This document shows positions 1-64,000 of a stretch of 64,000 nucleotides of DNA, in pieces; the first letter of the stretch is position 1; each line of letters opens with the position of its first letter. Source of the DNA: Hyphomicrobiales bacterium. GTDB lineage: Bacteria > Pseudomonadota > Alphaproteobacteria > Rhizobiales > Xanthobacteraceae. Below the pieces are notes generated by a model. The model saw only the letters and a program-made list of their open reading frames with translations. It was not told the DNA's origin and ran no database searches. Location of the stretch: positions 1-64,000 of the forward strand of contig JAFKKH010000024.1 in the NCBI GenBank assembly GCA_017305665.1, given 5' to 3'. Position numbers and translations under genes: made by a program.

Positions 1-1400
1 GCCGCGAACTTGCATCCGGCATTTCCCGTGCAGGCCACGAGACCGGCGCGAACATGCGAGGCCTTCACCGCAAGGCCGAGTTGTTCGATCGCGGCGGTCG
101 CCAGCGCAACGTTGGCGTCCGGAACACCTGATATCAAAAGGTTCTGCCAGACGGTGAAGCGGATATCGCCGTCGCCGAGATCACCGGAGATTTTCGCCAG
201 TCCGCGCATCTGCTCGCAGGTCAGCTTGCCGACCGGCAACACGACGCCGATCCAGTTCAGACCGGGCTGCTTCTGCGGGTGAACGCCGATATGTGCCATG
301 CGGTCGAACGCGGGACGATTGGCGATCGCGTCCGCCGGAACGCGTGTCAGCGCAAAACCCAGCTTTTCCTCCACGGCGCGCATGAAGGTTTCCATCCCCA
401 TGCGGTCGAGCACATATTTGAGGCGGGCCTTCAGACGATTGGTCCGATCGCCGGTTTCGATGAAGACGCGAACGATGGCGTCGGCCACTTTGGTCGCATC
501 GGCCGGCCGGACGATGACGCCGGTATCTGTGGCAAAATCCTTGTGGCCGGTGATGCCGCCAAGGCCAAGCCGGAACCAGATGCCGGGCTCGGGACCAAAA
601 CCCTCCTTCACATCGACTGCCGCGAAGGCGATGTCGTTGGTATCCTCGAGGACGGCGATCCTGCCCGCGCCATCGAACGCAACATTGAACTTGCGCGGCA
701 GACCGGTCAACGAGCGATCGTTGAGAATGTGGTAGTGCCACTCGCGCGCATGCGCGCGGGTATCGATCAATTCCTGCGGGTCGATCCCGGCCGTCGGCGT
801 GCCCGTGACGTTGCGGATGTTGTCGGCTCCCGATCCGCGCGAGCACAAGCCGATGTCCTGAATGCCCTCGACAAAGGCGACGGTGTCTTTCGGCTGGATT
901 TCACGGACCTGGATGTTGGCGCGCGTGGTGACGTGGGCGTAGCCGCCGCAAAAGCGTTCCGCGAGGTCGGCGACACCCGCGAGCTGCCAATGCTTCAGGA
1001 TGCCGTTCGGAATGCGCAGACGGCTCATATAGGAATCTTGCGCCGGCGCGACATAGAACAGGCCGTAGTAGCGCCAGCGAAAGTTGTCCGCCGGCGGCGG
1101 CGGCGAATTGTTCGCCGCCTGCTCCTTCAATCGCTCATAGGCATCGAACGGATGCTGCTCGCGTTTGAACTTCTCCGGATCGGACAACTTCTTGCCTTCG
1201 CGCAGCACGCGCGTCTGCGCCTTGAGGCCCGCGGCATCCGGACCGATCGGCTCCGGATCGGCACCGGGAGTCACGGGGGCGTTTCCGCCGCCCGCGGGCC
1301 CGGGCGCGCGCCCTACCCGCCCAACCTGAAGGCCCGACATGAAGCCTTCGAGGTAGCGCTTCTGCTCGTCGCTGAACTCAGCGTTCGGTGTATCCAGCAT
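1..1400 (-). CDS. nirA: NirA-family ferredoxin-type nitrite/sulfite reductase (C-terminus off the left edge)
   Basis: This is a siroheme and 4Fe-4S enzyme of the assimilatory nitrite/sulfite reductase family, expected to reduce nitrite to ammonium in the cytoplasm. Reading down from the ATG at 1400 gives an open frame of 466 codons that starts MLDTPNAEFSDEQKRYLEGF and runs off position 1. It contains the family signatures FRWRYYGLFYV, TTRANIQVREIQ, GSGADNIRNVTGTP and GLGGITGHKDFA. Just before the edge is CTGNAGCKFA, the first half of the cysteine cluster that binds the 4Fe-4S centre and siroheme. The gene lies 13 bp behind the FNT transporter gene and so is the second gene of an uptake-plus-reduction operon. 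The remaining C-terminal part lies outside the window. A sulfite reductase is the alternative; the transporter neighbour favours nitrite. Confidence 0.88.
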   Translation of the reverse strand, partial: MLDTPNAEFSDEQKRYLEGFMSGLQVGRVGRAPGPAGGGNAPVTPGADPEPIGPDAAGLKAQTRVLREGKKLSDPEKFKREQHPFDAYERLKEQAANNSPPPPADNFRWRYYGLFYVAPAQDSYMSRLRIPNGILKHWQLAGVADLAERFCGGYAHVTTRANIQVREIQPKDTVAFVEGIQDIGLCSRGSGADNIRNVTGTPTAGIDPQELIDTRAHAREWHYHILNDRSLTGLPRKFNVAFDGAGRIAVLEDTNDIAFAAVDVKEGFGPEPGIWFRLGLGGITGHKDFATDTGVIVRPADATKVADAIVRVFIETGDRTNRLKARLKYVLDRMGMETFMRAVEEKLGFALTRVPADAIANRPAFDRMAHIGVHPQKQPGLNWIGVVLPVGKLTCEQMRGLAKISGDLGDGDIRFTVWQNLLISGVPDANVALATAAIEQLGLAVKASHVRAGLVACTGNAGCKFA

Positions 1401-1413
1401 GAGACCGCCGCCG

Positions 1414-2247
1414 CTATTCAGCCGGAACCTGCGGCGCGACCGACGACATCGGCGCCATCTGCTTGGCCGGCTTGTAAGTCGCGTAAAGTGCGATCCCGGT
1501 GAACAGTGCACCGCCGACGATATTGCCGAGCGTGACCGGAATCTGGTTCCACACCCACCAGTCGTAGACGCTGATCTTGGCGCCGAGCAGCATGCCCGTT
1601 GGGATCACGAACATGTTGACCACGGCGTGCTCGAACCCGAGCGCGAAGAAAAGGAAGATCGGCAGCCAGATCGCGGCGATCTTGCCAACCGTCGACGACG
1701 AGGTCATGCCCATCACGACGCCAAGGCACACCAGCCAGTTGCAGAGCATGGCCTTGACGAACACGCTGACCATGCCGGCCATACCCAACGCTTCATTGGC
1801 GACGGTCTTGGCTTCGGCGACCGCGATGATGCGAGCCGCGACGCCTGTTGGCGCCGATGTGCCCATGTTGGTGAGCGCGATCGCAATCAGAACACCGAAG
1901 GCAATGCTGCCGAGGAGATTGCCCAGAAACACCCAGGACCAGTTGGCGATGATCGCGCTCCAGGTCGCCTTGCCTTCGAGGCGCGCCAGCGGCAGCAAAC
2001 CGAAGCTGCCGGTCACGAGTTCGAGGCCGAGCACGACGATCATCACGAGGCTGACCGGAAATACCAGTGCGCCAACGAATGGTTGTCCGGATGTCATTGC
2101 GGTGCCGAACGCGAGCACCGTGGCCGCGCCGAGCAGCGCGCCGGATAGCACGCCGCGGATCAGGAGGTCGCGCGGGGAGAGCGACAGCTTCTTTAGGCTG
2201 GCATCCACCATCGCGGTGACGACATCGGCAGGCTTCACGTAATCCAT
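1414..2247 (-). CDS. nirC: Formate/nitrite transporter family channel (NirC-like)
   Basis: This is an inner-membrane FNT-family channel of about 277 residues with the usual six hydrophobic segments, likely importing nitrite for the reductase encoded just downstream. Family-typical stretches are GALLGAATVLAFGTA, FVGALVFPVSLVMIV, ELVTGSFGLLPLA, NWSWVFLGNLLGS and NMFVIPTGMLLGA. The open frame extends upstream to 2379, but the ATG at 2247 is preferred: GGAG lies seven bases before it and the family N-terminus (MDYVKPADVV) begins here. FNT proteins carry formate, nitrite or other small anions; nitrite is inferred from the nirA neighbour only. Confidence 0.9.
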   Translation of the reverse strand: MDYVKPADVVTAMVDASLKKLSLSPRDLLIRGVLSGALLGAATVLAFGTAMTSGQPFVGALVFPVSLVMIVVLGLELVTGSFGLLPLARLEGKATWSAIIANWSWVFLGNLLGSIAFGVLIAIALTNMGTSAPTGVAARIIAVAEAKTVANEALGMAGMVSVFVKAMLCNWLVCLGVVMGMTSSSTVGKIAAIWLPIFLFFALGFEHAVVNMFVIPTGMLLGAKISVYDWWVWNQIPVTLGNIVGGALFTGIALYATYKPAKQMAPMSSVAPQVPAE

Positions 2248-2352
2248 ATCGGGCTCCAGCGGCTGTGCCTTGATGCGGCGATTGTTGGGAACGGGATCCG
2301 CGATGATTCCTTCGCGGATGAGCCAACTCGTCCCCGGCCGACGGCAGGCTCC
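2248..2352 (-). promoter_or_regulatory. Structured 5' leader of the nirC-nirA operon
   Basis: If transcription starts about 12 bases after the sigma-54-like element, the mRNA has a leader of roughly 105 bases. It contains a perfect 8-bp hairpin (ATCCGCGA / TCGCGGAT, loop AGGAATCA, about 2296-2319). Before it is a longer imperfect hairpin closed by GAGCC / GGCTC (about 2320-2350). Two tandem hairpins in a nitrite-assimilation leader recall NasT/ANTAR antitermination targets, but the loops are not clear hexaloops of that consensus and no U-tract follows. Assignment is tentative. Confidence 0.3.
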
Positions 2353-2361
2353 CTCATGCCT

Positions 2362-2379
2362 ATTCAAACTTTGTGCCAA
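2362..2379 (-). promoter_or_regulatory. Sigma-54 (-24/-12) type promoter for nirC-nirA
   Basis: The minus strand reads TTGGCACAAAGTTTGAAT. It matches the -24 box TGGCAC exactly and the -12 box TTGC except that GA replaces GC, with the correct 12-base offset between GG and the -12 G. RpoN/NtrC control is the usual regime for nitrite assimilation in these bacteria. The rest of the intergenic stretch, 2380-2616, is markedly AT-rich for this genome and must also hold the rimO promoter; I see no clear NtrC dyad or sigma-70 box in it. Confidence 0.5.
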
Positions 2380-2616
2380 TGCAGCAAAAGTTGAGATATA
2401 TTTGTTATTTCAGTATATTATATGCGCTGCACCGCAGTATTCACGAACCACCTGGATCAGGCGTTGCTGCTAGATTGAAAAGCAGTAGATCAATAAATAG
2501 GCAAAATACTTTCCGATTAATAATTAGGCATTTCAGCCGGTCCGCTGGAGCGGCTCGCAACTTGTAATTCCCGAGGATCAAGGCTAGCTGCAGCCTGCTC
2601 AACCGGACAATTCGAT

Positions 2617-3942
2617 ATGAACCAGGCCGCCGCGCCAAAAGTCAGCTTTGTTTCGCTGGGATGCCCCAAGGCGCTGGTGGACTCCGAACGCATCATCACG
2701 CGGCTGCGCGCCGAGGGTTATGAACTCGCACGCAAGCACGACGGCGCCGATCTCGTCATCGTCAACACCTGCGGTTTCCTCGACAGCGCCAAGCAGGAGT
2801 CGCTCGGCGCCATCGGCGAAGCCATGGCCGTCAACGGCAAGGTGGTCGTCACCGGCTGCATGGGTGCGGAGCCCGAGCAGATCGAGAAGGCCTATCCCGG
2901 CGTGCTCTCGATCACCGGGCCGCAGCAATATGAAAGCGTGCTCGAGGCGGTACATCGCGCCATCCCGCCGCTGCACAACCCACACCTCGATCTGGTGCCG
3001 CCACAGGGCATCAAGCTCACGCCGCGCCACTACGCGTATCTGAAGATTTCCGAAGGCTGCAACAACCGCTGCACCTTCTGCATCATCCCGAAGCTGCGCG
3101 GTGATCTGGTGTCGCGCCCCGCGAACGACGTGCTGCGCGAGGCGGAGAAGCTGGTCGCGGCGGGCGTCAAGGAATTGATGGTGATATCGCAGGACACCTC
3201 GGCCTACGGCGTCGATATCAAATACGCAGCGAGCCCGTGGAAAGACCGCGAGGTGCGCGCCAAGTTTCTCGACCTCGCCCGCGAACTCGGTGAATTCGGT
3301 GCGTGGGTGCGCCTGCAATACGTCTATCCCTATCCTCACGTCGACGAGGTCATCGGCCTGATGACCGAAGGCAAGGTGCTGCCCTACCTCGACATTCCGT
3401 TCCAGCACGCGAGCCCCGACGTGCTGAAGCAGATGCGGCGGCCAGCGGCGCAGGACAAGACGCTCGCGCGCATCAAGATGTGGCGCGAGCAATGTCCGGA
3501 TCTGACGCTGCGCTCGACCTTCATCGTTGGCTTTCCGGGAGAGACTGAATCCGACTTCCAGTATCTTCTCGACTGGCTCGACGAGGCCGAGATCGATCGC
3601 GTCGGCTGCTTCAAGTACGAGCCGGTCGCAGGCGCAACGTCGAACGCGCTCGACAATCCCGTCGATGAGGCGGTCAAGACCGAGCGCTGGAATGCACTGA
3701 TGGCGCGGCAGCAAAAAATCTCGGCACGCCGCCTGAAGCGCAAGGTTGGCACCCGCCAGCAGGTCATCATCGACGAGGTCGGTCCCAGCGTCGCCAAAGG
3801 CCGCTCCAAGGCCGACGCACCCCAGATCGACGGCGCCGTCTATGTCGCAAGCCGCCGGCCCCTGAAGGTCGGCGAGATCGTCAGCGTCAAGATCGAGCGC
3901 TCGGACGACTATGACCTGCACGGCACCGCCGCCGGGTTCTAA
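2617..3942 (+). CDS. rimO: Ribosomal protein uS12 methylthiotransferase RimO
   Basis: This radical-SAM enzyme adds a methylthio group to the conserved aspartate of ribosomal protein uS12. The 441-residue length is normal. The N-terminal MTTase domain carries the three cluster cysteines Cys16 (SLGCPKA), Cys52 (NTCGF) and Cys81 (TGCMG). The radical-SAM domain has the CxxxCxxC motif at Cys148, Cys152 and Cys155 ([11 protein letters not shown]), followed by PKLRGD. A TRAM-type C-terminus ends in [17 protein letters not shown]. The [12 protein letters not shown] start and CIIPKLRG separate RimO from the tRNA enzyme MiaB. The gene is monocistronic by appearance. Confidence 0.95.
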
Positions 3943-3966
3943 CACGCGCCCTTGACAGCGCCGGGG

Positions 3967-4077
3967 ATGCGGATGTATTCGCGCATCATGTCGTTCAACC
4001 GGACCCACCGCCGCACCTGCCTCCGTCGTCGCTCGTTCGACGATGATGGGTCGCGCCGTGTCCGACGACGAAGCTGA
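3967..4077 (+). promoter_or_regulatory. Arg-rich 36-codon leader ORF ahead of argD (candidate attenuator)
   Basis: A short open frame of 36 codons starts at ATG 3967 (or ATG 3973, with GGGG eight bases upstream) and ends with TGA at 4075-4077. Thirteen of its 36 codons encode arginine, including an Arg-Arg-Arg run at codons 20-22 and five more near the end. A TTGACA box lies just upstream (about 3952) and a strong intrinsic terminator begins 27 bases after the stop codon, 36 bases before the argD start. The repeats CGTCGTCG (about 4024) and CGACGACG (about 4063) can pair within the leader. This is the layout of a transcription attenuator sensing charged tRNA-Arg. High-GC DNA often yields Arg-rich spurious frames, so confidence is limited. 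Confidence 0.35.
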
Positions 4078-4103
4078 ACAGATCACTCAGCAACAGTTTT
4101 CGA

Positions 4104-4140
4104 GAAGGCCGCACCCGCAACGTGCGGCCTTCTTGCGTTT
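4104..4140 (+). terminator. Intrinsic terminator between rimO and argD
   Basis: A perfect 11-bp stem GAAGGCCGCAC / GTGCGGCCTTC with a 7-base loop is followed by TTGCGTTTT. It could end rimO transcription. Only 35 bases separate it from the argD start codon, leaving almost no room for an argD promoter beyond it, so argD transcripts probably pass through it. Confidence 0.8.
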
Positions 4141-4175
4141 TGGCCTGCATTTCCCCTCACCCGCTGGAGACTGAC

Positions 4176-5372
4176 ATGACGATCGCAACCCTTCCGTTCG
4201 ATGCGCTGATGGATATCACGGCACGGCCGCCCAACGTGTTCGTCCGCGGCGAAGGCTCCTGGCTGTGGGACCACACGGGCAAGCGCTATCTCGATTTCGT
4301 GCAGGGCTGGGCCGTCAACTGCCTCGGGCATTCCCCGCGTGCCCTCGCCGAGGCGCTCGCAACGCAAGCCGCCAAGCTCGTGACGCCGAGCCCGGCGTTT
4401 TACAACGAGCCGAGCATGAAGCTTGCGGCGGCGCTGGCGGCCCAAAGCTGCTTCGATCAGGTGTTCTTCACCAACTCTGGCGCCGAAGCCAACGAAGGCG
4501 CGATCAAGCTCGCGCGCAAATACGGCAGCCTGCATCGCAATGGCGCCTACGAGATCATCACATTCGATGGCGGCTTCCACGGCCGTACGCTCGCCACCAT
4601 GTCGGCGTCGGGCAAGAAGGCGTTCGAGCCGCTGTTCGAACCGAAAGTGCCCGGTTTCCCAAAAGCCAAACTCAACGACATCGAGTCAGTCAAGGCGCTG
4701 ATCGGCACCAACACCATCGCCGTGATGCTGGAGCCGATCCAGGGCGAGGCTGGGGTCTGGCCAGCCACCCTGGAATTCCTGCGCGATCTGCGGGCGCTCA
4801 CCAGCGAACGCGGCTTGCTGCTGATCGTCGACGAGATCCAGACCGGCATGGGCCGGACCGGAAAATTGTTCGACTATGAAAACGCCGACATCGCGCCCGA
4901 CATCATGACGCTCGGCAAGGGCATTGGCGGCGGCGTGCCGCTCGGCGCCCTGCTCGCGACTGATGCGGCATCGTGCTTCGCGCACGGCGATCAAGGGGGC
5001 ACCTACAACGGCAATCCCCTGATGTGCGCAGCAGGGCTGGCGATCATCGACCAGGTCGGTCAGCCGGACTTTCTGAAGGCCGTCACAGAGAACGGCCTGT
5101 TTTTGGAAAGTGAACTGCAGCGCGTCTCAGCCCGGCATGGCCTTGGCGCGATCCGCGGTCGCGGGCTGTTGCTGGCGCTCGACCTCAAGCGGCCGATCGC
5201 ACCGGCGATCGTCGCGACCGCACTTGAGGACGGCTTGCTGCTCAATGCGCCGCGGCCGGACAGCTTGCGGTTCATGCCGGCTCTCAATGTCAGCCGCGAC
5301 GAGATCGTCGAGATGGCCGCAATGCTCGACGCCATTCTCGGCAAGATCGGCGCGGCACGCTGCGTCGGATGA
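4176..5372 (+). CDS. argD: Acetylornithine transaminase (class III PLP aminotransferase)
   Basis: This PLP enzyme (398 residues) is predicted to convert N-acetylglutamate semialdehyde to N-acetylornithine in arginine synthesis. Family signatures are [57 protein letters not shown] (with the cofactor-ring Asp) and [14 protein letters not shown] with the Schiff-base lysine. The start [17 protein letters not shown] and [14 protein letters not shown] resemble beta-proteobacterial ArgD more than the usual rhizobial ArgD paired with argF; this is from memory of the families. The ATG at 4176 is chosen because TGGAGA precedes it by six bases. Related class III enzymes (succinylornithine, 4-aminobutyrate aminotransferases) are alternatives. 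Confidence 0.8.
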
Positions 5373-5376
5373 CGGC

Positions 5377-6351
5377 TTACGGCTTGAGGATCGCCGCACC
5401 CGTGGTCGCACGGCTTTCAAGGTCGATGTGAGCCTTGGCGGCGTCCTTCAGCGCGTAGGCATGGTTGATCGGAACATGCAGTTTGCCGTTGATGACGGCG
5501 GCAAACAGCGTGTCCGCGCCTTCGAGCAGCTCCTTGCGGGTCGCCACGTAGTCGTTGAGTTTCGGCCGCGTCGCGAACAGCGAACCGTGATTGTTGAGCT
5601 CCGCGAGCGCGAACGGCGGCACCGGGCCGGAGGCATTGCCGAAGCTGACGAAGAGTCCGCGCGGCCTGAGGCAGGATAGCGATCCCGGGAACGTGGTCTT
5701 GCCGACGCCGTCATAGACCACATCGCACAATTCGTTGCGGCTGATCTGCTTCACCCGCGCCACGAAGTCTTCCTCGTTGTAGAGGATGACGTGGTCGCAA
5801 CCGTTGGCGAGCGCGAGCTCAGCTTTCGCCTTCGATCCGACGGTGCCGATGACGTGCGCGCCGAGCGCCTTGGCCCACTGGCATGCGATCAATCCGATTC
5901 CGCCGGCCGCGGCATGAATCAGTACGCGATGGCCGTGTTCGACCTTGAAGGTCTTGTGCAGCAGATACCAGACGGTCAGCCCTTTGAGCATCAGCACCGC
6001 GCCCTGCTCGTAGGTGATATGATCAGGCAGTTTGACCAGCTTCTCGGCCGGAATGTTGCGCTCGGTCGCGTAGCCGCCGAGGTTGTGGTAGTAGGCGACG
6101 CGATCGCCGGGATGGAAATCGGTAACGCCGGGCCCCACCGTAACGACTTCGCCCGCCGCCTCGTTGCCCACGACAAACGGCGTGGTCGGCGCCTTGTAGA
6201 GGCCGGTACGGTAGTAGACGTCGATGAAATTGAGGCCGACGGCGTGCTGCTTGATGCGGACTTCGCCATGCCCTGGTGCGGGCACGTCCACCGCCTCGTA
6301 GACCAGCGCCTCCGGGCCGCCGACCTGATGAACGCGCACTGCCTTGGTCAT
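5377..6351 (-). CDS. qor: NADPH:quinone oxidoreductase, zinc-independent MDR family
   Basis: This is a 324-residue medium-chain reductase of the QOR group, predicted to transfer electrons from NADPH to quinones in the cytosol. The N-terminal catalytic fold includes NFIDVYYRTGLY and GNEAAGEVVTVG. The Rossmann part has VLIHAAAGGIGLIACQWAK, the AxxGxxG nucleotide-binding motif of this subgroup. No catalytic or structural zinc cysteines are visible, which fits QOR and not alcohol dehydrogenase. The start has a good Shine-Dalgarno site (AGAGGAAACG-ATG). It converges on argD with a 4-bp gap. Confidence 0.9.
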   Translation of the reverse strand: MTKAVRVHQVGGPEALVYEAVDVPAPGHGEVRIKQHAVGLNFIDVYYRTGLYKAPTTPFVVGNEAAGEVVTVGPGVTDFHPGDRVAYYHNLGGYATERNIPAEKLVKLPDHITYEQGAVLMLKGLTVWYLLHKTFKVEHGHRVLIHAAAGGIGLIACQWAKALGAHVIGTVGSKAKAELALANGCDHVILYNEEDFVARVKQISRNELCDVVYDGVGKTTFPGSLSCLRPRGLFVSFGNASGPVPPFALAELNNHGSLFATRPKLNDYVATRKELLEGADTLFAAVINGKLHVPINHAYALKDAAKAHIDLESRATTGAAILKP

Positions 6352-6440
6352 CGTTTCCTCTCCACATCACCAGCGTTTCGGGAGAGCGAAAAGCATTGGA
6401 CCGGCATTGTCAACTCAGCCGCGAACTGGCTTCAAATGGC

Positions 6441-7166
6441 TCAGCGGGCAGTCTTGCTGCGGTTACGTTTGGCGAGAACGTTGAACATCTCAACCGCCGC
6501 AGAGAACGCGATGGCGAAATAGATGTAACCGCGCGGGATGTGGAAATGGAATCCGTCTGCGACCAGCGCGACGCCGATCAGCACCAGGAACGCCAGTGCC
6601 AGCATCTTGGTGGTCGGATGCTCGGCAACGAACCGCGCGACCGGCCCCGATGACACGTACATGATGATGCAGGCGATGATGACGGCGGCGATCATGATCT
6701 CGAGATCCTGCGCCATGCCGATCGCGGTGATGATGGAATCCAGCGAGAATACCATGTCGATGACGATGATCTGCACGATTACCCAGAAGAAAGCACCGGG
6801 CTTCGGCTTGGCGCCGGCCTCGGACTCGCGCGCCTCGACCTCGCCGTGAATTTCGTGAGTGGCCTTGGCGATCAGGAACAGGCCGCCGCCGGTCAAGATG
6901 ATGTCGCGCCAGGAGAAGGCAAACTCCTTCACAGTCAACACCGGCGCGGTGAGGCCTATCAACCAGACCAGAATGCTCAGCAGCAAAATCCGGAAGACCA
7001 GCGCCAGCGCCAGACCGATCTGCCGAGCGCGCGTCGCCTGATGCGGCGGGATGCGCGAGACGATCACCGACAGGAAGATGACGTTGTCGATGCCCAGCAC
7101 GATTTCGAGCGCCGTCAAGGTCAGCAGCGCGGCCCAGGCTTCCGGACTGGTGAACAATTCGATCAT
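6441..7166 (-). CDS. TerC-family integral membrane protein
   Basis: This 241-residue inner-membrane protein of the TerC/Alx superfamily is linked in other bacteria to metal-ion export or tellurite resistance. Family motifs are LEIVLGIDNVIFLSVIVSRI near the N-terminus and VIDMVFSLDSIITAIGMA in the second half; the conserved acidic residues in these helices are thought to bind the cation. About seven hydrophobic helices are present, with a charged loop at roughly residues 106-123. Its ATG overlaps the last codon of pcs (ATGA), so both are co-translated. Substrate is unknown; there is no ter cluster nearby. Confidence 0.85.
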   Translation of the reverse strand: MIELFTSPEAWAALLTLTALEIVLGIDNVIFLSVIVSRIPPHQATRARQIGLALALVFRILLLSILVWLIGLTAPVLTVKEFAFSWRDIILTGGGLFLIAKATHEIHGEVEARESEAGAKPKPGAFFWVIVQIIVIDMVFSLDSIITAIGMAQDLEIMIAAVIIACIIMYVSSGPVARFVAEHPTTKMLALAFLVLIGVALVADGFHFHIPRGYIYFAIAFSAAVEMFNVLAKRNRSKTAR

Positions 7167-7897
7167 CGATTTTCCGACCTCAGAACACGGATGACGGCGT
7201 CGCCGCAGACCACATAAAGCGCAATCGCGCTGAGCACCGCAGTCACTGGCATGGCCACGTTGAAATCCCTGATGATGGTGAGGATCGCGAGAACGGCCCA
7301 GACGGCCATCAGAAACAGGTTAAGCCCCCGCAATCGCTTCACCCGTACCGGATGCAGCACACGAACCGGAACGAACGTCAACACAATGAGCGCCGCCATC
7401 CCGAGCGTCGACAGCAACGGCGACAGCTGCAAAAGGAAAAGATAGAACGCCGCCACATTCCAGAGCGCGGGAAAGCCTCGAAAGTGATTATCGGCGGTCT
7501 TCATCCGACGGTCGGCAAAATAAAGCGCGCTCGAGATGACGATGCCAACACCCAACACCGGCGCGACGATGGGCAGCAACAGACCGCTGGCGGCAATGGC
7601 ATAGGCCGGCACGAAGACATAGGTCACGAAATCGACCACCAGGTCGAGCACGTCGCCTGACCAGTCCGGCTGCAGCGCTTCGACATTCAGCCGCCGCGCG
7701 ATCGGTCCATCCAGGCCGTCGATGATGAGCGCAAAACCGAGCCATGCGAACATCGCCGACCAATGCTCCCGCACGGCTTCCAATAGCGCCAGCAACGCAA
7801 GGCCGGCGCCCAGTGCCGTGAAGATGTGAACGGAGAAGGCGGCCGCGCGCAACGTCCGGGATGCGGGTAGCGGGTCCTGCCGGCTTGACTGGCTCAT
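7163..7897 (-). CDS. pcs: Phosphatidylcholine synthase
   Basis: This is a CDP-alcohol phosphotransferase that condenses CDP-diacylglycerol with choline to make phosphatidylcholine in the inner membrane, a pathway typical of rhizobia. The signature DGx2ARx8Gx3Dx3D is present in modified Pcs spacing as DGLDGPIARRLN followed by WSGDVLDLVVDFV. About eight hydrophobic helices follow, with FADRRMKTADNHFRGFPALW, a Pcs hallmark. The open frame extends to 7963, but the ATG at 7897 has AGGGGAG eight bases upstream and begins a natural N-terminus (MSQSSRQDP), giving 244 residues. First gene of a pcs-terC pair and divergent from the ubiH-type gene. Confidence 0.9.
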   Translation of the reverse strand: MSQSSRQDPLPASRTLRAAAFSVHIFTALGAGLALLALLEAVREHWSAMFAWLGFALIIDGLDGPIARRLNVEALQPDWSGDVLDLVVDFVTYVFVPAYAIAASGLLLPIVAPVLGVGIVISSALYFADRRMKTADNHFRGFPALWNVAAFYLFLLQLSPLLSTLGMAALIVLTFVPVRVLHPVRVKRLRGLNLFLMAVWAVLAILTIIRDFNVAMPVTAVLSAIALYVVCGDAVIRVLRSENR

Positions 7898-8046
7898 TAC
7901 TCCCCTTGCTATCAGGAATCGCGCCGTTTTGCATATCTGGCCTTGCGGCGTTCCGCCGCGCAAACCGACCGGAACACGATTGGCCGATGCCGGACTACGG
8001 GACGCGCGGGCTTGAAAATACCCCCGTGAATGCCGATTGTCGGTTC

Positions 8047-9273
8047 ATGGATGAGACGATGGACACCATCTACGATGTCGCGGTTGTTGGCGGCGGCCCT
8101 GCCGGGCTCGCTGCGGCGATCGCGGTGGCCAGCGCGGGGGCGCGAACGGCCCTGGTAGCCCGCCGCATGGCCTATGGCGACAACCGCACCACGGCGTTGC
8201 TCGGCGGCTCGATCGATCTCCTGCGGCAACTTGACGTCTGGCCGCGCTGCGAGGCGGAGGCTGCGGCATTGCGCGTCATGCGGCTGGTCGACGACACCGG
8301 CCGTCTGATCCGGGCGCCAGAGGTCCGGTTTTCATCGGACGAGATCGGCCTCGATGCGTTTGGCTACAACATCGAGAACCGCACCCTGATGGTTGCCATG
8401 GAAGCACGGGTCGCAGAACTCGCCAACCTCATGCGGATCGACGACGAGGCCGAACAGGTGATGCCTGAAGAGGCGGCTGCCTCCGTCACAACGCGGCAGG
8501 GACAAACGGTCACCGCCCGTCTCGTCATTGGGGCCGATGGACGGCAGTCGCTTTGCCGGTCGGCCGCCGGCATTGGCGTGACGCGCCGCGTACTCGATCA
8601 ATCGGCGCTCACGTTCAATGTCACGCATGACAGGCCGCACAAAAATGTCTCGACCGAATTCCATACACCGCATGGTCCCTGCGTGTTCGTGCCCCTGCCC
8701 GGAAACCGTTCCAGCATCGTATGGGTCGCCGCGCCAAAGGAGGCCGAACGGCTGAAGGCACTCAGCGACGACGAGTTGTCGGAGGCTGCCGAGCGGCAAT
8801 CGCATTCGATCCTGGGGCGGATCCACGTTGGTCCGGGGCGGCACCTGTTTCCGCTGGCGATCGAGCGGCCGGCCCGCTTCGCGCACAATCGCATCGTACT
8901 CGTGGGGGAAGCCGCTCACGTGCTGCCGCCGATCGGCGCGCAGGGACTGAACATGGGATTGCGCGATGCCGCGGATATTGCAGACGTTGTCCGCGATGCC
9001 TTGTCGGTCGGCGAAGACCCCGGTTCGCCCCAGGTACTCGGACGCTTTGAAGCAGCCCGCCGCAGCGACGTGCTGAGCCGGACCTTTGCCATCGACATGG
9101 CCAACCGGTCGCTGCTCAATGATTTCCTGCCGGTCCAAACGGCACGGGCAGTCGGCCTTCATTTGCTCGGCGCGATCGGTCCGCTTCGGCGGCTTGCCAT
9201 GCGCGAAGGGCTCGCGCCGTCCTGGCGCCGCTCGCGGCCTGAGGTCAGTGAAACGGAAGTTGGCCGGTCTTGA
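8047..9273 (+). CDS. UbiH/UbiF/COQ6-type FAD-dependent aromatic hydroxylase
   Basis: This is a flavoprotein monooxygenase predicted to hydroxylate the ubiquinone ring. The dinucleotide-binding motif VVGGGPAGLAAAIAVASAGA lies at the N-terminus. LVIGADGRQSLCR is the 'DG' motif, and VLVGEAAHVLPPIGAQGLNM is the second FAD motif, with Glu replacing the usual Asp of GDAAH. The start is uncertain: ATGs lie at 7987, 8047 and 8059. I use 8047, which leaves a short N-terminus before the FAD motif (408 residues). Which ring position it hydroxylates cannot be read from sequence. Its end overlaps the convergent AEC gene by 29 bp. Confidence 0.82.
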   Translation: MDETMDTIYDVAVVGGGPAGLAAAIAVASAGARTALVARRMAYGDNRTTALLGGSIDLLRQLDVWPRCEAEAAALRVMRLVDDTGRLIRAPEVRFSSDEIGLDAFGYNIENRTLMVAMEARVAELANLMRIDDEAEQVMPEEAAASVTTRQGQTVTARLVIGADGRQSLCRSAAGIGVTRRVLDQSALTFNVTHDRPHKNVSTEFHTPHGPCVFVPLPGNRSSIVWVAAPKEAERLKALSDDELSEAAERQSHSILGRIHVGPGRHLFPLAIERPARFAHNRIVLVGEAAHVLPPIGAQGLNMGLRDAADIADVVRDALSVGEDPGSPQVLGRFEAARRSDVLSRTFAIDMANRSLLNDFLPVQTARAVGLHLLGAIGPLRRLAMREGLAPSWRRSRPEVSETEVGRS

Positions 9274-10192
9274 TCAACCACATCGCGGTGGTCAGGCTGA
9301 CGACGGACGCAAAGGTTCCGACCAGCACCGCGACCGATGCCGGCTCGACCCAGGTATCGTACTGCCGCGCGATCACGAAGACGTTCAGCGCTGGCGGCAG
9401 CGAGGCCATCAGCAACGCGGTCGCAGCCCATTCCGGCGTGAACGGCCCGAGCAGCAGCATCAGTACGAACACGATCACCGGATGCATCAACAGCTTCACG
9501 GCGATGACCCCCGGCACCTCCCACGGCATCCGGCCGAACGGTCGCAGCGCGACAGTAACGCCAAGCACGAACAGCGCGACCGGCGCCGCGGCGTTCTGAA
9601 GAAACTGCAGGGTGTTGTTGAGCGCGGCCGGCAGCGGAATGTGCAAGGCCGCAACCAGCGCACCGAGGCACGCCGCCATGATCAGCGGGTTTGATACGAT
9701 CTGGTTGACGACGGTCCCGATGGTTTGCAGCAGCGGTCGCTTCTCGCCGGTCAGCGCGATCAGCAACGGCACGATGGAAAACAGGAAAATGCTATCGCAG
9801 CAGAAGATCAGCGCGACAGGCGCCGCCGCTTTCGCGCCGATCACGGCGAACGCGAGTCCGGGACCCATGTAGCCGATATTGCCGTAACCTCCGGACAATC
9901 CCGCCATCGTTGCCTCGCGGAACGACAATCCCATGAGACGGCCTGCCAGCAGCGCGGCCACGAATGCACTAACCGTCGCGGCCGTGGTCGCGATCAGGAA
10001 CGGCGGGTTGTTGAGTTCGGCAAACGGTGTCTTGGACATGATGCCGAACAGCAGCGCCGGCAGCGAGACGTACAGCAGGAAGAAATTCATCCAGGCGAGG
10101 CCGGATTCCGGGAGTGCCTTGACTTTGCCGCAAGCGAATCCGACGAAGATCAAACCGAAATACGGCAGCGCCAGATTGAGAATATCGATCAT
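9245..10192 (-). CDS. AEC-family transporter (auxin efflux carrier fold)
   Basis: This inner-membrane carrier of about 315 residues has around ten hydrophobic segments arranged as two five-helix halves. LPYFGLIFVGFACGKVKALP opens the first half. Typical AEC stretches are SGGYGNIGYMGPGLAF and LNNTLQFLQNAAAPVALFVLG. Members export small organic acids such as malate or malonate, or auxin-like compounds; the substrate is unknown here. The open frame reaches 10291, but the ATG at 10192 begins the first helix and fits the family; the upstream ribosome site is weak (CCGAG). Confidence 0.85.
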   Translation of the reverse strand: MIDILNLALPYFGLIFVGFACGKVKALPESGLAWMNFFLLYVSLPALLFGIMSKTPFAELNNPPFLIATTAATVSAFVAALLAGRLMGLSFREATMAGLSGGYGNIGYMGPGLAFAVIGAKAAAPVALIFCCDSIFLFSIVPLLIALTGEKRPLLQTIGTVVNQIVSNPLIMAACLGALVAALHIPLPAALNNTLQFLQNAAAPVALFVLGVTVALRPFGRMPWEVPGVIAVKLLMHPVIVFVLMLLLGPFTPEWAATALLMASLPPALNVFVIARQYDTWVEPASVAVLVGTFASVVSLTTAMWLIKTGQLPFH

Positions 10193-10314
10193 GTCTCGGG
10201 GTCGTTTTCGAGGTTCAGGGCTCTGACGAGCCATCGCCGTGATCGGTCTGGAACAGCCCGATTCACCGGGCTTGCCTCTAGCATCGGCCACAATCCTGGT
10301 CTATTCGACGAGGC

Positions 10315-10647
10315 ATGATAAAAGCGCGTACCGCCAAGTTTCAGATCGGCCAGATCGTCCGGCACCGGATTTTCTCGTTCCGCGGCGTGGTTTTCGATAT
10401 CGATCCGGTCTTCAACAATACCGAGGAATGGTGGCTTGCGATCCCGGAAGACGTCCGGCCGCACAAGGATCAGCCGTTCTACCATCTGCTCGCCGAGAAC
10501 GCCGAGACCGAATACGTCGCTTACGTCTCCGAGCAGAACCTGTTGCCCGACGACTCCGGTGAGCCGATCCGGCACTCGCAGGTGGCGGAGATTTTCATCA
10601 AGGACAAATCGGGCGGCTATCGTCCCCGCAATCCGTCGCTGAATTGA
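10315..10647 (+). CDS. hspQ: Heat shock protein HspQ (hemimethylated-DNA-binding YccV fold)
   Basis: This 110-residue single-domain protein of the HspQ/YccV family acts in other bacteria as an adaptor or enhancer of Lon proteolysis and was first described as binding hemimethylated DNA. Signatures are AKFQIGQIVRHRIFSFRGVV, DIDPVFNNTEEWW, QPFYHLLAEN, TEYVAYVSEQNL and SGEPIRHSQV. Length is normal for alphaproteobacteria. A bidirectional terminator follows 31 bp after the stop. I could not find a convincing sigma-32 promoter in the 120 bases upstream. Confidence 0.93.
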   Translation: MIKARTAKFQIGQIVRHRIFSFRGVVFDIDPVFNNTEEWWLAIPEDVRPHKDQPFYHLLAENAETEYVAYVSEQNLLPDDSGEPIRHSQVAEIFIKDKSGGYRPRNPSLN

Positions 10648-10677
10648 AGCACCGTCTCCAGTAGTTTTCGCTCAACG

Positions 10678-10706
10678 AAAAAGGCGCCCCGCGAGGAGCG
10701 CCTTTT
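10678..10706. terminator. Bidirectional intrinsic terminator, hspQ / ialB-like
   Basis: The stem AAAAGGCGC / GCGCCTTTT (10679-10687 with 10698-10706) has a 10-base loop. A-rich and T-rich flanks make it usable by both convergent genes, hspQ from the left and the IalB-family gene from the right. Confidence 0.85.
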
Positions 10707-10726
10707 CCATTCGTGGTTTGACGAGC

Positions 10727-11518
10727 TTATTGCTTGGCCGCCGGTGCGGCCGGCGCCGAACCTGCGTTCTGTTGGGTCGCCTCGAGCTTGGCACGCGCTT
10801 CAGCGGCCCGCTTCTGCAACTCTTCCTGCAGCTTCTTCTGGGTTTCCTCGAACACCTTCGGATCGGTCGGCGGGCCGTCATAGGCCTTGGCGAACTCGGC
10901 CAGCGGCAGCGGTAGCGTCAGCGGCGCGCCGTTGGAATTGATCGCCTGAACGACCAGGTTCTGGCCCTTCTTGAGCTGCGCCAGCATCTCCGGCGTCAGG
11001 TCGTAATCGGACATGCAACCGTTGGCGAAGCAGATTACGTAGGGGCTTTGCTGCGGCGGGTTGTTATCGATGATGATGCGGGTTCCGTGAACCAGCTGCA
11101 TACCGAGCGGCAGCGTGACGCGAAGGATCTTCTTCGGCTCGCCTTCCGGCTCGATGATGACGGCGGCGATGACGGGCTGACCGGATTCGATCCGCCCATC
11201 CTTGCCGGTGAAGCAGACCTGCTTGGCCTTCGCATCCTGTCCCTTGAGACAGAACTTGGTCCAGGGCGCGTAGATCAGCTGCACCTGCTGGTCGGCCGGC
11301 GGCTGAGCCGAGGGGGCCGGCGCCGGAGCGGCCGGAGTGTGCTGCGCGGCCTTGGGCGCTGCCTTGGGAGATGCGGCCTTCTTGGCCTTGGGCGCGGCCG
11401 CCGGCTGCTGGGCGAAAGCCCCCGACATCGGGGGAGCGGCCATCAGCGTCACCGCGGCGAACAGGGCAATGGCCCGCCCGCGTGGCAGGGCCGACGCGGC
11501 CAAGAGACGAAAATTCAT
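10727..11518 (-). CDS. Invasion-associated locus B (IalB) family periplasmic protein
   Basis: This exported protein of 263 residues has a signal peptide ending about APPMSGAFAQQ, a long Ala/Pro/Lys linker (residues about 40-75) and the IalB-like domain. The domain begins at WTKFCLKG and contains four spaced cysteines (FCLKG, QVCFTG, VICFANGC) and the typical ILRVTLPLGMQLVHGTRIIID. A coiled coil with an Ala-rich tail ends the protein. IalB proteins are abundant in Rhizobiales; a role in envelope or host interaction is suggested from Bartonella, but the function is unproven here. The ATG at 11518 was chosen over an upstream in-frame start because the signal peptide begins there. Confidence 0.85.
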   Translation of the reverse strand: MNFRLLAASALPRGRAIALFAAVTLMAAPPMSGAFAQQPAAAPKAKKAASPKAAPKAAQHTPAAPAPAPSAQPPADQQVQLIYAPWTKFCLKGQDAKAKQVCFTGKDGRIESGQPVIAAVIIEPEGEPKKILRVTLPLGMQLVHGTRIIIDNNPPQQSPYVICFANGCMSDYDLTPEMLAQLKKGQNLVVQAINSNGAPLTLPLPLAEFAKAYDGPPTDPKVFEETQKKLQEELQKRAAEARAKLEATQQNAGSAPAAPAAKQ

Positions 11519-11743
11519 TGCGGAAAACCCTTTCTGAACGCGAGCATCTGGACCCTGTGACGCCGGCACTACCCTGCCTTTTGGCGGCTGTCTCTTAGTC
11601 AAATGAGGCGGTTACGTGACAGGTCGCATTGGCTTGGTCAATTGCCCGCCTTCAATACAACGGCGGATGAAAAGATCAATGCCAACAACCATTTTTGCAG
11701 TCCATTCCGGGCTGTATCGGGACGCCTATGGTAAAATTCAGTT

Positions 11744-13606
11744 GTGCGTCAGGCCGAATCAAAACCGACATCCGGATTGCGACCGAGGCGGCAGCGACTG
11801 AGCCGGGTCGGCACTTTCCTCGGGTTCGTGATCGGGCTGCTGGCAGCAGGTTCCGGAGCCGCTTCCGCAAACCCAAGCTATGGCATCGCCATGCATGGCA
11901 AACCGGCCCTGCCGGCCGATTTCAGCCACATGCCCTATGCCAATCCGGACGCGCCAAAAGGCGGGCGGCTGGTTCAGAGCGTTCTGGGCGCCTTCGACAG
12001 CCTAAATCCGCTGATCGTCAAGGGACTTGCCGTCCAGCAGATCCGTGGCTTCGTGATCGAAAGCCTGATGGCGCGCGGCAACGACGAGCCCTTCACGCTC
12101 TACGGCCTGTTGGCCGACAGCATCGACACCGACGACGCGAGAACCTACGTCACCTTCCATCTCAACCCGCTGGCGCGCTTCTCCGACGGACAGCCCGTCC
12201 GTGCCGACGATGTGCTGTTCTCGTGGCAACTGCTCCGGGACAAAGGTCGCCCCAATCACCGCCAGTATTATTCGAAAGTCGCAAAGGCCGAGGCGCTGGA
12301 CGACAGCACGGTCCGCTTTGACTTTGGGGGCGTCAACGACCGCGAGCTGCCGCTGATCCTGGGGTTGATGCCAATCCTGCCGAAGCACGCCGTGGATGCC
12401 TCCACCTTCGAGGACACATCGCTGACACCGCCGCTGGGTTCGGGACCTTATCGGGTCACGGCGGTGAAACCCGGGACCAGCGTGACACTGACGCGCGACC
12501 CCAACTATTGGGGGCGGAACCTGCCGGTCAATCGCGGTCTGTGGAATTTCGACGAAATCAGGCTGGACTACTATCGCGAGGCCAACGGCCAGTTCGAAGC
12601 CTTCAAACGCGGGCTATACGATTTCCGCGTCGAAACCGAGCCGCTGCGCTGGCACGACGGCTATAATTTTCCCGCCGCGCGCAATGGTCGGCTTATTCGC
12701 GAAGCGATCAAGACGGGCCTGCCAAAGCCATCCGAATTTCTGGTGTTTAATACGCGGCGGCCGCTCTTCGCCGACATCCGCGTGCGTCAGGCACTGACGC
12801 TGCTGTTCGACTTTGAATGGATCAACCGCAACTACTTTTTCGGTCTCTACAGCCGCGCCGGTGGATTTTTCGCGGGCTCGGAACTATCGGCTTACGCTCG
12901 ACCGGCCGATGATCTGGAACGAACACTGTTGAAGCCATTCGCGGCGGCTGTGCAACCCGACATCCTCGACGGCACCTATCGACTGCCGGTCACCGATGGG
13001 TCGGGCCGCGACCGCAAGGCTCTGCGCGCCGCATTCGCACTCCTGTCGCAAGCCGGCTACGCCCTTGATGGAACGATCCTGCGCAACCGCGCGACCGGGA
13101 TGCCATTCACGTTCGAAATCCTTGTGACGACGCGAGATCAGGAGCGCATTGCCCTCACCTATGCGCGCGATCTCAAGCGGGCCGGAATCGAAGTTTCCGT
13201 GCGTTCGGTCGATGCCGTGCAGTTCGATCAACGTCGGCTCAATTTCGATTTCGACATGATCCAGAACCGCTGGGACCAATCGCTGTCGCCCGGAAACGAG
13301 CAGTCCTTCTACTGGGGCAGCGAAGCCGCCGACATTCCCGGGACCCGCAACTACATGGGGGCGAAGAATCCGGCGATCGATGCGATGATCGCTGCCATGC
13401 TCGAGGCCCGCGCGCGGCCGGATTTCGTGGATGCCGTTCGCGCGCTCGACCGTGTCCTGATGTCCGGCTTTTACGCAATTCCGGTCTACAATGTTCAAGA
13501 GCAATGGATCGCGCGCTGGAATCGGATAGAACGGCCAGTAGCGACCGCGTTGACCGGATATCTTCCCGAAACTTGGTGGCAAAGGCCGCCGAAGCCGAGC
13601 AAGTGA
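11744..13606 (+). CDS. YejA-like ABC transporter substrate-binding protein (SBP_bac_5)
   Basis: This 620-residue periplasmic oligopeptide-type binding protein starts at GTG 11744. A basic N-terminus (RPRRQRLSR) precedes a hydrophobic signal segment ending near GAASANP. The family 5 fold is clear: GIAMHGKPALPADFSHMPY and APKGGRLVQ at the start, TVRFDFGGVNDRELPLILG, LGSGPYRVTAVKPGTSVTL and RDPNYWGRNLPVNRGLWNF. It groups with YejA, whose partners are YejBEF. No permease or ATPase genes are adjacent in this window, so it must work with components encoded elsewhere. Only 4 bp separate it from the next gene. Confidence 0.88.
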   Translation: MRQAESKPTSGLRPRRQRLSRVGTFLGFVIGLLAAGSGAASANPSYGIAMHGKPALPADFSHMPYANPDAPKGGRLVQSVLGAFDSLNPLIVKGLAVQQIRGFVIESLMARGNDEPFTLYGLLADSIDTDDARTYVTFHLNPLARFSDGQPVRADDVLFSWQLLRDKGRPNHRQYYSKVAKAEALDDSTVRFDFGGVNDRELPLILGLMPILPKHAVDASTFEDTSLTPPLGSGPYRVTAVKPGTSVTLTRDPNYWGRNLPVNRGLWNFDEIRLDYYREANGQFEAFKRGLYDFRVETEPLRWHDGYNFPAARNGRLIREAIKTGLPKPSEFLVFNTRRPLFADIRVRQALTLLFDFEWINRNYFFGLYSRAGGFFAGSELSAYARPADDLERTLLKPFAAAVQPDILDGTYRLPVTDGSGRDRKALRAAFALLSQAGYALDGTILRNRATGMPFTFEILVTTRDQERIALTYARDLKRAGIEVSVRSVDAVQFDQRRLNFDFDMIQNRWDQSLSPGNEQSFYWGSEAADIPGTRNYMGAKNPAIDAMIAAMLEARARPDFVDAVRALDRVLMSGFYAIPVYNVQEQWIARWNRIERPVATALTGYLPETWWQRPPKPSK

Positions 13607-13610
13607 TTTC

Positions 13611-15116
13611 GTGATCCAGAACAATACCTCGCCCACGTTGGATGGATTGTTTGGCCGCATCCTTGCCCGGCAGCCGGACCAACTGGCGCTGATCGACCCA
13701 CCCGACAAACCACGCATCACAGGACAGCAGCCGCGCCGTTTGACCTTTGCCGAGACCGACCGGGCTGTATCGGCGCTGGCGGCCCATTTCATCGAAGCCG
13801 GATTGCCAGCCAATTCGGTAATCGCGGTCCAGTTGCCCAACACGATCGAACTGGTACTGACGGTGCTCGCAGCCTATCGCGCCGGTCTGATCGTCGCGCT
13901 ATTGCCCCAACTCTGGCGGCAGGCCGACCTGACCGTCGCGATCAATCGCACCGGCGCACGTGCCGTCGTCGCCATGGGCCGTATCGACGGCGTTGACCAT
14001 GCCGATCTCGCGATGAACGCCGCAGCCGAGGCGTTTTCCATCCGCCACGTCTGCGGTTTCGGCAGCGATCTGCCCGAAGGCATGGTGTCGCTGGATATCG
14101 CCCTGCGTTCGGCGAACATCGACACCTCACGCCTCGTGGTCCAGGATTCACGGCGCGCTGCGCTGGTGACCTTCGAGGCCTCAGGCTCGGGCTTCCGCGC
14201 CGTGCCCCGGACTCACCTCAACCTGATCGCCGCCGGTCTCGCCATGTTCCTCGAGAGCGGGCTGCCGCAGGGCGCCGCGATCCTTTCAGCCTCCGCACCG
14301 TCGTCATTCGCCGGGCTGACCTCGTCATTCGTGATGTGGCTGCTCAGCGGCGGCACGCTGGTCATGCATCATCCCTTCGACGACAGCATCCTGCTGCGCC
14401 AGATCGAGGCCGAGCACTGCGACACGCTGGTCGCACCAGCCCAGCTTGCATTGCGGATGGCCGAAGCCGACATGCTGTCGTCCAACAAAAGCCTGCGTCA
14501 CGTCGTCGGTCTCTGGCGTACACCCGAGCAAGTCGCGTCAAGTGCGCTTTGGCCAGATCCCCAAATCGAGATGACGGACGTCTACCTGTTCGGCGAGGCC
14601 GGCCTGTTCGCCGCGCGCAGGATGGACGACGGATCGCCAGCCCCGGTCATGCCCGGTCCTTATCGAACCCCGCCCGGGGTACCGGCCTCATCAACGGCGG
14701 GAGAGGTGATTCTGACCTCCAAGGGAACGTTGGGATTGCGGGGTCCCATGGTTCCGGCCGCGGCGTATGCCGTATCGGATCGATCCACCGATGGCCTCGC
14801 CGCGCAGCCGCAACCGGACTATGTCGACACTGGCTATGCGGCGCGGGCCGATCGTGCCACCGGCGCCATTTCCATTACCGCTCCGCCGGCCGGCATCATG
14901 GCCGTTGGCGGTTATCGGTTTCCTGCCCAGGATCTGCAGGAGTGGGCGCGCCGGCTGGGGCAGAACACGCTGCTGACAGCCCTTCCCGACCGCCTGAGCG
15001 GCCAGCGCCTTGCAGGACGAGCCAGCGACAATGCCAGAGCTCGTGAAGCACTTACGGAGTTGGGGCTTAACCCTTTGATGGTGGAAGCTTTTCGCGATCG
15101 ATCGTCCACCGACTGA
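13611..15116 (+). CDS. Adenylate-forming (ANL) superfamily protein with degenerate active site
   Basis: This 501-residue protein has the fold of AMP-binding acyl-CoA ligases. It has the N-terminal ligase segment (TFAETDRAVSALAAHFIEAG, NTIELVLTVLAAYRAGLIVALLP) and a C-terminal subdomain. The A3 phosphate-binding loop, normally TSGTTGxPK, is here TFEASGSGFRAVPRTH, lacking the threonines and the lysine. The late YRTGD-type motif is changed to YVDTGYAAR, and no catalytic lysine is evident near the C-terminus. It may be catalytically altered or a binding protein. The GTG start lies 4 bp after the binding-protein gene, so the two form an operon. Confidence 0.72.
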   Translation: MIQNNTSPTLDGLFGRILARQPDQLALIDPPDKPRITGQQPRRLTFAETDRAVSALAAHFIEAGLPANSVIAVQLPNTIELVLTVLAAYRAGLIVALLPQLWRQADLTVAINRTGARAVVAMGRIDGVDHADLAMNAAAEAFSIRHVCGFGSDLPEGMVSLDIALRSANIDTSRLVVQDSRRAALVTFEASGSGFRAVPRTHLNLIAAGLAMFLESGLPQGAAILSASAPSSFAGLTSSFVMWLLSGGTLVMHHPFDDSILLRQIEAEHCDTLVAPAQLALRMAEADMLSSNKSLRHVVGLWRTPEQVASSALWPDPQIEMTDVYLFGEAGLFAARRMDDGSPAPVMPGPYRTPPGVPASSTAGEVILTSKGTLGLRGPMVPAAAYAVSDRSTDGLAAQPQPDYVDTGYAARADRATGAISITAPPAGIMAVGGYRFPAQDLQEWARRLGQNTLLTALPDRLSGQRLAGRASDNARAREALTELGLNPLMVEAFRDRSSTD

Positions 15117-15165
15117 TTGAAATCAGACACTGGAATTGACGCTGCATTAAGAGCGGCGACCTAGG

Positions 15166-16428
15166 ATGACGCGCGTTTCACGGTCATCCGAGTTCCAGAT
15201 AATGTCCCAGCAAGGTCCGCTTATCGTTGTCGCCTCCGAAGAGCGACAACCGTTTGCGGCATCCCTCTCCGGCCTGAATATCTTTCCAGTGATCGAAACC
15301 GACTGGACGGAAATATCGGACGCGGTCGAGCGGCTCCACCCCGCGGCCGTGCTGGTCACAACGACGGATGGCGCCGAGGCAGCTTTCGTGTCCCTTGCGC
15401 AGCAGATCGCGGCAATTCAGCCGTACGTTCCGCTCGTCGTTACAACGTCGGCGATGCCGTATACCGATAACGCGATGCCATTCATGTCGCCGGACCATCA
15501 TCGTCTCGGCGCACGCTTGTCGGCGGCGCTGCGGGTGCGCACGTTGCACACGACCGTGCTCCGACGGCGTGCAAGCGATCCAGCCCTGCGGGTCCGCGAG
15601 CCGGACACCGACCCGATCCAGGATGCGACAGTTCTCCTGATCGGCCGCGGCGGCACCTATCCGGCGTTGTCAGTCGCGTTCGGCGAGCAACTCGGTGTGG
15701 TCGGCGCGCTCAGCATCGAGGCGGCGGCGAAGCATCTGAATGCGCGCGATCTTGATGGCATCGTCATCGGCGACGGCTTCACCCCGCGAGTCGTTGATGC
15801 GTTCCTGACGGTGCTGGCCGAGGACACCCGGTTTCGCAATCTGCCGGTTGCTATCACGAGCGGCGACCTCGCCGCGACCTATGACCTTCCCAATCTTGAA
15901 GCGATCTCGGGCGAGCCCGCGCGGATCGCGAACCTGTTCCTCCCTTTGGTTCGGCAACACGCGTTCGAAGCGCGCCTCTATCGCACGCTGAAATCCCTCG
16001 ATGCGGGAGGCCTATTGGACCCGCGAACCGGATTGCTGACGATCGACGCTTTTCATCGCGAACTCGCAACTGCGATCCTTCAAACCCAGTCGCAAGGCGG
16101 CACTTTATCGATTGCCCGGTTTTCGCTCGGTCAGAAGCTGGAGCGTCCGCTGTTCGACGCGGCACGTATTCTGAGCCGTCTGATGCGACGAATGGATTTC
16201 GGCGCGCTCGAAGCCGATGGATCGATCCTCGTCGTTTTCACCGACACCGATCTGCGCAACGCCCACATGATTGCGCGACGGCTGTCGAGCGTGATGAAAC
16301 ATACCGCGCATAGCGCCAAGCGTGAACTGCGGATCGATCCTCACGTCGTTCTGGCGGCATCGCAGCCCAATGACTCCGCGAAGTCGCTCCTCGCTCGACT
16401 GAAGGATGAAGCACGCGCGGCGTCATAG
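15166..16428 (+). CDS. Receiver-like protein with degenerate GGDEF domain
   Basis: This 420-residue protein has two receiver-like alpha/beta segments (residues about 18-130 and 150-250) followed by a diguanylate-cyclase-like domain. The GGDEF domain opening is recognisable as DPRTGLLTIDAFHREL. The active-site turn, normally RxGGDEF, reads FGALEADGSILVVF, so c-di-GMP synthesis is unlikely. The receiver segments lack an obvious phosphorylated aspartate pattern. The function is probably regulatory, without cyclase activity. Starts at 15166 and 15202 are both possible. Confidence 0.65.
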   Translation: MTRVSRSSEFQIMSQQGPLIVVASEERQPFAASLSGLNIFPVIETDWTEISDAVERLHPAAVLVTTTDGAEAAFVSLAQQIAAIQPYVPLVVTTSAMPYTDNAMPFMSPDHHRLGARLSAALRVRTLHTTVLRRRASDPALRVREPDTDPIQDATVLLIGRGGTYPALSVAFGEQLGVVGALSIEAAAKHLNARDLDGIVIGDGFTPRVVDAFLTVLAEDTRFRNLPVAITSGDLAATYDLPNLEAISGEPARIANLFLPLVRQHAFEARLYRTLKSLDAGGLLDPRTGLLTIDAFHRELATAILQTQSQGGTLSIARFSLGQKLERPLFDAARILSRLMRRMDFGALEADGSILVVFTDTDLRNAHMIARRLSSVMKHTAHSAKRELRIDPHVVLAASQPNDSAKSLLARLKDEARAAS

Positions 16429-16433
16429 CCGCC

Positions 16434-19400
16434 TTATGCTGCCTTTCGATCCTCCGCGAGATTGGCGAGCTGGCGCATGATCTCCGTAGTACCCATCAAT
16501 CGTTCTTCCGGCGTCTCCCAGTGCTGAAAGAACACGACCTTCATGTCGGGGCGAACCTTTGCCGCCTGCCCGTGCTGGCGGATGAAATACACCAGCCGAT
16601 CAGGCTGCGCGAACTTGTTGTCGCGGAATGTGATGACGGCTCCCTTCGGACCCGCATCGACCTTCTCGACATTGGCGCGGCGGCAATAGGCCTTGATGGC
16701 TGCGACCTTGAACAGGTAGCGCACCTCGTCCGGCAACGGGCCGAACCGGTCACGCAATTCGGCGGCAAAATTGTCGATCTCCTCATCGGTGTCGAGATCG
16801 GCCAATCGCCGATAGAGCGACAGCCGCACCGCGAGATCGGCAACGTAGTCCTCGGGGATCAGCACCGGCATGCCGACGGTGATCTGCGGCGACCAGCGGT
16901 CGTCGACAGGTTCCGCAACACCCGCCTTCAGGTTGAGGATCGCCTCCTCGAGCATCGACTGATAGAGTTCGAACCCGACTTCCTTGATGTGGCCCGATTG
17001 CTCCTCGCCGAGCAGATTGCCGGCTCCACGAATATCGAGATCGTGCGAGGCGAGCTGGAAGCCGGCCCCCAGCGTCTCCAGCGACTGCAGGACCTTGAGC
17101 CGTCGTTCGGCCTGCGCCGTGATCTTATGCGTCGCAGGCAGCGTGAAGAGTGCATAAGCCCGCAGCTTCGAGCGCCCGACCCGGCCGCGCAACTGGTAGA
17201 GTTGCGCCAGTCCGAACATGTCCGCGCGATGGACGATGAGGGTGTTGGCCGACGGGATGTCGAGGCCGGACTCGACGATCGTTGTCGAGAGCAGGACGTC
17301 GTATTTGCCGTCGTAGAAGGCCGACATGATGTCCTCAATCACCGTCGGCGCCATCTGGCCGTGTGCAACCGCGACCTTCATCTCGGGCACGTGCTTGTCG
17401 AGGAAGTCCTTGACCTCGGCAAGATCGTCGATCCGCGGTACCACGTAGAACGCCTGACCGCCGCGATAGCGCTCGCGCAGCAACGCCTCCCGGATCATCA
17501 GCGGGTCATGCGGCGCGACAAAGGTCCGCACGGCGAGGCGATCGACTGGCGCCGACGCAATGATCGACAGGTCGCGCACACCGGTCAAAGCCAGTTGCAG
17601 CGTGCGCGGAATCGGCGTCGCACTCAGCGTCAGAACGTGTACCTGCGCGCGCAACTGCTTCAGCCGCTCCTTGTGACTGACGCCGAAATGCTGCTCCTCG
17701 TCGACCACGAGAAGTCCGAGATCCCTGAACTTGATGGACTTGCCGAGTAGCGCATGCGTTCCCACGACGATATCGACCGATCCGTCAGTGAGTCCCTTCT
17801 TGACTTGCGTCAACTCCTTCGAAGACACCAGCCGTGAGGCCTGAGCGACATTGACCGGGAATCCGCGGAACCGTTCGGTGAAGGTTTTGGCGTGCTGGCG
17901 CGCGAGCAGCGTCGTCGGCACCACAACAGCCACCTGCTTGCCGTCAAGCGCAACAGCGAATGTCGCCCTTAGCGCGACTTCCGTCTTTCCGAAGCCGACG
18001 TCGCCGCACACCAGCCGATCCATGGGACGACCGCTTTCGAGGTCCTTCAGCGAGGCATTGATGGCGCCGAGTTGATCCTCGGTTTCCTCGTAAGGGAAGC
18101 GCGCGCAGAATTCATCATAGAGGCCGGCCTGCACCGGCATCTTCGGCGCTTCATGCAGGTGCCGCTCAGCGGCAATCTTGATCAATTCGCCGGCAATCTC
18201 GCGGATACGGTTCTTGAGCTTTGCCTTGCGCGCCTGCCAGCCGCCGCCGCCAAGGCGGTCGAGCTCAACATTGGCATTATCAGATCCATAGCGCGACAGC
18301 AGTTCGATGTTCTCGACCGGCAGGAAGAGCTTCGTTTCGTTCGCATAGCGCAGCTCAAGGCAATCATGCGGCGCACCAGCCACTTCCAGCGTCTGCAGAC
18401 CGACGAAGCGCCCGATGCCATGCTCGACATGGACGACGAGATCGCCGGCGGACAGGCTCGTCACCTCCGAGATGAAATTGTCCAGCTTGCGGCTTGCCTT
18501 GCGCGGCCGCACCAGGCGGTCGCCGAGGATGTCCTGCTCGCTTATCACAGCGATGGTATCGGTCTCGAAGCCACTCTCCATGCCGACCACAGCGAGCATG
18601 GCTTCGTTGCGGGGCGTGGCTTGAACCGTGCGCCACGTATTGACGCTGGTCAGGTTCAGGAGTTTGTGGTCTTTCAACATGCTCGCCATGCGATCGCGCG
18701 AGCCCTCGCTCCACAGCGCGATGACGACCTTCTTGCGCGCGGTTTGCAGAGCCTGCACGTGCGACACCACGGATTCGAACACGTTGACAGACGTATCCGC
18801 ACGCTCGGGTGCGAAGCTCCGCCCCTGCCGCGCATCGGCATCGACAACGTTAGTGCCCTCGTCGGGTACGGCGAAGGGCGTCAACCGAACCAGCGGTGCA
18901 TCGGCAATGCGCTTCGTCCATTCGTCCGGCGTGAGGTAGAGCCGGTCGGGTGGCAGCGGCTTGTAAATTGCGCCGCCACCGGGATGCTCGAGCGCTTCGC
19001 GCCGAGCTTCATAGTAGTCTTCAATCTGCTTGAAGCGCTCGGTCGCCGCATCCTCGCCTTGTGGTTCGATAGCGACCGTTGCGCCATCCAGGTAATCGAA
19101 CAGCGTATCCATGCGCTCCTGAAACAGCGGAAGCCAATGCTCCATGCCGGGATGCCGCCGGCCTTCGCTCACTGCCTCATAGAGGGGATCATCGCGCTCT
19201 GGCGCGCCGAATGCCGCGACGTAACCCATGCGGAATCGCCGGATGGTTTCGGTGACAAGCTGGAATTCGGAGATCGGCACAAGGTCGAGCGAGCGCATGT
19301 CGAGCAGTGTGCGCTGGGTTTCGGCATCGAACGATCGGATTGATTCCAGCGAGTCGCCGAAGAAGTCGAACCGCACGGGTTGGTCCAGGCCAGCCGGAAA

Positions 19401-19955
19401 CAGATCGAGAATGCCGCCACGCACGGCATATTCACCGGGCTCGCGGACCGTCGAAGAGCGATTGTAACCGTTGTGTTCCAGCCAGGCGACAATGGAGTCC
19501 ATCGGCACCACGTGGCCGGGCGCGACAGACAAGGCTTGAGAGGCGACCACCTCCCGCGCAGGCACCCGCTGCAGGATGGCATTGACCGTCGTCAAAACTA
19601 TCAGGGGCGCTTCACTACCGGCGAGGCGGGACAGTCGCGCCAGCGTCGTCAGCCGCTGGGCAAGGATGCCACCATGCGGCGAGACCCGGTCATAGGGCTG
19701 GCAATCCCACGCCGGAAACTGCATCACCGACAAATCCGGCGCGAAGAATTCCAGCGCCCGCGCGAGCTGCTGCATGCGCGGTCCGTCGCGGCACACCACG
19801 GCCAAGCTGACCGCGGCCGCCTGCCGCCCTGCCTTGGCCTTGATGGCGCGCGCAAGGTCGGAGGCGACAAGTCCTTCGGCGCCCTCGGCAACGTTCGCGA
19901 GCGTCAGCGGGCGGCCGGGCGACAGCAATTCCGCCGGAGATCGAGCAACCGCCAT
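16434..19955 (-). CDS. mfd: Transcription-repair coupling factor Mfd
   Basis: This 1173-residue DNA translocase recognises stalled RNA polymerase, releases it and recruits UvrA. Domains in order are the UvrB-like N-terminus (DLSVMQFPAWDCQPYDRVSP, EYAVRGGILDLFP), the RNA-polymerase interaction domain (GDLVVHVEHGIGRFVGLQTL), and the SF2 helicase with Walker A GDVGFGKTEVAL, box II VVDEEQHFGV and SATPIPRTLQLAL. The translocation motif region RADMFGLAQLYQLRGRVGRS follows, then the C-terminal TRCF domain. The ATG at 19955 overlaps the stop codon of sdhE (TGATG); a GTG one codon earlier is the alternative. Confidence 0.97.
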   Translation of the reverse strand: MAVARSPAELLSPGRPLTLANVAEGAEGLVASDLARAIKAKAGRQAAAVSLAVVCRDGPRMQQLARALEFFAPDLSVMQFPAWDCQPYDRVSPHGGILAQRLTTLARLSRLAGSEAPLIVLTTVNAILQRVPAREVVASQALSVAPGHVVPMDSIVAWLEHNGYNRSSTVREPGEYAVRGGILDLFPAGLDQPVRFDFFGDSLESIRSFDAETQRTLLDMRSLDLVPISEFQLVTETIRRFRMGYVAAFGAPERDDPLYEAVSEGRRHPGMEHWLPLFQERMDTLFDYLDGATVAIEPQGEDAATERFKQIEDYYEARREALEHPGGGAIYKPLPPDRLYLTPDEWTKRIADAPLVRLTPFAVPDEGTNVVDADARQGRSFAPERADTSVNVFESVVSHVQALQTARKKVVIALWSEGSRDRMASMLKDHKLLNLTSVNTWRTVQATPRNEAMLAVVGMESGFETDTIAVISEQDILGDRLVRPRKASRKLDNFISEVTSLSAGDLVVHVEHGIGRFVGLQTLEVAGAPHDCLELRYANETKLFLPVENIELLSRYGSDNANVELDRLGGGGWQARKAKLKNRIREIAGELIKIAAERHLHEAPKMPVQAGLYDEFCARFPYEETEDQLGAINASLKDLESGRPMDRLVCGDVGFGKTEVALRATFAVALDGKQVAVVVPTTLLARQHAKTFTERFRGFPVNVAQASRLVSSKELTQVKKGLTDGSVDIVVGTHALLGKSIKFRDLGLLVVDEEQHFGVSHKERLKQLRAQVHVLTLSATPIPRTLQLALTGVRDLSIIASAPVDRLAVRTFVAPHDPLMIREALLRERYRGGQAFYVVPRIDDLAEVKDFLDKHVPEMKVAVAHGQMAPTVIEDIMSAFYDGKYDVLLSTTIVESGLDIPSANTLIVHRADMFGLAQLYQLRGRVGRSKLRAYALFTLPATHKITAQAERRLKVLQSLETLGAGFQLASHDLDIRGAGNLLGEEQSGHIKEVGFELYQSMLEEAILNLKAGVAEPVDDRWSPQITVGMPVLIPEDYVADLAVRLSLYRRLADLDTDEEIDNFAAELRDRFGPLPDEVRYLFKVAAIKAYCRRANVEKVDAGPKGAVITFRDNKFAQPDRLVYFIRQHGQAAKVRPDMKVVFFQHWETPEERLMGTTEIMRQLANLAEDRKAA

Positions 19956-20239
19956 CACGCCTCTCCGGGCTGAAACGACTTGATGCGATCGAATAATGCG
20001 GTTCGGTATTCAGGGGCCAACAACGCGTCGCTGCTCAGAGCTGCATAGAGGTCCGGGTCCGGAACCTCGATCAGACTTTCAAGATCGGTCAGTTCTGCTT
20101 CGGTCAGCACTCCGATTTCGGCATCGGCGAACCGGCCCAGGATCAAGTCCATCTCGCGCGTGCCGCGGTGCCAGCAGCGAAACAGCAGCCGCTTGCGGCG
20201 ATCATCCAGGCCGCCGCTCGATCGTGTCGATCCCGTCAT
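19955..20239 (-). CDS. sdhE: FAD assembly factor SdhE (succinate dehydrogenase assembly factor 2)
   Basis: This 94-residue protein of the SdhE/SDH5 family promotes covalent FAD attachment to the succinate dehydrogenase flavoprotein. The key RGxxE motif is present as HRGTREMD within LLFRCWHRGTREMDLILGRF. The rest (LTEAELTDLESLIEVPDPDLY) is typical. It is the first gene of a coupled pair with mfd and divergent from recG, an arrangement common in this bacterial group. Confidence 0.95.
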   Translation of the reverse strand: MTGSTRSSGGLDDRRKRLLFRCWHRGTREMDLILGRFADAEIGVLTEAELTDLESLIEVPDPDLYAALSSDALLAPEYRTALFDRIKSFQPGEA

Positions 20240-20395
20240 TTCAAAAATCCCATCCGAACGCCAAAAGCCCGGACGTGCCGGGCCGGGATGATATAGCGTT
20301 GGCAGCCGGGGATGTCAGCACCTGATCGCGCATTGCATAATCCGTAAATTGCATTCAAGGCTTCCGAGCGCCGATTCACCCTTGCGAGTTGTTTG

Positions 20396-22498
20396 ATGCG
20401 CCCTGTTCTGCTCAATCCCTTGTTCGCTCCGGTGACCAGCCTGCCCGGCGTGGGCCCGAAACAGGACAAGCTGTTCCGCTATCTGCTCGGACACGACGAA
20501 ACTCCACGGTTGCTCGACCTGCTGTTTCATCTGCCTGTGAGCGTGATCGACCGCAGAGCACGACCGAAAATCCGCGACGCCATGCCGGGCACCGTCGTGA
20601 CGCTGGAAGTGACTGTCGACCGGCACCGTCCCGCGCCTCCCGGACGCTCGCGAGCGCCGCATCTCGTCTACGCCAGCGATGACACCGGCGATGTGGTGCT
20701 GACCTATTTCCGAGCCCAGCCCGGATACGTCGAAAAGTTGCTGCCTGTTGGAGCCAAGCGCTACGTGTCGGGAACTGCCCAGATGTTCGACGGCACGCTC
20801 CAGATCGTCCACCCCGACCGGGTGATCGACGAAGCCGGGTTGGCAAAGCTTTCGGGTATCGATCCCGTCTATCCGCTCACCGAGGGGTTGGCGCTCGGAT
20901 CCCTACGGCGCGCGGTTGCACAGGCGCTGCAAAAGCTGCCCGAACTGCCGGAATGGATCAGCTCAGAGATTTCGCGCCGCTGTAATTTCTCATCATGGGC
21001 GGAGGCGCTGCATCGCGTTCACGTCCCCACGGAATTGACCGACATCCTGCCGCAAGGTCCATTCTGGTCACGGCTTGCTTTCGATGAGTTGCTGGCTGGC
21101 CAGCTCGCGCTGGCTTTGGTGCGGGCACAGCTCCGCCGGCCGGCAGGAAGCCGACATGCGGGTGACGGCCATCTGCGCAACAAGATCATCGATGCACTCC
21201 CCTATGCGCTGACGGCTTCACAACAACAGGCCGCGGCTGCGATCAGTGAAGACCTGCGGCAGCCCGTGCGGATGCTGCGACTGCTTCAGGGCGACGTCGG
21301 TTCCGGCAAGACGGTCGTCGCGCTGCTAGCCGCTGCGGCTGTGGCTGAGGCCGGCAAGCAAACTGCACTGATGGCGCCGACCGAAATCCTGGCTCGACAG
21401 CACATCAAAACCATCGTGCCACTCGCCGAGCGTGCGGGCTTGCAGGTGGCCATCCTGACCGGCCGCGAGAAAGGCAAGGAGCGGCGCGACATCGTTGCAC
21501 GGCTCGCCGGTGGCGACATCGACCTGCTCGTCGGGACCCACGCGGTGATTCAGGACGACGTCGTATTCAAGGCGCTGGCGCTGGCGGTCGTGGACGAACA
21601 GCATCGTTTCGGGGTGCGTGAACGCCTGGCGCTGACCGCCAAGGGTGAAGCCGTGGACGTGCTGGTCTTGAGCGCCACGCCGATCCCGCGCACGCTGGTG
21701 CTGACATATTTCGGCGACATGGACGTCTCGGAGTTGCGGGAAAAGCCCGCGGGCCGCCAACCGATCGATACCCGTGCGGTACCTGATAGCCGATTGAACG
21801 AGGTGATCGACGCCGTCGGGCGCGCCCTGAAATCCGGCAAACTGGTTTACTGGATTTGTCCGCTGGTCGAGGAATCCGAGACCATCGATCATCTGACCGA
21901 TGCGGAACAGCGGTTTGAAAGTCTCAAGCAACGGTTCGGCGACAAGGTGGGCCTCGTTCACGGCAAGATGCGCGGTTCCGACAAGGACAAGGTGATGGCG
22001 CAATTCGCTGCAGGTGAAATCAACCTGCTGGTGGCGACAACTGTTGTCGAGGTCGGCGTCGACGTGCCGGCAGCCACGATCATGGTGATCGAGAACGCCG
22101 AGCGGTTCGGCCTCGCGCAACTCCATCAATTGCGCGGCCGGATCGGCCGCGGCTCAGAAGCCTCGACGTGTCTGCTGCTTTACCGCGAGCCGCTCGGCGA
22201 AATGTCCGCTGCGCGGCTGCGGGTGATCCGCGAAACCACCGATGGTTTTCGGATCGCCGAAGAAGATCTGAAACTTCGTGGTGAAGGCGATGTACTCGGC
22301 ACCCGGCAAAGCGGCTTGCCCGGTTACCGGATCGCCCGCTCCGATATCCACGCGCAACTCATCACACAGGCACGCGACGAGGCGCTGCGCATTTTGAAAG
22401 ACAATCCGAAGCTGACCGGAAAGCGGGGCGAAGCGTTGCGCTGCCTGCTCTACCTGTTCGAGCGCGACGAAGCTCTGCCCCTGATCGGCGCAGGCTAG
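20396..22498 (+). CDS. recG: ATP-dependent DNA helicase RecG
   Basis: This 700-residue branch-migrating helicase remodels stalled replication forks and Holliday junctions. The N-terminal wedge/OB region includes GVGPKQDKLFRYLLG and VTLEVTVDRH. The helicase core has Walker A GDVGSGKTVVALL, box II VVDEQHRFGV, SATPIPRTLVLTYFGDMD, VVEVGVDVPAATIMVIENA and RFGLAQLHQLRGRIGRG. The C-terminus LKLRGEGDVLGTRQSGLPGY is RecG-specific. The ATG at 20396 is preceded directly by an in-frame TTG. Confidence 0.97.
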   Translation: MRPVLLNPLFAPVTSLPGVGPKQDKLFRYLLGHDETPRLLDLLFHLPVSVIDRRARPKIRDAMPGTVVTLEVTVDRHRPAPPGRSRAPHLVYASDDTGDVVLTYFRAQPGYVEKLLPVGAKRYVSGTAQMFDGTLQIVHPDRVIDEAGLAKLSGIDPVYPLTEGLALGSLRRAVAQALQKLPELPEWISSEISRRCNFSSWAEALHRVHVPTELTDILPQGPFWSRLAFDELLAGQLALALVRAQLRRPAGSRHAGDGHLRNKIIDALPYALTASQQQAAAAISEDLRQPVRMLRLLQGDVGSGKTVVALLAAAAVAEAGKQTALMAPTEILARQHIKTIVPLAERAGLQVAILTGREKGKERRDIVARLAGGDIDLLVGTHAVIQDDVVFKALALAVVDEQHRFGVRERLALTAKGEAVDVLVLSATPIPRTLVLTYFGDMDVSELREKPAGRQPIDTRAVPDSRLNEVIDAVGRALKSGKLVYWICPLVEESETIDHLTDAEQRFESLKQRFGDKVGLVHGKMRGSDKDKVMAQFAAGEINLLVATTVVEVGVDVPAATIMVIENAERFGLAQLHQLRGRIGRGSEASTCLLLYREPLGEMSAARLRVIRETTDGFRIAEEDLKLRGEGDVLGTRQSGLPGYRIARSDIHAQLITQARDEALRILKDNPKLTGKRGEALRCLLYLFERDEALPLIGAG

Positions 22499-22505
22499 TG
22501 ACCCC

Positions 22506-23282
22506 TTAGTCGACTTTCGCAGGCGTCGGAGCCAACGGCGACGCATTCGCCACCCGTGCCGCGTTTGCCATGCCCGCGAGCGCTGCAACTTTCTTCTGCG
22601 AATCCGAACCGGGCTGAACGACACCGGCCGACATGATCAAGGTCGCCGCATCCTCCGTGCTCATCTCGATCTCGATGATCTTGGATTTTGGCACGTAGAA
22701 GAAGAATCCCGTGGTCGGGTTAGGCGCACAGGGCAGGAACACCGAAATGTGCTCCTCCTCACCGGGCAGGCTCGCGGCGATGTCCGCGTTCGGCACCTGT
22801 GAAATCAGCACAATCGACCACATGCCAGGCGACGGGAATTCGACCAGACCGACCTTGCGAAAACTGGATCCCGATCCGGAGAACAGGGTCTCGAAGACCT
22901 GCTTCAGGCCGCGGTAGATCGCGCGCACGACCGGCATGCGCCCAAGCAGCTTCTCTCCGAGATCGACCAGCGTCCGCCCGATCAGGTTGTGCGCCAGGAA
23001 ACCCAGAAGCGTCAGCGCGATCACGGCGACGACGAGCCCCGACCCAGGCAAACCGAATGGCAGATAGGTCTCGGGCCGATAGGATGCTGGAACGAACGGT
23101 CGCACCAGGTTGTCGACCCAGTTCACGAACCACCAGGTCAGATACAGCGTGATCGCGACCGGGCCTGCGACAATCAGCCCCGTGAGAAAGTAATTCCGGA
23201 ACCGGGCCATGAATCCACGTGGCGCCTCGGGAGGCGGTTCCGCCGTCGGCAGGATTGTGGAAGGCGGTTCGTCACGGGTCAT
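22506..23282 (-). CDS. DUF502 family membrane protein
   Basis: This is a 258-residue inner-membrane protein of the DUF502 family. A Pro-rich N-terminal tail precedes two helices: NYFLTGLIVAGPVAITLYLT (about residues 30-50) and LVVAVIALTLLGFLAHNLIG. The signatures RMPVVRAIYRGLKQVFETLF and PNPTTGFFFYVPKSKI are diagnostic. Function is unknown; plant homologues (LCV/COV1) affect trafficking. A C-terminal Ala-rich tail follows. The ATG at 23282 was chosen over 23342 because the longer version has an atypical N-terminus; neither has a strong ribosome site. It converges with recG (7-bp gap). Confidence 0.88.
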   Translation of the reverse strand: MTRDEPPSTILPTAEPPPEAPRGFMARFRNYFLTGLIVAGPVAITLYLTWWFVNWVDNLVRPFVPASYRPETYLPFGLPGSGLVVAVIALTLLGFLAHNLIGRTLVDLGEKLLGRMPVVRAIYRGLKQVFETLFSGSGSSFRKVGLVEFPSPGMWSIVLISQVPNADIAASLPGEEEHISVFLPCAPNPTTGFFFYVPKSKIIEIEMSTEDAATLIMSAGVVQPGSDSQKKVAALAGMANAARVANASPLAPTPAKVD

Positions 23283-23396
23283 TACGGGTCCAGATCGTTC
23301 AGATGGAGGCAATATCAGCCTGCACTCCTCAATATGGAGCATTTTCGCAGGTTTTGCACGGGTCGCACAGACGGTGATCTGCCGCGGACGCCTCTC

Positions 23397-25223
23397 TTAT
23401 TCGACTGTGACGGATTTTGCCAGATTGCGCGGCTGATCCACGTCCGTGCCCATGACGACAGCCGTATGGTAGGCCAGCAACTGCACCGGAACCGCATAAA
23501 CCAGCGGCGCAAATGTCGCCGCCATATCAGGCAGCGTAATGGTGATCAGGGATTCGACAGTCGCCTCGGCCGCGCCTTTGGCGTCCGTCATGAGGATGAT
23601 GTTGCCGCCCCGCGCCGCAACCTCTTGCATGTTGGACACGGTTTTCTCGAACACCCGGTCGTACGGGGCAATCACCACGACCGGCATATTCTCGTCGATC
23701 AAGGCGATCGGCCCATGCTTGAGTTCGCCGGCGGCATATCCTTCAGCGTGGATGTAAGAAATTTCCTTGAGCTTGAGCGCACCTTCGAGCGCGAGCGGAT
23801 AACTCGTGCCGCGACCGAGATACAGCACGTCCTTCGATTTCGAGAGGTCGCGCGCAAGTCGCTCGATCTGCAGTTCGGTGGTCAAGGCTTCCGACATCAA
23901 CCGCGGAACTTCCACCAGACCATGGACGAGTTTGGCTTCATCCTCGCCGGACAACTCGCCGCGTGCCTTGCCCGCCGCGACCGCGAGCGACGCAAGCACC
24001 ATCAACTGGCACGTGAAAGCCTTGGTCGATGCCACGCCGATCTCCGGACCGGCGAGGGTCTGCAGAACCGTTTCGCTTTCCCGCGCGATCGTCGATGTGG
24101 TGACATTGACGATCGACAGCGTATGTAGCCCCTGCTCCTTGGCATAGCGAAGCGCGGCCAGGGTATCGGCGGTTTCGCCCGACTGCGAGATGAAGATGGC
24201 GAGATCGCCTTTGCTGAGCGGCGCTTCGCGGTAACGGAACTCGGAAGCGATGTCGATCTCGACCGGTAGCCGCGCCAGCCGCTCCAGCCAGTATTTGCCG
24301 ATGTAACCGGCATAGCTTGCGGTGCCGCACGCGGTGATCGAGACGCGCTTGATGTCGCGAAAATCGAACGGAAGTTTGACTGGCAGCGAGACGCGCTCTG
24401 TCGCCATGTCGACATAGCGCGCAAGCGTATGACCCACGACCTCCGGCTGCTCGTGAATCTCCTTCGCCATGAAGTGACGGAAGTTGGCCTTGTCCACCAG
24501 TGACGTTGAAGCGGCATGCTTGACCGCGTCGCGCTGAACGATGGCGTTCTGGTGGTCGTAGACCGTTGCGCCCTTGCGGGTCAAAACCGCCCAGTCACCA
24601 TCTTCGAGATAACTGATCGTATCGGTGAACGGACCCAGCGCAATCGCATCGGATCCCAGGTACATTTCGCTGTCGCCATAACCGATTGCCAACGGCGGTC
24701 CGTTGCGCGCGCCGATCAACAGGTTGTCGTCGCCTGCGAAGATGAAGCCGAGCGCGAAGGCGCCGCGAAGCTGCGACAGTGTCGCTCTGACAGCCTCGAC
24801 CGGATTGATACCCGCCGCGAGGTAGCCATCGACGAGATGCAAAACAGTTTCAGTGTCGGTCTCGGTCTTGAAGACCACTCCCTTTTTCTGGAGCTCTTCA
24901 CGGAGTTCGCGGAAATTTTCGATGATGCCATTGTGGACGACCGCCACGCGCTCGGTCGCATGCGGATGCGCATTGTTCTCGGTCGGCTTGCCGTGCGTCG
25001 CCCAGCGCGTATGCCCGATTCCGGTATGTCCGGTCAGCGGCTCTGTCCGAAGGCGTTCTTCCAGATTGCGGAGTTTGCCCTCGGCACGACGGCGCTCCAG
25101 GCGGGCGCCTTCCAGGGTCGCGATGCCGGCTGAATCGTAGCCGCGGTATTCGAGGCGCTTCAGCGAATCGACCAGTTGATCTGCGACCGGGCCGCGCCCC
25201 AAAATTCCGACAATGCCGCACAT
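23397..25223 (-). CDS. glmS: Glutamine--fructose-6-phosphate aminotransferase (isomerizing)
   Basis: This enzyme makes glucosamine-6-phosphate from fructose-6-phosphate and glutamine, the entry step to peptidoglycan and lipopolysaccharide amino sugars. The start MCGIVGILG places the nucleophilic cysteine at position 2; an upstream in-frame start at 25235 would bury it, so 25223 is used (608 residues). The class II glutaminase domain includes GHTRWATHGKPTENNAHPH and TDTETVLHL. Two SIS sugar-isomerase domains follow (SQSGETADTLAALRYAK, GRGTSYPLALEGALKLKE). The C-terminus LAKSVTVE is canonical. No glmU is adjacent, and no ribozyme-like leader was recognised. Confidence 0.97.
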   Translation of the reverse strand: MCGIVGILGRGPVADQLVDSLKRLEYRGYDSAGIATLEGARLERRRAEGKLRNLEERLRTEPLTGHTGIGHTRWATHGKPTENNAHPHATERVAVVHNGIIENFRELREELQKKGVVFKTETDTETVLHLVDGYLAAGINPVEAVRATLSQLRGAFALGFIFAGDDNLLIGARNGPPLAIGYGDSEMYLGSDAIALGPFTDTISYLEDGDWAVLTRKGATVYDHQNAIVQRDAVKHAASTSLVDKANFRHFMAKEIHEQPEVVGHTLARYVDMATERVSLPVKLPFDFRDIKRVSITACGTASYAGYIGKYWLERLARLPVEIDIASEFRYREAPLSKGDLAIFISQSGETADTLAALRYAKEQGLHTLSIVNVTTSTIARESETVLQTLAGPEIGVASTKAFTCQLMVLASLAVAAGKARGELSGEDEAKLVHGLVEVPRLMSEALTTELQIERLARDLSKSKDVLYLGRGTSYPLALEGALKLKEISYIHAEGYAAGELKHGPIALIDENMPVVVIAPYDRVFEKTVSNMQEVAARGGNIILMTDAKGAAEATVESLITITLPDMAATFAPLVYAVPVQLLAYHTAVVMGTDVDQPRNLAKSVTVE

Positions 25224-25323
25224 GCGGGTAAACATCTCCAGGATCGTGGAAAAATTGCAAAAAAAGCGCGCGCTCCTCTTAACGACTATCAGGGAACGCA
25301 GGGACTCAATAATTATTGCCGAT

Positions 25324-25347
25324 TGCGACAGGGTTAAACCCGTCGCA
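25324..25347. promoter_or_regulatory. Interrupted palindrome upstream of glmS
   Basis: Arms TGCGAC-A-GGGTT and AACCC-GTCGCA are perfectly complementary over 11 bp apart from one bulged A. The dyad lies about 100 bases upstream of the glmS start and about 190 bases before the small ORF at 25535. It could be an operator for either gene. Apart from this, I see nothing assignable in 25224-25534. Confidence 0.35.
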
Positions 25348-25534
25348 TATCCGCCAAGCTATCGCTGACGTCTTTTGCCGAAACGTCGCGTTAACCAACA
25401 GGTAACCCTGACGTCCCCAGCGCGGATCGCGCGCGAGTGCCAGCTTTCGTACGGATCGAAACAATTTTAGCGATTCCTGCAACGGGAGCCCAAATCCTTT
25501 TTGTCATTGTGTGCGCAAGAAAAGCGAGGCGCAC

Positions 25535-25729
25535 ATGAGTGAAGTCGAGTTTGAACAGTTGCTGGGTGCGGTGAGCGCCGCGATCGCGCCGCGCATCGAT
25601 GAAACCGTTCTGGACGATCTGCCAGATTTCGAAGACCTGTACTCCGGCAATCCGCCGCAGGCTGCGAACGACAATCAGGTCGCCTGGCCGTTCATTCCGT
25701 TCCCTGATGGCTGGAACGCGGTCTGCTGA
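25535..25729 (+). CDS. Small acidic hypothetical protein
   Basis: This is a 64-residue acidic protein beginning MSEVEFEQLLGAVSAAI and ending FIPFPDGWNAVC. It has no membrane segment and no recognised domain. The PQAANDNQV motif is common in small proteins of this bacterial group. GCGAGG lies five to ten bases upstream of the ATG at 25535; an upstream GTG at 25511 is less likely. Codon use matches its neighbours. Function unknown. Confidence 0.6.
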   Translation: MSEVEFEQLLGAVSAAIAPRIDETVLDDLPDFEDLYSGNPPQAANDNQVAWPFIPFPDGWNAVC

Positions 25730-25802
25730 AGACCCGGCCCGTCGTGTCGAACGGGCGATGAAAGTTCATCAAACAATCAGCCTAAGCCATTGATTATATT
25801 GA

Positions 25803-25876
25803 TGGAGGCCACGTCCGGAATTGAACCGGAGTACACGGTTTTGCAGACCGTTGCGTAACCACTCCGCCACGTGGCC
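25803..25876 (-). tRNA. tRNA-Cys (anticodon GCA)
   Basis: A complete cloverleaf is present. The acceptor stem is GGCCACG / CGTGGCC, the discriminator base is U, and CCA is genomically encoded (25803-25805). The anticodon stem ACGGT / ACCGT encloses loop CTGCAAA with anticodon GCA at 25842-25844. The T-arm is CCGG-TTCAATT-CCGG. It lies at the boundary between backbone genes and the prophage, with the phage on the 5' side of the tRNA gene. Confidence 0.96.
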
Positions 25877-25944
25877 CCTTGCGCCGGACTTATAATAGAG
25901 TGTCAGGCACTTAGGCAACCTTGCTCAGACTGGATTGCGCAGAA

Positions 25945-25980
25945 TTCTGAAACTGCGTTCCGTGGCATTTCTGAAACTGC
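25945..25980. repeat. Direct repeat of 12 bp with 24-bp period
   Basis: TTCTGAAACTGC occurs at 25945-25956 and again at 25969-25980, between the tRNA gene and the first accessory gene. It could belong to an attachment or integrase arm site, or be incidental. The remainder of 25877-26053 shows only the expected tRNA promoter region. Confidence 0.4.
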
Positions 25981-26053
25981 CGTGCCCGCTCTGTTCCCGT
26001 GACTGCCAAAAATCGGATTCGCACCGGCGGCCGGCTCGCCCTACATCAGGGTC

Positions 26054-26500
26054 ATGCCCGCCCTCACCCGCCGTCGCCTCAGAGACGTTCACCAGGAGAC
26101 CTGGTGCATCTATTACGGCGATGTCCGGGTCGGCACGATCAGTCAGCGCGCCGGCGTCCCGCTCAATGTCCAGCAGTGGGGCTGGTCGCTGGGGTTCTTT
26201 CCAAAGAGCCATACGATGGCGGGTCACCGAAGCGGCCTCGCAAGCTCTTTTGAGGAAGCGCGCGCCGGCTTCGAGGCGGCCTGGCGAGATTACTTGCCGA
26301 CGTGCACCGAGCAGGACTTCCTCGACTACCGGCGGGACCGGGCCAGCACGGCCTGGAAACACGCGATGTGGGCGGCGCCGGCACTGCTCCCCACGCAAAC
26401 GCCGGAGGGCCGGTCGACGTGTTTCTGCGGCGCCGAGATCACGATCGCCGGCACGACCGAGCATATCTATGCCTGCCACATGGACATGGGGGCGGAATGA
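26054..26500 (+). CDS. Hypothetical protein typical of Bradyrhizobium accessory regions
   Basis: This 148-residue protein is of a type I recognise as frequent in Bradyrhizobium-group genomes but unnamed. It has WCIYYGDVRVGTISQRAG, WGWSLGFFPKSHTMAGHRSG and FEEARAGFEAAW, then a C-terminal CFCGAEITIAGTTEHIYACH. The last segment, with two cysteines and two histidines, looks like a small zinc finger. Its stop codon overlaps the start of the next gene (ATGA). It lies on the strand opposite to the phage late genes, so it may be boundary cargo or host DNA. Confidence 0.65.
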   Translation: MPALTRRRLRDVHQETWCIYYGDVRVGTISQRAGVPLNVQQWGWSLGFFPKSHTMAGHRSGLASSFEEARAGFEAAWRDYLPTCTEQDFLDYRRDRASTAWKHAMWAAPALLPTQTPEGRSTCFCGAEITIAGTTEHIYACHMDMGAE

Positions 26501-26799
26501 GCTGGACCCGCCGCCTCGATCCGCCGATCGTTCTGCCGGAAGGCCGCAAGCTGGCGACGCTGCGGGATGCAGCGGAGTATGTTCTGGAGCAACCGCCGGA
26601 GGTGCAGAGCGAGCCCGCATGGCAGCACGCCGCACATGCGCTCAGGAACGCGGCAGAACGCGAGGCGGCATGGATGTGGTTTGCTCGGCCGGCGATGATG
26701 CGCGCGATCTTGGGGCCGGATAAGCCGCCTATCGGCAACCCTGAGGGGAAGAAGGGACATCGATGGCGAAACAACCGGAAGCTAGCGCGCGACCGCTGA
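26497..26799 (+). CDS. Hypothetical protein, translationally coupled partner
   Basis: This 100-residue protein starts MSWTRRLDPPIVLPEGRK at an ATG overlapping the preceding stop. It is rich in Ala, Arg and Trp (AAWMWFARPAMMRAILGP) and has a basic C-terminus. No domain is recognised. The segment TLRDAAEYVLEQPPEVQSEP is reminiscent of small proteins in rhizobial genomic islands. A terminator lies just past its stop. Confidence 0.5.
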   Translation: MSWTRRLDPPIVLPEGRKLATLRDAAEYVLEQPPEVQSEPAWQHAAHALRNAAEREAAWMWFARPAMMRAILGPDKPPIGNPEGKKGHRWRNNRKLARDR

Positions 26800-26802
26800 A
26801 GC

Positions 26803-26834
26803 AAAAAGCCCGCCAGCGTGAGCTGACGGGCCTT
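26803..26834. terminator. Terminator at the end of the phage late operon
   Basis: The stem GCCCGCCAGC / GCTGACGGGC has one C-A mismatch and a GTGA loop. Flanking AAAAA on the left gives a U-tract for minus-strand transcripts, and CCTT lies on the right. It can end both the phage late operon and the plus-strand pair. Confidence 0.75.
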
Positions 26835-26877
26835 GGAGGTTTACGCAAACAACGGCGCGGGCATGCGCCGATCAGTA

Positions 26878-27195
26878 TCAGCAGCTTTTCCAAACGCCAT
26901 CGGTCAGCCAGCCATGCCAATGGCCGCGGTGATGGACCGATGGTTCAAGGGTCGGCTTTTCGAGCGAGCCGTTCCACTTCCAGGTCGGGCTCTCAGCCGG
27001 CTTGAAGTTTTTTCCGACGCGGAGCGCGGCGATGCGTTTGCAACCGCAGGGGCAGCAATACCAAAACAGCGCCTCATTATCGTCGTCCGGGACAACTCGG
27101 AACGATCCCGGGATATGCCCCTCGCCGTGCGTGTGAAATTCTGCCTTGTCGGGGATATGCCGCGCCGTTACCGGCTGGGTTTTGACCTCGTTCAT
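26878..27195 (-). CDS. DUF6527 family protein
   Basis: This is a 105-residue protein with the DUF6527 pattern: FHTHGEGHIPGSFRVVPDD, then FWYCCPCGCKRIAALRVG, then WKWNGSLEKPTLEPSVHH and the ending WHGWLTDGVWKSC. The CCPCGC cluster with conserved histidines suggests a zinc-binding site. The family is common at the ends of prophage late operons; function unknown. The true start is the ATG at 27195, overlapping the stop of the M15 gene (ATGA), rather than 27303. Confidence 0.75.
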   Translation of the reverse strand: MNEVKTQPVTARHIPDKAEFHTHGEGHIPGSFRVVPDDDNEALFWYCCPCGCKRIAALRVGKNFKPAESPTWKWNGSLEKPTLEPSVHHRGHWHGWLTDGVWKSC

Positions 27196-27872
27196 GGCGC
27201 GCTCGCATAGTGCTTGCGCCGATGATGTCGATGCATCGCGTAGTGACGTTTTCGCCCCGCCCAACCGCCGAGCTGGAAGTGACCACTGTCGGCCCATCCC
27301 CACTGTGCACCGGAGATCAGTCCGCAGGCATTGGCCAGCGCGATCTCATTGCGCGGCATCCGCGGCCGCGTGACGTTGCGCCGAAGCTGGTTGATATCGA
27401 GCGCGAGGCCGGCCGGATGCAGCGAAGCCCGCACGCTGCCATGGGCGCGCCAGCCTCCCATGAAGTGGATCGGATAGCCCTGGCGATCGAGGGCATCGAC
27501 AAGGCACTGGAAAGCGCCTGCGGCGCGCGCCGCGACGTGGGCCGTTGCGCCTGAAGCCGAGCGAATGATGCCGGCCGCGCGGCCGGCGCTGGTCCGGATG
27601 ACCGCCTTGAGCGCATCCGACATCGGCCGCACCGCCGGCCGGCGCCCGCGATCGCGTCGATGATACGCCCGCTCCCGATGCAGTGTCACATGGATCGAGC
27701 GCACGCCGGCGAAAGGATTCGACGAGACCGCGGCAGATCGGCCCATCCCGCAAACCGGACGCATAACGCTGCCGGTCTCAATGCAGGCTGCGGTGCGATG
27801 ACGCTGCGCGGCATCGGCCGCCGAGACCATGACGACGAGCGCAAGCGCCGCCGCGATGACGGTACGGATCAT
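27192..27872 (-). CDS. Exported M15-type peptidase (D-Ala-D-Ala carboxypeptidase / endolysin-like)
   Basis: This 226-residue protein has a signal peptide (MIRTVIAAALALVVMVSAADA) and a C-terminal zinc peptidase domain of the M15 fold. The metal ligands are His152 and Asp159 in SLHPAGLALDI and His198 in WGWADSGHFQL. It should cleave cross-link or stem peptides of peptidoglycan in the periplasm. A Pro/Arg-rich stretch (about residues 65-85) links the parts. It is a second cell-wall enzyme besides the GH19 endolysin, and unlike that protein carries its own export signal. The start has a good ribosome site (GAAAGG). Confidence 0.78.
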   Translation of the reverse strand: MIRTVIAAALALVVMVSAADAAQRHRTAACIETGSVMRPVCGMGRSAAVSSNPFAGVRSIHVTLHRERAYHRRDRGRRPAVRPMSDALKAVIRTSAGRAAGIIRSASGATAHVAARAAGAFQCLVDALDRQGYPIHFMGGWRAHGSVRASLHPAGLALDINQLRRNVTRPRMPRNEIALANACGLISGAQWGWADSGHFQLGGWAGRKRHYAMHRHHRRKHYASAP

Positions 27873-27894
27873 GATGTGCCTTTCTTTCGGGGGT

Positions 27895-28203
27895 TTAGCT
27901 TTTCGGCTGGTTGCGCTGCCGCCGTTTCAACAGCTTCGCGATGCCGTCGATCTTGTTGGAGATCAGGCCGATCTGCCCCTTGATGCCTTCGATATCGAGC
28001 TGCATCTTGATCAGGTTCTGGATCAGCCAGGGGCTTTCGATTTCGACGGGCGTGACCGGCGGCGGCAATGGAGGCGGCTGCGGCTTGTCCTTCAGGCCGG
28101 CGCGGATCATCGGCAGCGCCAGCAGAAAGATGATCAGCGCACCGACCGTGTTGAGTGGGTTCGAGATCAGGCCGTCATAGATTTTTTCAACGAACTTGAG
28201 CAT
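27895..28203 (-). CDS. Small membrane protein of the lysis cassette (holin candidate)
   Basis: This 102-residue protein has one hydrophobic segment near the N-terminus (TVGALIIFLLALPMI, about residues 18-33). A Pro-rich linker (QPPPLPPPVTP) and an amphipathic helix (LIKMQLDIEGIKGQIGLISNKIDGIAKLL, split by a few residues) follow. The layout, a single helix plus coiled coil beside lysis genes, would suit a holin-associated or XhlA-like protein, but no family was recognised. A start at 28224 is also possible. It overlaps the upstream gene by 17 bp. Confidence 0.5.
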   Translation of the reverse strand: MLKFVEKIYDGLISNPLNTVGALIIFLLALPMIRAGLKDKPQPPPLPPPVTPVEIESPWLIQNLIKMQLDIEGIKGQIGLISNKIDGIAKLLKRRQRNQPKS

Positions 28204-28624
28204 CGCGCAGCACCAGCGGCACAAGAGCCCGGTAGATCGAGACCAGCTCGACGATGGTCAGGACGAGATAGACCGGGATTCCAGGCGATGGCGGCGAGCC
28301 GACATGCGGGATCAGTTGAATGAGCGCGATGCACATCTGCGACCAGATGAAGGCGCCGGCGAACGCTCCCCATGCGCGCAGGATCGGTCCCCAGACTTGC
28401 CAGTGACCGTTGGCGATCAGAGCGGCGAGCCGCGCGGTCCCTGCGATCGCAAAGCCCCAGCCGAGCCACGCCGGCGTCAGGATGTTCAGCAGCAGACGGA
28501 AGGCGCTGGCCGCGATCGAATCCGGCGACAGCATGATCAGCACCGCCAGCCCGAGCATCATGCAGGCCGATGACAGTTCGGACAGCCGGTTCTCGAAGTG
28601 CTTGACGAATTTGCGGATCATCAT
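28187..28624 (-). CDS. Polytopic membrane protein of the lysis cassette (holin candidate)
   Basis: This 145-residue protein has about four hydrophobic helices (LGLAVLIMLSPDSIAASAF, ILTPAWLGWGFAIAG, AWGAFAGAFIWSQMCIALI, YLVLTIVELVSIYRALV) and charged ends. It lies between the spanin genes and a single-helix protein. Its ATG overlaps the o-spanin stop. It is the better holin candidate by position and topology, but no named holin family could be assigned. Confidence 0.5.
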   Translation of the reverse strand: MMIRKFVKHFENRLSELSSACMMLGLAVLIMLSPDSIAASAFRLLLNILTPAWLGWGFAIAGTARLAALIANGHWQVWGPILRAWGAFAGAFIWSQMCIALIQLIPHVGSPPSPGIPVYLVLTIVELVSIYRALVPLVLRDAQVR

Positions 28625-28932
28625 TTCGGGAGTGCTCCGACCGCATAGGAATGCCGCACGCCGTCGTACCAGCGCGCGCTTGAGGACAGTCGCGCATTGG
28701 CCGTGAACAGCGCCGATTGCGTCAATCGAAGCGCCGCGCGGGCATCCTGCCCGACATAGAGCTTCGGCACCGGCACTGGATCCATCAGCCTAGCGGGGCG
28801 CTCCGGAAGGGTGCGTGCGGCCGGACCTGGGACGCTGCTGCACGCCGCCAGCGGCACCGCCAAGATCACCGTCACCGAGAGCGCAACCTGGGCTGCTCTT
28901 GAGTTGCTGGATATAGGCCTGATCCGCATCAT
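28621..28932 (-). CDS. o-spanin (Rz1-like outer-membrane lipoprotein)
   Basis: This 103-residue protein starts MMRIRPISSNSR. It has a hydrophobic signal and a lipobox LAACS (within AVPLAACSSVPGP), giving lipidation at the cysteine. A short Pro-rich mature part continues to ARWYDGVRHSYAVGALPK. Its first 143 bases lie inside the i-spanin gene in another frame, the classic Rz/Rz1 overlap. The pair is expected to fuse inner and outer membranes at the last step of lysis. Confidence 0.82.
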   Translation of the reverse strand: MMRIRPISSNSRAAQVALSVTVILAVPLAACSSVPGPAARTLPERPARLMDPVPVPKLYVGQDARAALRLTQSALFTANARLSSSARWYDGVRHSYAVGALPK

Positions 28933-29293
28933 GCTGTTCCCTCGCTTGTTTCTCGATGTCATCGGCCCGGCGGGCCTCGTCGTCCTTGGCATCGCGCGCC
29001 GCCTGCGCGTCGAGGCGTTCGTTGCGGAGCTGCGCGGCGAGCTCATCCGCGCGGCATTCCTTCGCCGCGTCGTGATGCCCCAGCCAGTAGGCGCCGATCG
29101 TCGCGACAACGAAGACCGTGGCGACCACGCATCGCGTGCATGCGAGAAAGCTGGTCAGGATCGGTTGAATGATCCCGATGACGACGGTCGGCCCGAAGAA
29201 CACCGCGGCGACGACGACCGCGACCGCGCCGCCGACGCCAAGGATGCCGATCGCCCAGGCTGCCAGGGTCATCAGAGAATGCAGGCTGAACAT
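28790..29293 (-). CDS. i-spanin (Rz-like inner-membrane protein)
   Basis: This 167-residue protein has hydrophobic N-terminal helices (LAAWAIGILGVGGAVAVVVA and CVVATVFVVATIGAYWLGHH). A periplasmic coiled coil follows (ADELAAQLRNERLDAQAARD, then EARRADDIEKQAREQHDADQ). The C-terminal part is a by-product of the overlap with the o-spanin frame. The ATG at 29293 follows the endolysin stop by two bases. Typical i-spanins have one helix; here two or three are predicted by eye. Confidence 0.78.
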   Translation of the reverse strand: MFSLHSLMTLAAWAIGILGVGGAVAVVVAAVFFGPTVVIGIIQPILTSFLACTRCVVATVFVVATIGAYWLGHHDAAKECRADELAAQLRNERLDAQAARDAKDDEARRADDIEKQAREQHDADQAYIQQLKSSPGCALGDGDLGGAAGGVQQRPRSGRTHPSGAPR

Positions 29294-29295
29294 CG

Positions 29296-30576
29296 TCACA
29301 TCCCCATGTTCGTGGCCCGGCGATGATCCTCGACCCGCTGCCGGATGATGTCGCCGCCGTACCGGATGGCGAAGAAACCGCCGATCAGAAGGGCGAGCCA
29401 CCACCAGGTCTGAAGCACGCCAAGGGCCCAGCCGCCGAGATCATGGACCTGCTCGAAGACGCCGCGGAATGCCGACACCTGGTCGGCGCCGTCGCGGACG
29501 GTATCGAGCAGGCCGACCTTGCCGGCCGCATGGCCGCCGCCGGTCACGAGGCCGGTGCCGGCGAGGATCTTGCCCACGAACGAAACCTTGTCGGCGCGCG
29601 CGATCGTTTCCGATCCGCGCTCGCGAAGATCGCCGGCCGTGGCCGTTGCGCGCTTCTCGGCGACCGGCTTCGTCAGATCGCGCTTCAGCGCCTCGCGCGT
29701 GGCGGGACCGACCTCACCATCGCAAGGCAAGCCACGATCGTCCTGGAATGCGCGGACTGCAGAGCGCGTGCCGCGCCCGAACTTCCCGTCAACCTCTCCG
29801 ACCGAATAGTTCAGTTCGACGAGGCGCTCCTGGAGCGCCTTGACCTCGTAGCCTTTCGATCCAAGGCGCAGGACATTGTCATTCGCCGGCGGCGCCAGAA
29901 CGACCGCCAGCGCGGACCGCCACTTCGCCGTCCAGGCCTTGCGATCCGACAGACCAATGAGACCGCCATTGAGGTGATGCGTCGTCCCTTCGATGTCGCC
30001 GCGCTTGGCGAACGGCAGGCAGCCGCACTTGATGAAATCGATCGCGGCGCTCTCGAGGAAGTGCGCGGGATCGTTGACCAGGTCGGGATTGGACAACAGA
30101 TCAAGACCGGTTGCTTCCGCCAGATGCCCATAGGCTTCGCGCCCGGTCGTCTGCGTCGCCCCGCGGCCGCGATAGGTGAAGCCGTCGTCGGTCCCGACGC
30201 GGTTGCCCATGCGGCCGTTGTAGACCTTGTTCGCGAGCTTCTGCGGATTGTTGGCATAGGGCGCCGCGCTCGCGAGCGTCGGGAAGCGCGACGGCCACAC
30301 AGCCATCATGCGCCGCGCGGTGTAATTCAGGTTCTCGACGACCTCGAGGCCCGCGCCGCATTCGAGCGATATCTGACCCATGAAAATCGCGATGACATCC
30401 GGCGTGTCGAAGCCGTAACGCGCTGCGATGTCCGGCATTTGCGCGATCATGGCAGCGCGAAGGCCGGGGATCTTGGCATCGCCATGTGGCCAAAGCCGCA
30501 TCAAGGCATCGCCGAACGTCGCGGGGGCCGCGTTGGACGTGGCGGGAGTGCTCGCTGCCAAGGCTGCGTCGGGCAT
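29296..30576 (-). CDS. Endolysin: GH19 muramidase/chitinase-like domain, PG-binding domain, C-terminal TM
   Basis: This 426-residue lytic enzyme has three parts. Residues about 20-225 form a GH19-type catalytic domain, with glutamates Glu72 and Glu78 in GQISLECGAGLEVVENL and the motif YRGRGATQTTGREAYG. Residues about 235-300 form a peptidoglycan-binding repeat (LRLGSKGYEVKALQERL, VDGKFGRGTRSAVRAFQ). The C-terminus has a transmembrane helix (WWWLALLIGGFFAIRYGG, about 390-410). The membrane anchor at the C-terminus is unusual for an endolysin. The start has AAAGGA five bases upstream. It is divergent from the methyltransferase gene. Confidence 0.88.
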   Translation of the reverse strand: MPDAALAASTPATSNAAPATFGDALMRLWPHGDAKIPGLRAAMIAQMPDIAARYGFDTPDVIAIFMGQISLECGAGLEVVENLNYTARRMMAVWPSRFPTLASAAPYANNPQKLANKVYNGRMGNRVGTDDGFTYRGRGATQTTGREAYGHLAEATGLDLLSNPDLVNDPAHFLESAAIDFIKCGCLPFAKRGDIEGTTHHLNGGLIGLSDRKAWTAKWRSALAVVLAPPANDNVLRLGSKGYEVKALQERLVELNYSVGEVDGKFGRGTRSAVRAFQDDRGLPCDGEVGPATREALKRDLTKPVAEKRATATAGDLRERGSETIARADKVSFVGKILAGTGLVTGGGHAAGKVGLLDTVRDGADQVSAFRGVFEQVHDLGGWALGVLQTWWWLALLIGGFFAIRYGGDIIRQRVEDHRRATNMGM

Positions 30577-30682
30577 TGGATTGGTCCTTTGGGTTTACTT
30601 AAAGTGTTATTTCTGAGACCCTCTCGTCTTTCAGGCGATGAGCTTCGCTAGACGATAGATGAATGTTGAGAGGTAAAAACAC

Positions 30683-31531
30683 ATGCGATGGGAGACTAAG
30701 TCACTCGCCTTCAGAGCACTTTCCGCAATCCCATTCGGGCAGGAGCTTCATCACATCGCGCAACGTAGGCTAACAAAGGAGTGGCCCCGCCCAATTGAGC
30801 ACCTTGAAAGCTATCGTCAGCGCGCCATCCTGATCTGCGAGCTCTTCGAGAAAAACTCAAAGCGGTCGTTAGCTGAGGCCAACTTCGTGGAGATCGGAGC
30901 TGGACGAGACCTTGCGCTGGCAATCGCACTGCGCACGCTAGGGGTGGCGCACGTCACTTGCATCGATATCAAGCGCATCGCCAAACTCGATCTCATCAAT
31001 CACGCCGCAAAAGTCCTTGGCGCCGCTCGCGCCCTCCAATCGTGGGACGATTTGACTGCGTTCGGCATCAACTATCTCGCACCGGCATCAGCCGAACGGA
31101 CCACACTCCCTGACGACAATGTCGATTGCTTTTGCACGTCAGAAGTACTGGAACATATTCCGTCCGATTCACTGACCGCGATCCTGACGGAATCCCTCCG
31201 ATACCTGAAGCCGGGTGGCTTGCACATTCACGCCATTGATTACAGCGACCACTATGCCCGGTCAGACTCCGCGATTTCTCGCTTCAATTTTCTCAAGTTC
31301 TCCGACTCTGAATGGCGCAAACACAACAGTGCTTTTCAGTACGTTAACCGACTGCGACATTCTGACTACGAAAGGCTTTTTCTGGAATCTGGATACTCCA
31401 TTGAGAGCAGCGATCCTCATCGCGAGGCTATCCCACATGATGTATCAGCCAATCTCGCGGAGCGATTTTCAAGATATACCCAAGACGATTTAGGTGCGCT
31501 CCGCTCGATCATCGTGGCGCGGAAACGATAG
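30683..31531 (+). CDS. Class I SAM-dependent methyltransferase (lysogenic cargo candidate)
   Basis: This 282-residue protein has a Rossmann-type methyltransferase core. FVEIGAGRDLALAIALRTLG is motif I, followed by VTCIDIK. DDNVDCFCTSEVLEHIPSDS matches the usual motif IV/post-IV region, and LRYLKPGGLHIHAIDYSDHY is the product-loop region. Substrate unknown; such orphan enzymes often act on glycans or lipids. It is the only gene on the plus strand inside the late region, has its own ribosome site (GAGAGG) and a 106-bp upstream gap for a promoter, and has visibly lower GC. This is typical of a 'moron' expressed from the lysogen. Confidence 0.8.
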   Translation: MRWETKSLAFRALSAIPFGQELHHIAQRRLTKEWPRPIEHLESYRQRAILICELFEKNSKRSLAEANFVEIGAGRDLALAIALRTLGVAHVTCIDIKRIAKLDLINHAAKVLGAARALQSWDDLTAFGINYLAPASAERTTLPDDNVDCFCTSEVLEHIPSDSLTAILTESLRYLKPGGLHIHAIDYSDHYARSDSAISRFNFLKFSDSEWRKHNSAFQYVNRLRHSDYERLFLESGYSIESSDPHREAIPHDVSANLAERFSRYTQDDLGALRSIIVARKR

Positions 31532-31533
31532 AT

Positions 31534-34152
31534 TTACGGTCGGTGTTTCAACTCGATGTAAAAATCCGAGCAGTCGGCCGCAGACCCATCAGTTGAATCC
31601 CGCCACGTCACCGTGAAGCCATTGTTTGCTTGCGATGTAACGGTCGGGATCAGCGAGGACGTAATCCTTGTCTGGACGATCACTTCGTAGTCGGTGCTAT
31701 TCGCCAGCGCGGACGAAATCAGGAAGTTGTAGGTGCCAGTAGCTGCATGGCTGGAAAGCGATAACTTGCCATACGTATAGACCTGAGCATTGCTCGTGAC
31801 GCGGCACGCACCGATCGCGATCGTGGGATCCGGGGGCCAGGCCACTCGCGTGGTCGGACTATCATTGTTATAAAGGCTATAGCCGCGAGTGCCGTCGTCG
31901 ATGATCTTGGTGGCACTCCCCTTGCGAACGCCAGAGACGTCGATGCGGCCGGTCCATGTACTCGCGATGCTGAAGATTGCATACATGGACGGACCGCCCG
32001 TCACCCCGTGACCGAACACGCTCGCGTTCTTGTCCAGCGTAAAGCCGTATTTGATATCCTCGCAATGCTGGCCCTCGACCAAGATATCGATATTGCCTGA
32101 GGCATTAACGCCGCTCTGCTGGCTGATCGTCGCGGATGAATCCATACCGATGACGCAATGGCGCAGAATCGCGTTGGTGTAGTTCCCCGTCAGATCGTTG
32201 CGGAGCCTGATGCCATTGGCTGTGGTCGATGCGCCGGCACCGGGAAATATCTCGACTTTCGACATTTCGAGCGTCGCGCTGCCTCCATAGCCGTGCTCAA
32301 AATTTACCCCGTTGTGGTTGAATCGCTCGATGAGAACATTCTCTAGCCCGCACTGCTCGTTCCAGCAATCCGAATAGATCACATAGGTAATTGCGTCGAT
32401 GTCTCCCGCGTCGATTTCGCTTTCCTCAATACGACAATTGAACTGGGGATCGTGGCGGGAACACGTCAAGGCGACGGTCGTTCCGCTTGATGTTGCGTTG
32501 GCGCTCAACGTTATCTGCGTTGAGCTATCGATGCTGGCGATTGATGCACCGGCGGCCACGCCCGTTCCGGCCACGAAGGTGTTGCTCGCCGTCAAACCGG
32601 TGGTGGACGACAGGCCCGTGACCACCGCACTTCCGGACGTCAGATTTCCGGTGACGCTGATCGTGGTGATATTCTGGAACAGCCAGAAGGTATCCGTACC
32701 GCTCCACGTTGCGGCGTTTGCGCGAAGGCGGGAATACCGGCCGTTCAGCCCCCGCAGGACGACGCGGTTCTTGATCGTGACGACGCCGGAAAACAGGAAG
32801 ATGCCCCGGCCATACCGCACCACACCCCCGTCGACGCCGCCCGTGCCGGTGTCGTTTTGAAGTGCGTTGACAGCCTGCTGGAAGGGCTTCTCATTGTCGG
32901 TCTTGGTGTTGTTGCCCTTGGCACCCCACCATTCCGCCCAGACCTCGCGAATGCTGCCGGGAAACTGAACAGTCGACCCTGACGCGCTCAGATCGAAGAT
33001 CTGATTGAGCCCTGCGCCGGGTTCTTCCTCCAGGATAACCGTGACATTCGCATCCGGAACGAGCACCGCGCCGGGCGCGAACGTCCACTTGCCCTTCAGT
33101 GTCACGTTTGAACTGATCTTGTAGCTACCTGGCGGAACAAGCGTCTCGGTGGCGCCAGATGCCGTCAGAAAATCCGAAACGGCCGTGAAGCCATCAGCGC
33201 AGTCCGTGGTTCCGTCGCCGGCCACACCGGGAAAGTACGCGACATTGGTAACGCCGCCGCCCGCGGCCAGCTCCCAATAGGCGCCGTCCGCCGTCGCAAA
33301 CTGCCATGCCTCGACCGGTGAAGGCGTCGATCCCATCTTGGTGTAGATGTGAAGCGGTGCGTCGCCCGGCGCATCGCGGCCCGCCAGAGTCAGATATGAC
33401 CGCGCGGGCTGCATCGAGATAGCCGCGGCCAGCGTGCGTGACGGATAAACCGGGATATCACCGCCGCCGATCGTGGCCGCGCTATCCGCCGCCTGGATGG
33501 CGAGATCGCGAGCGGTCTCCGCGGCGGCCTGTGCCGCTTCTGCGGCGGCCTGGATGGCCGCACTGGCCTGATCGGAGAGCAGACGAAAGTTCGTTCCATC
33601 GATCAGCCCGGCCAGAAGCATCCCGGATTTCAGTCCTCCGACAGCAGGGTCGTTCCCGGCAGCGGTCTTGATTGGGAGTGCGGTCCCTCCATTGATGGCA
33701 AGCGTAACACTCGTTGATGTATTGTCGTCGGTGACATTCAGGATCACCAGCGCCTGATCCGACGAGACCGGGTAAGCCGTCGTTGCAACGATAGCGTTGG
33801 CCGTCCCTGCCCCGGCATTGTTCAGCCGATAAAACGAATATGGGAGGTCGGCAATCCGGACCCACGAACCCGAACCGGAAACTCCCGATTTCTGATAGAT
33901 GCCATTGTTGGCAGCGACGGGATCAAGGATCACCCATGCCATCTGGTTGGCATCATAGTTGAGGCTGGCCAACGCGTTCGCCTTTGTCGCAAACGTAACG
34001 CCGCCGCCCGCCTGAGATCCAAGCACAAACGATTCGATCTGGTTCGCCCATTGCAGAATAACGCGCTTGTCAGGCTGCGCGGCGCCCGAGCCTGGAACGC
34101 CCGGAACATTATAAATCGGAAACGCCTGTTCTGCGCTTGGTGAAATTGCCAT
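31534..34152 (-). CDS. Tail spike with right-handed beta-helix (pectate-lyase-like)
   Basis: This 872-residue virion protein ends the tail gene block. The N-terminal part (about 1-250) is an adaptor-like region with an Ala-rich coiled coil (AAIQAAAEAAQAAAETARD). FPGVAGDGTTDCADGF at about 309-324 and a second entry AEWWGAKGNNTKTDNEKPFQ at about 407 are the typical openings of pectate-lyase superfamily beta-helices. Turns rich in Asn, Gly and Ser continue to about residue 770, and a compact beta C-terminal domain follows. It should bind or cut a surface polysaccharide of the host. It ends 2 bp from the convergent methyltransferase gene. Confidence 0.82.
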   Translation of the reverse strand: MAISPSAEQAFPIYNVPGVPGSGAAQPDKRVILQWANQIESFVLGSQAGGGVTFATKANALASLNYDANQMAWVILDPVAANNGIYQKSGVSGSGSWVRIADLPYSFYRLNNAGAGTANAIVATTAYPVSSDQALVILNVTDDNTSTSVTLAINGGTALPIKTAAGNDPAVGGLKSGMLLAGLIDGTNFRLLSDQASAAIQAAAEAAQAAAETARDLAIQAADSAATIGGGDIPVYPSRTLAAAISMQPARSYLTLAGRDAPGDAPLHIYTKMGSTPSPVEAWQFATADGAYWELAAGGGVTNVAYFPGVAGDGTTDCADGFTAVSDFLTASGATETLVPPGSYKISSNVTLKGKWTFAPGAVLVPDANVTVILEEEPGAGLNQIFDLSASGSTVQFPGSIREVWAEWWGAKGNNTKTDNEKPFQQAVNALQNDTGTGGVDGGVVRYGRGIFLFSGVVTIKNRVVLRGLNGRYSRLRANAATWSGTDTFWLFQNITTISVTGNLTSGSAVVTGLSSTTGLTASNTFVAGTGVAAGASIASIDSSTQITLSANATSSGTTVALTCSRHDPQFNCRIEESEIDAGDIDAITYVIYSDCWNEQCGLENVLIERFNHNGVNFEHGYGGSATLEMSKVEIFPGAGASTTANGIRLRNDLTGNYTNAILRHCVIGMDSSATISQQSGVNASGNIDILVEGQHCEDIKYGFTLDKNASVFGHGVTGGPSMYAIFSIASTWTGRIDVSGVRKGSATKIIDDGTRGYSLYNNDSPTTRVAWPPDPTIAIGACRVTSNAQVYTYGKLSLSSHAATGTYNFLISSALANSTDYEVIVQTRITSSLIPTVTSQANNGFTVTWRDSTDGSAADCSDFYIELKHRP

Positions 34153-34188
34153 GCGTGATGCCTCAGTCTGATCGGGAAAGAGAAAGCG

Positions 34189-35418
34189 TTACTTCGACCG
34201 CATTTCGAGCGCGCTCAGCCGCGCCTCGATACGATCGGCGCGGCGACGTTGATAGGCTGCTTCAAGCACAAGGCATTCGTCGTAACGAAGGCCGAGCCGC
34301 GTTCCGATTGGAACGATCGTCTCGTCCTCGACCGTTACCTCCCGCGTCGTCGTGACGGGCTTTCCGTCCTTGTCGGTCTGGCCTGTCTCGATTGCCATCG
34401 CCTCGATGCGTGGCGTGCGCTTTATGGTATGGATGTTGTCACTGCACCAGAGCGCGAAGGATGCAGGATCGAGGCCTGCATTCAGCAGTGCATCCGCAAC
34501 GCTTTGCGCGGTCCAGCCGACATGGGTCCGGGCGCCGGGGCCTTTCGCGGCAATGGCGTCGTTGAACTTGTAAAGCAGCGGCGACACCGCGCCCCATGCA
34601 TCGAGCATTTTATCATCAGGCGCGCCTTGAATGGTCTTCGTCGTGGCGTCGGAGGTATTGATTGTCCCGGTGCCAGCATAGATCACGGAGGCGCGGTAAC
34701 TGCTCGTTCCTAGCGAATAGGTGTTATCGGATTCCGGATGAAGGGCGCCTGAGACGGTATCACTCGCCCCGACACGCCAGCGCGCCACATGGTTCGTATA
34801 GAACTGAACGGGCTTGTCGTCGTAGTTGGCGATCTTGATCGGATATGCTGTTCCGGTGCCATTCTTACCCGTCGTGATCACCGCTCCCGAGAAACCGGTC
34901 AGCGCTCCGGACGGATCGATCCCGAAGAGGTAGGAATTGCCGTTCGCCGCATCCGGCCCGTCGACCAGCTTTGCCATCGATGCGGTGCCCGCAACAGTGC
35001 GCGAATAGCCGAATCCATATCCCACTGTTCCAGAGATCGTGATCGGTCCATTTGCCAACAAACCCGCCGCCTGCGCCGTCGATATGGGTTTGGCAGCATC
35101 CGAGGTGTTGTCGACGCTCCCCAACCCGACATCGCTCTTTGCGAGAGAAAGAGCCGTTTTGAATGCAGCAAATGTGATTTCATTGACGAGGTTGCCGGTC
35201 GTTCCGTCAAACACCGCGGGATTGCCATCTGTCACAGATGACGGCCCAGTCACGGCGGCAGACAGACCGACATCGGCCTTCGTGATCCACGACTTGATCC
35301 ACGTCTTGATATAGGCCCCGGTATACCTGAACATCGACGTGCCTTCCCAGCCACGGAAAGATGTCGCGTCCTTGAATGTAGAGCCGTCGGTCTCGTCAGA
35401 ACCCTTCGTGTCAGCCAT
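34189..35418 (-). CDS. Tail fibre protein with C-terminal S74 intramolecular chaperone
   Basis: This 409-residue fibre has an N-terminal tail-attachment part (ITKADVGLSAAVTGPSSVTD, SDVGLGSVDNTSDAAKP, the collar-like repeat of many fibres). A beta-rich receptor region and a peptidase S74 domain follow: TINTSDATTKTI with the catalytic Ser of the SD motif, and ARTHVGWTAQSVADALL. S74 domains trimerise the fibre and then cleave themselves off. A C-terminal coiled coil (RADRIEARLSALEMRSK) fits this. The usual SDxRxK reads SDATTK, so self-cleavage is not certain. Confidence 0.82.
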   Translation of the reverse strand: MADTKGSDETDGSTFKDATSFRGWEGTSMFRYTGAYIKTWIKSWITKADVGLSAAVTGPSSVTDGNPAVFDGTTGNLVNEITFAAFKTALSLAKSDVGLGSVDNTSDAAKPISTAQAAGLLANGPITISGTVGYGFGYSRTVAGTASMAKLVDGPDAANGNSYLFGIDPSGALTGFSGAVITTGKNGTGTAYPIKIANYDDKPVQFYTNHVARWRVGASDTVSGALHPESDNTYSLGTSSYRASVIYAGTGTINTSDATTKTIQGAPDDKMLDAWGAVSPLLYKFNDAIAAKGPGARTHVGWTAQSVADALLNAGLDPASFALWCSDNIHTIKRTPRIEAMAIETGQTDKDGKPVTTTREVTVEDETIVPIGTRLGLRYDECLVLEAAYQRRRADRIEARLSALEMRSK

Positions 35419-37026
35419 CTATGCGGATTCCCTGATTTCCTTGGTGCCGTCTTCGCGCAGCTCGTAGGAGCCATCCTCGCGCAATTCAAAATTGGTGTCT
35501 GGCGGTACAACTATGGGAGGCGGCGTCGGGATCGTTCCTTCGTCTGCCTCGGGGTCGTAAGCCTCGATCTCGTCCGGCGCGATGCGATTGAACTTGAAAG
35601 TGATTTGCCCCGCCATGAGGTCGATTTGCGTGCCATCCTGAATCTCGACCACGCAATCCTGTAGCCCGGAGATGAAAGGATACTGGAGCCGCACCCATCG
35701 CTTGCCGAGAGCCTTCAGGCCGTACAGCGTCGTCGTGAAGGATCCCGACATCTTCGCGTTCAGGCGATCCATCGCGCGATATGCCAGCCGGCGCGCCTGC
35801 GTCGCCTCCTGAACCCACTTCAAATCCAGCTGCTGCGAGCGGACGATTCCGGTCAGTGAGATTGCATCCTCATCCCGCAGCGAATCTGCCTGAACCTCCG
35901 CATATTTTTGCGTGGTGTCAGTGAAGGAAATATCGAGCTGGTTGACGGTGCTCTCATCCGCCTGCCCATAGTTCAGCGAGAAACCGACGATATGCTTGTC
36001 TGAAATCGTGATATCGGGATCACGATAAAGCCCGACCGTCAGCGACAACGTCCCATCGCCCGATTCCGCCAGCCAGCCGTCGCAGGTCGCGAGAATGGCG
36101 CCGATCACGTCCTCAGGCTTGTTGTCGTAGAGATACCACCCTGAGGACTGATAGCGCTTTTCGAACGTGCCATCGGCGCGCTCGACCAGCGCGTCGCAGA
36201 TATCAGCCTCTGCCATCCAAAGCGCCAGCACTTCCGCCGGCAGGATCGTATCGAAATCAAGCCCCATGCCCCCATCGGTGGCCGTCAGATAGTCAATGAG
36301 CTGGATGACCGGGTTGTAGGATACCTTCCACGATCCCGGGGAATTGCGGTCCTGTGACGGGTCACGCGGATCCCAGATCGGAGCGAGATCGGCGATGACG
36401 GACGGGACCGGCAACCCGTGGGGATAGACGGTCGGAAAATCATTCGCATCGGCGGGAGACAGGCAGGCCAGGGAAAGCCACGACACGCCGTAGCCGAAAT
36501 GCGTCGACGGACTGAACACCGCGTCCATTCCGGAGTCACCGAAGAACGGTCCTCCGGTCCCATCGATATTCGCGCGGATCGTGATCTTGCTTGGCCCATA
36601 TCGACCATCCGAGTAATCATCGTTCACGTTGCCGCTAGCCGGGTCGATCGTGATCGTATCGTCATGGAGAAGATAAGTGACGATCTGAGACATGCGTCCC
36701 GAATGCAGAGCCACGACATCGTAGGAGACCTTTCCGTTCTCCTCGTAAAGCATGTAGTAGCCGGCGATACGGCATCTGCCGTAGCCGCGAAGACGCGGCG
36801 GAACGGCTTGCTTGATCGGTTGCGTGCCGTCAGAGGCTTTCGGAAGACCGGGTCGCGTCGCATACTGAAGACCGATACTGGCACCGATGATCGCCGCCGT
36901 CCCGACCGCAGTCGCGATATTGATGCCGAGAAAGGTCGCTCCGCTCAACGACGACCCGAGGCCGATGCCCGTCAGTGCGCCGGGAGCGATTGCACCGACG
37001 ATCAATGTTCCGATGGTCTCAGGCAT
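35419..37026 (-). CDS. Tail tip / host-specificity protein (gpJ-like)
   Basis: This 535-residue tail tip protein has a hydrophobic Gly/Ala-rich N-terminus (about 5-50). A beta-rich hub core follows (YGRCRIAGYYMLYEENGKVSYDVVALHSG, split in the middle; DPRDPSQ; YNPVIQLIDYLTATDGGMGLD). The C-terminus carries an ELREDGSYELREDGTKEIRE duplication frequent in rhizobial phage tip proteins. It sits between the DUF6950 gene and the S74 fibre gene, matching the tip position in siphoviruses. Its start overlaps the preceding stop (TAATG). Confidence 0.78.
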   Translation of the reverse strand: MPETIGTLIVGAIAPGALTGIGLGSSLSGATFLGINIATAVGTAAIIGASIGLQYATRPGLPKASDGTQPIKQAVPPRLRGYGRCRIAGYYMLYEENGKVSYDVVALHSGRMSQIVTYLLHDDTITIDPASGNVNDDYSDGRYGPSKITIRANIDGTGGPFFGDSGMDAVFSPSTHFGYGVSWLSLACLSPADANDFPTVYPHGLPVPSVIADLAPIWDPRDPSQDRNSPGSWKVSYNPVIQLIDYLTATDGGMGLDFDTILPAEVLALWMAEADICDALVERADGTFEKRYQSSGWYLYDNKPEDVIGAILATCDGWLAESGDGTLSLTVGLYRDPDITISDKHIVGFSLNYGQADESTVNQLDISFTDTTQKYAEVQADSLRDEDAISLTGIVRSQQLDLKWVQEATQARRLAYRAMDRLNAKMSGSFTTTLYGLKALGKRWVRLQYPFISGLQDCVVEIQDGTQIDLMAGQITFKFNRIAPDEIEAYDPEADEGTIPTPPPIVVPPDTNFELREDGSYELREDGTKEIRESA

Positions 37027-37463
37027 TATCGGAAGGTCCAGGCTCTCAAGGTCGGAAGCCGGTTCGTCCCGGCGATGACGATGCCCATGTCCGACGTCAC
37101 TACGGCTGTCTTAAATGCCGATACCGCGATGGCGCCGGTCGGACGGGACTGCACATGACCCTTACGAACCGCATATGGCGCCATCACCAGAAGGATGTCT
37201 CCCGCCTCTGGATGAGCTGTTTCAGTGGCCCCGACCCGTTCGAGCCTCGACCGGCAGGATGCTTCAAGCCCACCTTCACGCCGCACGATCCGCATGAACT
37301 GGCGTTCCGATGCATATGATCCGCGCACATCGGCGATCGGATCGATGCCAGTCAGTTGCTCGACCCATCCCGCCATGAAGGTGCCGCAGTCGAGAACGCC
37401 AGGCTTCCATTTCTGCTTGCTGACCTGTTCGAGATAGTCAGGCAACTTCAATAGCGCGGCCAT
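37026..37463 (-). CDS. DUF6950 protein, NlpC/P60-like tail-tip peptidase
   Basis: This 145-residue protein has a Cys-His hydrolase look: VLDCGTFMAGWVEQLTGIDP around Cys26 (candidate nucleophile), DVRGSYASERQFMRIVRREGG, and GHVQSRPTGAIAVS with a candidate histidine. DUF6950 proteins occupy the NlpC/P60 position of tail modules. In that position they are thought to open peptidoglycan during DNA entry. It overlaps the upstream tail gene by 16 bp. Confidence 0.72.
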   Translation of the reverse strand: MAALLKLPDYLEQVSKQKWKPGVLDCGTFMAGWVEQLTGIDPIADVRGSYASERQFMRIVRREGGLEASCRSRLERVGATETAHPEAGDILLVMAPYAVRKGHVQSRPTGAIAVSAFKTAVVTSDMGIVIAGTNRLPTLRAWTFR

Positions 37464-38053
37464 GTCTTCTGAAAATCATTGGCGTAAACAGAGGTACGCT
37501 CGCAAAATCGGTCGCCTGGATGGCGCCCCTGCTGGTCCTGATCGGTGAAATATGAATAGTTCGGCCGACGCCGCGCGGTGAGAAGGCTTCCGCAAGACAG
37601 CGATATTGTCCGAACGAATGCTTGCTTCATATCAGTGACCGGCTGTTGCTGAAGACTGAGAAAATCCGCCGTCAGATGACGCATCCACTTGATTGATCCC
37701 AGCGGCTGCCAATCCTGACAGAGAAGCATGATGCCAACCGAGACGCGTTTACCCTTGACCTGCTCTGCATCGCCGCCGCTCGCAATCTTCAGAAGATCGC
37801 CCGACACGCCACTGAGAACAAACTCGATGCGTTCGGCCGCACCATTAATCAACTGGCTTAGCGCGGGAAGCGTCCCGATCTCGCCAAACCCGGTGTATGT
37901 CGCGCCTTCCGTATCGAGGACATTGATCCCCGGCTCGATGTCTCCAAATCCTAGCCAAAGTCGCACGACCGGATCGGTCTCTAGCCGAAAGAACAGCCCG
38001 AGATTGATGACATCGGCATCGAGCGCCGCCGTCTCATCGTCGGAGAAGATCAT
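37448..38053 (-). CDS. Minor tail protein (distal tail / hub region)
   Basis: This 201-residue protein has FFRLETDPVVRLWLGFGDIE and TYTGFGEIGTLPALSQLINGAAE, a pattern I associate with minor tail proteins upstream of NlpC-type tail peptidases. No named family can be given with confidence. Function is inferred from its place between the second minor tail protein and the DUF6950 peptidase. Its ATG overlaps the preceding stop. Confidence 0.6.
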   Translation of the reverse strand: MIFSDDETAALDADVINLGLFFRLETDPVVRLWLGFGDIEPGINVLDTEGATYTGFGEIGTLPALSQLINGAAERIEFVLSGVSGDLLKIASGGDAEQVKGKRVSVGIMLLCQDWQPLGSIKWMRHLTADFLSLQQQPVTDMKQAFVRTISLSCGSLLTARRRPNYSYFTDQDQQGRHPGDRFCERTSVYANDFQKTWPRY

Positions 38054-38742
38054 TTGTATTTCGACTCGACGAACTTCACGGTCGCGAGGCTGAATGGAAA
38101 ACTCTTGATATTTAGATCCATCGACGACGAATCTACGAGCTTCATCGTGCAGCGCGGAGCGTCGAATTCGACCTGCGTTCCGTCCGGCACGGCCTCCCGA
38201 AGCGGAGGGTTGAAGGTAACTGACGTAAACAGATCATCGATCTTGTCGACGGAACCAATCTCATAGAGCCGCCAACCGAAACTCTCGTGCTGGATCGAGA
38301 AGCTTTCGCCACCCTGAAGGTCAGCACAGTTCAGCTGCTTGAGCACAAGACTGGTCGCTCTCAAGGGCGCGGCCCCGGATGTCACCACATCTATGACGGA
38401 CTGCGTGTAGCCGCTCCCATCGTCGAACAGAGATCCATCGCTGTGAGGGATGTTCGATATGAGACTTTGACCGGCCGGGAGCGGGATCCATTCAATATCC
38501 CGCCTGCAAACAATAATCGGAACGACGCCGCCGTTACACTGTTGACGTATTGCTCTCCATACCAACGTGTCGTTTCGATGTAGAAACTCGATATTGTTCA
38601 GTGATGCCGACCAGAAGCCGCCGCCATCGCTCCTGGTGTCCTCCGACGCGCCGGTTGAAATGCCGGCGGTTGTTGTGTTGCCGACGATGTTCCAATCGTG
38701 ATCGGCTTCGATCAGCATATCTTTCGGATAGAGCACAACCAT
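38050..38742 (-). CDS. Minor tail protein downstream of the tape measure gene (distal tail candidate)
   Basis: This 230-residue beta-rich protein starts MVVLYPKDMLIEADHDWNIV directly at the tape-measure stop (TAATG). The final part, FSLATVKFVESKYK, and RCTMKLVDSSSMDLNI suggest a beta-sandwich. The gene immediately after the tape measure gene in siphoviruses usually encodes the distal tail protein, so this is the best candidate, on position only. Confidence 0.55.
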   Translation of the reverse strand: MVVLYPKDMLIEADHDWNIVGNTTTAGISTGASEDTRSDGGGFWSASLNNIEFLHRNDTLVWRAIRQQCNGGVVPIIVCRRDIEWIPLPAGQSLISNIPHSDGSLFDDGSGYTQSVIDVVTSGAAPLRATSLVLKQLNCADLQGGESFSIQHESFGWRLYEIGSVDKIDDLFTSVTFNPPLREAVPDGTQVEFDAPRCTMKLVDSSSMDLNIKSFPFSLATVKFVESKYK

Positions 38743-41246
38743 TATCGCACACCCGTCGACTGATAACGTTGAGCACTCTGCATTGCGCGACCTTGGGCCG
38801 CAATCGCCCTCTGATGACTTGCCAGCGCCTGCTTGATTTCGATGATCGTCTTGTCGTCGGCATTGCCTTGAATGACGATCTGCGGAGCAGCGAAGTGCTG
38901 CACCACGGAGCCGCCGCCGCGCGCAGCGACGACGCCGAGTTTACCGTCCGGCCCACGCCGCAGCGGCATAATCGCCTCGGCTCCGGCTTCTCCAGCTACG
39001 CCGAGCGCGTCGCCATTGGCAAACCGGAAGAGCGTCGGATGAGTCAGGACCGTGTCGGCATATTGATGCAGGCCGTCCGAGATATTGTCGTTCGCGTAAA
39101 CGCCACCGCTGGCGTTCGCCTTGATGCCGAATAGGCCAGCCAGACCCGTTGCCGATCCGCCGAATGGTGCTAATAGCGCCGTCTTGATCGCGATCTGGGC
39201 AATATCGTTGATGACCGACGTCGCCGTGTCCCGCATGGCATCCTTGAACGATTTTGCGCCGGTCACCCAGCTCGCGAAGCCGGACGCAATATTGTTCACC
39301 GAACTAACGGCAAGCGTGTCGATCTGCTTGAGCGAGTTGCCGGCATCGTTGATCGCCTGCTGAAGCTGCGGGAACTTCGATCCCGCAACGCTAGCGGACT
39401 CTCCCAGCGCCTGCACTTTGGTGGCGTAGCTTTGATAGGCTGCCGCGACTTGATCCGGCGTGGCATGATCGAGATACCCTCCGGGAGCCTGCTGCGCCCT
39501 AACCTGGTCGCCCGCTGCCTTTGTCGCAGTCGCGATATCGAAAATGCCGAGTTGCGCTTTGGCGCTCACCCGCGCCCATTCGTCGTTGGCCGCCGTCAAC
39601 TCTTTAACCGCAGCAATTTGCTGGGACGTGAGATTAGCGCCTTGCTGCTGGGCTTTCTGGAGCGCCAGGCTCTTGGCGGTGACAATGTCCTGCGTTGTCG
39701 CGAGTTCACCGAGCGTCGAATTGTAGAGGTTCTGCTGACTGATTCGGGCATCGAGGTTCACGCCGGCCAGGGCCTTATTATAGGTCGCCTGGTCGATCGT
39801 GCCGTTCTGAAGGTCGAGCGCGAGCTGCTTGGCCGCCGCATCGAGCCTTTGCTGGGACGTCGCTGCTGAACCGAGGGCTGCTACTGTCGCCTTCGCCTGG
39901 GAAGCCTGGACGCCGAGCGAGGCCGCGACCTGGTTCTGCGACGTCACCGAATTCGCGCTATCGACAGCACCGAAGGTCGAATCGCGGCCCGCCCCTTTGA
40001 AGGTCGATGACGGCCTCGGAATAAATCCGGGTGTCGTGAGCTGCCCGACCGCTTGCGCCGCCTGAACGGCGGCCCCGACGATGGGCAGACCGCCGGCGAT
40101 CGTCAGCGCTCCGGATCCCAGCTTTGAAAGGTAGAATTTCAGGTCGTCCGAAAGCTTGAAGTCCCTTGCGTAGCGCGAAACATTGAGCAGGTTCTCCGCG
40201 AAGGCCTTCTCCTTTTCCAGAAGGCTCGTCGTGAAGATGCTCTGGAAATTGTGCTGGGCGGCTTCCGTCGCGCTCTTGATCTGGGTCGTCAGGTCGGACC
40301 ATCGCTTGATCTGGTCCTGCGAGATCGCATCCTCGTTCGCCGCCTGCAGGCTGGTGATGCCACCCGCGTTGGCGGTTGCCAGAAGGACGCCGCCCTCGGC
40401 GCCGCCCGCGCGACCGAACGCCGCCCGCGCGATCAGGGCCTGCTGCTGTTTGTCAGCCTGCGAATAGGCCTGCGCCAGCAGGTTCCAGCCCGTCGCCGCA
40501 TCCTTTGTTACCGAAAGCTGGTTGACCAGGGTGGGATTGACTTTGAGGAGTTGAGCATAGAGCTGGCCGCTGCCGTCACGGAGCTGGCCGAGCGAAACCG
40601 AAAAGCGCTCGAACGCCGAGATGTTGTCGTTGGCCGACACACCGACGGATTCGGCCGCCTCATTCAAGGCCTGCAACTGCGTCGCGTTCAATCCAATCAC
40701 ATTCGCAGCGTTCTGCAACTGGGCGGCCCATCGCCCGGCCTCTTCCGCCTGTTCTTTCAGCTTGTCGAGCGCCAGCACGGCGACGCCGATCGCGGCGCCG
40801 ATCGCGAGGCCGGCCGGGCCGATCAGCGAGAGCGCGCTGCCGAGCGGACCGAGTTCATGGGTCAGTTCGGTCGCCTTTTCGCCGGCAGCTTCGAGGCCCT
40901 TCTCGAACGCCGACTGCGTGCCGGTGAGATCGTCGTAGCGTTGCTTGGCCGCGGCCAGCACCGTATTGGCGCGATCCTGCAACGCCGGGTTCTGCGAGAC
41001 TGCGGCGTTGACCGTTTTCTGGACTTTTTGATAGTCCGAAAGCGCCTTGACCTGCGTGACGTAGCGCTTCTCGATCGAGGAAAACTTGGAATCGAGCGAG
41101 GTCGTCGACTTCTCGACGTCGGTCGACGCCACGGTGACGCCGCCATAGGCGGCCGCCAGCTTATCGAGCGAAGCCGCGGCCGCGTCCGTTCCATCGGACG
41201 TGGTTTCGATTTGCAGCCGCTGAATGGCTTCCTGGGCGCTTGACAT
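38742..41246 (-). CDS. Tape measure protein
   Basis: This 834-residue protein is rich in Ala and Gln with long helical stretches. It has a membrane-inserting hydrophobic segment at about residues 131-165 (LGSALSLIGPAGLAIGAAIG and following), many heptad-like repeats, and a C-terminal MPLRRGPDGKLGVVAARGGGS motif typical of tail tape measure proteins. Length sets tail length; at about 1.5 angstrom per residue a tail near 125 nm would be expected. It follows gpG/gpT and the gp10-like gene, with a 1-bp gap. Confidence 0.85.
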   Translation of the reverse strand: MSSAQEAIQRLQIETTSDGTDAAAASLDKLAAAYGGVTVASTDVEKSTTSLDSKFSSIEKRYVTQVKALSDYQKVQKTVNAAVSQNPALQDRANTVLAAAKQRYDDLTGTQSAFEKGLEAAGEKATELTHELGPLGSALSLIGPAGLAIGAAIGVAVLALDKLKEQAEEAGRWAAQLQNAANVIGLNATQLQALNEAAESVGVSANDNISAFERFSVSLGQLRDGSGQLYAQLLKVNPTLVNQLSVTKDAATGWNLLAQAYSQADKQQQALIARAAFGRAGGAEGGVLLATANAGGITSLQAANEDAISQDQIKRWSDLTTQIKSATEAAQHNFQSIFTTSLLEKEKAFAENLLNVSRYARDFKLSDDLKFYLSKLGSGALTIAGGLPIVGAAVQAAQAVGQLTTPGFIPRPSSTFKGAGRDSTFGAVDSANSVTSQNQVAASLGVQASQAKATVAALGSAATSQQRLDAAAKQLALDLQNGTIDQATYNKALAGVNLDARISQQNLYNSTLGELATTQDIVTAKSLALQKAQQQGANLTSQQIAAVKELTAANDEWARVSAKAQLGIFDIATATKAAGDQVRAQQAPGGYLDHATPDQVAAAYQSYATKVQALGESASVAGSKFPQLQQAINDAGNSLKQIDTLAVSSVNNIASGFASWVTGAKSFKDAMRDTATSVINDIAQIAIKTALLAPFGGSATGLAGLFGIKANASGGVYANDNISDGLHQYADTVLTHPTLFRFANGDALGVAGEAGAEAIMPLRRGPDGKLGVVAARGGGSVVQHFAAPQIVIQGNADDKTIIEIKQALASHQRAIAAQGRAMQSAQRYQSTGVR

Positions 41247-41247
41247 G

Positions 41248-41940
41248 TCAGTTGCTCTTCAGGCTGACCACGACGGCAGGATAGGTAATCGCGGAGCCGG
41301 CCCGCGACCTGATGCGCCGGCGCCGGCCTGGCCGGGCGCGCGATATCGCATCGTTCTTCAGCGCGTAACCGTCATCCAGCGAAATGAAGGCCGACCGAAT
41401 CTTGGCGATGTTGCCGAATTTTGCCGCCGCATCAGTCGCGGTCCGTTCGGCAATGCGGTTCGGCACCTGGATCACAAACGCCCTGCCGCTTTCGGTCAGT
41501 CCCACTTCGATCTTCCTCGCATACGGAACGTTGTTGACGAAGGTGTACTCATCCGCCGGCGGTACGTCGTCGGCCAGACCGACTTCCTCCCCGTCGGCCA
41601 GCAGCGTCCAGCCATCACGGTAGGCACCTGACTGCACCGGTGATCGAGATCGGAGCGCATCTCCGATCCAGACCAGCACGTCGGTGATCAGTTCATACTC
41701 GACGACGATCGAGCCGCCATCCGGCTTTACATCGGTGAGCGGCGCGCCTTTTCTTCCGTCGACTGTGATCGTGCGGGGCGGCACGCGTCCCAGCACGCGA
41801 TTGTTCGTGCTATCGGCCTCTGCGATCACGCCGCGCGCGAAGCCCGCCACGGCTTGCTTCTGGGCGTCTGGCGACAGGGTTTTCTCAACGATCAGGTCGA
41901 TCGTTTTCGCGATCGGCGTGATGCGTGTTCTGACCGCCAT
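41248..41940 (-). CDS. HK97-gp10-like tail completion / neck protein in an unusual position
   Basis: This is a 230-residue protein. The segment LRSRSPVQSGAYRDGWTLL followed by YTFVNNVPYARKIEVGL matches the pattern of HK97 gp10-like proteins (SPVxTGxLRxS ... NxxPYAxxxExG). A basic C-terminus (ARPGRRRRIRSRAG) follows. These proteins are normally encoded among the head-tail connector genes; here the gene lies between the tail-assembly chaperone and the tape measure gene. Its ATG follows the gpT stop directly. Confidence 0.6.
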   Translation of the reverse strand: MAVRTRITPIAKTIDLIVEKTLSPDAQKQAVAGFARGVIAEADSTNNRVLGRVPPRTITVDGRKGAPLTDVKPDGGSIVVEYELITDVLVWIGDALRSRSPVQSGAYRDGWTLLADGEEVGLADDVPPADEYTFVNNVPYARKIEVGLTESGRAFVIQVPNRIAERTATDAAAKFGNIAKIRSAFISLDDGYALKNDAISRARPGRRRRIRSRAGSAITYPAVVVSLKSN

Positions 41941-42773
41941 TCACTTTCGCTTTCGCGGCCGCCGGGTAGGCTGCTCCGCAGGCGTCTTCGTGGACTTCTC
42001 CATCAAGATGTCCGCCCTCACCTGTCCGAGCCTGGTCAGCATTCGCGCTTCCCGCGGATCGAGATCGATACCCATTTGCCGCGACCAGGATTCGAGCGCT
42101 TCCCATGTCACGATCGGCGGAGCCAACCCTGAGGGGGAAATCCCGCAGCTCAACTCGCAGAACCAGAGCCAGAGGTACCAGATCGGCCCCGGACATGAGA
42201 CGTCGCTGTCCTTGACCGGTTTCCTCGGCTTGATCCCGAGCGCTGCAAATTGTCGCGCCGCGCTGTCCGTATGATCGCGCTCGCTGGCGCCGTCGGCGAG
42301 CTTGCGCTCGTTTCGGAATTCCTGCTCGGCGTAGGCGATCAGGCCTTCGCAGAGCTCTTCATAAAATTTGCCGGATCATGGGCCGCCGTGAAGGGTTGCA
42401 CGAACAGCCAGTTCATCCCCGGCGACGAATAGAGCTCCTTGGCATTCTCGGCGGTGCAGGGAACGTCGATCTTCTCTTTGGTCTCCGGATCGACCAGATA
42501 CCAATCCTTCGTCAAGGCCGCGCATTTGGCGATGTTGAGTTCGAGCTGATCGACACTTTCATCGACGCCGCTGCGGCTGCGCCGGGCCCGGCGAAACGAG
42601 GCCGTGCGCTCTTCCTTGTCGAAGGCCCGGCCGGCTTCGCCATCCGACGGCAGCACGTCGATCCATGCAGGATTGCCATCCTTGTCGCAGATCACCTTGT
42701 CGGTCTTCGGATAGATGATCTCGACCCGGTAGACCTCGGCCAGCGGAGCGGCCAGCGAACCAAACTTACCCAT
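41941..42773 (-). CDS. Tail assembly chaperone, long form made by -1 frameshift (gpGT-like)
   Basis: The slippery site AAATTTT (minus strand, 42369-42363) is in the correct X-XXY-YYZ register of the gpG frame (GC-A-AAT-TTT). Slipping back one base continues as TAT GAA GAG and stays open for 140 codons, to the TGA at 41941-41943. The product is about 277 residues. The second part reads YEELCEGLIAYAEQEFRNER and later WYLWLWFCELSCGI, ending RRPRKRK. It has no good start codon or ribosome site of its own. Both forms are expected to coat the tape measure protein during tail assembly. Confidence 0.8.
42339..42773 (-). CDS. Tail assembly chaperone, short form (gpG-like)
   Basis: This protein of 144 residues is encoded between the tail tube gene and the tape measure gene, the place of lambda gpG. 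It begins MGKFGSLAAPLAEVYRVEII and ends FMKSSAKA. The ATG at 42773 has AGGA eight bases upstream; the ATG at 42779 is nearer to it. Eight codons before its stop lies the slippery heptamer A-AAT-TTT, permitting a -1 shift into a long second frame. The short form should be the main product, as in other siphoviruses. Confidence 0.75.
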   Translation of the reverse strand: MGKFGSLAAPLAEVYRVEIIYPKTDKVICDKDGNPAWIDVLPSDGEAGRAFDKEERTASFRRARRSRSGVDESVDQLELNIAKCAALTKDWYLVDPETKEKIDVPCTAENAKELYSSPGMNWLFVQPFTAAHDPANFMKSSAKA

Positions 42774-42797
42774 TTGCATTTTCCTTTGGCGGAAGGG

Positions 42798-42840
42798 GAG
42801 CGGCCGTCCCCGCCAGGACGGCCGCTCGGTGACGTCACCG
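42798..42840. promoter_or_regulatory. Perfect 12-bp hairpin and 14-bp palindrome between tube and gpG genes
   Basis: GAGCGGCCGTCC / GGACGGCCGCTC (42798-42809 and 42816-42827) is a perfect stem with a 6-base loop. It is followed by the perfect palindrome CGGTGACGTCACCG at 42827-42840. No U-tract follows on the minus strand, so a mild terminator, RNA-processing or mRNA-stability element is more likely than full termination. It could set the high ratio of tube to chaperone mRNA. Confidence 0.55.
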
Positions 42841-42915
42841 CCCGGTCAGGGCGCATCACTGCGGCCAGCCGTGCGATTGCCCCCGTGTGCGGCGGGGATG
42901 GCGAACGAGACCTAC

Positions 42916-44163
42916 TCAGGCCTCGGTATCGGTGATGAAGATGGTGGTCGCCTCGTCGCCGGGCGTCGTGCCATCGGCTTTCAAAGCCTGGAATGGCATC
43001 GTGATGGCCTGACCGCCTTCTCCGGATGTTGCGACATCCGCGTCGCTGAACTTCACCCGTGGCAGGTAGACGGTCATCGCCGGCGTATCGGGTGCCGACT
43101 TGGTCGTGAGATAAGCCAGGATCGAGACTTCACTTTCATTCAGGAAGTCGTTGATCAGGGTATCGTCCTGGAAGAAAGCCGTCGCCTGACCGGTGACGTT
43201 GGCGCGGCCGAGGAAAATCTCAGGCACCACGTTCTGACCGATCACGGCATCGCCCGAGGGGCTCAGGTCCATCTTGATATTGAGGCCTGTCACAACGCCG
43301 ACGGTTGACCCGCCGACCTGCAGAAGCCCATTGACCGCGGCGATGATGCCCGTCGTGGTTTCGGCGGTCGGCGCTGTATAGAATGGCGCATCTGCGTCCT
43401 TATAGAGTTCCATGTCGCGGCCCATGAAGGGCACTTCGATCGTCCCATTGCCGGTCGCCGGCAGATCGAGCGTGAAGCCCGCGGCACGGCACTCGGTAAA
43501 GAACCGCGAGACGTCGATATCTTCGGCATAAATCTCGATGCCGAACTTGCGCGACACGAAATTCGATGACGGAACGAAGATCGACTTGCCGACGGTCACA
43601 AGCGAAAACGAGGTATCGGCGGTCATCGTCTCCGGCGCCGGGAAAACCGAGATGTTGCGGTTGTTCGTTCCGCCGAACCCGGTGATCAGGAAGTTTTTCC
43701 CGTTATTGTTGGCGTCCGACAGGCTCGACGCGCGAAAGACCATTCCCTTACGCAAGCCGAGCGCGACCGGATCGCCGCCAGCCGCGATGAACTTGCTGGT
43801 CGCGTTGTCGGCCGCCAGACTCGTCAGCGCGCTCGGTCCAAGCGTGATGACCGATGCCGACTTGGTGCCGCGGCAGGACGCTTCGATGAAGTCCATCCAG
43901 GTCTTCGGCGAGAGCTCGCCGGTGATCGAGCCCGTGACGCTGCGCTTGCCGTGACGGAAGTCGGCAATCTGGCGATCGCTGCGGATCTCGTTCGACTGAT
44001 AGGTATCCTTGGCGAGCTTGAGCGTCGAGGAGACACGGCGAAGGATTTGGCCGCCATCCGCAGCCGGATCCGTCGCCGAGTCCGGCTGGGTGTTCGCGGA
44101 GATGACACCCGTCGCATAAGCCTTGTAGCGAATGCTTTGGGATACGCCTTCAGCCAAGCTCAT
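42916..44163 (-). CDS. Major tail tube protein
   Basis: This 415-residue beta-rich protein starts MSLAEGVSQSIRYKAYATG. Repeated motifs include SVTGSITGELSPKTWMDF (the tube-protein 'tail tube' segment) and DIDVSRFFTECRAAGFTLDL. The length, abundance position (single gene between terminator-type protein and chaperones) and composition match siphovirus tail tube proteins of Rhizobiales phages. A C-terminal domain of about 120 residues could protrude from the tube. Confidence 0.72.
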   Translation of the reverse strand: MSLAEGVSQSIRYKAYATGVISANTQPDSATDPAADGGQILRRVSSTLKLAKDTYQSNEIRSDRQIADFRHGKRSVTGSITGELSPKTWMDFIEASCRGTKSASVITLGPSALTSLAADNATSKFIAAGGDPVALGLRKGMVFRASSLSDANNNGKNFLITGFGGTNNRNISVFPAPETMTADTSFSLVTVGKSIFVPSSNFVSRKFGIEIYAEDIDVSRFFTECRAAGFTLDLPATGNGTIEVPFMGRDMELYKDADAPFYTAPTAETTTGIIAAVNGLLQVGGSTVGVVTGLNIKMDLSPSGDAVIGQNVVPEIFLGRANVTGQATAFFQDDTLINDFLNESEVSILAYLTTKSAPDTPAMTVYLPRVKFSDADVATSGEGGQAITMPFQALKADGTTPGDEATTIFITDTEA

Positions 44164-44222
44164 GGCAAAATCCTTTCGAGATGGAACGCGCCGTCGTCAC
44201 GACGGTGCTGGTTGGCGGCAAG

Positions 44223-44681
44223 TCAGCCGATCTGATCATAGCTCAGCGTGATCTCTGCGACCGCGCACTGGTAGTTATTGACGGCATCCAAGCCCGGCAG
44301 CGAGATCGACGATCCCGGCCCGATGAAGATCACGTCCGCCGCATAGCAACTGATATCGCCGTCCCGAAAGCCGCGCAGGCGCGATGCGATCTGCTCGGCC
44401 CGGTCCGACGCCGGCGCGGCTCCGGTTTCGCTGCCGATCGGCGAGAACACGAACACCTCGACCAGCGCTCGGTTGCGATAGAGATTGCGACCGGCTCCCC
44501 CACCATAGGCCGTGGGCCGTCCACCCGATCCTTGGTTGTTGAACACAACGAACGCGAACGGCGCCGGCTGGTCCGGCAAGGTCGGTGCAGCGTCGCCCTG
44601 CCAATAGATCGGGAATGTGAACGCCGAGGCCGGCAACTGCGCCTTGACCGCAGCGCGCGCCTGGGATTCCGTCGTGCTCAT
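44223..44681 (-). CDS. Tail terminator-like protein
   Basis: This 152-residue protein begins MSTTESQARAAVKAQLPASA. The segments FVVFNNQGSGGRPTAYGGGAG and LVEVFVFSPIGSETGAAPAS fit the alpha/beta tail terminator fold (gpU-like), which caps the tube. The call rests mainly on position immediately before the tube gene. The ATG at 44681 overlaps the preceding stop (ATGA). Confidence 0.55.
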   Translation of the reverse strand: MSTTESQARAAVKAQLPASAFTFPIYWQGDAAPTLPDQPAPFAFVVFNNQGSGGRPTAYGGGAGRNLYRNRALVEVFVFSPIGSETGAAPASDRAEQIASRLRGFRDGDISCYAADVIFIGPGSSISLPGLDAVNNYQCAVAEITLSYDQIG

Positions 44682-45028
44682 CCCCTCACCTGCAGAACGT
44701 AAGCGCAAAGCGTCGAACCGACGCGGCGCGATTTGTCGTCAATGCCTGCGATCGCGAGCTCCTTGCCGCGGACGACGATCTTATCTGTCGAGAGAAGCGG
44801 CAGCGAGACGTTGCCGCCCTCGAGGTCCTGCGCCAGCACGATGATCTTCCAATCGCCCTGCAGAACTGGCCCGACGATCTCGTTCGGCGCGTAGGAATCC
44901 TCTTTCCCCTGGCAAGCCTGTTCATATTTTGAACGCGGCGTTCCCGATCCGTAGTACCGGCGGATCGTGACGGTCTCGCAGGCGCCCAGCGCGCGCGCAT
45001 AGGCCTGACGGGCATATTCGGGCGTCAT
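44678..45028 (-). CDS. Head-tail joining / completion protein
   Basis: This 116-residue protein starts MTPEYARQAYARALGACETV. A small beta barrel is suggested by VGPVLQGDWKIIVLAQDLEG and LLSTDKIVVRGKELAIAGID, the usual look of head-closure (stopper) proteins. Both ends overlap neighbours by ATGA. Assignment is by position and fold impression only. Confidence 0.55.
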   Translation of the reverse strand: MTPEYARQAYARALGACETVTIRRYYGSGTPRSKYEQACQGKEDSYAPNEIVGPVLQGDWKIIVLAQDLEGGNVSLPLLSTDKIVVRGKELAIAGIDDKSRRVGSTLCAYVLQVRG

Positions 45029-45663
45029 GCCTGCCCCGTTCGCCGCCACCGCGCCAGTTTCGTGACGACGCTTGGCGGCAGCTCACCGTCCTCGCCGACG
45101 GCGCCGACCCAATATTGCGTCGAGATCACGCCCGGAATCTCCTCGGACTTCACGGTCGGATCGCGCCCCTTCGCTGACCAGTAGCTCGACACAAGATCGA
45201 TGCAGGCGCCCTCGATGGCTGCCGGCAAGTCGCTGTTGCTTGCCCCGGGCAGAATATAGCCGCCATCATAGGTCACGACGACGCTCTTGCAGAAGAACCA
45301 GGGGATGGGATAGCCGCCTGTATCCAATGCGAATAGCTCGCCGGTCTTGGGGTCGAACCGGTAGAGGGAATTCGAAAGCGGATCGCCGCCATCGACGACG
45401 ACCGACGCGATTGAAGCGATCGGGATCCTGTCCAGTGCAAGCCTGTCCGGCACGGAATCGTACTGCTCATGCCAAAACGTCTCGACGGCCGTCTCCCGGA
45501 CAACCCGAAACCCGAGAGCGGCCTCAATGTCCTCGCTGGCCTCATCGATCTTGGCCTGCAAAACGGTGTCACGGTTTGCATCGGTACCAGTCAGACCCAG
45601 CTCCAGCTTGACGCGATCGAGGGTCACCAGGGCGGTATCCGCCGCCGGCGAGGCAACAGTCAC
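45025..45663 (-). CDS. Head-tail connector protein (gp6-like adaptor)
   Basis: This 212-residue protein has LDRVKLELGLTGTDANRDTV and LQAKIDEASEDIEAALGFRV, the helical start of phage gp6-like head-tail connectors. It also has the DRIPIASIASVVVDG and VVTYDGGYILPG segments typical of the family. The GTG at 45663 has GAGG six bases upstream; an earlier GTG at 45675 overlaps the preceding stop. It forms the first ring below the portal. Confidence 0.78.
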   Translation of the reverse strand: MTVASPAADTALVTLDRVKLELGLTGTDANRDTVLQAKIDEASEDIEAALGFRVVRETAVETFWHEQYDSVPDRLALDRIPIASIASVVVDGGDPLSNSLYRFDPKTGELFALDTGGYPIPWFFCKSVVVTYDGGYILPGASNSDLPAAIEGACIDLVSSYWSAKGRDPTVKSEEIPGVISTQYWVGAVGEDGELPPSVVTKLARWRRTGQA

Positions 45664-45671
45664 GATCGACC

Positions 45672-46319
45672 TCACTTCAGCACCTCATCGAGCGAAACGT
45701 GCCGAAATTCTGTCAAAGCACTGCCATCTGTGGCGTTGATGACGTCGACGCCGGCGGCGCGGGCCGCTGCGTTCCAGCCGGCAAAGCCCGGACGGAATTC
45801 CCGCTCATAGATGCTGACGTCCCGTGGCCCTTTGTATTCGCCATGGAAGTGCTCCCGGCCCTCGACGAACCGCATGTCGTAGCCCAGCAGCACGACGCAG
45901 GCTGCACCCAGCGCGATCGCAAGGCTCACCGCCGTATGCCCGCTCGATCGGCCCTGCTGGATAACATCACGCCCCCGACTGAAGCTCGGCAGCGCCTGAG
46001 GATCGCCCTCGCCGCGCACCCGCCTGACCTTGTCCGGCAGTTCGCGCTTGGCCGTCCGCGACATCGAGACCACCAGACCTTGCCAGCTCTTCACCAACTC
46101 GCGCCGGGGCTCGTACCAGCTCGAGTCCGTGAAGAACAAAACTGAATCTGGCGGCGCCAGTACCGCCGACGAATTGACGGCGATTGCGCAACGGCCCCGG
46201 ATGCGTTCACAGATCTCCGCCGTCAGGCTCGGGCCCGACGCCAGGCAAAAGATCGTCTCGCCCTTGAACAGAGGTTCGGGCGACCAGAATTCGAGTTCGC
46301 GGGTTGCGGCAGCTGTCAT
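45672..46319 (-). CDS. MptE-like / Maf-like (DUF115) sugar-transferase-type protein
   Basis: This 215-residue protein has IFCLASGPSLTAEICERIRG near the N-terminus and GRSSGHTAVSLAIALGA followed by VVLLGYDMRF. These are the signatures of the MptE-like domain (formerly DUF115), also the core of Maf flagellin glycosyltransferases. In phages such proteins are seen beside glycosyltransferases. It starts at the stop of the glycosyltransferase gene (ATGA). Role inferred: transfer or activation of a sugar on a virion protein. Confidence 0.68.
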   Translation of the reverse strand: MTAAATRELEFWSPEPLFKGETIFCLASGPSLTAEICERIRGRCAIAVNSSAVLAPPDSVLFFTDSSWYEPRRELVKSWQGLVVSMSRTAKRELPDKVRRVRGEGDPQALPSFSRGRDVIQQGRSSGHTAVSLAIALGAACVVLLGYDMRFVEGREHFHGEYKGPRDVSIYEREFRPGFAGWNAAARAAGVDVINATDGSALTEFRHVSLDEVLK

Positions 46320-46939
46320 ACCCAGTGCTCCCTCACCCATTCCGCCTCTGGACGACCTACAAGCTCATGCGGTTTGTCGTTGCCGTGGAAGTAGACAATC
46401 CGCGCATCACCCAGCCCATGACTGCGAACGTGCCCCTTGAACGAAACGACGTGTCCCGGAAAGACATCGTCGATAAAGGCGTGCGGCTGCTGCCGGATCC
46501 ACTCCATGTCGTTCTCACCACGCCAACGCGACCAGACGTCCTGCTTTCCGGCCGGCACGAGAGCGACGCCATTGCACGCTCGCGACGGCATATAGGGATC
46601 GCGCGGAAGTGCGATCACGTCGCTTGTCAGGCAATAGCCGGCCAGATGATCGATGTTGCCGGTAATCACGGTGTCGAGCCCCATCAGGATCATCGGCTGG
46701 CCCAGGCGATACGGCTCGGTGAAAGAGCCATAACTGATCGGGCGTGCCAGAAGCGGCTCCTGGCTAATCGAAGGGCCAAGGCATCTCGGCTCATCGGTGA
46801 ACAGCACGAATCTGAACGGCTGGGTCAGATTGCGCGCCACACCGCGGTAAAGTTTCTCAACCCAGCTTTCGTCATAGCAGCGCGAGAATGGCTGAGAGGC
46901 GCCGTTAGCCTGCCAAAGGCAGGTCGCAACGTGCAGCAT
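46316..46939 (-). CDS. GT-A type glycosyltransferase
   Basis: This 207-residue protein starts MLHVATCLWQANGASQPFSR. FRFVLFTDEP and GQPMILMGLDTVITGNIDHL have the layout of GT-A transferases, with GLD (Asp89) in place of the usual DxD. YMPSRACNGVALVPAGKQDVW and a C-terminal HGNDKPHEL follow. The ATG at 46939 has GAGGGA seven bases upstream. It overlaps the end of the acetyltransferase gene by 35 bp. Donor and acceptor are unknown. Confidence 0.7.
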   Translation of the reverse strand: MLHVATCLWQANGASQPFSRCYDESWVEKLYRGVARNLTQPFRFVLFTDEPRCLGPSISQEPLLARPISYGSFTEPYRLGQPMILMGLDTVITGNIDHLAGYCLTSDVIALPRDPYMPSRACNGVALVPAGKQDVWSRWRGENDMEWIRQQPHAFIDDVFPGHVVSFKGHVRSHGLGDARIVYFHGNDKPHELVGRPEAEWVREHWV

Positions 46940-47465
46940 GTGATCCCTCGCTCCCCGCACCTCTCAGACGATCGGGACGGCGCGCCGACAGCGGCACCCA
47001 ACCGCCTTTTCTCTTCCAGAGCGAGCAAGGCGGCATCGAATGCGTGACCACGGCGCCAGCGGCGACAACTGAGTTCGCTCCGATCGACACGCCGGGCAGA
47101 ATGATCGCGCCGGCCCCGATCGAGGCGCCGTCAGCGATGTCGACCGTCACCATCCTGCGTGTAAGCAGCAACTCGGCATCGAAACCGTCCTTGCCCACAC
47201 GCGGCCAGCGGTCGTTGCAGACGATCACGCCGGGCCCGACGAACACATCGTTACCGAGCTTCGTTCCCGGATGCAGCTGCGCGCCATGACCGATCAGGCA
47301 CCGATCGCCGATGGTGGCCGCGTCGACAATGGCGCAGCCGCCGACCGAGCAATCTTCCCCGACATGGGCGCCCCGGATCACGCTGGCGAATTGCCAGACG
47401 ATCGAGCGATCGCCGATAACCGATCCTGCGACGTGCGCTTTATCGTGGATGGCCGCGGTCGTCAT
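46905..47465 (-). CDS. Hexapeptide-repeat acetyltransferase (WbpD/WlbB-like)
   Basis: This 186-residue left-handed beta-helix protein shows hexapeptide turns in GDRSIVWQFASVIRGAHVGE, ATIGDRCLIGHGAQLHPGTK and IADGASIGAGAIILPGVSIG. The segment VFVGPGVIVCNDRWPR corresponds to VFxGPxxxFTNDxxPR of UDP-3-amino-sugar N-acetyltransferases such as WbpD. The start is the ATG at 47465; the longer frame to 47651 runs antisense-like through another gene. It opens a three-gene sugar cassette within the structural operon. Confidence 0.75.
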   Translation of the reverse strand: MTTAAIHDKAHVAGSVIGDRSIVWQFASVIRGAHVGEDCSVGGCAIVDAATIGDRCLIGHGAQLHPGTKLGNDVFVGPGVIVCNDRWPRVGKDGFDAELLLTRRMVTVDIADGASIGAGAIILPGVSIGANSVVAAGAVVTHSMPPCSLWKRKGGWVPLSARRPDRLRGAGSEGSHAARCDLPLAG

Positions 47466-47469
47466 CGGC

Positions 47470-47805
47470 CTACTCCGACGTCTTCGAGGTCCCGGAGCCG
47501 CCGGAGTCCTGTGTAGGGAGGTTTGACAACTGGTTGAGGTGATCGAGGGCCTCTTCCGCCTTCTTCGATACGTCTTCGGCGAAGGCCTCGTACCGTCGGG
47601 CCACATCGACATGCTTGGCATACGCCGCTTCGAGCTTGGCGGCGGCAGCATCGGCCATATCGTCGGCCTTCTTCATCAGAGTCCCGCTGGCATTGGCCAG
47701 GCGCTGAATTCCCCGCATGCTCTTGTCCTTTTCGGTATGGCGGCCCGAAAGTTCGGCGATGGTGGCCCGGAGATGGCGATCGAGACGACCGCCTTCCGGT
47801 GTCAC
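47470..47805 (-). CDS. Helical phage structural/accessory protein
   Basis: This 111-residue protein is mostly helical (LMKKADDMADAAAAKLEAAY and EDVSKKAEEALDHLNQLSNL) with a Ser/Gly/Thr tail. It starts at a GTG overlapping the preceding stop (GTGA); an internal ATG (MRGIQRLANA) is the alternative. No family was recognised. The coiled-coil character and position suggest a virion or assembly accessory role. Confidence 0.55.
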   Translation of the reverse strand: MTPEGGRLDRHLRATIAELSGRHTEKDKSMRGIQRLANASGTLMKKADDMADAAAAKLEAAYAKHVDVARRYEAFAEDVSKKAEEALDHLNQLSNLPTQDSGGSGTSKTSE

Positions 47806-48185
47806 GTAGGGTTGCGGCGCGCCTGCTCGGCGGCGATCGCCTTCAGCGCATCGTCTTTGGTCTTGATCGCCGCGGGTTCATCACTGACCGATTGGCCGAT
47901 CTTGATCAGATCCGCGTCTGCGATCTTCGTCAGATCAGCCGGAATCGCGATCTTGCCGCGGGCTTCGAGCTTCGCTGCAGCCTTGGCCGCCTCGGCGTCG
48001 GCTTTCGAGCGCGCGCGCTCTGCCGTCTCATCGTGCTCGACCGCATGGCCACGCTCAATATAGGCCCTCGCATACGTCTCCTCGACGCGACCCTTGAAGT
48101 CGACGACTTGATCCTTCTCATAGACCACGTCCTCGGCGCGAGTCTGACCGCGGATGATATGCTGTTCTGTGAACTTGATCTTCAT
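47802..48185 (-). CDS. Head accessory protein of unknown function
   Basis: This 127-residue protein begins MKIKFTEQHIIRGQTRAEDV. VVDFKGRVEETYARAYIERGHAV resembles small 'head fibre / DUF7210-like' proteins found after capsid genes. An Ala/Lys-rich coil follows. It is the first gene after the terminator at 48231-48258, so it may depend on read-through or on its own promoter. Confidence 0.55.
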   Translation of the reverse strand: MKIKFTEQHIIRGQTRAEDVVYEKDQVVDFKGRVEETYARAYIERGHAVEHDETAERARSKADAEAAKAAAKLEARGKIAIPADLTKIADADLIKIGQSVSDEPAAIKTKDDALKAIAAEQARRNPT

Positions 48186-48230
48186 GGCCTGCTCCGGCGT
48201 TCTCGAATTAGCTGCCCTACCCTAGACAGC

Positions 48231-48258
48231 AAAAAGCCCCGCACGCCGGCGGGGCTTT
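48231..48258 (-). terminator. Terminator within the head operon
   Basis: The stem AAAGCCCCGC / GCGGGGCTTT (48233-48242 with 48249-48258) has a 6-base loop. The A-run on the left gives a U-tract for minus-strand transcripts. It follows the decoration-type gene and would lower expression of downstream genes relative to the capsid. Confidence 0.85.
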
Positions 48259-48284
48259 CCACGCGGTGATCCGCTTAAAACGGA

Positions 48285-48827
48285 TCAATCGACAATCATC
48301 GAGTCGAGCGCATCCTTCGGATAGCGCGGCTCGTGACCGAAGTAGAGGGCGCAACCGAGCTGAGCGTTGGTGCCGATGTCGGCGATCGAGACCTGAATGC
48401 AGTCGTAACCATTGTTGACGTCGAGGTCTTCGGCCTTGATGTCGATCACGATGATGGCCGCCTGTTCGGCAAGGTCGCTGTTGGTATAGGTGCCGTTCGT
48501 CGTGTTGAACGTGTCATTCGTTGCCGGCGAGCCCGACGTCGACTTCGTGAACTGGTCGACGGCCAGCAGGTTGGTCGCGGCCTGCTTCTTGCGAACCTCG
48601 GTGAAGCCAAGCGCCTTCGGGTTGGTACCAGAGACGTCCTGAGCCTGTTTCACGGTGATGGTCGGATCATCGCCGGCGGTGCCGACGGCCTTGAAGATCA
48701 CGATCGCTATGCGACCGTAGCCCTTCATGCTGACCCAGTCGCCGGCATTTGCGCCGGAATTCATGGCGACCGGCAGGAAGCCCTGCGCGATCTGGTTCTT
48801 CTCACAAAAATGCTGATTGAAGTCCAT
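48285..48827 (-). CDS. Head decoration-type protein
   Basis: This 180-residue protein starts MDFNQHFCEKNQIAQGFLPV. It is Thr/Asn/Gly-rich (KSTSGSPATNDTFNTTNGTY) and has beta segments ending FGHEPRYPKDALDSMIVD. It follows the major capsid gene and is itself followed by a terminator, the usual place of decoration or capsid-accessory proteins. AAGGGA precedes the ATG at 48827. Family not recognised. Confidence 0.6.
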   Translation of the reverse strand: MDFNQHFCEKNQIAQGFLPVAMNSGANAGDWVSMKGYGRIAIVIFKAVGTAGDDPTITVKQAQDVSGTNPKALGFTEVRKKQAATNLLAVDQFTKSTSGSPATNDTFNTTNGTYTNSDLAEQAAIIVIDIKAEDLDVNNGYDCIQVSIADIGTNAQLGCALYFGHEPRYPKDALDSMIVD

Positions 48828-48926
48828 TGGTGGTGGTCCCTTCGATAAATAGCGGGCCCGGAGGCGCGCGCGAATTGCGGGAGAGAGGAAGAAGCCTGCG
48901 CCCATCTAGGCGCAGGCTCAGTGCGA

Positions 48927-50393
48927 TCAGCGCGCCTGCAGTGCGACGGCCCAGGACAGGGTGTTGCTGCCGTTCTGGCGCGAGATCGGCGCCGACCATG
49001 CGGGCTGACCGTTCACCCGGAAGATGAAACGGAACGCCATCAGCGCCTGATCGAAGTACAGGTGGATGCTGGTGTCGGTCTGGATCGCACCGCCCGCCTT
49101 GGTCAGAGCCCAGTATTGGCTCAGATCGCAGAGGATAATGTCACCCAGGCTGCCGAGCGCCGCGCACGCCTCGACCGGAACGACCGGACGGCCCTTGAGG
49201 CGACCATAGGGCGCATCGTTGAGGCCACCCGGCGGCAGATAGGCCGGAGTGGACGATGCGGCGGTCGGCGTGATGCCGTTGCCGACGAACGCCATGCCCT
49301 CGAGCTGCGGCTCGACATCCTGGTTGACGAGCCAGATCGCGTTGCTGCGCCAGCCGGCATACATCCGGCCCCACATCTTGTTGATGTTGGCGAACCAGAC
49401 CGTTGCCGCGGGCTGCGAGGTCTCTTTCGACACCTGAATGACCGACGCGCCGACGGCGCTGTAGCCGGGGATCATGCCGAGCGGCTGGCCGGCGCCGGTG
49501 CCGGCCACGATCGCGGTATTGATCTTCGACGTCATCTTCTGCGGGGCCTTGGCATTCAGCCAGGACTCGAGGCCGGAGGCGTCCTGCATCATTTCCTCGC
49601 TGATCGGCACCAAAGCCGACAGCTTGGAGAGGCGCAGCTGGCCCATCTCAAAGAGGCCCTTCGACTGCGGGATCTGCGATCCTTCGCCTTCCCAATAGAC
49701 TTGCACACCCTTGGTGGTGTCCCAAGGCGTAACTTCATCCTTCGGAATGGTCAGGCTGTTGCCATCCGTCGTGAGCGGCGTACAGCGCGACAGCAGGCTC
49801 TCGATGCCGTTCACCTTCTGCCAAATGCTGGCCGAGAACGACGGAGGGATCAGGAAACCGCCGTCGGCGCCGACACCTTCGTTGCCGAAGGTACTCGCCG
49901 CATTGCGCAGTCGGGTGACGTTTTCATTCACGTTGCCCCGGTAGTGGTTCTGCACGGTCTGCGCGAACTCGCCGAACGAGCGGAATCCCATACGCTGGGC
50001 GTCCTGCCGCGGCTCCGCAGGCACGGTGCGTCCACGCTGCCCCGGCTCACCGCGGTTCTGCGGTTCGGCGCTGGAGCGGCGGCCCTGGCCGGTCGGCTGC
50101 AGCAGCTTCAGCGCCTTGATCTTCTTGGTGAGCTTTTCGAGCTCACCGGCGCTTTCCTCGATCTCGTTGGTCTCGTCGTCGGTCAGATCCTCACCGGCCT
50201 CCGCGCGAATACGGAACGCATCGAGCGTGGCATTGATCTCGACGACGCGGGCCTCGAGGTCGGCCAGCACTGGGCCTTCCATACGGATCGAGCCGAGCGG
50301 GATTGCGCCAGCGCCGGCGGCAACAGCCATCAGCGACATCGACGACAGTGCGAGCAACTTCATATCGCCCAGAAGGGCGCGCTTCATGGTCAT
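48927..50393 (-). CDS. HK97-fold major capsid protein with hydrophobic N-terminus
   Basis: This 488-residue protein has an N-terminal delta-like region with a coiled coil (LEARVVEINATLDAFRIRAE, NEIEESAGELEKLTKKIKAL). The HK97 fold follows (GFLIPPSFSASIWQKVNGIE, KLSALVPISEEMMQDASGLE, FVGNGITPTAASSTPAYLPP). The cleavage products of the ClpP-type protease encoded upstream should include the N-terminal part. Oddly, the N-terminus (MKLLALSSMSLMAVAAGAGA) looks like a signal peptide. The ATG at 50393 has AAGGA upstream; an ATG at 50282 would omit the hydrophobic segment but lacks a ribosome site. Confidence 0.88.
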   Translation of the reverse strand: MTMKRALLGDMKLLALSSMSLMAVAAGAGAIPLGSIRMEGPVLADLEARVVEINATLDAFRIRAEAGEDLTDDETNEIEESAGELEKLTKKIKALKLLQPTGQGRRSSAEPQNRGEPGQRGRTVPAEPRQDAQRMGFRSFGEFAQTVQNHYRGNVNENVTRLRNAASTFGNEGVGADGGFLIPPSFSASIWQKVNGIESLLSRCTPLTTDGNSLTIPKDEVTPWDTTKGVQVYWEGEGSQIPQSKGLFEMGQLRLSKLSALVPISEEMMQDASGLESWLNAKAPQKMTSKINTAIVAGTGAGQPLGMIPGYSAVGASVIQVSKETSQPAATVWFANINKMWGRMYAGWRSNAIWLVNQDVEPQLEGMAFVGNGITPTAASSTPAYLPPGGLNDAPYGRLKGRPVVPVEACAALGSLGDIILCDLSQYWALTKAGGAIQTDTSIHLYFDQALMAFRFIFRVNGQPAWSAPISRQNGSNTLSWAVALQAR

Positions 50394-50412
50394 AGAATTC
50401 TGTCCTTCTATG

Positions 50413-50517
50413 GGCTGTCTCGTCTCACGACGGGACTGTGATGCGGCCGATCTCACATCGGTCGCGTTGAACCGCGGGCCGCAATCACTGCGGGCCGCGT
50501 ATCCGTCTCAAGACGGA
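50413..50517 (-). promoter_or_regulatory. Array of four hairpins upstream of the capsid gene
   Basis: On the minus strand, four small hairpins follow each other between the protease stop and the capsid start: TCCGTC/GACGGA (50502-50517, loop TTGA), CGCGGCCCGCA/TGCGGCCCGCG with one central mismatch (50473-50499, loop GTGAT), CCGAT/ATCGG (50447-50461, loop GTGAG) and CGTC/GACG (50421-50432, loop GTGA). No U-tracts follow, so these are not terminators. Three loops share GTGA. Confidence 0.5.
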
Positions 50518-50526
50518 ATTGGGAAA

Positions 50527-51267
50527 TCAGGTTTTCAGTGCAGCGATACGCGCGAAGGCAGCCGCGGCACGGCGGTTGTTCGGCTTGAGTGCCGCGGGAA
50601 TTTTCTTGAAGGTTTCGATCGCCTTCGGATTGCTGACGCGGGCCGCGATCTTCAGATTTTCGACCATGCGATCTGCGAATCCGTTCTCGACAGCCTCGGC
50701 GCCGGTCATCCAGGTCTCGTCATCCATCATCTGCGCGATCTTCTTGCGGTCACCCTTCGTGCGCGCCGCATAAACATCGATGATGGTATTGTTGACTGTA
50801 TCGAGCATCTCGGCCGATCGGCGCAGTTCGCGCGCATCGCCCATCGCAATGGTGTAGGCGTTGTGGATCATGATGAAGCCGCCCTCGGCGATTTCGATCT
50901 CGTCGCCGGCCATCGCCAGGAACGACGCGGCGGATGCCGCGAGTCCGTCAATGTGAACAATCTTTTTTGCCTTGTGCTCGTTCAGCAGCGAATACATCGC
51001 CTTGCCGTCGAAGACGGAGCCACCCTCGGAATTGATCCGAAGGTCGATCGTCTTGACGTTGCCGAGCGCCTTGAGATCGTCCGCAAACTGTTTGGCGGTC
51101 ACGCCCTCTCCGAACCAGTCGCCGCCGATCACGCCATAGACGTAGATCTCGGCACTGTCGTTCGCCTTGTTGGCGACGATGCGGTAACCGCTCGGCTTGG
51201 CGCCAGCGGTTGGCTTGGTCTTGATCGGCACGACGGCATTGAAGATCGGAAAAGAGCGATTGTTCAT
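50527..51267 (-). CDS. ClpP-like prohead maturation protease
   Basis: This 246-residue head protease has the ClpP/S14 fold. It has VYGVIGGDWFGEGVTAKQFA, IDLRINSEGGSVFDGKAMYS, the nucleophile serine in HIDGLAASAASFLAMAGDEI and the histidine in GFIMIHNAYTIAMG. It would cut the N-terminal scaffold region of the capsid protein during prohead maturation. The ATG at 51267 has GAGG six bases upstream; a TTG at 51279 overlapping the previous stop is the alternative. The pair protease-capsid is canonical. Confidence 0.9.
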   Translation of the reverse strand: MNNRSFPIFNAVVPIKTKPTAGAKPSGYRIVANKANDSAEIYVYGVIGGDWFGEGVTAKQFADDLKALGNVKTIDLRINSEGGSVFDGKAMYSLLNEHKAKKIVHIDGLAASAASFLAMAGDEIEIAEGGFIMIHNAYTIAMGDARELRRSAEMLDTVNNTIIDVYAARTKGDRKKIAQMMDDETWMTGAEAVENGFADRMVENLKIAARVSNPKAIETFKKIPAALKPNNRRAAAAFARIAALKT

Positions 51268-51275
51268 TGTCGACC

Positions 51276-52175
51276 TCAATTCGGAGCGAGGACCTGGAAG
51301 GTTTCGCCATTGACGGTGATCTCGCGGACCATCAGGCGGTCGAGATCCTTTGCGCTGATCCGCGCCGGGAACGCATCGCCAAACTCGACCACGGCGGTCA
51401 CCGGCGCCGGCTGACCGTCCTTGCCGTCGCGACCGGCCCTGCCCTGCGGACCGGCTTCACCACGCGGGCCGGTCCTGCCGTCCTGGCCATCCTTGCCGTC
51501 GGCGCCCGGCGATCCATCCTTGCCGTCGGCGCCGGGTGGTCCGACGACATTGCCAACCTGCTCGGTTGAACCGTCGGTCATGGTGAGCGTCAGGACGCCA
51601 TCGACGATCTTTCCTGAGACGATCGAGCGCCCGGCGATGCCATCGCGGCCGTCGCGACCGTCCTTTCCATCGGAGCCGTTGCGACCATCGAGACCCCGGA
51701 CCCGGCCGAGCTCGAATGTCCGACCATTCGTTAGCGAGACCTGAAGATCGCCAGCGTCGCTCACTGCCAGATCGGCAACCCCGACGCCGTCGGCTCCATC
51801 CTTGCCGTCGACGCCGTCGCGGCCAGGCTGACCATCCTTGCCATCGGCACCGGGCGGGCCGTCCTTGCCGTCCGCTCCATCCTTGCCGTCGACTCCGTCT
51901 CGGCCAGGCTGACCGTCTTTGCCATTGACGCCGGGCGGGCCGTTCTTGCCGTCGGCACCATCTTTGCCGTCGACGCCATCGCGACCCGGCGCGCCATCCT
52001 TGCCGTCCCGGCCGGATGCACCATCGCGACCGTCACGCACAAGCGGCTTTTGCTCGAGCGCACGAATCCGGTTGGCCAGCGCCTCGACCAGACCGATCGT
52101 GCGCTCCAGCAACGACACCGGCTTTTTTGGCGGCTGCGGCTCGCCACGCGCGAGCATGACGGGAGCTTTAGACAT
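51276..52175 (-). CDS. Collagen-like triple-helix protein between portal and protease genes
   Basis: This 299-residue protein has an N-terminal helix (LLERTIGLVEALANRIRALE, about residues 22-41) that could trimerise. Three Gly-X-Y blocks follow (about 46-131, 161-182 and 212-255), separated by two small beta domains, with a C-terminal beta domain. The first block contains a 27-residue higher-order repeat (starting GRDGVDGKDGADG at about 64, 91 and, partly, 118), visible as 81-bp repeats in DNA. It overlaps the portal gene by 8 bp. A virion surface fibre is likely; the location is unusual for such a protein. Confidence 0.85.
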   Translation of the reverse strand: MSKAPVMLARGEPQPPKKPVSLLERTIGLVEALANRIRALEQKPLVRDGRDGASGRDGKDGAPGRDGVDGKDGADGKNGPPGVNGKDGQPGRDGVDGKDGADGKDGPPGADGKDGQPGRDGVDGKDGADGVGVADLAVSDAGDLQVSLTNGRTFELGRVRGLDGRNGSDGKDGRDGRDGIAGRSIVSGKIVDGVLTLTMTDGSTEQVGNVVGPPGADGKDGSPGADGKDGQDGRTGPRGEAGPQGRAGRDGKDGQPAPVTAVVEFGDAFPARISAKDLDRLMVREITVNGETFQVLAPN

Positions 52176-53601
52176 TCGCTGGCTCGCCCATCAGCTGTTC
52201 AATTGCATAGAGTTGCCGACCGAGACGCGCTTGTGTCTCTTCGTCCTCGCCGATCTCCGGCTCCGGAGGGGCGTCGTCGCTATCCGGATCCGCTGGGTCC
52301 GCCGGCGCCGACGCTCCGGGCGCTGCAGCTGCCGACGCCGTGCCGTCGGCGATCCGTTCAAGCGTGACGTTCTGTGACTGCATGACGTGGATGTCGCCAT
52401 CCGCGCCGATCGTGTTCTCGTCCTCGAGCTCGAGCACGCGGTTCGGCGAATAGGCGCCGATGCCAACCATGTCCTTGTAGTAGGCCACGCGCGCCGCCAT
52501 GTCGCCTCGCATCAGACCGCGCATATCGATCTTGGTGTAAAGCTTCTGCCGGTTTTGTCCGAAGAGCTTGTATTCGGCTTCATCCTCGAACCGCTTCACC
52601 CAGGGCGAGATGCTGTCGACGACGACTTCAATGCCCTGGGACTCGATGTTGGTGAATGTCGCGCGCAGGAGGTGCTGCACCTTGTGCGGAGGAACACCGA
52701 ACCAACGGCAGATTTCCTCGACCAGATACTGATGCACATCGATCAACTGGGAATCGCGAGCGTTGAAACCGAGCGGTTTCCAATCGGCGTCGTTGTCGAG
52801 GAACGCCGTGCGGTTGGCGTTGTTCGGCCCTTTATAGAGCTGCTCGAACTCTGCCTTCTGGCGCTTCAAACCGTCGATCTTCAACGGCTTTTTGTTGACG
52901 ACAACGCCGGCGGGATTCATGCCGTTGCCGAAGAACGAGGCACCGAACAACTGTGCCGCGCGCGCCCAACCGAGCGACTGCCCGGCATAGGCAATGACGT
53001 TCACGCCGACCGGGCCCTCTCCGAAGCCTCGGATGTGGAACATGTTGGCTGCGGCGAGGATCGTCGATGGCCCCTGCGTCGTACCGCGGGTGTCGATCTC
53101 GTAATAGAGATCACCGACATCGATCCGCGTTCCGTAGCCATCGACAGCCGGCTCGATCGCCCTGCAAACGGTTACGCGCTCGGGATGAATCGGCCACATC
53201 GCAAACGGTCGCATGGCCTGGTCAGGCTCGATCTCGGCATAGCCGTTGCCCCAGCGCAGCGCCCAGTGCGTCAACGTCTCACGAAACTGAAACGACGACC
53301 ACTCTTTCGAGGGTCGCTTCCAAAGCAGATAATCCACGCCGTGCGACGACTGGATCTCCGGACCTTTCTTCCCATCCTTCTTCACGTGCCAGGGCAGCAC
53401 CGCGACGGTCTGGGACAGATAGCGGAGACAGGCCCACACGGTTGCGATCGTCACCGCCGTATCGGGGGTGATCGCGACGCCAGCCAGCGTCCGGATCGGG
53501 TTCGCCACGCGCGACGCGCCAGGACGGCGCGGCTCGCCCGTGAGGCGGTTCGCGATCGAGGCGAGGCTGAAACCGATGCTGTCGCGGAGACCTTCGAACA
53601 T
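52168..53601 (-). CDS. HK97-family portal protein
   Basis: This 477-residue portal protein forms the DNA entry vertex. Family segments are TIATVWACLRYLSQTVAVLP, LLWKRPSKEWSSFQFRETL, WALRWGNGYAEIEPD, FFGNGMNPAGVV and LVEEICRWFGVPPHKVQHLL. A Pro/Ala/Asp-rich C-terminal tail follows residue 425. The ATG at 53601 overlaps the large-terminase stop (TGATG). Confidence 0.93.
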   Translation of the reverse strand: MFEGLRDSIGFSLASIANRLTGEPRRPGASRVANPIRTLAGVAITPDTAVTIATVWACLRYLSQTVAVLPWHVKKDGKKGPEIQSSHGVDYLLWKRPSKEWSSFQFRETLTHWALRWGNGYAEIEPDQAMRPFAMWPIHPERVTVCRAIEPAVDGYGTRIDVGDLYYEIDTRGTTQGPSTILAAANMFHIRGFGEGPVGVNVIAYAGQSLGWARAAQLFGASFFGNGMNPAGVVVNKKPLKIDGLKRQKAEFEQLYKGPNNANRTAFLDNDADWKPLGFNARDSQLIDVHQYLVEEICRWFGVPPHKVQHLLRATFTNIESQGIEVVVDSISPWVKRFEDEAEYKLFGQNRQKLYTKIDMRGLMRGDMAARVAYYKDMVGIGAYSPNRVLELEDENTIGADGDIHVMQSQNVTLERIADGTASAAAAPGASAPADPADPDSDDAPPEPEIGEDEETQARLGRQLYAIEQLMGEPANV

Positions 53602-55625
53602 CAATAAACCATTTCGTCCTGATCGAGCGTCGCGAGACGTTGATTGAAACGCTGCCGCATCTCTTCGAAGCGAGGATGCTGCGGATCGCGCAGGATCGCC
53701 GCCTCTTCGTCGAGCGATAACGACGATTCATCGCCCGTTTTCCGCAAGAGCGCAGTCCCGTTCGGGGTCAAAATTAGCTTGCCCGCCTGCTCCACCATGA
53801 AAACCGGCATCATCTCGACGCGCAGCCGCGGTCCGATCGGCTCGAAGTCATCGTCGAAACTCGCAACGGTGGCGTTGCCACCGGCGTTGACGACATACTG
53901 CAGATATTGCTGCAGATGCTCTTTGCCTTCGAGGCCGACCTCGTCGCCCATTGTGTCAAAGACTGACTGGCCCATGGCTTCCGGGTTGCGCGACATCATC
54001 CAGACCCCGTTCATCAGCGCCGCCCAAGGGTCGATCTTGGCGTCGCCGGCATTCTGTTTCGTGGCGCGGATCGCGGTCGCGAGCGGTTCGATCTTCACGT
54101 TGCCGACGCACCAGTCCATCAACGAAGACTTGCCGTGGCGAAGCGTGCCGTTCTGCAGCTTGCGCTCCGCGGTCTTGATGGCATTCATCATGCCGAAGCC
54201 CTGCGGCGCGCCGATCAAAAGCTCGTTCTCGACAGTCACGTCGACGTCGGGATCTGCGAGAGCCTCGACCATTTCACCCAGACCGGCGGGGTCGACGGCG
54301 ACAGCGCCAAGCAATCCGCGATCCTTGACTGTCTTCACGATCTCGACGATCTCGACGATGTCGGCACCGGCGGTCTCATAGATCGTCAACTCTCCCGCGG
54401 CCTTAAAATCCTGCAGCCGCGATGCGATCGACTGTCTACGCTCGAGCACGCCCGCGTGACACCAGGCATGCGACCAGGACAACCAATCCCGCGATCCGAT
54501 CTCGCGACCAAGAACGTTCGCGCCGTAAAGGTCGTCGAGGCCTCCACCATCAAGCGAAACAATTACAACCTCGCAATGGTCGAGGATGTAATCGAGCGTG
54601 ATCTGTTCATCCTCGCCTTGCGCCCAATACGCGGCTCCGGCCCAGCCGTCGGTCTTCATGCCGACGCCCATCTCGATGTTGAGATGCTGGCTTGCCCAAA
54701 TTCGGATGGCCTGGTCGTTTTTTGCGCGCTCGGTTTCCCAATCGGCGATGAGGCTGTTGAGATGCACGGACCTCCCAAGGTTCGGCATTACCATCGGCCA
54801 GTTCGTCGGGTCTTGCCACTTCGCCTTGTCTTTGGCGATATCGGCTGGGTACTCATACGTGATCGGAAGTAGCGGGCGATGAACCTTGCCGCGGAAATCG
54901 CCATTCCTGATCTTGCGCGCGTTGACCAGTTCATCCTTGAACGCACCCGCCGGAATATCATCTGGCATCGTGGTCGGCATCAACAGCAGGCCTTCGGGCG
55001 TCTTCTCCAATCCACCACGGATCTGGCGAAGCACCTTCGCCGCATGCGGGTTGCGACCCAGCAAGTGAAGCTCTTCCAGGACGGCGAAGATCAGGATTGT
55101 CCCCGTCAGGATGTTGACGTCGAACGTCTTGATCTTCAGTTCGGTGTGGGTGACCAGATCCTCAATCGTCTTGACGTGATCACGCGTCCGGAAACGGCGC
55201 TTCAGATCGGCCGAGGCCTCGATCATACCGACGGCCTTGTCGTAGGCGTTCTCAGCGATCGCCTGCGTCGGCCCGATGAAAAGCCCCTCGGCACGAGGAC
55301 GCTTGTTCATCAGCAGCAGCGCGATCAGCAGCCCTGCAACGTAGGTTGTCTTGGACTGCCCCTTCGGGAGCAGCATCAGGATATCGCGGATGAGGCGTAT
55401 CGACTCATCCGGAAACCACGATCCGAACGCGACGCGGACGATCTCACGAAACCACGGACCGCACGCTTCCTTCATGCGAGGTAGCCCCGGCACGTCGGGC
55501 AACCGGAGCTCGTCGAAGATGGCGAGACCCATGTCGGCCTCGGCCTGGTTTAACGGAAGGTCCGGGATCAGGGACCGACCGTCACGGATGCGCTCGCCCC
55601 AATCGGGGCAGCTCAGGTCCCACAT
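53601..55625 (-). CDS. Terminase large subunit
   Basis: This 674-residue packaging motor has an ATPase domain with Walker A LLPKGQSKTTYVAGLLIALL at about residues 85-105. A Walker B-like ILIFAVLEELHLLG contains the acidic catalytic pair. The nuclease domain includes VIVSLDGGGLDDLYG and AVDPAGLGEMVEAL, the acidic metal-binding segments. Length and motif spacing fit HK97-type large terminases. Its start overlaps the small-subunit stop (TGATG). Confidence 0.92.
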   Translation of the reverse strand: MWDLSCPDWGERIRDGRSLIPDLPLNQAEADMGLAIFDELRLPDVPGLPRMKEACGPWFREIVRVAFGSWFPDESIRLIRDILMLLPKGQSKTTYVAGLLIALLLMNKRPRAEGLFIGPTQAIAENAYDKAVGMIEASADLKRRFRTRDHVKTIEDLVTHTELKIKTFDVNILTGTILIFAVLEELHLLGRNPHAAKVLRQIRGGLEKTPEGLLLMPTTMPDDIPAGAFKDELVNARKIRNGDFRGKVHRPLLPITYEYPADIAKDKAKWQDPTNWPMVMPNLGRSVHLNSLIADWETERAKNDQAIRIWASQHLNIEMGVGMKTDGWAGAAYWAQGEDEQITLDYILDHCEVVIVSLDGGGLDDLYGANVLGREIGSRDWLSWSHAWCHAGVLERRQSIASRLQDFKAAGELTIYETAGADIVEIVEIVKTVKDRGLLGAVAVDPAGLGEMVEALADPDVDVTVENELLIGAPQGFGMMNAIKTAERKLQNGTLRHGKSSLMDWCVGNVKIEPLATAIRATKQNAGDAKIDPWAALMNGVWMMSRNPEAMGQSVFDTMGDEVGLEGKEHLQQYLQYVVNAGGNATVASFDDDFEPIGPRLRVEMMPVFMVEQAGKLILTPNGTALLRKTGDESSLSLDEEAAILRDPQHPRFEEMRQRFNQRLATLDQDEMVY

Positions 55626-56101
55626 CAGTTGGGCTTATCACTCTGGCGTTGCGCCATTAGGTTGCCGAGCGTCGAACCAGCATCAGGCTTCAGTGCTGCG
55701 GCGAGCGCCGCTTCCTTCTTGCCGAGCTTAGGGGTCTTCTCGCTCTTCTGCGGTTGCGACGTTTGGCCGAAGAGCATCAGGTCGTTGTCCTTGAGTACGT
55801 CACGGAACTCGCGGCCCGCCGCGACATTGCCGGCCATGAACAGTTCCCAGAGTTTCGTCAGCAGGTTCGCATTTAACCGGTCGCGCGCGACATCCCGGTA
55901 TTTCAGCTCTGAAAAATAATGCTTCCGCAGAGTCGGCTGGGTGATGTACAGCGCCGCCGCGATTCGCGCGTTTCCCCAGCCCGCCGCCACCAACATGCTG
56001 ACTCGATTCCGGTTTTGTTGGCTCGCCACATGTTCCGGTCGACCACGCTGGCCCCAGTTGGCCGGCACTGGATCACCGAACAGGTCAAAAATCTGATCCA
56101 C
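55625..56101 (-). CDS. Terminase small subunit
   Basis: This DNA-recognition subunit of about 158 residues starts at GTG 56101 (VDQIFDLFGDPVPANWGQRG). The helix-turn-helix is GWGNARIAAALYITQPTLRK, followed by the helical oligomerisation part (LLTKLWELFMAGNVAAGREF) and a Lys/Ala tail. Family members begin with a short EDLFG-type peptide before RGRPEH, supporting the GTG start over the ATG at 56179, which has no spaced ribosome site. Confidence 0.8.
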   Translation of the reverse strand: MDQIFDLFGDPVPANWGQRGRPEHVASQQNRNRVSMLVAAGWGNARIAAALYITQPTLRKHYFSELKYRDVARDRLNANLLTKLWELFMAGNVAAGREFRDVLKDNDLMLFGQTSQPQKSEKTPKLGKKEAALAAALKPDAGSTLGNLMAQRQSDKPN

Positions 56102-56162
56102 GAGAAAAAAATCCCTGGCTGAGGACCCATGCGGTTGCCGCCCCTGCGGGTCCAGAGATTGA

Positions 56163-56507
56163 CTACCCCCCCTGCCCATCCTTTCGGGCCGTCCGGGCCA
56201 TAACGCCTTTCAGCGTGTTGTGCTGCGTGCAAAGGCATTGGCCGTTGTCGGGGTCATATAGTGCGCCACCGTCTGCGCGCTCGATGATGTGATCGGCGAT
56301 CATCCGATCACCGCGTGCGGCAGAGCGTTGGCAACGCCTGCCGTTCTCAACCCACTGGCATTGCCACTGCGCGCGCCGGCAAACGACCAAACGCCACGCC
56401 TTGTGCTCTGCGGTCTGCAGCTCGGCATCCGCACGCTTTGGCTGTGGCATCACGGTGTAGCCGCTCGATCTTGGCACCAGCGGCTTGAGCGTCGTGATCT
56501 TCACCAT
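56163..56507 (-). CDS. HNH endonuclease next to terminase
   Basis: This 114-residue HNH nuclease has cysteines in CRRAQWQCQW and RRCQRSAARG, the HNH core RMIADHIIERADGGALYDPD, and NGQCLCTQHNTLKG. HNH proteins beside terminases assist cos cleavage in many HK97-like phages, so a cos-type packaging mechanism is likely. A G/C-rich tract at about 56160-56180 is one possible cos site, not verified. Confidence 0.88.
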   Translation of the reverse strand: MVKITTLKPLVPRSSGYTVMPQPKRADAELQTAEHKAWRLVVCRRAQWQCQWVENGRRCQRSAARGDRMIADHIIERADGGALYDPDNGQCLCTQHNTLKGVMARTARKDGQGG

Positions 56508-56585
56508 CTAAACCTAAGGGGGCCGCACAGCCCGCTAAGACCGGCGGCCCAAGTCTAGGGAGGAAACGCCCAAGGAGGGCAGCGA

Positions 56586-56677
56586 CGTCATCAGCTTGAC
56601 GGATTGGATACCGTGGCAATTCCCAGCGTGAACACGCCTTAGCCGTGATTCCCACAACGGCGCGCTAGCTGATGACG
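56586..56677. other. Perfect 11-bp inverted repeat enclosing 70 bases
   Basis: CGTCATCAGCT (56586-56596) and AGCTGATGACG (56667-56677) are perfect complements. Inside are a smaller pair GTGG/CCAC and a hairpin GCGT/ACGC, so RNA from either strand could fold into a branched structure of 92 bases. It lies in the untranslated gap between the nusG-like and HNH genes (56508-56950), which otherwise contains an imperfect hairpin at 56702-56730 and the terminator at 56827-56858. It may belong to a cos region or be a small RNA. Confidence 0.4.
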
Positions 56678-56826
56678 CCGCACACCCTATGCAAACGAAA
56701 ACGCCGGCCCGTGAGCATACGGACCGGCGCTATTCCCTGAAGAGCAACAATCGAAGATGTTTACATGGCTTGTCTCCGGTCAGTCGGCCGCAAGGCGAAT
56801 GCGGCAGCCTGTAACCTACGCGCGCT

Positions 56827-56858
56827 AAAGCCCGGCACGTTTCCGTGACCGGGCTTTT
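56827..56858. terminator. Strong bidirectional terminator after the NusG-like gene
   Basis: The stem AAAGCCCGGCACG / CGTG-A-CCGGGCTTT has a TTTC loop and one bulged A, flanked by A- and T-runs. It separates the control/early region from packaging and head genes, so late transcription must start after it or be antiterminated through it. Confidence 0.88.
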
Positions 56859-56950
56859 GTCATGATTACTTTGGGCACATTGACGGCTGGGGAAGAGTGA
56901 TCTCTTCGATGGCGTCCGTTCCGGCGTTTCCGCTTTTCAGCAGTTCGGTA

Positions 56951-57598
56951 CTAGGACAGTCCCAAGGCGCGCATCAAGGTCTGATTCCGTCCCTCCGAGT
57001 CAAGGTCTAGTAGGTCGTCGAAGGCGGACCATGCACGGGTTGTTATGATCTCGGCGCGCAGGTCAGCCTCGGTGATCGGCTTCCGCGCAGGCCGCTTGGC
57101 AGTTTTGCGCCGGCCCTTCCAGCGTCGCTTCTTCTTCGACTTGCCGCGCACTGGCTCGGGATCGGGCTCGGGTTCAGCATCCGGCACTTCGATCACGATC
57201 GGCCGCTTCTGATTTTCAACGCGGCGAACGATGTCGATCTCCGCGTCCGTCAATGAGCCGACGATCGCAATGATGCCCGGCGTGTCAGCGACCCAACGCC
57301 AGTGCTGAATGCTCGGCCACATGAACACGAAGATGTAGCCGGAGAACAGCGGGACGCGTCGATCGAACTTGCGACCGCGCTTGACGACGGTTTCGTCGAC
57401 CTCCGGAATGTAAATCCCGAATCGGTGCTTGACTAACTCGGCCGCCACATCGGCCTGCGCTGATGCGAATACCTCGACCGCGTACCATCTTGGATCCGTG
57501 CCTGGGATGATTTCCGCGATCTGCGGATCACGCGGTTCGAAGGGCTTCGCCAGCGCCGCCATGACTTCTGGCGAGAACGCGTCCGACAGCGGTTTCAT
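56951..57598 (-). CDS. Phage NusG-like (NGN-domain) transcription factor without a visible KOW domain
   Basis: This 215-residue protein has an NGN domain at about residues 38-113: RWYAVEVFASAQADVAAELV, HRFGIYIPEVDETVVKRGRK, RRVPLFSGYIFVFMW and TPGIIAIVG. All are matched to NusG/RfaH consensus positions (WYAV, PLFPGYIFV, TPGV). Instead of a C-terminal KOW domain it has an acidic Pro-Asp linker (138-150), a strongly basic stretch (151-173) and a helical end. It should bind RNA polymerase beta' clamp helices. Its place between early genes and a terminator suggests antitermination of the late operon. Confidence 0.78.
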   Translation of the reverse strand: MKPLSDAFSPEVMAALAKPFEPRDPQIAEIIPGTDPRWYAVEVFASAQADVAAELVKHRFGIYIPEVDETVVKRGRKFDRRVPLFSGYIFVFMWPSIQHWRWVADTPGIIAIVGSLTDAEIDIVRRVENQKRPIVIEVPDAEPEPDPEPVRGKSKKKRRWKGRRKTAKRPARKPITEADLRAEIITTRAWSAFDDLLDLDSEGRNQTLMRALGLS

Positions 57599-57682
57599 TC
57601 AAGAGCTCCAACATCTCGATTTTCCCTGTCGATTTGCTGGCCGTCAGAACCTGTTCCTATCCGGAACCGGTTGTCGTCTGAG

Positions 57683-57707
57683 AAACGGTACCAATTCGGA
57701 ACCGTTT
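57683..57707. promoter_or_regulatory. Operator-like inverted repeat upstream of the nusG-like gene
   Basis: AAACGGTACC (57683-57692) and GGAACCGTTT (57698-57707) form 10-bp arms with one mismatch around AATTC. A related half-site CCGGAACCGGTT begins at 57661. The element lies about 85-110 bases upstream of the nusG-like start. Confidence 0.5.
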
Positions 57708-57820
57708 ATTTCGCAGGGAGGATGATCGGGAGCTTGCCCAGAGCTCTCAAATCATCTTCCCGTTCAAGAAAGCATTGGGACACAAGGCTTTCTTAAAACC
57801 ATTGGGAACTTGGGAAGAAT

Positions 57821-57893
57821 GGGAGCTTATTTTCCGTTACGTGATGATGTGCCCGCGCGCACGCGCACATGTGACGTAGTGGAATTAGCTCCC
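57821..57893. other. 73-bp imperfect dyad with flanking GGGAGCTT repeats (origin or switch candidate)
   Basis: The left arm starts GGGAGCTTAT and the right arm ends ATTAGCTCCC. Within them TACGT/ACGTA (57838-57842 and 57874-57878) and ATGTGC/GCACAT (57847-57852 and 57865-57870) also pair. Further copies lie outside: GGGAGCTT at 57728-57735 and AAGCTCCC at 57905-57912. So two copies in each orientation flank the dyad centre. This gap (57599-57976) contains no gene. Confidence 0.55.
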
Positions 57894-57976
57894 GAACCGC
57901 CCACAAGCTCCCAACTCACGAAAATTCAGATACTTAAACGCGGGAGGATATGATCCGTTTTGGGAGGATGGGAGGA

Positions 57977-58372
57977 TCAAGGTGGACTTCGAACCTGAGG
58001 AAGTGATTTTCTAAATCGCTCGCGAGCATCAAACTGAGCCTTGTCGCGAAGATGCGACGTCAATTCTTCGATGATAATTTCCCGAACGTCATTGGTGTAA
58101 CGGAACCATTCGCCGTGCCGCCGAAAGTGGGTGAGACGTCTATGAACAGCCCGCTCGCGCTCGCGATCGCCTTCAATCTCAGCGACTAAACGCAAGATCG
58201 TTGGTGAACCCGTCTGTAAACAGAACAGACGCTTATAGGTGCTCGTGGCTATTCCGCATTTGATGCTCTGCGTTGTTTCGCAGAAGATAAAATACATCTT
58301 CTGTCTCAATCGAAGGGGAATGCTTTTGCGGGCAATGGGCTTTCGGCGCCGTTCCACTTCAAATCTCGACAT
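57977..58372 (-). CDS. GIY-YIG / T5orf172-type nuclease-fold protein
   Basis: This 131-residue protein has MYFIFCETTQSIKCGIATST as the modified GIY-YIG opening, YKRLFCLQTGSPTILRLVAE as the following Arg helix and RERERAVHRRLTHFRRHGEW with FRYT, matching the T5orf172/MUG113 group. The YIF...KCG version of the motif is that group's pattern. The ATG at 58372 has GGAGG six bases upstream and overlaps the end of the helicase gene. A nuclease activity is possible but unproven. Confidence 0.75.
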   Translation of the reverse strand: MSRFEVERRRKPIARKSIPLRLRQKMYFIFCETTQSIKCGIATSTYKRLFCLQTGSPTILRLVAEIEGDRERERAVHRRLTHFRRHGEWFRYTNDVREIIIEELTSHLRDKAQFDARERFRKSLPQVRSPP

Positions 58373-60503
58373 CGCCAGCCTCCGTTTGTCCGTTGCCATC
58401 GCTCATCTTAATGGGATGGCCCTGACTGTCGACGAAATCGCCGACGGCCTTGACCAACTTGACATTGGTCCACCACATCACGTTGGACTGAATGCGCTTG
58501 TAACCGCGCTCTTCCATCGCCATCGAGAAGCCGCGGTTCGACCAGGACTTCTCGCCCGACGATTTGCACCAGGCGTCGAAGACCTCATAGAGCACGCTCG
58601 ACTGGACACGGCCGCCGTCGCTCGCCTCAAGGCAGAGCGACAGGAAGCGGCCCATCGGATCGGACGCACTGCGATATTCGGCCGTGGCCGAGGCGACGTC
58701 TTCCGGCTCCGACAATCCTTTGTCGCACCATGCGCGAAGCCCATCGAGCAACCGATTGAGGATGCCGCTCGCTTCCGCGCGCAGCTTGTCGGCGAGATGG
58801 ATGTCGCGCTCTTCCTTCGGGATGAAGACGTTGAATGGCACGAGCCGTAGCCGACGCCAGATGCCCTCGTCCGATCCGGAGATCGTCGGCCGGTAATTGC
58901 CGGAGATCGTCAACTTGAACTGCGGATAGAACTTGAAGAAGTCGCGGTTCAGATGCCGCGCCTGGATAGGTTCGCCGCCGGTGACGAGTTTCACCATGGC
59001 TTCGGCGAGCCGGGAATTTTTCTCAGGCTCGGACGTTCGCAGCATCCGCACGCCCGGCAGGATCGCAAGATCCGGCGTGGCCTGTCCGGCGCTGCGCGAC
59101 TTGCCCTGATCGAGGAAGGTTTCGATCGGGACAGTCTCGCCATAATCGCCGGCGACATAGGAGACTGCGTCGACCAGCACACTCTTGCCGTTCGATCCCT
59201 TGCCGTAGAGGAAGGCGAGCTTCTGCTCGGAAACGTCGCCGGTGAGCGACAGGCCGAGCCATTCGTGGAGGAATTGCCGCATCTCGGCCGAGGGCTGCAC
59301 GCGCGCGAGGAACTTGTCGTATTCCGGGCACGTGGCTCTGGGGTGATATTCGACCGGCGCAAGCTTGGTGATCAGATCGGCCGGATCGTGCGGCTTGAAC
59401 TGGACATAGTCACCGTCGTCCCGCCGGCGCACAACCAGCGTGCCATTGCCGACGTTGATCTTCATCTTGTCGGCATCGAGCTTGTCGATCGACACCGCGA
59501 AGTAAGGTGCGCCGCGCTTTGAAAGGGCGCCGAGTTTATTGGCGGCTTCCGACGATCGGCCCCATCGGGCGATCTTGTCGGAATACATCACCCTGGTGCC
59601 GTCCTTTTTTTCTTCGACCAGGAAATCACGGGCGCCGTCTTCGGCATCATCCGCGTCGCGATCGCCGCTTTCGGCGACAGCATCCGCTTCGTCCTGAATC
59701 GCGCGCACCGTGTCATGCTCGGCGATCTTGACCAGGTCGTCGGCGCCATCGCGGCTCCAACGCTTGCCATCCCAGACGAGCCAGCCCAGCGCCACGTTCC
59801 AGATCAACCGACGTCGATATCGATCGCGGAAGCGTTCGGCATTGCCCAGGTCGGTCAGGGGATAGAACGCAAGGCGCATGTTGAGCGCGTCGCGATCTTC
59901 AGGCTCAACCGGCTCTCCCCCGCTCACCGTTGACGCAGCAGCTTCCGGCCAATCTCCCATTTGGGAGCTTGCGGATTCGACGCCTCTCACGGGGGGCGCG
60001 GGGGCGGCCGACGACGACGGCGGCGACGCAGCCTGGGACGATGGTGGATGATCGTGATCGGAAGGCGAGAGGGTCGTTCGGTCGCCCGCATCTCGCGGGC
60101 GCCCATTGATGTGAGGTGCTCCAAGCGCCGCTGACGCGGCGCGTCGCACCTCTGACAGATCCGCCGGCGTTTTCTTGCCGGCCTTCAGGCCCGCCGCAAT
60201 CGCGGCCTTGACGCCCTTGGCGCCGAGATCCCGGATCAGGCCGACGGATGCCGCAACATCCTCGAGGGATGCTTTGGCAAATGGCTCGGCGATCGCGCCG
60301 GCGGACACGAGCTGGCCGAGCTGCTCGGCGATCGCGGACAGCACATTGCCACGATCGTTGCCCTCGGCCGCGCGGATCCGCGCCAGGCCGGCGTTCAGCT
60401 GCTCTAACCCGAATTTGCGCTCGGCCTGGGCGAGAGTTGCAGGATCGACGTCGACAAAGGGCGCAGCGTGGTCGACAAGCTCAAGAACGGCCTCAATCGT
60501 CAT
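58359..60503 (-). CDS. Phage DNA primase/helicase (D5-type, SF3 helicase)
   Basis: This is a 714-residue replication protein. The N-terminal third (1-250) is Ala/Pro-rich and low in complexity. A D5-N-like region with CPEYDKFLARVQPSAEMRQF and the SF3 helicase domain follow: Walker A FLYGKGSNGKSVLVD, then RMLRTSEPEKNSRLAEAMVK, LTISGNYRPTISGSDEGIWR and a P4-type C-terminal winged helix (about 590-690). It should be the replicative helicase of the phage. Its ATG overlaps the primase stop (ATGA). Confidence 0.9.
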   Translation of the reverse strand: MTIEAVLELVDHAAPFVDVDPATLAQAERKFGLEQLNAGLARIRAAEGNDRGNVLSAIAEQLGQLVSAGAIAEPFAKASLEDVAASVGLIRDLGAKGVKAAIAAGLKAGKKTPADLSEVRRAASAALGAPHINGRPRDAGDRTTLSPSDHDHPPSSQAASPPSSSAAPAPPVRGVESASSQMGDWPEAAASTVSGGEPVEPEDRDALNMRLAFYPLTDLGNAERFRDRYRRRLIWNVALGWLVWDGKRWSRDGADDLVKIAEHDTVRAIQDEADAVAESGDRDADDAEDGARDFLVEEKKDGTRVMYSDKIARWGRSSEAANKLGALSKRGAPYFAVSIDKLDADKMKINVGNGTLVVRRRDDGDYVQFKPHDPADLITKLAPVEYHPRATCPEYDKFLARVQPSAEMRQFLHEWLGLSLTGDVSEQKLAFLYGKGSNGKSVLVDAVSYVAGDYGETVPIETFLDQGKSRSAGQATPDLAILPGVRMLRTSEPEKNSRLAEAMVKLVTGGEPIQARHLNRDFFKFYPQFKLTISGNYRPTISGSDEGIWRRLRLVPFNVFIPKEERDIHLADKLRAEASGILNRLLDGLRAWCDKGLSEPEDVASATAEYRSASDPMGRFLSLCLEASDGGRVQSSVLYEVFDAWCKSSGEKSWSNRGFSMAMEERGYKRIQSNVMWWTNVKLVKAVGDFVDSQGHPIKMSDGNGQTEAGDVEI

Positions 60504-61687
60504 GCAGCAGCAGCTTTCAGCACGTCGTTGAAATCCAGGCCCGCCGGCGCGAACGCAATCCGGACCACGCGCCCTTCCCGCGCATAGCGGCGCGCGGCGC
60601 GTTCCATGGCGAATTCGGTCAGGACCGGTTCGCTGTCGCCGTCACCGAGCAGGATCAGCTCTTCGACCGATTCAGGAATCGACAGGCCCGCATCGTCCGG
60701 ATCGGGAAAGCGATCTGGTACTTTCTGAGGCTGCCCGTTAGGGCGCTTCAAGCTCGGATGATTGACCGTCTTGTTGGCGCGGCCGGCGAGATTGCCGAGA
60801 TCGCCGGCGGCCCAGAACGCCATGTCATCCAATGGCCGACCGGCGCGCTGCATTGCGGTCCAGACCGACAGCACGGTCTCGATCCCCTCGCCGATCACCA
60901 GGCGCTTCGGGGCATCGTGCATCTGAATCGCGATATAGGCGCCGGTCTTGGAGCCGCGCATCTTTTTGGAGTTGAGGACTTCGCCGGAGTCCGGATCGAG
61001 GATCTGCGCTTTGAGCGGCTGATCGCTGACGTATTCATTATCGTCGAGCCACGTCAGATGCAGCCCGCCGAACTTGCCGTCCGGCCGGATGAAGGCGCCG
61101 ATCATCGCTGGTCCTTCGTGGATCTTGCGCGGCCCGGCCTTGCGGCCCTGATCGTCGACCGTCTCGCCGTGCCAGTAGGGCATCGTCGGCGCGAAGCGCA
61201 GGCCTGGACAACGGTCCGGCAGCTGCAGACCGCGGCCCTCGAGGTAACGGGCTGCGACCGTGTCGTGGATCGGCTGCGTTTGCTTCCATGTCCGGTGCAG
61301 CCGCTTGCGTTCGGCCTCGCGATAGTCGGCCGAGGTTTTCTCGCGTGCGAGGCGTTTGCGCTCGCGCTCCTCGAACAGTTCCTTTGCGCGCGCGGTGTCG
61401 ATCGCGGCGCGGCCGCCGAGCCGCTCGATCGCGGCGCGGAAATCGCAGCCCTCGACCTTCTCGACCAGGCGGATGACATCACCACCGTCCGGACAGACGG
61501 CGCAAACCCAGCTCGAGTCCTTCTCGATGACCTCAAACCGCTGCGATGACGCCCGCCCGCCGCAGATCGGACAGGGGCCGACAAGGCGGCCGCCGGCGCG
61601 CCTCAACTTGGTGTAACCGCCGGCGACGTCTGCGATCGGATTCCGGGCTCGGATATCGTCGAGCTCGTCTTCGGTGATGCGCGCCAT
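60500..61687 (-). CDS. CHC2 zinc-finger primase with Toprim domain
   Basis: This 395-residue primase has an N-terminal zinc finger (LVGPCPICGG ... SSWVCAVCPDGGDVIRLVEK), a helical linker (about 85-140), and a Toprim catalytic domain with LVIGEGIETVLS containing the catalytic Glu. ELILLGDGDSEPV provides the DxD of Toprim. It supplies RNA primers for the D5-type helicase encoded directly downstream. The start overlaps the preceding stop (TGATG). Confidence 0.9.
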   Translation of the reverse strand: MARITEDELDDIRARNPIADVAGGYTKLRRAGGRLVGPCPICGGRASSQRFEVIEKDSSWVCAVCPDGGDVIRLVEKVEGCDFRAAIERLGGRAAIDTARAKELFEERERKRLAREKTSADYREAERKRLHRTWKQTQPIHDTVAARYLEGRGLQLPDRCPGLRFAPTMPYWHGETVDDQGRKAGPRKIHEGPAMIGAFIRPDGKFGGLHLTWLDDNEYVSDQPLKAQILDPDSGEVLNSKKMRGSKTGAYIAIQMHDAPKRLVIGEGIETVLSVWTAMQRAGRPLDDMAFWAAGDLGNLAGRANKTVNHPSLKRPNGQPQKVPDRFPDPDDAGLSIPESVEELILLGDGDSEPVLTEFAMERAARRYAREGRVVRIAFAPAGLDFNDVLKAAAA

Positions 61688-61986
61688 CAGTCGACCACCT
61701 CGACCTCGAGATCATCCTCGGCGTTCGCCGGCGCCGGCGCAACCAATGACTTGGCCATTGCCGCCATGCGTTCCTTCAGCCGGTCGAGCAGGCTCTTGTC
61801 GCTATTGATCGCATCGATCATGCGGACAATGCCGGCGAAGTCGTCACGACGCTCGACGATCTCCTCTCGCGGTTCCTTGATCATGCCGAGCGTGACGCGG
61901 CCGTCCTCGCCGATCTCGATCCGTTCGGCCTCGAGCATGGCGGTGCGCTGCATACGGGAGAGGGTTGTTTTGCCGGGCGGTTTCAT
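61687..61986 (-). CDS. Small phage early protein
   Basis: This 99-residue charged protein starts MKPPGKTTLSRMQRTAMLEA. It has LGMIKEPREEIVERRDDFAG and LLDRLKERMAAMAKSLVAPA helices and an acidic tail EDDLEVEVVD. No domain was recognised. It is coupled to both neighbours by overlapping stop/start codons. The longer open frame to 62193 is out of frame with the preceding gene and not used. Confidence 0.6.
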   Translation of the reverse strand: MKPPGKTTLSRMQRTAMLEAERIEIGEDGRVTLGMIKEPREEIVERRDDFAGIVRMIDAINSDKSLLDRLKERMAAMAKSLVAPAPANAEDDLEVEVVD

Positions 61987-62198
61987 GGTTTTGTCTCCAG
62001 GATGGCAAAGGCAAGGTCTGCCGCCGAACTCACGTAAGCCGTGCGCGCGTCGATTTCGGTGTCGATAATGTCCGCCATATCCTCCATCACCTTGGCGAGC
62101 GCCACCGAGCCGTCCGCATTGAACCGGGTTTCCATATCGAGCATCGCCGCGAGTCGAAGCTTCCTGACGATAGGCTGGATCAGCACCTTCCAACTCAT
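61983..62198 (-). CDS. Small phage early protein
   Basis: This 71-residue mostly helical protein starts MSWKVLIQPIVRKLRLAAML and ends SAADLAFAILETKP. It has no membrane segment and no recognised family. ATGA overlaps on both sides place it in the early operon. Confidence 0.55.
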   Translation of the reverse strand: MSWKVLIQPIVRKLRLAAMLDMETRFNADGSVALAKVMEDMADIIDTEIDARTAYVSSAADLAFAILETKP

Positions 62199-62467
62199 GC
62201 CGCCCCGTTCGGTCGCAGGCCCGCCGCGATCATCCAGTCGTTGATCTTGCCGACTACCTGCCGGCGGGCATCGGCGACGTCGCGCGCGGGCTGCCAGGCG
62301 CGAGAGCTCGCGTCCGGCAGCTCGAGTCGGAAACAGATCGGAAAGCGCGATCGCGGATCGACCGACGGCGAGATCTCGCCGACCTGGACGCGACCCAGCA
62401 TGATCATCTCGCGGCCGCTGGTCGTCTGGGCCGATCGAAACTCGACGACGCCTTCGTGGGTTTCCAT
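62195..62467 (-). CDS. Small phage early protein
   Basis: This 90-residue protein starts METHEGVVEFRSAQTTSGRE. It has a beta-rich first half and a helix (ADARRQVVGKINDWMIAAGL) at the end. No family was recognised. It starts 3 bp after the ParB-like gene and overlaps the next gene. Confidence 0.55.
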   Translation of the reverse strand: METHEGVVEFRSAQTTSGREMIMLGRVQVGEISPSVDPRSRFPICFRLELPDASSRAWQPARDVADARRQVVGKINDWMIAAGLRPNGAA

Positions 62468-62470
62468 GGG

Positions 62471-64000
62471 TCAGGCCGCCTTGCGCTTTTTGGCGGCGGC
62501 TTTCTTCGCGGCTTTCTTTGCCGGCGCCTTGGCGGCCTTGCGAGCCGCTGCAGCGCGTTTCAGCGGCTTGAGGGCCTTCTCCGCTTTGGTCAGAGCCGAG
62601 CGCATCGCGGACGGCGCTCCCGGCTTTGCGGCGGCATCTGCGGCCGGCTTCTTATAACCCTCGGAGCCCGGGCCCTTGTAATGCACGGTACGCAATTCCT
62701 TGGGCAACCAGCCGGTCTTGGCGAGATTGTCCAAGGCCCACTTCCAGATGTCGGCTTTCGTTTTCGAGGCGATCTTCCGCGCCTCATCCGGATTGATCGC
62801 TTCGCTGATCGCCTTCAGCACCAGCGCCTTCGGTGCGTTGGAGAAATAGTCCTTCGGGTCGAACCGCTTCGCCATCGCGGCGTTGAACACGTTCTGATCG
62901 AGGGCCTGACGGATGGTCGGAAGCTTGGTGCGGACGCCGTCCGGCATCGAGAACGGCCGATCGGGAATGATCATGCCGCAGATGGTCTTTGCCATCACGT
63001 CGGCGAACGGCGATTCCGCTAGCAAGGGATCGCCGGCGATGCCATCCCGCGTCGCGGTGATCAGCTGCGCTTCAAGACGGTCCCGCAAGGCATTGGATAT
63101 CACCTTCGATTCAGGGGCGGGTTTGCCTTCGGCGGCCGCCTGGTTGGCCGCGACCTTCTTCCGTTCGGTGCGCTCGACGGCGGCAGCAGCCGCCTTTTCC
63201 TTCGGCTTGATCTTGCCGTATTTGATTTTCAGATCGCCGTTATGGTCGATCTCGACCCAACATCCGCTCTTGGCCCGCATCTCCGGCGTGTAGGACCGAT
63301 CGATGATCGACTTTTCGATCGCCTGCAGCTCGGCGTGAGCTTTTACCTGCTCGTCCGACATGTCCGAAACCATCAGATCCGGATCATCGCCGAGGATCGC
63401 GTTGAGCTGGTCGATCCGCGCCTGTTCATCACCCGTCGGCGCCGGCTCGATCTTGGTCTCACCGTAGTCCCAGTAATTGTTCGGCCGGAGGCTCGCGAAC
63501 GACCAGCCTTCCTTCTTCAGCTGCTTGCACGCGTCCTCAAGCTTTTCGTCGGCGAGTTTTTTCAGCAGCTTTTCGTCGGAGACCTTGTGACGCGTACCGA
63601 ACAGATCCCGGGTGACGATCTTGCCCTTCTTGGCCTCATAGGTCTCGATGCCGACGAAGCGGAGGAGATGTCCGACGTTGTTGGGGTCGACCTTCAGTTC
63701 GTCTTCGACGTTGTCCGCGTCGATCGTGCCGTCACCCCAACCCTGCTCTGCGATTTCGGCCCGCAGCTTTTCGAGGACCTTGTCCTGCTGGGCATGATCG
63801 GCCGCGAGCGTGAACGCTTGCGCGGCCTCCTCGTCGATCTCGCCGGCGCGCCAGGCGTTGCGGATGGCGGTCGAGAGCGTGCCCATCGCAAGCCGCTGGC
63901 GAATGTGCTTCACGGACATGCCGTAATGCTGGGCGATCTCCTCCTCGGACTGACCGCGTTCCTTCAGTTTGGCGAAGGCTTCGTATTGGTCGACCGGGTG
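62471..64000 (-). CDS. ParB-like DNA-binding protein (N-terminus off the right edge)
   Basis: The open frame reads without stop from position 64000: HPVDQYEAFAKLKERGQSEE, EIAQHYGMSVKHIRQRLAMG, the helix-turn-helix of ParB/Spo0J-type proteins. The CTPase/ParB N-terminal domain must lie beyond the window. A start at 63919 would cut through the HTH and is rejected. The rest has a long helical region and ends in a Lys/Ala tail like histone H1 (AKKAAKKAAAKKRKAA). In phages such proteins may act in partition, replication initiation or gene control; the direct coupling to primase genes suggests replication. Confidence 0.85.
   Translation of the reverse strand, partial: HPVDQYEAFAKLKERGQSEEEIAQHYGMSVKHIRQRLAMGTLSTAIRNAWRAGEIDEEAAQAFTLAADHAQQDKVLEKLRAEIAEQGWGDGTIDADNVEDELKVDPNNVGHLLRFVGIETYEAKKGKIVTRDLFGTRHKVSDEKLLKKLADEKLEDACKQLKKEGWSFASLRPNNYWDYGETKIEPAPTGDEQARIDQLNAILGDDPDLMVSDMSDEQVKAHAELQAIEKSIIDRSYTPEMRAKSGCWVEIDHNGDLKIKYGKIKPKEKAAAAAVERTERKKVAANQAAAEGKPAPESKVISNALRDRLEAQLITATRDGIAGDPLLAESPFADVMAKTICGMIIPDRPFSMPDGVRTKLPTIRQALDQNVFNAAMAKRFDPKDYFSNAPKALVLKAISEAINPDEARKIASKTKADIWKWALDNLAKTGWLPKELRTVHYKGPGSEGYKKPAADAAAKPGAPSAMRSALTKAEKALKPLKRAAAARKAAKAPAKKAAKKAAAKKRKAA

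Follow-up and report, generated by a model that had tools for sequence, protein, structure and literature searches.

Why should a phage carry genes for sugar-modifying enzymes among the genes that build its head? The question is raised by three genes at nucleotides 45672-47465 of the 64,000-nucleotide stretch of DNA analysed here (the window), which encode a hexapeptide acetyltransferase, a glycosyltransferase (GT) and a protein with a DUF115 domain. A sequence-only reading had described them as a three-gene cassette in a phage head operon, lying between head accessory genes and the head-tail connector gene. Both parts of that description agree with our analysis. The open reading frames and their overlaps were found on the minus strand as described, with the major capsid protein (MCP) upstream and the head-tail adaptor downstream by profile matches (Table 1). 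The element that carries the cassette is a prophage of about 50 kb inserted at tRNA-Cys, and its ends are marked by a 42-bp exact repeat, one copy in the tRNA and the other at contig position 76299-76340 (C13). Following the minus strand, two terminase-like genes (named by eye) precede those for the portal, a collagen-like protein, the protease and the MCP. The decoration-like gene, two small ORFs, the acetyltransferase, the GT and the DUF115 gene come next, and the head-tail adaptor, head closure, tail terminator and tail tube genes complete the series, the head closure (3.5e-4) and tail terminator (4e-6) being identified, like the adaptor, by PHROG matches. The acetyltransferase gene overlaps the GT gene by 35 nt, the GT gene overlaps the DUF115 gene (start 46319) by 4 nt, and the DUF115 gene overlaps the adaptor gene (start 45675) by 4 nt. 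Genes for sugar transfer are linked in this phage to genes for the virion.

Table 1. Positions in the window of the cassette, the genes around it and the attachment-site repeat.
Feature	Position	Strand	Remarks
Hexapeptide acetyltransferase, 186 aa	46905..47465	-	WbpD/WlbB/FdtD-like left-handed beta-helix
GT8-like (GT-A fold) glycosyltransferase, 207 aa	46316..46939	-	GTG at 46960 is a possible longer start
MptE-like/DUF115, CstII-like putative glycosyltransferase, 215 aa	45672..46319	-	alternative start 46340
Head-tail adaptor, downstream slot border	45025..45675	-	phrog_442 1.2e-29; Pfam Phage_connect_1 1.1e-4
Small ORF upstream of the acetyltransferase	47470..47805	-	counterpart in the same place in L136, L137 and L149
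Small ORF	47802..48185	-	counterpart after the decoration-like gene in L136-L141 and L149
Decoration-like protein, candidate acceptor, upstream slot border	48285..48905	-	phrog_28483 3.2e-11
Ser/Thr/Asn-rich loop of the decoration-like protein, residues 122-143	48477..48542	-	
HK97-fold major capsid protein (MCP)	48927..50456	-	TIGR01554 1.3e-56
Attachment-site repeat in tRNA-Cys	25840..25881	.	exact repeat, second copy outside the window

The acetyltransferase matched the Pfam Hexapep family (1.1e-22), and its family profile aligned best in the PDB with 7s3u (5e-45), 4mzu (7.5e-43) and 3mqg (1.5e-31), in alignments that cover most of the length of the protein and place it among the hexapeptide beta-helix enzymes. 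We take these structures to be FdtD- and WlbB-type sugar N-acetyltransferases, 4mzu being FdtD and 3mqg WlbB. Among the matches listed none passed a curated equivalog or subfamily cut-off, the best being NeuD_NnaD with 64.1 bits against the 160.8 required. The Hexapep match and the long alignments to solved enzymes nevertheless uphold the earlier identification of a WbpD-like hexapeptide acetyltransferase, though at scores below the curated cut-offs. The window enzyme shares a similar beta-helix and an NDxxPR-like stretch with the 3-amino-sugar N-acetyltransferases of the WbpD/WlbB and FdtD type, and differs from them in its C-terminal tail, as compared by eye.

The GT matched phrog_1962, annotated as 'glycosyltransferase' (1.6e-44), and 0 Pfam families at E<=1. 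A Foldseek search with its AF2 model (pLDDT 92.9) returned the Skp1 alpha-galactosyltransferase 6mw5 at the top (2.6e-7), followed by glycogenins from 2.7e-7, with TMq values of 0.53-0.63, and the predicted structure has the GT-A fold of the glycogenin/LgtC type. The C-terminal HG..KP motif is present, with H185, G186 and K189 invariant and P190 nearly so among 11 sequences. The metal motif is altered, GLD at residues 87-89 replacing the canonical DxD. The GT-A glycosyltransferase proposed earlier is thus borne out by its fold and by phrog_1962, with the qualification that it does without the canonical DxD.

For the third protein the strongest family match was to phrog_4603, annotated as 'alpha-2;3-sialyltransferase' (1.6e-47, positions 1-173 of the 178 in the profile), and the Pfam family MptE-like (PF01973) matched residues 102-153 below its cut-off (4.4e-6, 27 bits vs a gathering score of 34.6). 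Conserved motifs are present in the DUF115 family. With the AF2 model (pLDDT 85.8) the best solved match in Foldseek was CstII (2drj), at a weak E of 3.4e-3, a probability of 1.00 and a TMq of 0.53, and in a viral library the model matched proteins of the MptE-like and DUF115 kinds and, less strongly, viral sialyltransferases. CstII was not among the matches of the sequence searches with this protein. Maf flagellin glycosyltransferases are large multidomain proteins with a central DUF115. The protein had been called MptE/Maf-like, and of this name the first half stands, though on a sub-threshold match, while the second is ruled out by the size of the protein (215 aa, one domain) and by its predicted fold, for which CstII is the best, though weak, solved match. 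Pterin pyrophosphokinase 8sd5 occurred among the chance-level PDB matches (E 0.81), and we thought a pterin enzyme unlikely given the glycan-enzyme neighbours described below. Family profiles and predicted folds together support the view that all three proteins look like sugar enzymes.

We checked whether the three genes are conserved together next to capsid genes. An alignment scan of IMG/VR with the GT gave 203 relatives, the top 80 of them being used, and a scan of 84,980 genomes gave 14 matches, one of which (L128, a 30-residue match) was dropped. Together with nine earlier loci these provided 99 loci with a GT hit, which formed 66 clusters at 90% identity. The best 80 relatives are those most like the window, and the counts therefore describe this branch rather than all phage GTs. 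An acetyltransferase gene lies upstream of the GT on the same strand in 64 of the 66 clusters, so the arrangement is not a matter of chance; in the two clusters without it (L125 and L036) the contig starts at the GT. Taking distances to the longest possible GT ORF, the acetyltransferase overlaps the GT or ends at most 45 nt away in 53 of these 64 clusters and is separated from it by 107-790 nt in the other 11, and in one of the 64 (L038/L136) an extra ORF lies between the two. A DUF115 gene was found within 4 kb of the GT in 31 of the 66 clusters, upstream in 17 and downstream in 14, with weak scores in two of the 31 (L073 and L107), and in 22 of the 38 clusters with long flanks, as counted from lists. 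A scan with the DUF115 protein gave 160 relatives, of which 79 loci were kept in 68 clusters. Within 4 kb of the DUF115 gene there was a GT8-like gene in 32 clusters, an acetyltransferase-like gene in 16, both in 12 and neither in 32. Judged by these gene orders, the conserved unit is the acetyltransferase-GT pair, and DUF115 is a common partner on either side of it. The expectation of three genes conserved together next to capsid genes was accordingly confirmed for the pair and only in part for DUF115.

The altered metal motif belongs to the same branch. GLD occurs in 65 of 67 GT rows (the window and the 66 representatives), the other two being L047, which has NLE, and L112, which has a gap, and all 22 distinct GT relatives outside the window's branch have D[LV]D, including P1 PmgQ, that of phage phiNP and the second GTs of the same loci. 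Most of the 67 rows have GENDM or something close to it as their second acidic motif, and in the relatives this motif mostly ends in Q. We rechecked the motif in all 182 GT8-like hits, repeated contigs included. The 122 close relatives comprise 117 with GLD and an acetyltransferase hit upstream, four with GLD and none seen upstream, and one with NLE. Six divergent GTs have an acetyltransferase-like hit within 1 kb upstream, and here GLD was found in four and DLD in two (L187 and L202), whereas the 54 divergent hits without an upstream acetyltransferase gave 50 with DxD, two with GLD (L195, and L125 at a contig edge) and two with a gap. Five divergent GTs that bear DxD sit directly upstream of an acetyltransferase, so that adjacency alone is not enough for GLD, and second GTs placed upstream of the acetyltransferase also retain DxD. 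This distribution indicates that the GLD change tracks the gene downstream of the acetyltransferase, with L187, L202, L195 and L047 as exceptions, and the link between GLD and an upstream partner appears strong, not perfect, in these alignments. The pair with its changed metal motif is a clean target for enzymology.

To describe the surroundings of the GT we collected, from each of the 38 long-flank loci, two genes on either side that do not belong to the cassette. Of these 152 genes the four of L035 were dropped, which left 148 from 37 loci; the tallies are raw counts, without a matched control set of random phage genes. Among the first 25 of 246 PHROG families the head-tail adaptor was the most frequent (13), ahead of portal (7) and Ad1 (7), and these were followed by other families of portal, major head and head morphogenesis proteins. 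The first 25 of 57 Pfam families included Phage_capsid, DUF4055 and Mu F (5 each), portal and tail completion (4 each), and SU10 families with 3 and 2 of the 148. The cassette is often flanked by portal, capsid or head-tail genes, and these are of several phage types. The nearest neighbours of DUF115 (133 genes, 68 clusters) were led by the head-tail adaptor (22), Ad1 (14) and major head protein families (9, 8 and 8), and by Pfam they also included sulfotransferase (4), collagen-like (4), GT-D (3), methyltransferases (up to 3 per family), one epimerase and one aminotransferase. Going by family assignment, the sulfotransferase, GT-D, methyltransferase, epimerase and aminotransferase neighbours are of glycan-tailoring types.

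It could be argued that the cassette acts on a surface glycan of the host (LPS, capsule or flagellin), either in lysogeny or before lysis, and so blocks superinfection or re-adsorption. Seroconversion by phage-encoded acetyltransferases and glycosyltransferases is well known, and this host has pseudaminate genes of its own. We consider this explanation unlikely, however, because the cassette sits among head genes in unrelated phage types, none of the three proteins matched the GtrA/GtrB or membrane O-acyltransferase families, and late expression, which we infer for the cassette, would serve a lysogen poorly.

The space between the decoration-like gene and the adaptor behaves as a slot with varying content. 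The full set is found in L138-L141 and L148 and, with further ORFs, in L136 and L137. The GT and DUF115 occur without a recognised acetyltransferase in L143 (with two more ORFs) and L149, and a weaker acetyltransferase hit accompanies DUF115 in L163 and L167. L166 has DUF115 alone, with a second DUF115 gene after its adaptor, and in L144 (a 10-kb contig) the slot is empty beyond a small ORF. As the content differs among related head operons, the cassette is no constant feature of them and its content is exchanged. From this comparison it looks like an accessory, modular glycan locus of the head operon.

The same variation bears on a further explanation, that the DUF115 protein, possibly along with the other two, helps to assemble the head or is a component of the virion, and that no glycan is made. 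A head operon such as that of L144, which has none of the cassette genes in its 10-kb contig, argues against it, as do the conserved motifs and glycan-enzyme neighbours of DUF115 and the listing of the P1 genes pmgO, pmgP and pmgQ as non-essential in the available part of PMC10695390. Yet DUF115 relatives often directly adjoin adaptor genes, neither partner lies within 4 kb in 32 of the 68 DUF115 clusters, a structural protein is named alongside a hypothetical protein under the DUF115 match in one record of Pseudomonas phage PAJU2 (AP009624), and the P1 relatives are called putative morphogenetic in the same part of PMC10695390. On balance we regard a role in assembly as improbable.

The acceptor is probably a virion protein, to judge from the position of the genes, the content of the slot and the ten prophage proteins scanned for base-hypermodification genes, among which none was found. 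Pyle (2024) is reportedly a reference for the hypermodification of DNA by phage glycosyltransferases. Such hypermodification does occur (PMC12619734, available part), and the cassette might in principle glycosylate the bases of the phage DNA. This we consider very improbable. The ten proteins gave no match to base hydroxylase, hydroxymethylase or thymidylate-synthase-like families, only an MT-A70 methyltransferase, and the cassette sits with head genes, not with replication genes.

Among the virion proteins our attention was drawn to the product of the decoration-like gene, a label that refers to its place after the MCP, its match phrog_28483 being without known function. The gene follows the MCP in all nine MCP-selected loci that run past it (L136-L144), and L135 ends inside the MCP. 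The protein shows 26-91% identity to 12 relatives, and among 385 genomes of the class no copy was found but the window's own gene. Its loop reaches 12 Ser/Thr in the densest 25 residues, a count that among the 27 prophage proteins is equalled by the tail fibre alone and exceeded by none. The loop is present in all 10 distinct loci besides the window that bear a GT8-like gene, and seven loci in which the stretch examined has no GT8-like gene carry a version ten residues shorter; L166 has the loop and no GT8-like gene. With repeated contigs counted once, and L142, L151 and L152 left out for their contig ends, the association gives a Fisher p of 2.5e-4 with kinship ignored, a value that is overstated, since the tree groups the GT8 loci in one clade and the correlation is close to a single event. 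We also observed that L152 has the loop outside the GT8 clade and that L151 is without it. The Ser/Thr-rich loop would be the best single acceptor candidate by these comparisons, a tentative choice about which we are more doubtful than confident, and the tail fibre, the tail tube and the capsid are other possible acceptors.

What sugar might be used? The host genes PseB, PseC, PseG and PseI scored above curated cut-offs, with a CTP_transf_3 gene among them, and on this gene content the host can make pseudaminate. NeuB-type genes were counted in the hosts of the 14 genome-scan loci after leaving out L120 (the same strain as L119), L128 (the 30-residue match) and L127, and were present in 6 of 11 cassette hosts vs 42 of 101 relatives; of the DUF115-bearing cassette hosts searched (L115, L116, L118, L119 and L123), three of five had one. 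All nine genomes of the window's own genus have a NeuB-type gene, and its presence in this host therefore tells little. We rejected host pseudaminic acid as a required donor, the pathway being present but NeuB not clearly commoner in cassette hosts, and kept it as an option. FdtA was not found in the host, and dTDP-Fuc3N made through FdtA was rejected on that ground.

The explanation we favour, and think probable, is phage-encoded glycosylation of the virion by an accessory, modular cassette of the head operon. We observe the gene content, the overlaps within the operon, the conserved pair and the slot beside the head genes, together with the predicted folds, and from these we infer the chemistry, the donors, the timing and the virion-protein acceptor. 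The enzymes would be made together with the capsid and would furnish a virion protein with a short, modified sugar. Acetylation would fall to the hexapeptide enzyme, its substrate being a sugar, most likely a nucleotide-linked amino sugar acetylated on its amino group. The product would pass to the fixed partner of this enzyme, the GT8-like transferase, to be attached to the acceptor or to a first sugar already there. The DUF115/CstII-like protein could then add a further sugar, possibly from a host CMP-sugar such as pseudaminic acid or Kdo. Several results count against this explanation: the P1 genes pmgO, pmgP and pmgQ are listed as non-essential and the P1 proteome text is silent on glycosylation, the GT has neither DxD nor a Pfam match, the CstII match is weak, FdtA was not found and NeuB is not clearly commoner in cassette hosts, 32 of the 68 DUF115 clusters have neither partner close by, and the loop correlation comes from one clade and has one exception. 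A broader interpretation, which we put forward as possible though rather less than probable, is that a hidden locus for virion glycans adjoins the head-tail adaptor in many types of tailed phage and varies in content, its sugar-, acetyl-, methyl- and sulfotransferase genes being exchangeable, and that one branch of it has locked an acetyltransferase to a GLD-rewired GT8-like enzyme whose product decorates the Ser/Thr-rich loop of the capsid-coating protein. Were this so, classic laboratory phages might, given the relatives in P1 and D3, bear virion glycans that have escaped notice.

Relatives of the three proteins are unevenly represented among known phages. Phage records similar to the DUF115 protein number 75, including D3, PAJU2 and P1, those similar to the window GT number two (Citrobacter and Xanthomonas), and none was found for the acetyltransferase. 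In Pseudomonas phage D3 the DUF115-like gene, orf7, lies with one small ORF between the major head protein and the head-tail adaptor, and in PAJU2 the DUF115-like gp10 comes after head closure and two genes before a methyltransferase gene; the stretches of D3 and PAJU2 examined contain no ORF similar to the window GT or acetyltransferase. In Citrobacter phage phiNP three genes stand in succession one gene before terS/terL, namely a DUF115-similar ORF (45 bits) and members of phrog_2111 and phrog_1962, and no acetyltransferase was found in the stretch examined. A further related arrangement is pmgO-pmgP-ppp-pmgQ of P1, where the ORF in the place of pmgO matches phrog_4603 (4e-73) and PmgQ matches phrog_1962 (2e-127), the families of the window's DUF115 protein and GT. 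Here pmgO is absent from the annotation of the record and was placed by the gene order in the available part of PMC10695390, and the pmg region adjoins genes listed as 24, 7, 25 and 26 on the other strand (record; PMC10695390, same part). The GTs of both phiNP and P1 retain DLD where the window GT has GLD, and the P1 stretch examined held no hexapeptide enzyme. In the paper on the P1 virion proteome (PMC9024508, available part) no word of the main text starts with 'glycos'.

The sequence-only reading had supposed that the combination is not a described phage system, and we likewise found no description of the three genes together in the open-licence literature, a body of work that leaves out most subscription journals. 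Freeman (2023) is said to have reported on virion glycosylation in mycobacteriophages. Glycosylation of phage-particle proteins is documented for Che8, Corndog and Myrna, whose own glycosyltransferases glycosylate capsid and tail tube subunits (PMC12363180, PMC12619734 and PMC11256854, in the parts available). If the cassette glycosylates virions, such particles would be much more widespread and would extend to alphaproteobacterial phages, perhaps also to P1 and D3 by way of shared families. Like the window, the mycobacteriophage systems use phage-encoded glycosyltransferases, although the available parts of the same three sources mention no acetyltransferase/GT pair, and in Maravista the GT genes lie near the 3' end of the genome, whereas the window GT lies in the head operon. 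Set beside these systems, the cassette is probably a new enzyme set for an already known kind of process, the glycosylation of the virion.

The prophage is bounded by a 42-bp attachment repeat at tRNA-Cys, with copies at window 25840-25881 and at 76299-76340 of C13, the contig containing the window. Among its other genes, the NusG-like protein is possibly a late antiterminator. ORFs resembling the collagen-like protein were matched at the portal-protease interval in many related head operons. The methyltransferase-like ORF returned no NCBIfam match.

Further genes of the prophage and of related head operons (L129, C13 beyond the window; L038, L136 and L164, fetched loci)
Feature	Position	Context	Basis
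Methyltransferase-like ORF	window 30683-31531, plus strand	adjoins tail fibre	by-eye reading
Collagen-like protein	window 51276-52175	between portal and protease	
NusG-like protein	window 56951-57598	prophage	Pfam NusG, 3.5e-14
MT-A70 methyltransferase	L129:1899-2978 = C13:65899-66978	prophage	
ORF	L136:12546-13337 = L038:8202-8993	between acetyltransferase and GT	sub-threshold GIY-YIG match
GDSL-like lipase/acylhydrolase	L136:17838-18767	downstream of L136 cassette	
DegT-type sugar aminotransferase-like ORF	L164:8886-10022	adjoins second DUF115 gene, past adaptor	by-eye reading

L136, a related head operon with the full cassette, carries two of these additional ORFs. The one with the sub-threshold GIY-YIG match is perhaps an inserted homing endonuclease, and the GDSL-like protein is possibly a deacetylase. 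A pseudaminic acid cluster was also observed in the host itself (genome G000, contig C38, L134:2494-11268), in which PseB, PseC, PseG and PseI exceed the cut-offs and which also contains a CTP_transf_3 gene.
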